Of a DNA stretch of 25,239 nucleotides, positions 1 through 25,239 are shown one piece after another (within the stretch, counting starts at the first letter, position 1; each line of letters begins with the position of its first letter). The stretch is from Thermoplasmatota archaeon (GTDB lineage: Archaea > Thermoplasmatota > Thermoplasmata > Methanomassiliicoccales > Methanomassiliicoccaceae). Location of the stretch: assembly GCA_022709105.1 (NCBI GenBank), contig JAKIXL010000006.1, forward strand, positions 1 through 25,239, written 5' to 3'. The translations under genes and the position numbers were made by a program. The notes below the pieces were generated by a model. That model was not told the DNA's origin. It made no database searches and saw only the letters and a list, made by a program, of their open reading frames with translations.

Positions 1-480
1 CGAGTTCGCGGGTATGGTGAACGCCGTGGTGTTGATCACCGCCCCGTCGGCCTTGAACTGCACCGGGACGTCGGTCAGCGTGACGTTGCCCGAGTTGTGC
101 ACCTCGGCGGAGATGACCACCGGCTTGACCACCTTGATGGTGTACCTCTCCGTCTGGTCCACGGTCCCGTTGGTGAGGCCTATGCTCAGCACCAGGTCGC
201 CGAGGACGGTGCCCGCGGTCACCTTGACGGTGAAGTTCTCCGCATCGGTCGTCCCCGTCGTAGGGGCTACCGTTCCCGAGCTCACTGAGGCGTTCCAGGT
301 GTAGTTTCCGGCCGGCCGGTCGGTCGACACGTGAACGATGACGTCCCCGGTCCCGCTGGGCTGCAGGTATTGAACGCTCCCGTCGAAGCTGACGCTGTAT
401 CTGTCGGTCTCCGCTGCCATGGCCGACGGAGCGGCCAGGCAGGCCATCAGCAGCAGCGATGCCGCCGCTGCCAGGATCAT
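1..480 (-). CDS. Secreted CARDB-like protein, partial (C-terminus beyond window edge)
   Basis: The reading frame opens at ATG 480 and is still open at base 1, giving 160 visible residues. The first 23 residues (MILAAAASLLLMACLAAPSA and on to an AMAA-E junction) look like a signal peptide with a cleavage site, so the product is probably exported. The rest is beta-rich and Thr/Val/Gly-rich. Near the edge it resembles a CARDB or NEW3-type Ig-like fold (a VHNSGN stretch, then VPVQFKADG and an IPANS end). There are six N-x-S/T sequons (NYT, NAS, NFT, NGT, NVT, NTT), so it could be a glycosylation substrate. Its ATG overlaps the TGA of the upstream oligosaccharyltransferase gene as ATGA, which implies translational coupling. 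The signal peptide lacks the usual basic N-terminal residues, but no in-frame upstream start was found. The function of the full protein is unknown. Confidence 0.8.
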   Translation of the reverse strand, partial: MILAAAASLLLMACLAAPSAMAAETDRYSVSFDGSVQYLQPSGTGDVIVHVSTDRPAGNYTWNASVSSGTVAPTTGTTDAENFTVKVTAGTVLGDLVLSIGLTNGTVDQTERYTIKVVKPVVISAEVHNSGNVTLTDVPVQFKADGAVINTTAFTIPANS

Positions 481-3400
481 CTCTTTCTTCGGCGTCCGAA
501 CACCCCCTTGTTGACCCTGAGGACCACGAACAGAACCAGCAGGAGCGCGACCAGGACCGCCAGGGCCCAGGTGCCTGCCGGGATCTGCGGGGTTCCCATG
601 GTTATCCCCTCGCCGCTTACCTCCAGGCCGCCGTCGGTCACGTCCACTGAGGTCTTCTGGATGGATTGCTCCGCGGAGGCGGTGGCGTTGGTGGAGACCA
701 CGGCGACGCGGACGGACGCGCCCATGTCGGGCGAGTCGGAGGCCTTGGTCAGTATGACGTTGACCGTCTGGCCGCTGCCCGCGGAAACGGTCACCAGCCG
801 GTAGTTGGTGTCGACCCCGGATATCCTCGCGGTCCAGCCGTCCATCGCCAGCTGATCGAGGTTGCTGACGGTGAAGTTGTAGGAGTCCTGGGCGTTGCCC
901 TCGTTCTTGATCTGGAACGGATAGGTGATCGAGGTGCCGTCGACCGCCTGCGCCGAGCCCATGGACACCGACACCTTGTAGGTCGGGTTCACGTTGACGT
1001 CAAGGTTCACGCTGCCCTTGGCCGAAGTGTGGTTCAGGGAGGTCGCGGTGATCTTGACCGGCGAATGGATCACCTTGGCGTTCTCGGGGACGATGATGGT
1101 CACCTGCACGGTGCGGGAGCTTCCAGTTCCCCAGGGCAGGCTTATGTCGTTCTCGGAGAAGGTCACGTTCCAGGTCGAGTCCGAACTCAGCCGGTAGGTG
1201 TCGTCCACGTTGCCGCGGTTATATACCGTGACATCGTAGGTGACCGTCTGCCCGGCGTCCACGGTCTTCTTGGTACCTGAGTCCCAGACCAGTTCGACCG
1301 CGCCGCTCAGCTGCCTGACCAGGTCGATGTTCCTGGTGGTGGCCCCGCTGACGGTGATCTCGAAGCTGCTGGTGTGAGTTACGTTCACGCCCGCGACCTC
1401 CTCGTTGGTCCATGTGGCCGCGGCGTTGTAGGTGCCGGCCGGCAACAGTATGCTGTACGAGCCGCCCGCCCCACTGGTCGCCGTGGCCTGCGCGTTGTCG
1501 GAGAAGGTCACCGTCGCCCCGCTCACGCCCGCCCCGTTGTAGCTGATGACCCCGGAGACGGTGTTGCCGGGCTCGAAGGTCAGGTTCGCGGCGTTGGCCT
1601 GGTTGGGGTTGACGGTTATCACTCCGAGGTAAACGTTGGAGCCGGCAACGCCATAGGCGCTGTAGGTCCCTGGTGCCAGGGTGAACGAGTAGGAGCCAGC
1701 GTCGGAGCTTCCGGTGCTGTCCACCGCCGTGTCGGAGAGGGCCTTGAAGGTCCAGGTTACGCCGGATCCTGCCCCGCTCAGCGATCCGCTGATAGTGGCG
1801 GTGTCCAGCGTCCGGTTGAGCCCGATGTCCCTCTCAGTGGTACCGCTCACGGTCACGCTCTGCGTGCCGGAGTACACCACATATCTCGGCTTCTCGTCCA
1901 CCGTGGCCTTGGTGTGGTAGTTCGCACCTATGCTGTACGTCCCATTGACCAGGTAGGTGGTGAACGAGCCTTTGCTGTTGGCGTTCATGGGAAGGCTCGC
2001 CGCGCCGGAGCCGATGGTCACGTTGGCCGGTATGCTCAGATCGCTGCCGTCGTACTGCAGCTGGCCGGTGAAGGCCGGGGCGTACTGGGGCGTGATGCTC
2101 ATCGAGGCTCCGGCGGACAGGGCCTCGGAGCGCAGGTCCGCGAAGTGGGCGTTGTTCTCGGTCAGGCTCGTGTATATGGTGTAAGTTCCCGGCGCCAGAT
2201 ATTCGGTGATGGTCGGGGCCGCGTTGACCGTCATGTTCTGGGGCCCGATGAAGCGGACCGAGCCGGTCGCCGACGCGCCCATGCTCACGCTGAGGGTCAC
2301 CTTCGCGCTCTCGGTGACCGCGATGGCCTGGGCCGCGGGGTCCCTGCCTACCTCGACCGTGAGGGGCTGGGAGGCCTTGTACCGAGACGAGTCGTCGCCG
2401 GAGGTGACGTTCTGGTCCACGATCATGGAGTAGGTCCCCGGGCTGAGGCTGACGCTGAACGCACCAGAGCCGCCGGTGACCGCCGAGGTCGACCGAGCGC
2501 CGCCGCCGTTGGCCGTGAAGCTCACGGTCACCCCGCCGACCCCGGAGCCTCCCGAGGTCAAGGTGCCGGTGACGGTGCGGTTGTCGGCGACCATGGGAAT
2601 GTTCTCCTTGGCCGCGGCGTTCAGCGGGTCGTAGGTCTTCTCCCAGGTCTGGTATCCGCTCAGCGAGGCGGTCAGCTGGTAGCTGCCCTTGGGCAGGGTG
2701 ATGTTGTATCCGCCGGAGGAGGCGGACACGAAGGACACCGTCTGCGCGGCGGCCGTGGTCGACCGCACGCTGAGCACGACGTTGGGTATGCCCTCGCTGC
2801 TGTCCATCTCCCCGTTGCCGTTGGTATCGTACCACGTCCTCCCGGAGATGTACACCGAATCCGTCAGAGCGATGTCCTGGGACGTCGCGCCGGAGACCGA
2901 TGCGGTGCTCCAATATGCCTTGCTCGGACCGGAGGCGTATACGAAGTAGTCCCCGTTCGGCAGGACCAGGCGGTACGCTCCTTCCGAGTTCGTGGTCGCG
3001 GTGACGAAGGTCGCGTCAGAGGTCCTGGTGTACACGACCTTGGCGGAGCCTGCCGCGGTGCTGCCGTCCTTGACCGTGCCGGTGACCACGGAGCCCGCCG
3101 ACATCGACAGGTCCACGGTCGCGGTGTTGCTGTTCGCGTTCAGAGGGGACATGGCCACCTGGTCCACGCCGCCTACGCTGACGATCGCGTACGCGGTGTA
3201 GACGCCCTGGGGCAAGGTGATGCGATAGTTGCCCGAGGCGTCGGTGGTGGTGAACTGCTCCCTGGACGCGGATATGAACCCGACCGCGACATTGGCCTGA
3301 GGCGATCCTCCCAGGGTCACCGTGCCGGTGACCTGGGTGGCCGAGCGCACCCTGAGCTCCACGCTCTTGCTGCTCCCGGCGCTGACGCTCACCTTCACCG

Positions 3401-6400
3401 AGCCGGCGCTGATGTTATAGTCCGTCGTGTCAACGGTGTAGTTGCCAGGCAGCAGGCGGTCGAAGGTGAACGTGCCGCCCGAGCCGCTGGTGGCGTTGGT
3501 GACGTTGCCGTTCTTGTCGTCGGTGATGCTGACCCCGATGCCCTCGGCCGCTCCTCCGCTGACGAAGGAAAGGGTGCCGGAGACCGTCGCGGGCTTTACG
3601 GCCAGGTTCCGGTTCATGGCCTGGCCGGCCACGGTGGTCACGGTGGTCCGCCCGAACTCGTGGCCCTTGTAGGTGGCGTAGAGAACGTTGGACTCGCCGC
3701 CCACCGCTGTCATGCTGTAGGAGCCGTTGGCATCGGTGGTGGCCGTGGCCTTGAACCCGGTGTCGTTGTTGATCATGGTGACCTCGGCCCCGGAGATGTA
3801 CTCATCGCCGGTGCCGAAGCGGCCGTCCCCGTTCATGTCCCAGAACACCGAACCGGAGATTACGGAAGCGGGCAGGACGACGTCGCCGTTCGCGCTGAAG
3901 GCCTCTTTGCCCATGGCCTGAGCGTAGGAGACCGTGAAGTTCAGGCGGTCCAGCTCGGCGCCCACCAGGGTATCGCCCTTCGGGTCCCCGGCGGAGAACA
4001 CCACGCTGACGTCGCCGAACGGCAGGAGGACGCTGTACGACCCGTCGGCCGAGGTCCTCACATTATCATGGGGGATGCCATACTCATCGACCACCGTCAC
4101 CTGGATCCTTGCCAGCGGGGCGCCGTCGTTCGATGTGGCGGTCCCGCTCAGAGGCGCTCCGTCATAATACTGCAGGAATGTCACTCCGGACTGCAGGCTG
4201 GCGGCGGACATGTCCACCGTGCCGTTCATCTTGCCGGCGTCGATCTGCTGCTTGAGGTACAGCGCCTCGTCGAAGGAGATGGCCTTCCACTCGCGGGAGT
4301 GGTTGGCGACATCGGCCGAGCCGTACGGGTTGAAGTACGCGGTCCGGTACACCTGGCGGAAGTGCGTCAGGTTGTAGCCGGGCATGGCGTCGTATTTGGT
4401 CATCGAGCCGGAGATGCCGGGGATGCCCTGGCTGGTGGCGTCCACGTCACTGGGGCTCAGGCCCATGAACGAACGGTACAGCATGGTCTTATAGAACAGG
4501 TCGGTGTAGTAGATCTGGTAGCCGAGCACTCTGTCCATAGAGCCCACGTCCTTGACGTCGACCACGGAATAGTCGCTCAGCACCGCCTTGATCGAATAAT
4601 AGTCGGTAGGGGCGTTGGTCGCGCGGTCGATGACCCGGTCGTTCAGCTTGGCCGGGGCGTAGAAGATGTTGCTGCTGGTGGCGCTGAAGGGGAACAAGCG
4701 GCTGTCGACAGCGACGTAGCCGATATCGTGGCCGGTTACCTCCCTCAGGTCCTGGTACAGGCTGACCATTTTGCTCATGCCGGCCTTGCTTATCTCCACC
4801 CTGGCCGCGGCGTACTTGGCGTTGCCGGGGCTCAGGTCGTCGGTGAAGTTGCCGTAGACCTCGGGGTTGTCCTTCACCTTCTGGACGTAGTTCGCGGGGT
4901 TCTGCATGATGTCCTTGACCGCGTCGGCGTCCACGCCATTCGCCCGCAGGGCGTTCATCACCGAGCCGTTGAAGTCCGTGCCCTCGAGCAGCCTGACGAT
5001 GAGTAGGGACACGGCGTCGCTCTCGTTCTCGGACATGAGGAACGAGCCGGCGAACTCGTAGCCGTCCTGGAAGTTGTCGGCGACCGTGGGATGGCGGCCC
5101 TGCTGGACCGCCTCGAAGCCGTAGTCCCACCATGACAGGTAGGCCGGCCGGTCCTGGATCGGTTCCTCAGTGTCCTGGGTGGCGAACCATGACCAAGCCG
5201 CCGGATAGTAGGCGGTGGGCAGGGGAAGCGAGTAGCTGAACGCCCCCAGGTACCAGTAGGTGCCGTTCTGGACATCGTAGCCGGAGGGGTGTATGAAGTC
5301 CGGCAGAGCATGATAGATCTCCCGGTCATACTCCTTCTTGGTCTCCGAGGGGATGCCGGCGTCAACCGAGGTCCAGGCGTTGGGCAGAATGATCAGGAAG
5401 GCGAGGAACAGCGCCACGGCGACGTGGCGGACCTTGACCGCCTTCTTGAGAGTGGTCCAGGGGTTGGACCGGAACCCGCTGAGGGCCCGGGGGACCTCCT
5501 CGAACTTGATCAGCCCAATGATCAGCGCCAATATCCATCCGGCGGACATGGCGAAGGCCGGGGAGGCGTTGAACATGAACCTGCTGGCCGAGGCCGCCAT
5601 GTAAATGCTCACGGCCATCCACACCACCACGAACACAAGGTATGGGGAGGGGTTCTTGGGTATCTTGACCGCTGCCCACACGATCCCGATCAGCGCCAGC
5701 CAGAAGGTCACGGCCCCGAATGACAGGACCAGGTACGAGAACGTCGGCGCCTGCGCCTCCGAGATGGTGGAGTACAGCTTGCTCTTGACCAGGTAGCCCT
5801 GGCCGGTGATGATCGCCTCGAATATGTTGGGGGCGATGAAGAATATCGCCACCAGCCCTATGGCGATGATGCCCGCCACTGCCGGTATTGCCAGCGTCCA
5901 TGGGTAGTCGCGGGAGACCATTAACAGGCCGCCAACCAGCATCGAGCCGAGGAACAGATAGAACGGCACGTCGAACCACTGGCCCCAGTAGTTCATTTGC
6001 CAGTAGAGCGGGGCCATCACTGCGAAGGCGGTTATCAGCATGACGAACACTATGAAGAACTCGCCCATGGAGTCGACGTTCCGAAAGCGGTTGATGAGGA
6101 CCTGCACAAGGAAGTAGACCAGGACGATGATCAGCAGGTAGGTGTAGCCGGTCCAGACCATGGCCACGGCGGCTATGCATGTCCCGCCCAACATCGCATA
6201 GATGAGCGACCGCTTGTTCGTGCTGAAGTAGCTCTCCAAACCAGACCGTATGGTCCTGCGGTCCCTCCAATCGGCGACCCATTTCGTACCCTTCATCGTG
6301 GCCAGGGCGCGGAACAGGAAGTACAGCGCGAACACCACGAAGAACAGGATCATGGCATCATGGTCGGCGTCGGCAAGCACGCTGCGGGTGATGTTACCAG

Positions 6401-6929
6401 GCATCAGCGCGAACAGCAGCGACGCCAGAAGACCGGCCCGATTGCCGAACGCGGCACGGGTGAGCATGTACAGCGGGATGATGGTAAGCGCGCTCCAGAA
6501 CGGGGTGGACAGCACCAGGGTGTATCCGGTGGCGTCGCTGAGCGAGGCCCCGGATATGCCTGAGATGAACATGCTGGTCACCGCCACCGACCAATCGTAC
6601 AGGGGGGGCCTCATGTTCCTTATGCCCATGGGGTAGTTCAGAAGGGGGTCCTGGACCAGATGTTGGCCGTTATCCTCAACGTACTCGATCACGCGCATGT
6701 GATAGTATGAGTCAGAACCACCGGCGACCAGGAAACCGTTGTCCACCGAGGTGGAGAAGCCATAGTACGATCGCACGAAAAGCGCGATGAATATGACCAC
6801 CACCAGGATGAGGATGGTGCCCCAGTTCTTACCCAGCCAAGTGTCCTTGAACCGGGACTGGATGCCCTCCTTGGTCGGCTTCCGTTCCTTCTGGGACCGG
6901 CCGTCAGGCCTCCCTGCTTTCGCTTCCAT
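477..6929 (-). CDS. aglB: Giant STT3/AglB-type oligosaccharyltransferase with C-terminal Ig-like stalk
   Basis: This 2150-aa protein should transfer lipid-linked glycans to Asn in N-x-S/T sequons on the outer face of the membrane. After a cytosolic basic N-terminus (residues 1-35), residues 36-560 hold many hydrophobic helices. STT3 landmarks are the acidic loop GGSDSYYHMR (D73), the DADHDAM motif (D187-D191) and the catalytic WWDYG at 600-604. From about residue 925 to 1860 there are roughly ten carboxypeptidase-regulatory-like Ig repeats, typically ending in LPxGxY. Two carry SdrD-B-like calcium-loop motifs, near 1030 (DMNGDG) and 1365 (DTNGNG). Two NEW3/CARDB-like domains (about 1875-2090) precede a C-terminal membrane helix and the basic tail RRRKR. 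Known AglB proteins are usually about 800-1000 aa, so the stalk is a large addition. The ATG has AGGAG upstream and a TATA box near 6979. The catalytic part is certain; the role of the stalk is unknown. Confidence 0.92.
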   Translation of the reverse strand: MEAKAGRPDGRSQKERKPTKEGIQSRFKDTWLGKNWGTILILVVVIFIALFVRSYYGFSTSVDNGFLVAGGSDSYYHMRVIEYVEDNGQHLVQDPLLNYPMGIRNMRPPLYDWSVAVTSMFISGISGASLSDATGYTLVLSTPFWSALTIIPLYMLTRAAFGNRAGLLASLLFALMPGNITRSVLADADHDAMILFFVVFALYFLFRALATMKGTKWVADWRDRRTIRSGLESYFSTNKRSLIYAMLGGTCIAAVAMVWTGYTYLLIIVLVYFLVQVLINRFRNVDSMGEFFIVFVMLITAFAVMAPLYWQMNYWGQWFDVPFYLFLGSMLVGGLLMVSRDYPWTLAIPAVAGIIAIGLVAIFFIAPNIFEAIITGQGYLVKSKLYSTISEAQAPTFSYLVLSFGAVTFWLALIGIVWAAVKIPKNPSPYLVFVVVWMAVSIYMAASASRFMFNASPAFAMSAGWILALIIGLIKFEEVPRALSGFRSNPWTTLKKAVKVRHVAVALFLAFLIILPNAWTSVDAGIPSETKKEYDREIYHALPDFIHPSGYDVQNGTYWYLGAFSYSLPLPTAYYPAAWSWFATQDTEEPIQDRPAYLSWWDYGFEAVQQGRHPTVADNFQDGYEFAGSFLMSENESDAVSLLIVRLLEGTDFNGSVMNALRANGVDADAVKDIMQNPANYVQKVKDNPEVYGNFTDDLSPGNAKYAAARVEISKAGMSKMVSLYQDLREVTGHDIGYVAVDSRLFPFSATSSNIFYAPAKLNDRVIDRATNAPTDYYSIKAVLSDYSVVDVKDVGSMDRVLGYQIYYTDLFYKTMLYRSFMGLSPSDVDATSQGIPGISGSMTKYDAMPGYNLTHFRQVYRTAYFNPYGSADVANHSREWKAISFDEALYLKQQIDAGKMNGTVDMSAASLQSGVTFLQYYDGAPLSGTATSNDGAPLARIQVTVVDEYGIPHDNVRTSADGSYSVLLPFGDVSVVFSAGDPKGDTLVGAELDRLNFTVSYAQAMGKEAFSANGDVVLPASVISGSVFWDMNGDGRFGTGDEYISGAEVTMINNDTGFKATATTDANGSYSMTAVGGESNVLYATYKGHEFGRTTVTTVAGQAMNRNLAVKPATVSGTLSFVSGGAAEGIGVSITDDKNGNVTNATSGSGGTFTFDRLLPGNYTVDTTDYNISAGSVKVSVSAGSSKSVELRVRSATQVTGTVTLGGSPQANVAVGFISASREQFTTTDASGNYRITLPQGVYTAYAIVSVGGVDQVAMSPLNANSNTATVDLSMSAGSVVTGTVKDGSTAAGSAKVVYTRTSDATFVTATTNSEGAYRLVLPNGDYFVYASGPSKAYWSTASVSGATSQDIALTDSVYISGRTWYDTNGNGEMDSSEGIPNVVLSVRSTTAAAQTVSFVSASSGGYNITLPKGSYQLTASLSGYQTWEKTYDPLNAAAKENIPMVADNRTVTGTLTSGGSGVGGVTVSFTANGGGARSTSAVTGGSGAFSVSLSPGTYSMIVDQNVTSGDDSSRYKASQPLTVEVGRDPAAQAIAVTESAKVTLSVSMGASATGSVRFIGPQNMTVNAAPTITEYLAPGTYTIYTSLTENNAHFADLRSEALSAGASMSITPQYAPAFTGQLQYDGSDLSIPANVTIGSGAASLPMNANSKGSFTTYLVNGTYSIGANYHTKATVDEKPRYVVYSGTQSVTVSGTTERDIGLNRTLDTATISGSLSGAGSGVTWTFKALSDTAVDSTGSSDAGSYSFTLAPGTYSAYGVAGSNVYLGVITVNPNQANAANLTFEPGNTVSGVISYNGAGVSGATVTFSDNAQATATSGAGGSYSILLPAGTYNAAATWTNEEVAGVNVTHTSSFEITVSGATTRNIDLVRQLSGAVELVWDSGTKKTVDAGQTVTYDVTVYNRGNVDDTYRLSSDSTWNVTFSENDISLPWGTGSSRTVQVTIIVPENAKVIHSPVKITATSLNHTSAKGSVNLDVNVNPTYKVSVSMGSAQAVDGTSITYPFQIKNEGNAQDSYNFTVSNLDQLAMDGWTARISGVDTNYRLVTVSAGSGQTVNVILTKASDSPDMGASVRVAVVSTNATASAEQSIQKTSVDVTDGGLEVSGEGITMGTPQIPAGTWALAVLVALLLVLFVVLRVNKGVFGRRRKR

Positions 6930-6974
6930 CGTTAGAATCTCCTAGGCGGAATCTGTCTGTGATTACCGGTCCGG

Positions 6975-6983
6975 TATAAAAAG
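6975..6983 (-). promoter_or_regulatory. TATA box for the oligosaccharyltransferase gene
   Basis: On the minus strand the sequence reads CTTTTTATA, an archaeal TATA-type element in GC-rich surroundings, about 46-54 bases upstream of ATG 6929. Transcription would start near 6950, giving a short leader that contains the SD-like AGGAG. This is inferred from spacing and composition. Confidence 0.6.
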
Positions 6984-7285
6984 TCTGCCTCCTTGCCTGA
7001 AGATGCTGGCACAACCGCAGACGTCCCCCGCGCGCTGCCCTCCTCCGACCACGCGATGGCCGTGTGCGCGCCCGTGAACGAGGGACCGCCGGGGTGGCGG
7101 TCGGGGACCGTGCGGGGCGGGGAAGCCGCCGAGGATGGGGCAGACGACCTATCCATCGATCGGGCGGACCGTCGGGACCCGATGCCTTTCAGCGTCGGGG
7201 GACCAGTCCTCGAGCGGCCGCGGTCGGGGCGGAGAACAGGATGGGCCCCTCGGCGCCAGTCCCTGGACGGGGCGCATCAAGGCGT
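6984..7285. other. Gene-free GC-rich interval between pyrF and the oligosaccharyltransferase gene
   Basis: About 300 bases separate the pyrF stop from the oligosaccharyltransferase promoter. Short open frames exist on both strands, but they are Arg/Pro/Gly/Ser-rich, lack SD or TATA signals and match no family I recognise. I looked for tRNA T-loops, RNase P RNA and SRP RNA core motifs and found none. A perfect 6-bp hairpin with a GGGGT loop (ACCGCC/GGCGGT) lies near 7085-7101. The interval may be a long pyrF 3' untranslated region or a decayed gene. Confidence 0.5.
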
Positions 7286-7951
7286 CTAGACCAGGGGCGA
7301 GCGTCGCCTCGGCAGTTTCCCGATCTCCTCTGCCAGCTTCGATGCGGCCTCGCGGGGGTCGGCAGCAGCGTATATAGAGCGGCCGACGATGACATGGTCC
7401 GCCCCCATTGCGATGGCGTCGAAGGCGCTTCCTCCCTGCGCGCCCACACCAGGCGAGAGGATGAGCAGGTCACCGACTATGCTCCGCATCTTCGCGATGC
7501 GGTCCGGGCGGGTGGCCGGGGCGATTATGCCTGCGGCGCCGGCCTCCACGGCCATGGCCGCGAAGCGCTCCGCCAGCGGAGCGGTGTACTCCTGGCCCCC
7601 CGGGTGGGACATCTCGGTGACCACGAGGACGTCGAGATCGCCGGCCTCATCTACCGCCGCCCTCAGCGAATCGGTCCCGGTGAACGCATGGACGATGACC
7701 CCGCTGGCTCCCCGCTTCCGCACCTGCTCCACGATGAGCCGGTCGGTGTTCGGTATGTCCGCGATCTTGAAATCGCAAATGACCGGCGCCAGCCGGGCCA
7801 GCCGGGTTATCATCTCCGGGGAGGTCGAGAGCACCAGGGGCCAGTTGATCTTGATCGCGTCCACCAGGTCTTGGACGTTCTCGGCGACCCTGAGGGCCTT
7901 CCGCTCGTCGGTCTCGTCCAGCGCTAAGATCATCCGCGTGCCTGTCCTCAT
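7286..7951 (-). CDS. pyrF: Orotidine 5'-phosphate decarboxylase
   Basis: This 221-aa TIM-barrel enzyme converts OMP to UMP, the last step of de novo pyrimidine synthesis, in the cytosol. The family motifs are clear. LALDETD (D12) and AIKINWP (K34) open the barrel. The catalytic D-x-K-x-x-D is seen as DFKIAD (D60, K62, D65). [10 protein letters not shown] and HVIVGRSIY form the C-terminal phosphate-binding region. The length is normal for archaeal OMP decarboxylase. The start at ATG 7951 is preceded by GTGAT five bases upstream; an ATG six codons in (7933) is an alternative. The gene lies 43 bases after the unrecognised 173-aa gene on the same strand. A weak TATA-like CTATTATG near 7981-7990 could give it its own promoter. 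No other pyrimidine genes are in the window. Confidence 0.95.
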
Positions 7952-7994
7952 GCTATCACGCGGACCTGAAGAACGTGCCGCATAATAGATGTGC

Positions 7995-8516
7995 TCAATG
8001 CATGCGGGAGACCATTATACGCCCCATGCCGATGAGCCAGGAATCTGAGACGTTGCAGTCGGAGTCGCAGGACAGCATGATGAGGCCGTAAACGTTGCGC
8101 TCCACGAAGGCGAGGGCCTTCATCCTGCGCCCCGCCTTCCCCGCAGCCTCCATCATTGCCCCCGCGTCCCCCAGCGCCACCCTGGTCAGCTTGAGGCAGC
8201 TCATCCTGCTCAGCATCTTCACCAGGACATCTGAAGCGGCCTTGTGGTTCCGGTAGACGATCGTCTCGAAGGACAGGAGCCCCTTTTCCTTCCGTCCGTC
8301 CATGAGGGCGAACCTGGAAACAGCGTAGTTCTCGGAATCATGGCGGAGCTTTTCCGATGCCTTCACCGGCACCTCGGCCCACCGGGTCGGTAGGTCGCTA
8401 GGCACGATCGTCATCTCCCCTGCGGGCCTCACTATCGCCCGCTCGCCTCCCCTCGGCTCGGCCTTGCTGCCTTGAACATCGAATGGAAGCTCCGTTTCGA
8501 CCGCCCTTATCGACAT
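7995..8516 (-). CDS. Hypothetical protein, 173 aa, upstream of pyrF
   Basis: I do not recognise this protein family. It has 173 residues, no signal peptide and no obvious membrane segment, so it is probably cytosolic. The N-terminal third (1-60) is charged and proline-containing. The rest alternates helix-like and strand-like stretches and ends in a hydrophobic segment ([20 protein letters not shown]) with two cysteines in CDSDC, then [12 protein letters not shown] Lys/Arg-rich helix ([14 protein letters not shown]) precedes it. Expression signals are very good: GGGAGGAAGTC directly before ATG 8516, and a TATATAA box at about 8550-8557. This supports a real gene. It is followed closely by pyrF on the same strand. 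Nothing visible links it to pyrimidine metabolism. Confidence 0.8.
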
Positions 8517-8549
8517 GACTTCCTCCCTGTTAGAAAATTCGAGCCGCCC

Positions 8550-8557
8550 TTATATAA
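8550..8557 (-). promoter_or_regulatory. TATA box for the 173-aa hypothetical gene
   Basis: TTATATAA lies 34-41 bases upstream of ATG 8516. This places transcription initiation near 8527, just ahead of a strong SD (GGGAGG). The element is self-complementary, so it could in principle also serve the plus strand, where a possible 36-aa frame starts at 8602. Confidence 0.65.
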
Positions 8558-8601
8558 CGATATGCGGACGATGGGGCCCTTGGAGCCAGCAGGTCGGACG
8601 C

Positions 8602-8712
8602 ATGAGGCAGGAGGATTATCTCGAAAGGGCGGACGGCCCACTGCTCAGGTTTTGCCGCCGATGCCGGCGTCCCCTTGACATCACCGGTGAGGTTCGAGTA
8701 AAGGTTTATTAG
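8602..8712 (+). CDS. Possible 36-aa CxxC mini-protein (uncertain)
   Basis: An ATG at 8602 opens a 36-codon frame ending at the TAG at 8710-8712, which overlaps the TATA-like element of the next gene. The product is basic and carries one FCRRCRRPLD segment, a lone CxxC of the kind seen in half zinc ribbons. Only a weak AGGT precedes the start, and a shared TATATAA lies about 50 bases upstream. It may be chance in the divergent intergenic region, and I include it only as a possibility. Confidence 0.15.
   Translation: MRQEDYLERADGPLLRFCRRCRRPLDITGEVRVKVY
8703..8712 (+). promoter_or_regulatory. TATA-like element for the radical SAM gene
   Basis: The AT-rich sequence GGTTTATTAG is centred about 27 bases upstream of ATG 8735. 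No SD sequence precedes that ATG. The spacing fits transcription starting at or next to the start codon, that is a leaderless mRNA. Confidence 0.5.
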
Positions 8713-8734
8713 CTGGCCGGGCCTCGTTCGGCCG

Positions 8735-9799
8735 ATGAAGGTCCGTTCCATGGAGGCGGGCTCGGCCTACACCGGCCGCCTGCCTCGCGGGTGCGTCCTG
8801 TGCCGCCAGGGCTCCAAGATGGTCCTGCTGGTCACCGGGAAATGCTCAACCGGCTGCTATTACTGCCCCCTGTCCCTGGAGAAGCGGGGGAAGGACGTCA
8901 CCTATGCCAACGAGCGCAAGGTGAGCTCGGACGGCGAGATCATGGACGAGGCGAGGACCATCGATGCGCAGGGCACCGGGATCACCGGCGGGGACCCCGT
9001 CGCCTGCCTCGAGAGGACGGTGCGCCTGGTCCGAGCGCTGAAGGAAGAGTTCGGCCCTCGGCATCATGTGCACCTCTACACCTCCTCCCTGGACCTTGAC
9101 GCGTTCCGGGCCCTGGAGGAGGCGGGCCTCGATGAGCTGAGGCTCCATCCTCCGAGGGAGAGGTGGAGCACGATGCAGGATGCCGGCATCGCAGAGTTCA
9201 AGCGCTCGTCGAAGATGAGGATCGGGCTGGAGGTGCCGGCGCTGCCCGGGGAGGGGGAGAAGCTCATGGAGCTGGTGGCCTTCGCCGCCGACGCCGGCCT
9301 CGATTTCGTCAACCTCAACGAGCTGGAGCTCTCCGAGGGCAACTGGGAGAAGCTGTCGGAGCGGGGCATGGACGTCAAGGATGGGGTTTCCTCGGCGATC
9401 AAGGGCAGCGAGGAGACCGCGCTCGAGGTCTTGGCCGCCGCGAAGCGGGTCCCGGTGCACTACTGCTCGTCTAGCTTCAAGGACTCGGTGCAGCTGAGGA
9501 AGCGGATCAAGCGCCGGGCGCTTCGCGTCGCGCTGCCGTCGGACATCATCACCGAGGAGGGGACGCTCCTCAAGGGCGTCGTGGAGGGGCCGGTGGACGA
9601 AATCGCCGCCATGCTCCGTGACAGGTTCGAGGTGCCACCGAAGCTGTTCAGAATGGACGCTGAAAAGAAAAGGGTTGAGGTGGCCCCGTGGGTGCTCGAA
9701 GAGATTTTCTCCGAGCTTCCCTACGAGTCCTTCCTGGTGGAGGAGTACCCCACCGCCGACAGGCTGGAAGTGGAGCGGGAACCGCTCAGGCCACGCTGA
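8735..9799 (+). CDS. Radical SAM protein of the COG2108 type (pyruvate formate-lyase activase-like)
   Basis: This 354-aa protein carries the radical SAM cluster motif CX3CX2C at C37, C41 and C44 (GKCSTGCYYCPLS). It should therefore bind a [4Fe-4S] cluster and cleave S-adenosylmethionine. A second pair (C20, C23 in RGCVLCRQG) lies just upstream, as is typical of the COG2108 family. GITGGDP is the equivalent of the GGE motif that holds SAM. Further family features are HVHLYTSSLD, LDELRLHPP and HYCSSSFKDSVQLRKR. The family is widespread in archaea, but its substrate is not known to me. The start at ATG 8735 fits the leaderless spacing from the TATA element; an ATG at 8750 is an alternative. Its stop lies inside the 3' end of nusA, so the two genes converge and overlap by 14 bases. 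Confidence 0.88.
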   Translation: MKVRSMEAGSAYTGRLPRGCVLCRQGSKMVLLVTGKCSTGCYYCPLSLEKRGKDVTYANERKVSSDGEIMDEARTIDAQGTGITGGDPVACLERTVRLVRALKEEFGPRHHVHLYTSSLDLDAFRALEEAGLDELRLHPPRERWSTMQDAGIAEFKRSSKMRIGLEVPALPGEGEKLMELVAFAADAGLDFVNLNELELSEGNWEKLSERGMDVKDGVSSAIKGSEETALEVLAAAKRVPVHYCSSSFKDSVQLRKRIKRRALRVALPSDIITEEGTLLKGVVEGPVDEIAAMLRDRFEVPPKLFRMDAEKKRVEVAPWVLEEIFSELPYESFLVEEYPTADRLEVEREPLRPR

Positions 9800-10214
9800 T
9801 GCTCTGGACGTTGTGGTGACGGTTCACGATGTCCCTGGCGATCTTGAGGTTGCGCCCGTTCTTGCCTATGGCGCGCCCCTTGACCTTGGGGTCCACGGTC
9901 ACCGTCGCGTGAACGACGTTCCCGCGGTTCTCTATCACCACGTTCTGCACGTTGTAGTTGTAGAACACGTTCCGGATGAACTTCTCCGGCTCATCGGAGT
10001 ACTCGATGACCTGGATGTTCTTTCCGGTCTGGTTCTTGAGGCGGATCACGTTCTCGCCGGCCTTGCCAACGGCCCGGTTGGCCTGGCCTGGCTCGACCAC
10101 GAAAACGAGCTTTTCCTCGGTCTCCATGCAGTCCTTGACCCTGGTCTTGGTCACCGCCTCGAAGAGGTTGATGTACCTCAGGGTGTCCTCGGTGAATGTA
10201 ATCTCAGCCGGCAT
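9786..10214 (-). CDS. nusA: Archaeal NusA-like transcription factor (two KH domains)
   Basis: This 142-aa RNA-binding protein is the archaeal NusA, usually encoded beside the RNA polymerase genes and thought to act in transcription elongation or termination. Unlike bacterial NusA it consists only of KH domains. Two GxxG loops are visible: VGKAGENV around residues 49-56 and IGKNGRNL around 116-123. The length is normal for the archaeal family. It starts four bases after the rpl30e stop, with a GTGATC SD-like sequence overlapping that stop. It is the last gene of the rpoH-rpoB-rpoA1-rpoA2-rpl30e-nusA operon here. Its final 14 bases overlap the end of the convergent radical SAM gene, leaving no room for a terminator between them. 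Confidence 0.93.
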   Translation of the reverse strand: MPAEITFTEDTLRYINLFEAVTKTRVKDCMETEEKLVFVVEPGQANRAVGKAGENVIRLKNQTGKNIQVIEYSDEPEKFIRNVFYNYNVQNVVIENRGNVVHATVTVDPKVKGRAIGKNGRNLKIARDIVNRHHNVQSISVA

Positions 10215-10218
10215 AGGA

Positions 10219-10497
10219 TCACAACGAAAGGATGTTGGAGGTGCCCTTGTCGATGACCGCCAAGGCGGACACCGAGAACGGCTTCCCGCACAGAGCCCCT
10301 AGCTCCATGTTGGTACCCTCAAACTTGACAACCTTGATGCTGTGGTTTCCAGATCTGAGGAACTCACTCGGGCAGTTGTCAGCGAAGATGACCATCTTGG
10401 CCGCCCCGCTGTTGACCGCCTTCTCTGCCTGCTGCACGCCGTAGACCACCTTGCCGGTGGTCGCAGCGGCCTTTATCGCTCTTCCCAAATCTATCAT
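10219..10497 (-). CDS. rpl30e: Ribosomal protein eL30 (L30e-like)
   Basis: This 92-aa protein belongs to the L7Ae/L30e/S12e/Gadd45 fold. It should bind rRNA as part of the large ribosomal subunit. Recognisable features are the N-terminal helix [18 protein letters not shown], the [11 protein letters not shown] strand-loop and the C-terminal [15 protein letters not shown]. In archaea this gene typically sits between rpoA2 and nusA, exactly as here. Its ATG overlaps the TGA of rpoA2 as ATGA, so translation is probably coupled. It is slightly short for the family but looks complete. Confidence 0.93.
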
Positions 10498-11972
10498 TGG
10501 TTTGCCTCCTTGGGCCTCTTCTTGGGCTCGTACACCAGGTTGACAGCACCTGTCCCCAGCGTCACCGGTTGCCCCACGATGATGTTCTCCGCCACTCCGT
10601 CCAGATCGTCCGTCTCACCGGTGAGGGCGGCGTGGAGCAGGTGGGTGGCAGTGATCTCGAACGCGGCCCTCGCGAGCACGCTCGACTTCCTGCCGGAGAT
10701 CCCATGCCGGCCGATAGCCTTGACGTCGCCGTCATTGGTCATCAGGTCGGCCACGAGCATGATGTGCCGGATATCGACGGTAAGGCCCTGCTCTTCCAGG
10801 GTCCTCGACGCCTCGTGGATGATGGAGTTCCGGGCCGCCTCCACCCCCAGGACGTCATATATCTCTTGGATCGAGTTGGTGGTGGTCCTCGTGCGGTCCA
10901 CCTTTTCCTCGGCCAGCACATCGCGCAGGTTTGACCCCGCGGTATAGATGACGTACTCGCCGTTGGGCTGCCTCCTAAGGATGGCCCTCTCGATGCCGTC
11001 AAGACCCTGGATGACAGCGTCCCTGGTCGCCTGGACGATCCCCTGGAGCTTCTTGAAGCTCGGCTCGTCCGAGGTCACCACGATATACTGCCGGGCCTTG
11101 TCCTCGGCATCCTCCTCCAGCTTCACCTGGCCGCGGAGGCGGCGGTCCTTGTTCAGCCGCTCCACAATCTGTTCCGGGGTGATGCCCTTCTGGTCCATCT
11201 TGGACGTGTCCGGGTGGACTATCACCTTCATGTTGACGATGTCCGTCTCGATGTCGGCGATGTCCAGCAGGGTGGTCTTCTCGATGCGGGAGGCGACCCT
11301 GCGCACCTCCTCGACGCTCTCGCGGAACTCTGGCCGGATGTACACGGTCATCATCGGCGTAGAGGGAACGCGGCGGGCGTCCACGATCTCGATGAGGCGC
11401 GGAAGCCCTAGAGTGACGTTGATCTCGGCGACACCTGCGTAGTGGAAGGTACGCATGGTCATCTGGGTGCCGGGTTCACCTATGGACTGGGCGGCCAGGA
11501 TGCCGGCCGACTCGTTGGCGTCCATCTTGTGGAGTTCATACTTCTCCGACGCCCGCTTGAGGATCTCCCTGATCTTGACCTCGGGGATGTCGGCGCCTTC
11601 CAGGCGCTCGCCGATAGTGACCACTACCCGGCGCGGGAGCTCCAAGCCGAGGTCGTCGAGCATGTCGTTGAGCTTGGCCTCGATTTCGGTGACCGGTTTG
11701 GCCTTGACCACCCGGTGGAACTCGACCTTCTTGGCCGGCTCGGCGGCCTGCTCCTTCTTCGCCGCTTTCTTGCTGCCCGACTCCTTCTTGGTCTTCCCGA
11801 GCTTGTTGAGAGTGTCCGCGGCCTGATCCTCGCTCAGGCCGAGGGACATGAGGTCCGCGGGGCTGGCGGATGCTATGTCGGAAATGCTGTTGTATCCCTG
11901 GAGGAGCTTGTCGGCGATCGCCGCCTCGATGTTCCTCCTCAGCAATGCGTTGAACGTGTCCTTGCGGGCCAT
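10494..11972 (-). CDS. rpoA2: DNA-directed RNA polymerase subunit A'' with N-terminal extension
   Basis: This 492-aa protein is the C-terminal part of the archaeal largest polymerase subunit. It supplies the trigger loop and part of the jaw and clamp. The highly conserved [20 protein letters not shown] begins near residue 158, followed by [19 protein letters not shown]. The end shows [19 protein letters not shown]. The family is usually near 380-400 aa. The excess is N-terminal: residues 1-60 look like a helix-hairpin-helix fold of the RadA/Rad51 N-terminal type ([20 protein letters not shown], then [15 protein letters not shown]). A Lys/Ala-rich linker (61-82) follows before the canonical region. 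No intein is present. Its ATG shares one base with the rpoA1 stop (TGATG), and its own stop overlaps rpl30e. Confidence 0.96.
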
Positions 11973-14761
11973 CAGTCATCACCTCCGCCGCCGCCGGCAT
12001 CGTACTCAGGCTCCTCGGCCTCCTCCTCCTCCATCGTCTCCATCAGGTCCTTCTCGATGGTGGCGTAGCCGGAGAGCTTCTTCTCCTCGATGCGAGCCAG
12101 GGCCTCGGCGTCCTCGCCCAGCACCTCGGAAAGTATATCGTCCACGTCCACCGCGTCGCCCTGGACGCTGCGGCAGGGGTCCACTCCGTCCTCTCCGTAG
12201 CGCAGCTGGACGATGATGTCCGCGGTGTTGCGGACGGTACCGTCCTGCTTAAGCTTGAGGTCCTCCAGCGCGCTGATGAGACGGCGCTGCATGTAACCCG
12301 ACCTCGAGGTACGCACGGCCGTGTCCACGAGACCCTCGCGGCCGCCCATGGAGTGGAAGAAGAACTCCGTGGGAGTGAGCCCGCTCTTATAAGAGTTCTG
12401 CACGAACCCCTTGGCCTCGGCGCCCAGATCGCCCTTCTTGAAGTGAGGCAGCGTCCGGTTCCAGTACCCTCTGGACAGCCTCTCGCCGCGGACGGCCTGC
12501 TGGCCGATGCAGCCGGCCATCTGGGACAGGTTGAGCATGGAGCCCCTGGCGCCTGATCGGGCCATGATGACCGCGGAGTTCTCCATACCCAGGTGGCGGC
12601 CGGCGATCTGACCGGCCTCGTCCCTGGCGCGCCCCAGCACCTTCATGACCTCGACCTCCAGGGTCTCGTCCAGAGAGCGGCCGGGCAACTGCTCGAGGAT
12701 GCCCTCGCGGTACGCCTGCACGAACTCCGATACTCGGCGGACAGCGTCGGTCAGCACCTCCTTGATCTGTATGGACGCCTCCTCGGGAATGTCCTCGTCG
12801 TCGATGCCGGTGGTGAACCCGTGCACCATGATCGCCCCGATGGCCAGCTTGGTGACGTTGTCCAGGAACTCCCGCGAGGCGTCGGCGCCGTAGTCGCGGG
12901 TGATCTTGTCCAGGATCTTGCCCTTGAAGGAGCCGATGGCCTTCTCGTCGATGGTGCCGGTGATCAGCTTGCCCTTGCGTATCTTGACGTACGCGTCGAG
13001 GTCGCAGTCCTCCTTCTTGCACACCGCGCAGTTGCGGCAGATGGACGCCTTGAAGGTTATGTGGAAGTCCTCCGGGAGGACCAGCGAGAACAGCTGGTGT
13101 CCGGTCCAGTACTCCTTCCCGTCCACCACCACGGGCGCGGGAAGCTCGTCGTGCTTCACCTTGGACAGGATGCTCAGCGTCTCCTTCTTGTCGAAACGAG
13201 GGTTCATGTGGGTGAGCAGGAAGGTCCCGGTGATGTGATCGTGGATGGCACCGATGACCGGGCCTCCGAACCTCGGGGACAGGATATGCTCCTGCACCCT
13301 CATCAGGATCATCGCCTCAGCGCGGGCCTCGTCGCTCTGCAGCACGTGCAGGTTCATCTCGTCGCCGTCGAAGTCGGCGTTGTACGGCGGGCACACGCAA
13401 AGGTTGAACCGGAAGGTCTTCCACGGCATCACCCGCACGGTGTGGGCCATCATGGACATGCGGTGCAGGGACGGCTGCCGGTTGAAGAGCACCACGTCCT
13501 TGTCCATAAGGTGGCGCTCCACGATGTATCCGACCTCAAGACCCTCGGCGATCGATTCTGCGTTCCGGTCGGTCACCTTCATCCTGCGCCCGTCGGAGCG
13601 GATCACGTAGTTCACGCCGGGGACGTACCTGTCGTCCACCCGGGGCGGGTTCGCTCCGCCCTTGACCATGTTCCTCAGGAACTCGAGGTTGGACTTCGTC
13701 ACGTGCACTGGCACGGTGAGCTCTCTCGCCGCTTCCTCAGGTACGCCGACCTCATTGATCGAGAGCGAGGGGTCTGGGGAGATCACGGTACGGGCCGAGA
13801 AGTTCACGCGCTTCCCGGAAAGGTTGGAACGGAAGCGGCCCTCCTTGCCCTTGAGCCTCTGCACGAGCGTCTTGAGCGGCCGGCCGGAGCGATGCCTGGC
13901 CGGCGGGATGCCGGAGGTCTGGTTGTCGAAGTACGTGGTGACGTGGTACTGCAACAGCTCCCACAGGTCCTCCACGATTAGCTGGGGGGCGCCGGCGTCA
14001 CGGTTCTCCCGCAGCCTCTGGTTGATCCTCAGGACGTCCACCAGCTTGTGGGTGAGATCGTCCTCGGACCGGTCGCCGGACTCCAGTGTGATGGACGGCC
14101 GCACGGTGACGGGCGGAACCGCCAGAGCGGTCAGAACCATCCACTCCGGGCGGCAGGAGTTGGGATCGATGCCCAGAGGAGGAAGGTCCTCGTCGGGAAT
14201 GCGCTCCAGCCGCTCCCTGACCTCCTTGGGGGTCAGCTTGTGGCCGTCCTCGCGGAAGGTGGTCGGCTTGTCCAAAGTGATCTTTCCCTGCTCCTGGCCG
14301 CAGTAGGGGCATATGGTGTTCTTGGACGCGTCCTTGGCCGTTCCCTTGGCCAGCAGGCGGTAGTCGATCGCGTCGCCGCCCAGGTCGTCCATGTCCGCCC
14401 ACTCCTGGGCCTTGCGCTGCGCTTCCTCCTTGGTCATCAGGAGATGGCCGCAGGTCTTGCAGGTGGACTGCAGCAGCTTCTTGATCTCCTTGACCAGGCC
14501 GACGTGGATGACCGGCATGGCCAGGTCTATGTGGCCGAAGTGCCCGGGGCACTCGTCCACCTTGTTCCCGCAGGTCTTGCACCGCAGACCCGGCTCTATG
14601 ACCCCCAGGTGAGGGTCCATGAGGCCCATGTCGATCGGGAAGCCGTCATCATCGTAGGTGTCCGCGGTGATGACCTTGGTGGCGGACATCTTCCTGACCT
14701 CATCGGGCGACAGTGTCGAGAACTTGATCGAACCGATCCTCTTTGAAACGCCTCGCATCAT
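11972..14761 (-). CDS. rpoA1: DNA-directed RNA polymerase subunit A'
   Basis: This is the catalytic N-terminal part of the largest subunit, 929 aa from the chosen start. The metal-binding active-site motif [12 protein letters not shown] has its three aspartates at 463, 465 and 467. N-terminal zinc ligands are C61, C64, C71 and H74, with further pairs at C101/C104 and C151/C154. [20 protein letters not shown] marks the bridge-helix region. A four-cysteine cluster lies at 575, 578, 581 and 586, and the tail is acidic and Gly-rich. The frame is open 60 codons further upstream, but that part lies inside rpoB. The start at 14761 is chosen because GGAGG lies seven bases upstream, the ATG overlaps the rpoB TGA (ATGA), and homologous sequence begins there. 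A second ATG follows immediately at 14758. Confidence 0.96.
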
Positions 14762-17700
14762 CTTAGGTCCTCCAGCTGAAGGCGCATGACGACGCCAAGT
14801 GACAGCAGCTCGTCGAGCAGCAGCTTGAACGCATAGCTTGTCTGGACGAGGTGCACGTTGGTGTTGTTGCCGCACACCGGACAGCGGATGGCGCCCCGGC
14901 GGTCCATCATGGCGATGTGACCGCAGGCGGGGTTGCCGCATACGTATAGGAACGTGCCGTCGGACTCGTCGAGCAGCCGGTCCTTGATGACCATGGCCGC
15001 GCCGTGCCCGATGAGGCAGTCCCTCTCCATCTCACCGAACCTGAGACCGCCCTGGCGGGAGCGGCCCTCGGTCGGCTGCCTGGTTAATATCTGCACCGGG
15101 CCGCGGGAACGCACGTGCATCTTCCCCGACACCATGTGGTGCAGCTTCTGGTAGTAGATCACCCCGGTAAAGATCTCGGCCTCGATCCTCTTACCGGACT
15201 GGCCATCGTACATGACCTCCTTTCCGGTGGTGTTGAAGCCTGCTCGGCCCAGGGCCTCGCGCAGTGCCTCCTCCTTCTCCCCCGAGAATGCGGTGCCGTC
15301 GATCGAGCGCGCTTCCATCGCCCCGACCTTGCCGCCGATCATCTCCAGGACGTGGGCGACGGTCATGCGCGATGGTATGGCGTGGGGATTGATCACCAGG
15401 TCCGGCGTCACCCCGTCGCAAGTGAACGGCATGTCCTCCTGGGGCACGATGAGGCCGACCACGCCCTTCTGCCCGTGCCGGGACGCGAACTTGTCCCCGA
15501 GCTCAGGGACCCTCTCGTCCCTGACCTTGACCTTCACGAGACGGGACCCGTTCTCCGACTCGGTGAGCATGACCGAGTCTACCCAGCCGCTCTCTCCCGG
15601 CCGGATGGTGATGGAGGTCTCCCTCCTCTTCTGCGGGGTGAGGAAGTCCGTTTCCTCCTCCAAGAACCTTGGCGGGGAGGTCTTGCCGACCAGCACGTCG
15701 CCGCCGGAGACCAGCGTTTCCGGCGAGATCAGGCCGTCCTCGCCCAGGTTGGCGTAGGACAGGTCGGTTCGCGCTCCGCGCACGTCCGGTGAGGGGATCT
15801 CGAAGTGGTCCTCCTGCCCTCCGGGATACCGGCGCTCCTCGGCGCGGTAGGTCCGGAGGAAGGATGAGCGGCCAAGGCCGCGCTCTATGGACGCCCTGTT
15901 GAGGATCAGGGCGTCCTCCATGTTGTATCCGTGGTATGATATGACGGCGACGACGAAGTTCTGGCCCGCCGGACGGTCGTTGAACGCCACGAAGTCCATC
16001 GGTTTGGTCTGCACCATGGGCTTCTGCGGGTAGTGCAGGATGTGTCCCCTGGTATCAGGGCGCTTACGATAGTTGGTGCAGCTCAGGCCCAGCGACTGCT
16101 TGGCCATTCCCGAGCCCATGGTCACCCGCGGGGAGGAGTCGTGCTCGGGGTACGGCACCACGCCGGCGGCCACTCCCAGGATGACCATGGGGTCGACCTC
16201 CATGTGGGTGTTCTCCGAGGTTATCAGCAGCGGGACCTTCATCTCCCCGCCGCAGTGCTTGCACCTCACGACCGCGTCTCCGGTCTCCGCACCGGGGTTC
16301 ATCCAATCGACATCGGTCGGCGACAGCGCGCGGGCGCAGGAGGCGCATCTCTCCGGTGACTCGAACGGCTCGACCGCCACCAGGGAATCCTCTTCCTCCT
16401 CGGCATCTATCCATTCCATAACGCCCTCGCGCAACAGGTCGGCCCACTTGACCTTCCCGTCCCGGATGTCCTCGATGTGCTTGCGGGTGATGACCGGGCG
16501 GCCCTCCTGGACCACGAGCAGAGGGCGGCGCAGGCGGCCCTCGTCGCAGTTGATGATGACCTCGCTCATCTCCTCGTCGTAGCGGATGTTGATCTCGTTG
16601 GACAATAGTCCTTGACGCCTGCCGGCACGGATCTCCGACACCAGCACGCGGGGGTTCTCGATGTATCCGACCAGGTCGCCGTTAACGTACACCTTCGCCC
16701 CGGTGACGGCCTCGCCTGCCTTGACCTCGACCACGCCGCGGTCTCGGAGGAGCCATTGCACGTCCTCCTCGCGGAAGCCCTCGGACACGTCGATGATCAG
16801 GGCGGCGTTCTTGACCAGGCCGCAGTTCTGGCCCTCGGGGGTCTCGTTCGGACACAAACGGCCCCACTGAGTGGGATGCAGGTCACGGGCCTCGAAGTGA
16901 GGCTGGGAGCGCGTGAGCGATGAGGTCACCCTCCTCAAGTGGGACAGGGTGCTCATGTTGGACGTGCGGTCCAGCAGCTGCGACACGCCGGCCCGGCCGC
17001 CGACCCAGTTGCCGGTGGCGAGCGCGTGCAGCAGGCGGTGCGTCAATAGGTCCGGCCTTATGGCCGAGCCGATGCGAAGGTCCTTCTTCCTTGCGAACGA
17101 ACGCTCCAGCTGGTACTTCAGATCCTTCATCAGGTTTGTGAAGGCGACCCGGAACAGGTCCTCCATGAGGTCCCCCGACAGCTTCAGCCGCTTGTTCGCG
17201 TAGTGGTCCTTGTCGTCCTCCTTCCTCATGCCGATGCTCAGCTCCAGCACGGAGCGGGCGATACGGCCCAGGAAGTAGGCCTTCTTGATGCGGTCGTCCT
17301 TGGTGTCCCCGAGGTGGGGCAGCAGGGAGCGGTCGATGATGGACTCGACCTTCTTCTCCCGGTACTCGCGAGCCTGGCCAGTGGCGAACTTGCGCTCCAG
17401 GTAGTTGAGGGCGTCCTCGGTGGTGAACACGCCGTTGGGAGGGTACAGCTTCTTGTCGTGGCACTCCTCGATGTTGGCGTACACGATGTTGGCCATGTCC
17501 GGCACGCTGACGATGGCGTCGTAGATCTCCTTGTCGTTCTCCATCCCCAGGGCCTTCATCAGGATGACGAGTGGGATCTGCCCGGAGGCCGCCGGCACGG
17601 TGACCATGAGGATGCCGTCCTTCTTCTTCTCCACCAGGGTAAGGGCCCGATACCCTTCTTTCTGAGAGAAGACCTTGGCGACCTCAAGCTGGGTGCCGTA

Positions 17701-18357
17701 GCGCTCGTTGTACTCGACCATGACCCGGTTGGGAGCGAGGTCCTCAAGGGATATCAGCACCCGCTCGGTCCCGCCGATGATGAAGTATCCGCCGGGGTCC
17801 GCGGGGTCCTCGCCGGCCTCGATGAGCTTCTCGCGGTACTCGGACTCGGTGAGCTCCCGCTCATCCTCCATGCTCTCCTTGTAGAGGTTGCATCGCTTTG
17901 ACCGGAGCATGATCGGCAGGTCGCCGATGTGCACCTTCTCCGGTTCTTTCTCGATGCCGTCCTCGATTATGGTGAAATCCAGCTCGATCGGCGCCAGGTA
18001 GTTGAGGTTCCTCAGCCTCGCCTCCATGGGCGTCAGCTTGTGCGTCGCCCCGTTGGCCTCCCTTACCACGGGGTTGAGGATGCGTATGGTGGGCCGGCTG
18101 TATTGCGGATCGATGGTGCCGGTCTTCTCGTCCCTGCGCCTTCCGACCCTGATTTCGACCTTGCGGCCGTCGGTACGGTCCTGCTCCAGCCTGATTATCC
18201 CCCTGCTGGTATCGTCCGCCGAGACCCTCAGGTTGTCCACGATCTTCTGCATCCGACTGTTGGGATTGTCCATCGTGGACAGGAAATCGTTGAAGCTGGA
18301 GATGTGATGGTTGACGATGGACCGGTCCTTGAAATAGAGTTCTATAAGATCACGCAA
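14758..18357 (-). CDS. rpoB: DNA-directed RNA polymerase subunit B (undivided)
   Basis: This 1199-aa second-largest subunit is a single chain, whereas most methanogens and haloarchaea split it into B'' and B'. Landmarks in order are [20 protein letters not shown] (about 190), [16 protein letters not shown] (about 505), [20 protein letters not shown] (about 805), [14 protein letters not shown] and the C-terminal zinc ribbon (C1140, C1145, C1159, C1162). An additional four-cysteine segment (C671, C674, C699, C702) follows the DAEEEED stretch. I do not expect it in standard archaeal B subunits. The start codon is TTG 18357, seven bases after the rpoH stop. The strong SD GGGGTGAG covers that stop, and homologous sequence ([15 protein letters not shown]) begins at once, so the TTG is well supported. 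Confidence 0.96.
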
Positions 18358-18363
18358 TTCGTT

Positions 18364-18371
18364 CTCACCCC
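18364..18371 (-). promoter_or_regulatory. Ribosome binding site that fixes the TTG start of rpoB
   Basis: GGGGTGAG overlaps the rpoH stop codon and ends six bases before TTG 18357. No ATG or GTG is in frame nearby upstream. This SD is therefore the main evidence for the unusual TTG start. Confidence 0.75.
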
Positions 18372-18637
18372 TTGAGCTCCTTGCTTATTACAAGGCGATA
18401 TACTATGAACTCCTCGGCGGTGTCGCTCTTTCTTCTGATCTGGATTATCCTGCCGGGATGTATCGGTCCCTCTATGCGCTCCAAGAGCCGGATGCAGGCA
18501 TCGTCCCTCCGGATCTTCGGCAACTGGTCCCTGGTTATCTTCAAATCGGCCAAGATCTTCTCGGCCTCCTGCTCCGAGAGCAGGGAATGTTCTGGCACGA
18601 GATCGTGCTCCAAGACGTTCAAATCCGACTCTACCAC
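18365..18637 (-). CDS. rpoH: DNA-directed RNA polymerase subunit H
   Basis: This 90-aa protein is the small archaeal subunit homologous to the C-terminal domain of eukaryotic Rpb5, which contributes to the jaw of the enzyme. The family signature is clear: [17 protein letters not shown], then LPKIRRDDA and [20 protein letters not shown]. The start is GTG 18637, preceded by GAGGTGATC, a near-perfect complement of the archaeal 16S rRNA 3' end. It is the first gene of the polymerase operon. A TATA-like CTTTTATT lies near 18691-18700. The upstream tRNA gene is on the same strand, so read-through from it is also possible. Confidence 0.95.
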
Positions 18638-18640
18638 CTA

Positions 18641-18649
18641 GATCACCTC
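18641..18649 (-). promoter_or_regulatory. Strong ribosome binding site of rpoH
   Basis: GAGGTGATC matches the anti-SD of archaeal 16S rRNA over nine bases and sits three bases before the GTG start at 18637. It decides for the GTG, since no ATG lies at this end of the frame. Confidence 0.8.
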
Positions 18650-18690
18650 GCCCGTTGTCAATGGAAAATGGTTTTGACTAAGAGTCAGGT

Positions 18691-18700
18691 CAATAAAAGA
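18691..18700 (-). promoter_or_regulatory. TATA box of the RNA polymerase operon
   Basis: The minus strand reads TCTTTTATTG, about 54-63 bases before the rpoH start. Transcription would begin near 18670, giving a leader of roughly 30 bases that contains the SD. It lies between the tRNA 3' end and rpoH. Confidence 0.55.
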
Positions 18701-18772
18701 CTGCCGCGCTGGCTTCCCGAACGTTTTACCTTCCATCGTTCCTCTCCCATTTCCAGGGCGGGCCCGCGGGGA

Positions 18773-18803
18773 TTTTCGGAGCACGCGGGAAGGCCGCGCG
18801 CCT
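18773..18803 (-). other. tRNA-Lys intron 2 (T-loop, position 59/60), 31 nt
   Basis: The fold is nearly ideal for the splicing endonuclease. The exon T-stem CGGGG/CCCCG forms the outer helix. Exon TTCG pairs with intron CGAA as the 4-bp central helix. The two 3-nt bulges are AAA (cut AA/A) and AAT (cut AA/T). Inside, GCGCGCGG pairs with CCGCGTGC around a CCTTC loop. Removing the 31 nt restores the invariant T-loop TTCGAAT. Confidence 0.88.
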
Positions 18804-18842
18804 TTCGAACCCCGGACCACCTGGTTAAAAGCCAGATGCTCT

Positions 18843-18879
18843 TTCTAGGGAGCGGTAAGAGAACTCTCCCCACCGTCCT
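18843..18879 (-). other. tRNA-Lys intron 1 (D-loop, position 20/21), 37 nt
   Basis: Exon CTAG pairs with intron CTAG as a 4-bp central helix, flanked by the bulges GTA (cut GT/A) and AAA (cut AA/A). Inside, GG/CC and CGGT/ACCG continue the stem. The outer D-stem GCTC/GAGC is offset by two unpaired exon bases (AG), so the motif is a relaxed bulge-helix-bulge. Cutting at these sites gives a normal nine-base D-loop, AGCTAGGTA. Confidence 0.85.
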
Positions 18880-18940
18880 ACCTAGCTGAGCTACGGGCCC
18901 ATTGCAAGCTAGTTCGCATTGCAGAACCCCATGTAAAGAC

Positions 18941-18956
18941 TCTAATTATTTAAAGG
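18941..18956 (-). promoter_or_regulatory. Promoter of the tRNA-Lys gene
   Basis: The minus strand reads CCTTTAAATAATTAGA, an AT-rich block in a GC-rich region, about 41-56 bases before the mature tRNA 5' end. A start near 18920 would leave a leader of about 20 nt for RNase P to remove. Confidence 0.6.
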
Positions 18957-19021
18957 TTGCCTATGTGGCCGGTGCCGGGGCCGGCGGCCTGACGATATTC
19001 GAGGCCGCTCGGGCCACGGCC

Positions 19022-19035
19022 GGGACGCGCGTCCC
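19022..19035. repeat. 14-bp perfect palindrome GGGACGCGCGTCCC
   Basis: This palindrome lies in the 110-base gap between the DNA repair gene and the tRNA promoter, about 32 bases after the repair gene stop. It could form a hairpin in the 3' untranslated RNA, or act as a protein-binding site. No T-run follows it on the minus strand, so it is not a classic terminator. Confidence 0.35.
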
Positions 19036-19066
19036 ATTATTGACATAATATAATCATGAAAGATGT

Positions 19067-19771
19067 TCACGACCTCTTCCGTGCGCTGAGGCGGGAGAGG
19101 ACCGGATCGCTCCTGAGCTCCCGGAGCGCGTCGGCGGCGATCCATCTGGCGGCCTTGCTGTCGCGCTTTGATATCCTCAACCCGCGCTCCACCGCCGCCC
19201 GGTTCAGCTCGAGGTTGCGCTTTCCTATCTGCCTCAGTGCCCAGTTCACCGCCTTGCGGACGTAGTTCCGAGGGTCAGCGCTCTCCCGCTCGATCGCGTC
19301 GAGGAAGGTGGTGAACTCGACGTTCCCGGCCTTCTTGTCATGCACCGCCAGCACGGCCATCAGCACGAAGCCGGCGCGCTTTACGAACTCCTCCTGTCGC
19401 GTGGACCACTCGATGGCCTTAGGCCAGGCGTACGGGGTCCTTCGGAAAAGGTTGGTGCAGGTCTGGTCGCAGAGGTCCCAAGAACGGAGGTCCGATGCCC
19501 ACGCCTCCATCTGCGCCTCGGTCACCTTCGCCGGCTCATCCACCATCGTCGCCAGCAGCCTAGCCTCGAGAACCCCTGTGTCCCACAGCGCCGCGGCAAG
19601 CCCGTGGTCCCTGCCCGCGCGCCGGGCCATGGCCCGCAGCTGCGGCACCGAGGTGCCGCCGTACGCGCTACCGGTGTCGATTCCGTAGCGAGCCATCGCC
19701 TGCCTGGACGCCTCGTTGGCGCGTCCTCTCAGCTCGGCCAAGAGCTCCTCGAGCGCCTCCTCCGGATTCAC
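19067..19771 (-). CDS. DNA alkylation repair protein, AlkD-like (COG4912)
   Basis: This 234-aa, mostly helical protein matches the AlkD family of HEAT-like DNA glycosylases that remove alkylated bases. The family segments are RYGIDTGSAYGGTSVPQLRA, ALWDTGVLEARLLATMVDEP, DLRSWDLCDQTCTNLF, REEFVKRAGFVLMA-like (QEEFVKRAGFVLMAVLAVHD) and the highly conserved KAVNWALRQIGKRN. The frame stays open 70 codons further upstream, but that part overlaps the divergent phosphoesterase gene and has no homology. I place the start at GTG 19771 (MNPEEALEEL). A TATA-like CTTTTACC is centred about 26 bases upstream and there is no SD, as expected of a leaderless mRNA. Activity on specific lesions cannot be read from the sequence. 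Confidence 0.9.
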   Translation of the reverse strand: MNPEEALEELLAELRGRANEASRQAMARYGIDTGSAYGGTSVPQLRAMARRAGRDHGLAAALWDTGVLEARLLATMVDEPAKVTEAQMEAWASDLRSWDLCDQTCTNLFRRTPYAWPKAIEWSTRQEEFVKRAGFVLMAVLAVHDKKAGNVEFTTFLDAIERESADPRNYVRKAVNWALRQIGKRNLELNRAAVERGLRISKRDSKAARWIAADALRELRSDPVLSRLSARKRS

Positions 19772-19792
19772 GTCCTGATGATGGCGTGCGGC

Positions 19793-19800
19793 GGTAAAAG
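19793..19800 (-). promoter_or_regulatory. TATA-like element of the AlkD-like gene
   Basis: CTTTTACC on the minus strand is centred about 26 bases before GTG 19771, the spacing expected for a leaderless transcript. It faces the phosphoesterase promoter about 25 bases away. Confidence 0.45.
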
Positions 19801-19818
19801 GGCTGCGGCCAGGGTGAA

Positions 19819-19827
19819 GTATATCTC
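19819..19827 (+). promoter_or_regulatory. TATA box of the metallophosphoesterase gene
   Basis: GTATATCTC is centred about 28 bases upstream of ATG 19851 and only about 16 from ATG 19839. The spacing therefore favours the later ATG as a leaderless start. Confidence 0.55.
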
Positions 19828-19850
19828 CATTCCCGCCGATGGCTGGACCC

Positions 19851-20582
19851 ATGAGGATTGCACACATCACCGACCTCCACTTCTCCGCCTCATTGTTCGT
19901 CCAGGAGTACGCGGACAACGTCGAGCGCATCATAAAGGCCGAACGGCCAGACCTGCCGGTGGTCACCGGAGACCTCACCACCGAGGGCTACATCCACGAG
20001 TTCGAGGCGGCCAAGAAGTACCTGGACGGCCTGGAGGTGAGGGACAGGCTGATCGTCCCCGGCAACCACGACTCCAGGAACCTCGGCTATACGATATTCG
20101 AGGAGCTCATCGGCCCCCGCTTCCCGGTCCACCGCGGGGAAGGGATCACGGTGATGGGGCTCGATTCGACGGAGCCAGACATTGACGACGGCCATGTGGG
20201 GAGGGAGCACTACGGGGACATAATTAACAACCTGTCTGGCCCAGGGATCAAGGTCCTGGCGCTTCACCACCATCTCATCCCCATTCCCGGAACGGGGAGG
20301 GAGAGGCAGATCCCCGTGGACGCCGGGGACCTGCTGGGCACATGCAAGGAGGTGGGGGTGGACATCGTGCTCTCCGGCCACAAGCACCTGGCGTGGGTGT
20401 GGAACCTCGATGGCTGCCATCTCATCACCGCGGCGACATCCACGACCCGCCGCCTGAAAGGCCGCTCCCGACCGGCGATGAACATGATCGATATCGTGTC
20501 GGGAGAGGTCACGGTGCGCATGATATGCACCGACGACCTCCATGAGGAAACGGTGATGAGAGGTCGTCTCAGATATCATTGA
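19851..20582 (+). CDS. Calcineurin-like metallophosphoesterase
   Basis: This 243-aa protein has all the di-metal phosphoesterase motifs, numbered from this start: D8-x-H10 (ITDLHFS), G40-D41 (TGDLTTEG), G71-N72-H73-D74, the HHH at 139-141 and G176-H177-K178-H179 near the end. It should hydrolyse a phosphodiester or phosphomonoester in the cytosol, as there is no signal peptide. The substrate is not evident; the pattern is closest to the Icc/CpdA-like group. ATG 19839 (four codons earlier) is possible. ATG 19851 (MRIAHITDLHF) fits both the TATA spacing and the usual family start. The gene is divergent from the AlkD-like gene, and the CorA-type gene follows 27 bases after it on the same strand, probably in one transcript. 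Confidence 0.93.
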   Translation: MRIAHITDLHFSASLFVQEYADNVERIIKAERPDLPVVTGDLTTEGYIHEFEAAKKYLDGLEVRDRLIVPGNHDSRNLGYTIFEELIGPRFPVHRGEGITVMGLDSTEPDIDDGHVGREHYGDIINNLSGPGIKVLALHHHLIPIPGTGRERQIPVDAGDLLGTCKEVGVDIVLSGHKHLAWVWNLDGCHLITAATSTTRRLKGRSRPAMNMIDIVSGEVTVRMICTDDLHEETVMRGRLRYH

Positions 20583-20609
20583 AATCCTGCCTCATGCATT
20601 ACCCTCACG

Positions 20610-21611
20610 ATGTCCCCGGACAGCGAGGCCGGCAGCGGCGCCAAGATCACGGTCATGGGCTACGACAGCTCGGCGGTGGTCCGCGAGGAGGTGTCCTCGA
20701 TGGCCGAGGCGCTGGACCGCATAGGGCTGAAGAATGTCACCTGGATCATCGTGCGCGGCAGGCTCGGGAATGAGGGGCTTGATTCGCTCAAGGAGCGGCT
20801 CAATATCCACCCGGTGGCGTTAGAGGAGATAGTCGAGCGATATGGATCGAGACCGAAACTGGTGGACTATGAGGAGCATATCTTCATAACTTGGCGGCTG
20901 CTGCGCCTGGCGGACCGGGAGGTCGTGGAGAGACAGGCGATAAGCCTGCTGGGCGAAGGCTACCTGATCTCCTTGGTCCCTGAGGACCATACCTTCTCGA
21001 GGACCGTGGACGCCCTGGGGAACGAGCATAACCAGGTGCGCGGTCTGGGCGCCGATTACCTGCTCTATGATATCATCGATACAGCGATCGATGATTACTT
21101 CGGTGTCTCCGAGAACCTGGGGGATCTCATCGAGGATGCCCAGGACCGTGTGCTGATCGACACCGGAACGAGGTCGCTGGCTGAGATCCAGCAGCTGCGG
21201 AGGGAGCTGATCAAGTTGCGGAAGGCCATCTGGCCGCTCCGGGAGGCTATCAACGTCCTGGTCAAGGGGCAGTCGGACCTGGTGGACGAGTATACCGCGC
21301 CGTACTACCGGGACGCCTATGACCATACCATCGAGCTAATGGATACCGTAGACACCCACAGAGACATGCTATCCGAGATGCTGGACGTCTATCAGAGCAA
21401 TGTCAGCAATCAGCTGAACAAGATCGTGAAGGTGCTGACCCTCATCTCGGTCGTCTTCGCGCCCCTCACCTTCATCGTCGGACTTTACGGTATGAACTTC
21501 GACCACATGCCGGAGCTGAGGTCCCCGCTAGGCTACCCGGTCGTGCTAGCGGTGATGCTCATCATCGCCATCCTCATGATCGTCCTGTTCAGGCGACGGG
21601 GTTGGCTCTGA
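20610..21611 (+). CDS. corA: CorA-type magnesium/divalent cation transporter
   Basis: This 333-aa protein has the CorA layout: an alpha/beta cytosolic N-domain, a long helical stalk (about 165-270), then two C-terminal membrane helices (about 273-292 and 308-328). The signature YGMNF (G294-M295-N296) ends the first membrane helix, followed by the MPEL loop. A basic end (RRRGW) fits the cytosolic C-terminus. It should work as a homopentameric channel for Mg2+ or Co2+/Ni2+; the ion cannot be told from sequence. No SD precedes ATG 20610. It probably shares a transcript with the phosphoesterase 27 bases upstream, although an AT-containing stretch near 20570 could serve as a promoter. Confidence 0.93.
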   Translation: MSPDSEAGSGAKITVMGYDSSAVVREEVSSMAEALDRIGLKNVTWIIVRGRLGNEGLDSLKERLNIHPVALEEIVERYGSRPKLVDYEEHIFITWRLLRLADREVVERQAISLLGEGYLISLVPEDHTFSRTVDALGNEHNQVRGLGADYLLYDIIDTAIDDYFGVSENLGDLIEDAQDRVLIDTGTRSLAEIQQLRRELIKLRKAIWPLREAINVLVKGQSDLVDEYTAPYYRDAYDHTIELMDTVDTHRDMLSEMLDVYQSNVSNQLNKIVKVLTLISVVFAPLTFIVGLYGMNFDHMPELRSPLGYPVVLAVMLIIAILMIVLFRRRGWL

Positions 21612-21625
21612 GCAGAACGGCGGTC

Positions 21626-21633
21626 TTATATAC
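21626..21633 (+). promoter_or_regulatory. TATA box of the zinc-ribbon/EF-1 beta operon
   Basis: TTATATAC-type sequence lies about 40-47 bases upstream of ATG 21673 and just after the corA stop. Transcription would start near 21655, just ahead of the GGTGATC SD at 21663-21669. Confidence 0.65.
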
Positions 21634-21672
21634 CAAGACAAAACTGTATCGGCTCAAATTTCGGTGATCATC

Positions 21673-21843
21673 ATGGAGACAGAGAAGATTTGCAGCTCAT
21701 GCGGCGTCAGGCTGGGCAAGAACGACGGTATGACGTTCTTCAAGTGCCCCGAGTGCGGCGTAGTGGAGATCGGTCGCTGCCCCAACTGCAGGGACCAGAG
21801 CGTGACCTACACCTGCACCAAGTGCGGTTTCACCGGACCTTAG
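21673..21843 (+). CDS. Small zinc-ribbon protein, COG2888-like, 56 aa
   Basis: This 56-aa protein consists almost entirely of two zinc ribbons built from four CxxC knuckles (C7/C10, C25/C28, C36/C39, C48/C51). It matches the archaeal Zn-ribbon family predicted to bind RNA and act in translation (COG2888 type). The start at ATG 21673 has a perfect GGTGATC SD four bases upstream and a TATA box. The stop TAG lies nine bases before the EF-1 beta start, and the SD of that gene (AGGTGAG) overlaps it. The linkage with an elongation factor supports a translation role, though the biochemical function is not established here. It is too short for many gene finders. Confidence 0.9.
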   Translation: METEKICSSCGVRLGKNDGMTFFKCPECGVVEIGRCPNCRDQSVTYTCTKCGFTGP

Positions 21844-21852
21844 GTGAGCGCC

Positions 21853-22119
21853 ATGGGAAAGGTCGCTGCCGTTTACAACATGGTCCCGGAGAGCCCTGAG
21901 GTCAACCCTGAGGAGATCGTCAAGGCCCTGCCGGCCGTCCTCCCGGACGGCGTGGGGATCAACAGCGTTTCCATCAAGCCCTTCGCTTTCGGTCTTAAGA
22001 TCATCGAGGTCACCGCCATAATGGACGACACCTCGGGCATCATCGAGAAGCTGGAGGAGGCGCTCCGCTCCATCCCCAAGGTCCAGAGCGTCGAGAACAC
22101 CACCATCACCCTGATCTGA
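21853..22119 (+). CDS. ef1b: Translation elongation factor 1 beta
   Basis: This 88-aa protein is the archaeal EF-1 beta, the guanine nucleotide exchange factor that recharges EF-1 alpha with GTP. It resembles the C-terminal domain of the eukaryotic protein. Family features are the N-terminal GKVAAVYNMVPESPEV, the central IKPFAFGLKIIEVTAIMDD and the C-terminal EEALRSIPKVQSVE. A GTG at 21844 would add three residues. ATG 21853 is preferred because AGGTGAG lies four bases upstream and the family begins with MGKV. It is the second gene of a two-gene unit with the zinc-ribbon protein. Confidence 0.94.
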   Translation: MGKVAAVYNMVPESPEVNPEEIVKALPAVLPDGVGINSVSIKPFAFGLKIIEVTAIMDDTSGIIEKLEEALRSIPKVQSVENTTITLI

Positions 22120-22128
22120 AACCGCTTC

Positions 22129-22158
22129 GGCGCACGAGCGCCAAATCCTAATTTTTCT
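22129..22158 (+). terminator. Hairpin plus T-run after EF-1 beta
   Basis: GGCGC-ACGA-GCGCC forms a perfect 5-bp hairpin at 22129-22142. It is followed by AATTTTTCTC with five T at 22152-22156. It lies 10 bases after the EF-1 beta stop and before the convergent PPC-domain gene. Archaeal polymerase terminates mainly at T-runs, so the T5 is the more telling part. Confidence 0.55.
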
Positions 22159-22171
22159 CACTTCCGATGTG

Positions 22172-22189
22172 TCGAGCCTTAAGGCTCGA
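22172..22189. repeat. 18-bp palindrome across the PPC gene stop codon
   Basis: TCGAGCCTTAAGGCTCGA is a perfect palindrome containing the TAA stop of the PPC-domain gene at its centre. It could form a hairpin at the end of that mRNA. No T-run follows on the minus strand, and further GCTCGA words occur nearby. Confidence 0.35.
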
Positions 22190-22622
22190 GGAGCTCGAAT
22201 CCGGTGCCTGCATCACGGACCTTGCGGGCGCTCGAGCCGATAAGCTCGAACATGATCACTTCGAGCACCTGCCATACTACCACTCCGCTGCGGACGCATC
22301 CCGCTGACGCTTTCCCCTCGCGGCCGAACGCCGCGTGCACGTGGAGCATCGGACGGCCGTCCTCGTCCGGGAAGAGCGTGCCCACGCCGGTCAGCTCATG
22401 CACGTCCGGCAGCGTATGCTTCATAGGCTCGACCGGACGGGCGTCAGCGTCCCGGGGGCCACAGACGATAACGCTGCCGCGGTCAGCGGCGCCGACCATC
22501 AGCAGGGCCGCTCGCTGGACCCCGTGCTCTGACGCGAACTTCTCGAGGATCTCGTGGACCACCTCGCCCTGCTCCAGCCGGATGATGAACACTCGACCCC
22601 TGGTCGCCTCTGAGAACTTCAT
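22179..22622 (-). CDS. PPC (DUF296) domain protein
   Basis: This 147-aa protein is a single PPC/DUF296 domain, the fold found in plant AT-hook proteins and in stand-alone prokaryotic proteins, where it forms trimers. Visible features are the N-terminal GRVFIIRLEQGEVVHEIL, AALLMVGAADRGSVIV, the metal-site-like MLHVHAAFGREG (H94, H96) and the conserved AGCVRSG. Prokaryotic members are often called DNA-binding, but the biochemical role is uncertain. A GGTGA SD lies just before ATG 22622. The gene begins 33 bases after the malic enzyme stop on the same strand. The gap holds a pyrimidine run (CTTCTTCTTTTT) that could partly terminate transcription between the two genes. The stop lies in a palindrome. 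Confidence 0.9.
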   Translation of the reverse strand: MKFSEATRGRVFIIRLEQGEVVHEILEKFASEHGVQRAALLMVGAADRGSVIVCGPRDADARPVEPMKHTLPDVHELTGVGTLFPDEDGRPMLHVHAAFGREGKASAGCVRSGVVVWQVLEVIMFELIGSSARKVRDAGTGFELLEP

Positions 22623-22655
22623 GGCGTCACCGAAAAAGAAGAAGGATGAAGGGGT

Positions 22656-24002
22656 TTACTCTGGTGGAGCGCGGATGAAGTCCTTGTCCATCAGCAGCTT
22701 GGTCTGGTCCCTAGCCCGCCTGATGGCGCTCTCGGCGCGCTGCCACAGCTCATCGCGGCTCAGGTTCACGCGGGCCACGCCGGTCTCGATGGCCTTCATT
22801 CCCACCGCCACGGCCTCGCGGGGGAATACCTCCCAGTCGTCCATGGTCGGTACGATGTACTCTTCGCTCAAGCCCTTGTCCTCGGCGGTCTTGGCGATCT
22901 CCAGAGCGGCGGCGATGCACATCTCGTCGGTGATCGTCCTGGCGCGAACGTCCAGCGCCCCGCGGAAGATGCCCGGGAAGCCCAGCGAGTTGTTGACCTG
23001 GTTGGGGAAGTCCGAGCGGCCGGTAGCGACGATGCGCGCGCCCGCCTCCTTGGCCTCCCAGGGCCAGATCTCCGGTATGGGGTTGGCGGTAGCGAAGACG
23101 ATGGCATCCTTGGCCATGCCCTTGACCCAGTCCTTCTGGATTACGCCGGGGCCGGGGCGCGAAGCCGCGACCAGAATGTCCGCGCCGGCCATGGCCTCCT
23201 TGATCCCGCCGACCACGTTCCTGGCGTTGGAGTGGGTGCACATGAACCACTTCTCGGCGTGCGTTTTCTTGATGTCCTCGCGGCCCTTGTGCAAGGTGCC
23301 CTTGCTGTCGCACATGACGATGTTCTTGATGTCGAAGCCCGCGGCGACCATGACCCGGGCGATGGCAATGTTCGCAGCGCCAGCACCGACCATGGCGACC
23401 TTGGACTCGGATATCTTCTTGCCCACGACCTTGTGGGCGTTGATGGCGCCGGCAGTGACTATGGTGGCGGTGCCCTGCTGGTCGTCGTGCCACACGGGGA
23501 TGTCCATCTCCGCCCGCAGGCGGTCCAGGATCTCGAAGCACTTGGGGTTCTCGATATCCTCGAGGTTGATGCCGCCGAAGGAGGGGGCGAGGTATTTCAC
23601 CGTCTTGATGATCTCCTCGGTGTCCTTGGTGGCCAGGCAGATGGGCACCGCGTCCACGCCGCCCAGGTACTTGAACAAGAGTGCCTTGCCTTCCATGACC
23701 GGCAAACCAGCCTCGGGACCGATGTCCCCGAGACCCAGGACCCTCGTGCCGTCGGAAACGACCGCGACCATGTTGCCCTTGCTGGTGTGCTCATAGACCT
23801 TCTCGGGGTTCTTTTTGATGTCCTTGCATGGCTCCGCCACGCCGGGAGTGTACCAGATGGCGAAGTCCTGGAAGTTCCTGACCGGGCACTTGGCGGTGAT
23901 CTCGATCTTTCCCTCGTAGAAGGGGTGGTACTTCATGGCCAGCCTAGCCGGCTCATACGCCTTCTTCAGCAGCTCTTCCTCGGTCTTCTTGTCCATCGTC
24001 AT
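22656..24002 (-). CDS. NAD(P)-dependent malic enzyme
   Basis: This 448-aa enzyme should oxidatively decarboxylate malate to pyruvate, linking the C4 pool to pyruvate in the cytosol. It is the short form without a phosphotransacetylase domain. Visible features are WYTPGVAEPC with catalytic Tyr51, VSDGTRVLGLGDIGP, GKALLFKYLGGVD (K106), the metal-binding NLEDIE and DDQQGTA (D173, D174), the dinucleotide-binding GAGAAN (207-211), and ANPIPEIWP. I did not deduce NAD versus NADP preference. The start at ATG 24002 could instead be ATG 23996 two codons later. GGTGGAG lies 11-17 bases upstream of the first ATG, and a TATA block lies near 24070. It probably heads a unit with the PPC-domain gene. Confidence 0.95.
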   Translation of the reverse strand: MTMDKKTEEELLKKAYEPARLAMKYHPFYEGKIEITAKCPVRNFQDFAIWYTPGVAEPCKDIKKNPEKVYEHTSKGNMVAVVSDGTRVLGLGDIGPEAGLPVMEGKALLFKYLGGVDAVPICLATKDTEEIIKTVKYLAPSFGGINLEDIENPKCFEILDRLRAEMDIPVWHDDQQGTATIVTAGAINAHKVVGKKISESKVAMVGAGAANIAIARVMVAAGFDIKNIVMCDSKGTLHKGREDIKKTHAEKWFMCTHSNARNVVGGIKEAMAGADILVAASRPGPGVIQKDWVKGMAKDAIVFATANPIPEIWPWEAKEAGARIVATGRSDFPNQVNNSLGFPGIFRGALDVRARTITDEMCIAAALEIAKTAEDKGLSEEYIVPTMDDWEVFPREAVAVGMKAIETGVARVNLSRDELWQRAESAIRRARDQTKLLMDKDFIRAPPE

Positions 24003-24063
24003 AGTGATGTCGCTCCACCGGGCTTGATACTCGATAGCAGGGCCCGGCTGGGTCGAAATCCCC

Positions 24064-24078
24064 GATTTTATTATTAAA
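24064..24078 (-). promoter_or_regulatory. Promoter of the malic enzyme gene
   Basis: The minus strand reads TTTAATAATAAAATC, an AT block about 62-76 bases upstream of ATG 24002. A start near 24045 would give a leader of about 40 nt containing the GGTGGAG. Confidence 0.55.
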
Positions 24079-24191
24079 CTGTTCGGTCGGCCCGCCCACT
24101 ATCTGACGCCTTCCCGTTCGTTAAGGGCGGCGTATTTACTATATTCGTACAATGAAATCGAAACGCATGTCTTTTTTTGGATTCTTGGACG

Positions 24192-25239
24192 CTAAGTGTC
24201 AGCCTCGTCCATATCCACCAGCTGTGTCTGATACTCGAAGCGAACGTCCCCCAAGATTGTTGATGCGGAACCGCTTCGGAAGTCGCTTGCCGGCATCCAG
24301 GCTCTCCTGGATGCTGCGTGCCTCCTGGAGGAGCCGTTCGGCCTTGCGGCGTCGCGACGCAAGATGCTCTTCCTTGAGCTTCTCAGAGAAGAAGTAATAG
24401 TTCGCTCGCGATGGAAAGACGCGTTTCGAGGCGTAGACGCCATCTTCCTCGTTAACGAGCTCCCAGACGTTCGCGTTGAAGGTTTGGAACACGGCATCGT
24501 CCGAGGAGTTCAGCTTCTTCGACGTCAGATAGTCGTTCGAATCCAGGACGATGCTTTCCAAGTTCCTCTTGTCGTTCGCGCCCTTGTCGAAGACGATCAA
24601 CGAACCATCTTTCAGCACGTTGCGCACTTGATCGTAAGTACGCCGGAAATGCTCCTGGTCGTTGATGTTGCCCGGCTCGACGGTCATTCCGATCGGCACG
24701 TTCACCGGCGGAGCGAGCTGCGCTACGCCGAGCGTCACCTGCTTCTTGTCCGGTCGGTGGTCGCGAGAGTAACCGAACTTCGCCAGCTCGTTCATGTCCC
24801 CGTAGTAAACGATGGAGGTCCAGTCCATCAGCACGTCCGTCGTCTCGCACCCAAGCAGCTTCAGGACGCGGTCCTGAAGCTCTCGAACGATGCTCTCGCG
24901 GTTGCGTCCTAACGTCTCGATCGCCCGGTACAGCGTCTTGACGTTGAAGTTCGGAAGCTCGTAGTACTCCCTAACTTCCGACCTATTCAACCATTGACCA
25001 GCCTGAAGAACGCTGAAGTTGTCCCCCAATTCGTAGGCGAGCAGACCGCGGACCAGAGGATCGAGCGGAATCCCCTTAGCCTTGTGCCGGCCGATGACGG
25101 CCGGCAGCTCGAGATCTTCGTACCAACCGTCGACCGTCAGCGAGGTGCCGATGGAAAACGATTTATTGTCGTTCGGCGTGATAGTGTCCGTTCTCAGTCT
25201 GGACTGTTTTGACACACACTGCAGCAGGACTGAGAACAC
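24192..25239 (-). pseudogene. IS1634-like (IS4 superfamily) transposase, frameshifted and truncated, partial
   Basis: The main frame runs from the window edge to 24199 (346 aa). It resembles DDE transposases of the IS1634 type. The first catalytic Asp is in VLMDWTSIVYYG (D139) and the second in LIVFDKGANDKRN (D218); FGYSRDHRPDKKQ and VPIGMTVEPGNIND are typical. After FRINN the frame passes through a run of five G (24247-24251) and turns into an unrelated tail. In the neighbouring frame the sequence continues sensibly as LGDVRFEYQTQLVDMDEADT, then stops at 24192. So one extra G breaks the gene, and the C-terminal part with the catalytic Glu is missing. The N-terminus may extend beyond the window; GTG 25239 is only the edge. 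Base composition is visibly less GC-rich than the neighbours, fitting an acquired element. Confidence 0.8.
25190..25237. repeat. 10-bp inverted repeat at the window edge, near the transposase start
   Basis: GTTCTCAGTC at 25190-25199 is matched by its complement GACTGAGAAC at 25228-25237, separated by 28 bases. It lies at the upstream end of the transposase frame. It might be part of the insertion sequence end or a hairpin over the translation start. No matching copy was found on the other side of the transposase (24003-24198). Confidence 0.4.

Follow-up and report, generated by a model that had tools for sequence, protein, structure and literature searches.

A tRNA-Lys(UUU) gene with D-loop and T-loop introns in Methanomassiliicoccus, and its one-chain splicing endonuclease

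The stretch of DNA analysed here (25,239 nucleotides, hereafter the window) carries, at 18759-18900 on the minus strand, a tRNA-Lys(UUU) gene interrupted by two introns, one of 37 nt in the D-loop (20/21) and one of 31 nt in the T-loop (59/60). We are nearly certain that this is a working gene for the tRNA-Lys that reads AAA, whose introns would be removed by the splicing endonuclease EndA and whose exons would be joined by RtcB. A preliminary description of the same DNA had given these coordinates, strand, isotype, intron lengths and positions, all of which hold; its broader reading, of a real, functional-looking tRNA with two non-canonical introns of the bulge-helix-bulge (BHB) type in a euryarchaeon, is supported by what follows.

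The gene, its setting and its exon-intron helices

The RpoB protein encoded in the window shares 98% identity with its counterpart from Methanomassiliicoccus sp. UBA6 (L024), and the host genome is a Methanomassiliicoccus, represented by a draft of 1.79 Mb in 319 contigs that is about 80% complete. The features used below are these:

18880..18900, minus strand: exon 1, with the acceptor 5' strand, the D-stem 5' strand and the D-loop up to U20 (from the spliced sequence and intronless orthologues)
18843..18879, minus strand: intron 1, 37 nt, D-loop 20/21; helix CUAG (exon):CUAG (intron), bulges GU^A and AA^A
18804..18842, minus strand: exon 2, with A21, the D-stem 3' strand, the anticodon arm, the variable region, the T-stem 5' strand and the T-loop to A59
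18827..18829, minus strand: anticodon UUU (ARAGORN on the spliced sequence)
18773..18803, minus strand: intron 2, 31 nt, T-loop 59/60; helix UUCG (exon):CGAA (intron), bulges AA^A and AA^U
18759..18772, minus strand: exon 3, with U60, the T-stem 3' strand, the acceptor 3' strand and the discriminator G; CCA is not encoded
18947..18958, minus strand: TATA-like AACCTTTAAATA, 47-58 nt upstream of the tRNA, a putative promoter recognised by eye
18365..18637, minus strand: ORF of 90 aa, the next gene downstream of the tRNA, which we take to be rpoH
14758..18357, minus strand: rpoB, 1199 aa, used as bait for orthologous loci and for the tree

The tRNA thus lies upstream of rpoH-rpoB, a few hundred bases upstream of rpoB in the loci that we read, and an element similar to the TATA-like one can be seen by eye in L024, L025 and L027. 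AAA codons are in use, with 18 occurrences versus 294 of AAG in 11 genes of the window, and the tRNA-Lys(CUU) of the genome is a separate gene. Elsewhere in the window, the minus strand encodes a 2150-aa protein (477-6929) in which a long run of carboxypeptidase-regulatory-like repeats follows a part that we presume to be AglB-type oligosaccharyltransferase-like, and an ORF at the window edge (24199-25239), which in our judgement resembles an IS-type transposase.

Standard searches miss the gene, as had been anticipated: over the window ARAGORN called no tRNA, and Rfam at its gathering threshold matched neither a tRNA nor any other family. Permitting anticodon-loop introns in ARAGORN, a check that the preliminary description had suggested, still left the 142-mer uncalled; the sole call over the whole window in this mode, a tRNA-Thr with a 2251-nt intron at 2323-4661, is spurious. 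A search of the host genome with RF00005 lists 23 tRNAs, and the gene at 18759-18900 is not among them. In practical terms, common annotation tools can miss tRNA-Lys(UUU) in these methanogens. When the exons are joined in silico by removing 37 and 31 nt, however, ARAGORN calls the resulting 74-mer tRNA-Lys(ttt), with the complete cloverleaf that had been claimed and all stems intact. The joined exons align without a gap at either junction to the intronless tRNA-Lys(UUU) genes of eight relatives, with 97% identity to that of genome G047, and in another genome (G054) the T-loop intron is exactly absent, leaving an uninterrupted T-loop, while the D-loop intron is present. Among relatives, intron bodies diverge and exons and junction helices are conserved.

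In each intron we find the 4-bp central exon-intron helix expected of a BHB motif. The preliminary description had placed both helices between 3-nt bulges, and this stands for one side of each: each of the two introns has one clean 3-nt bulge with its predicted cut two nucleotides in, the other site being a small internal loop of the BHL-like kind. In intron 1 (CUAG:CUAG) the inner bulge GU^A is clean and the outer site AA^A faces A14-G15, which makes a 3x2 loop; in intron 2 (UUCG:CGAA) it is the outer bulge AA^U, beside the T-stem, that is clean, and the inner site AA^A faces one C, which makes a 3x1 loop.

Comparative data argue for both helices, which are recovered in an RNAalifold consensus of 29 sequences. 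In the D-loop helix the exon half varies and the intron half follows, with double changes at three of the four pairs. In shuffles that ignore the relatedness of the sequences, neither the observed fraction of paired cells (95.7%, versus 78.7% in shuffles) nor the 18 cells with double changes (versus 5.0) was matched in any of 500 trials, and the 54 of 60 cells that pair over 15 distinct exon/intron combinations were reached by 0 of 10000; two of the five measures were unremarkable under the same scheme, the double-change pairs being reached in 265 of 500 shuffles and the pair types in 55 of 500. Sliding the helix out of register left at most 42.2% paired. The T-loop helix shows no covariation, only one-sided changes, since UUCG on its exon side is invariant; for the same reason the shuffle test is uninformative for the anticodon and T-loop helices of the pooled loci. 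A four-pair helix is nevertheless present in 74/81 D, 12/16 anticodon and 76/77 T introns of the 131 pooled loci, a count that includes duplicates and Lys(CUU) genes.

In the predicted fold of the precursor the bases of the central helices pair with probabilities of 0.85-0.98, which are retained after removal of either intron; the D-stem adjoining intron 1 is weakly predicted, at 0.14-0.18, and the full bulge-helix-bulge cloverleaf lies 2.3 kcal/mol above the MFE (-71.3 vs -73.6). In 41 relatives with both introns the predicted probability of the central helix exceeds 0.5 in 32 (D) and 31 (T).

The failure of ARAGORN and Rfam to read the gene is what would be expected of a tRNA pseudogene that has decayed and received an insertion of unrelated sequence. 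We regard this as extremely improbable, given that all stems are intact after splicing, that exons are conserved while intron bodies diverge, and that exon and intron change in a compensatory manner. The survey for an intact tRNA-Lys(UUU) that had been proposed earlier points the same way: among the matches listed, none was found in a two-intron genome, and the 16 matches with E <1e-20 all come from the intronless family described below. A weaker intact match was examined in 16 of the 40 two-intron genomes (the host included), and it was Lys(CUU) in 16/16. In the host genome, which at about 80% completeness could by itself hide a second copy, a search with the full precursor gives two matches, the gene of the window and Lys(CUU); another search counts four matches there (G000), individual ones being visible only among the matches listed.

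Distribution in the order and beyond

The 142-nt precursor aligns over its full length in 39 of the 61 genomes of the order, the host included. We read the 30 best of these 39 base by base and all have both introns; so does, by eye, one further genome (G040), bringing the two-intron form to 40/61. G054 is the only genome of the 61 with the D-loop intron alone. A family of 19 genomes (f2) has an intronless gene throughout, called Lys(ttt) by ARAGORN in 19/19, and no tRNA-Lys(UUU) was seen in G048, which is 91% complete.

At the locus itself, 72 of 80 related loci have a readable tRNA-Lys upstream of rpoB, the 80 being the closest (L024-L103) of 589 RpoB relatives, so that the tally leans to near kin. 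Two or three introns are found in 46 of the 72: D and T in 30, D, anticodon (37/38) and T in 11, D and anticodon in 4, and anticodon and T in a single locus, whose gene is cut by the contig end. Ten have one intron (5 D only, 5 T only) and 16 have none. Eight rows were omitted, seven for too low a score (L029, L040, L042, L047, L055, L069 and L089, several of whose contigs begin at or shortly before rpoB) and L084 for want of a candidate. The search for junctions was seeded with the mature tRNA of the window and in its final version favours the expected positions; without this preference it mostly agrees, with off-position results in L041, L072, L080, L083 and L085-L087. Across the loci read, introns measure 19-147 nt, and at all three intron positions the 4-bp helix and a cut two nucleotides into a 3-nt bulge recur. 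At 147 nt the D-loop intron of L099 (4108-4328) is the longest, roughly four times as long as usual, and it has the same helix at its junction.

Further away, a strict D-loop-intron pattern matches 19 of 196 genomes in a sample of the phylum, four of them outside the class, and its backwards control matches 0; the figure is a lower bound, as G007 has the intron and goes unmatched. That most of the sample is unmatched weighs against a phylum-wide presence. The tRNA-Lys of L250 (genome G101) has the D-loop intron, an apparent long anticodon intron and an uninterrupted T-loop.

The splicing endonuclease and the proposed removal of the introns

The preliminary description had asked which type of endonuclease the organism encodes, and the answer is a one-chain, alpha'2-like enzyme: the two endonuclease-family matches in the host genome are two tRNA_int_endo repeats of a single 351-aa protein in one open frame. 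The family was found in 60 of the 61 genomes of the order (the exception being G025), with both repeats in one frame in 58/60; G034 has one repeat and G048 has them in two different frames. Y283, H298 and K329 of the C-terminal repeat are taken to be the catalytic triad Tyr-His-Lys. They are invariant in 40 EndA proteins, K329 aligns to K287 of Archaeoglobus fulgidus, and Y283 and H298 are present in 29/30 loci, the host included, the thirtieth (L163) being broken. The naming of the triad is based in part on PMC12397907. The monomer is modelled with a pLDDT of 89.2, and the closest solved structure is the Methanopyrus kandleri fusion 5x89. A gene for RtcB is present. L163 belongs to G048, so that the draft without a visible tRNA-Lys(UUU) also has a broken or ambiguous EndA reading frame.

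The Crenarchaea-specific loop, a lysine-bearing insertion after the YYG of the catalytic repeat, is absent from the EndA of the host. At this site the Aeropyrum pernix enzyme has 9 extra residues relative to its N-terminal repeat, while the loop of the host is by eye as short as that of A. fulgidus, and it is short in 29/30 loci (L163 is broken). Inside the short loop an invariant lysine directly follows YG, and it may have a different role.

The earlier inference that such introns imply an endonuclease of relaxed specificity is unneeded in that form, the enzyme being alpha'2-like without the Crenarchaea-specific loop. In the passages at hand, alpha'2 enzymes are classed as narrow or strict (PMC6379350, PMC4090602), and BHL-like sites are reportedly cut by homodimeric enzymes (PMC8707768). 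With one clean bulge and one small internal loop per intron, a new relaxed enzyme is therefore not required. Either the enzyme of this organism reaches further or the strict classification of alpha'2 enzymes is too narrow.

We infer transcription, cleavage and joining, and the performance of both cuts by the organism's own EndA, from these elements together. In the transcript, four nucleotides of the D-loop (C16-G18) would form a helix with the end of intron 1, as would four of the T-loop (U54-G57) with the end of intron 2; EndA would cut two nucleotides into each bulge, RtcB would join the exons into a mature 74-nt tRNA, and CCA would be added afterwards. A removal by another nuclease or by self-splicing could be entertained, since the available part of PMC6379350 counts the alpha'2 enzymes from Archaeoglobus and Thermoplasma among the narrow ones and neither intron of the precursor has two clean bulges. 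It is nonetheless highly unlikely: in the loci read the EndA signature is found at all three intron positions, a ribozyme would usually be longer than these introns and Rfam matches no family in the window, and the report on homodimeric enzymes cited above covers BHL-like sites.

The elbow of a tRNA is held by contacts between G18 and U55 and between G19 and C56, residues that lie within C16-U20 and U54-A59. In the predicted precursor these segments are paired with, or bulged out by, the introns. As the introns occupy both partners of the elbow, the mature L-shape would be expected to form only once both are removed, and splicing to be independent of the mature domain.

The mechanism that we favour, cleavage by EndA, is the known archaeal one, and introns of this kind are already known. 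Positions 20/21 and 59/60 are among those listed for non-canonical archaeal BHB introns in the accessible part of PMC4090602, and the resemblance extends to the 4-bp central helix and to several introns per tRNA gene. Euryarchaeal genes with more than one intron are recorded in M. kandleri and Methanothermobacter (PMC4033280, Table 1, as far as seen). For the EndA of M. kandleri, PMC6379350 (in part) gives the class (alpha beta)2 and a 'constrained broad' specificity; the Methanomassiliicoccus enzyme differs in consisting of a single natural chain, and the introns described here are common to many lineages. The pylT gene of Candidatus Methanohalarchaeum is likewise a euryarchaeal tRNA gene whose BHB introns, one or two in number, are 'presumably' removed (PMC9071458); it differs in being another tRNA, and the passage at hand names neither a wider conservation nor an enzyme. 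The protein is like the EndA of A. fulgidus, Thermoplasma acidophilum and Ferroplasma in its single chain, its two repeats and the triad in the C-terminal one, with 351 aa versus 305, 289 and 288 aa, respectively (PMC6379350 and PMC8707768, in the parts available); unlike theirs, its substrates here lie in D- and T-loops.

Introns in other tRNAs and the age of the introns

The trait of non-canonical introns extends beyond one gene. A T-loop motif search found introns in other tRNAs of the order, at the same place and with other sequences. Once these introns are taken out in silico, the ARAGORN result is Arg(UCU) for seven loci (L201, L203, L207, L217, L218, L227 and L233), two of which belong to the intronless family and one of which is repeated by L228, Lys(CUU) for L194 and L226, and Arg(CCG) for L229 and L236; five others (L211, L212, L214, L225 and L231) receive other names, their exons being Arg(UCU)-like by eye. 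Some Arg(UCU) genes have a second intron after the anticodon.

T-loop introns in several tRNAs would be expected if the conserved T-loop were a preferred target, and, together with the strong differences between intron bodies from one lineage to another, they lend something to the view that insertions occurred separately and recently at one pair of hot spots in many lineages. We think this rather unlikely. The place upstream of rpoB is common to the loci, and the RpoB tree (FastTree, 81 rows, of which 72, i.e. 71 loci and the window, are labelled; L044, which begins inside the gene, is in the tally of 72 and unlabelled here) requires by parsimony at least 3 changes for the D, at least 4 for the anticodon and at least 6 for the T intron, numbers that on an unrooted tree cannot tell gains from losses. 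With so few changes the introns look old.

Their age, spread and enzyme partner go against the published generalisation. In the portions of the reviews available to us, non-canonical and multiple tRNA introns are linked to endonucleases of the (alpha beta)2 or epsilon2 type, and intron-bearing tRNA genes of euryarchaea are said to contain a single canonical intron. What is unexpected here is the likely age and spread, in euryarchaea, of a multi-intron tRNA reading AAA, accompanied by an alpha'2-like enzyme in the order of the window. Our literature search found nothing on tRNA introns in Methanomassiliicoccales among the matches listed; these introns have likely been annotated in databases before.

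A scenario that we regard as possible rather than probable puts the origin of both introns of tRNA-Lys(UUU), in the D- and in the T-loop, early in the history of Thermoplasmatota. They would then have been retained, in some cases alongside a third intron at the canonical place, in lineages with an alpha'2-like EndA devoid of broad-specificity loops, and their masking of the elbow (G18-U55, G19-C56) would serve as a checkpoint. If this were true, the proposed tie of enzyme type to intron freedom would be broken, and folding, modification at 54-58 and use would be reserved for the fully spliced tRNA. The many natural pairs of substrate and enzyme, along with exact losses, offer material to test the determinants of EndA specificity.

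Three further observations concern the other tRNAs. The tRNA-Lys(CUU) genes of L226 (G009) and L194 (G017) have their T-loop intron at 59/60. In family f6 (G019, G022, G025 and G028) a T-loop intron in Lys(CUU) is indicated by the adjacency of matches. Finally, in the host genome (L224, C16:4700-5000) the 3' part of a tRNA-Arg(UCU) and its T-loop intron are present and, compared with G001-G003 and G005, the 5' exon is apparently missing, which seems to be a deletion or an assembly error.
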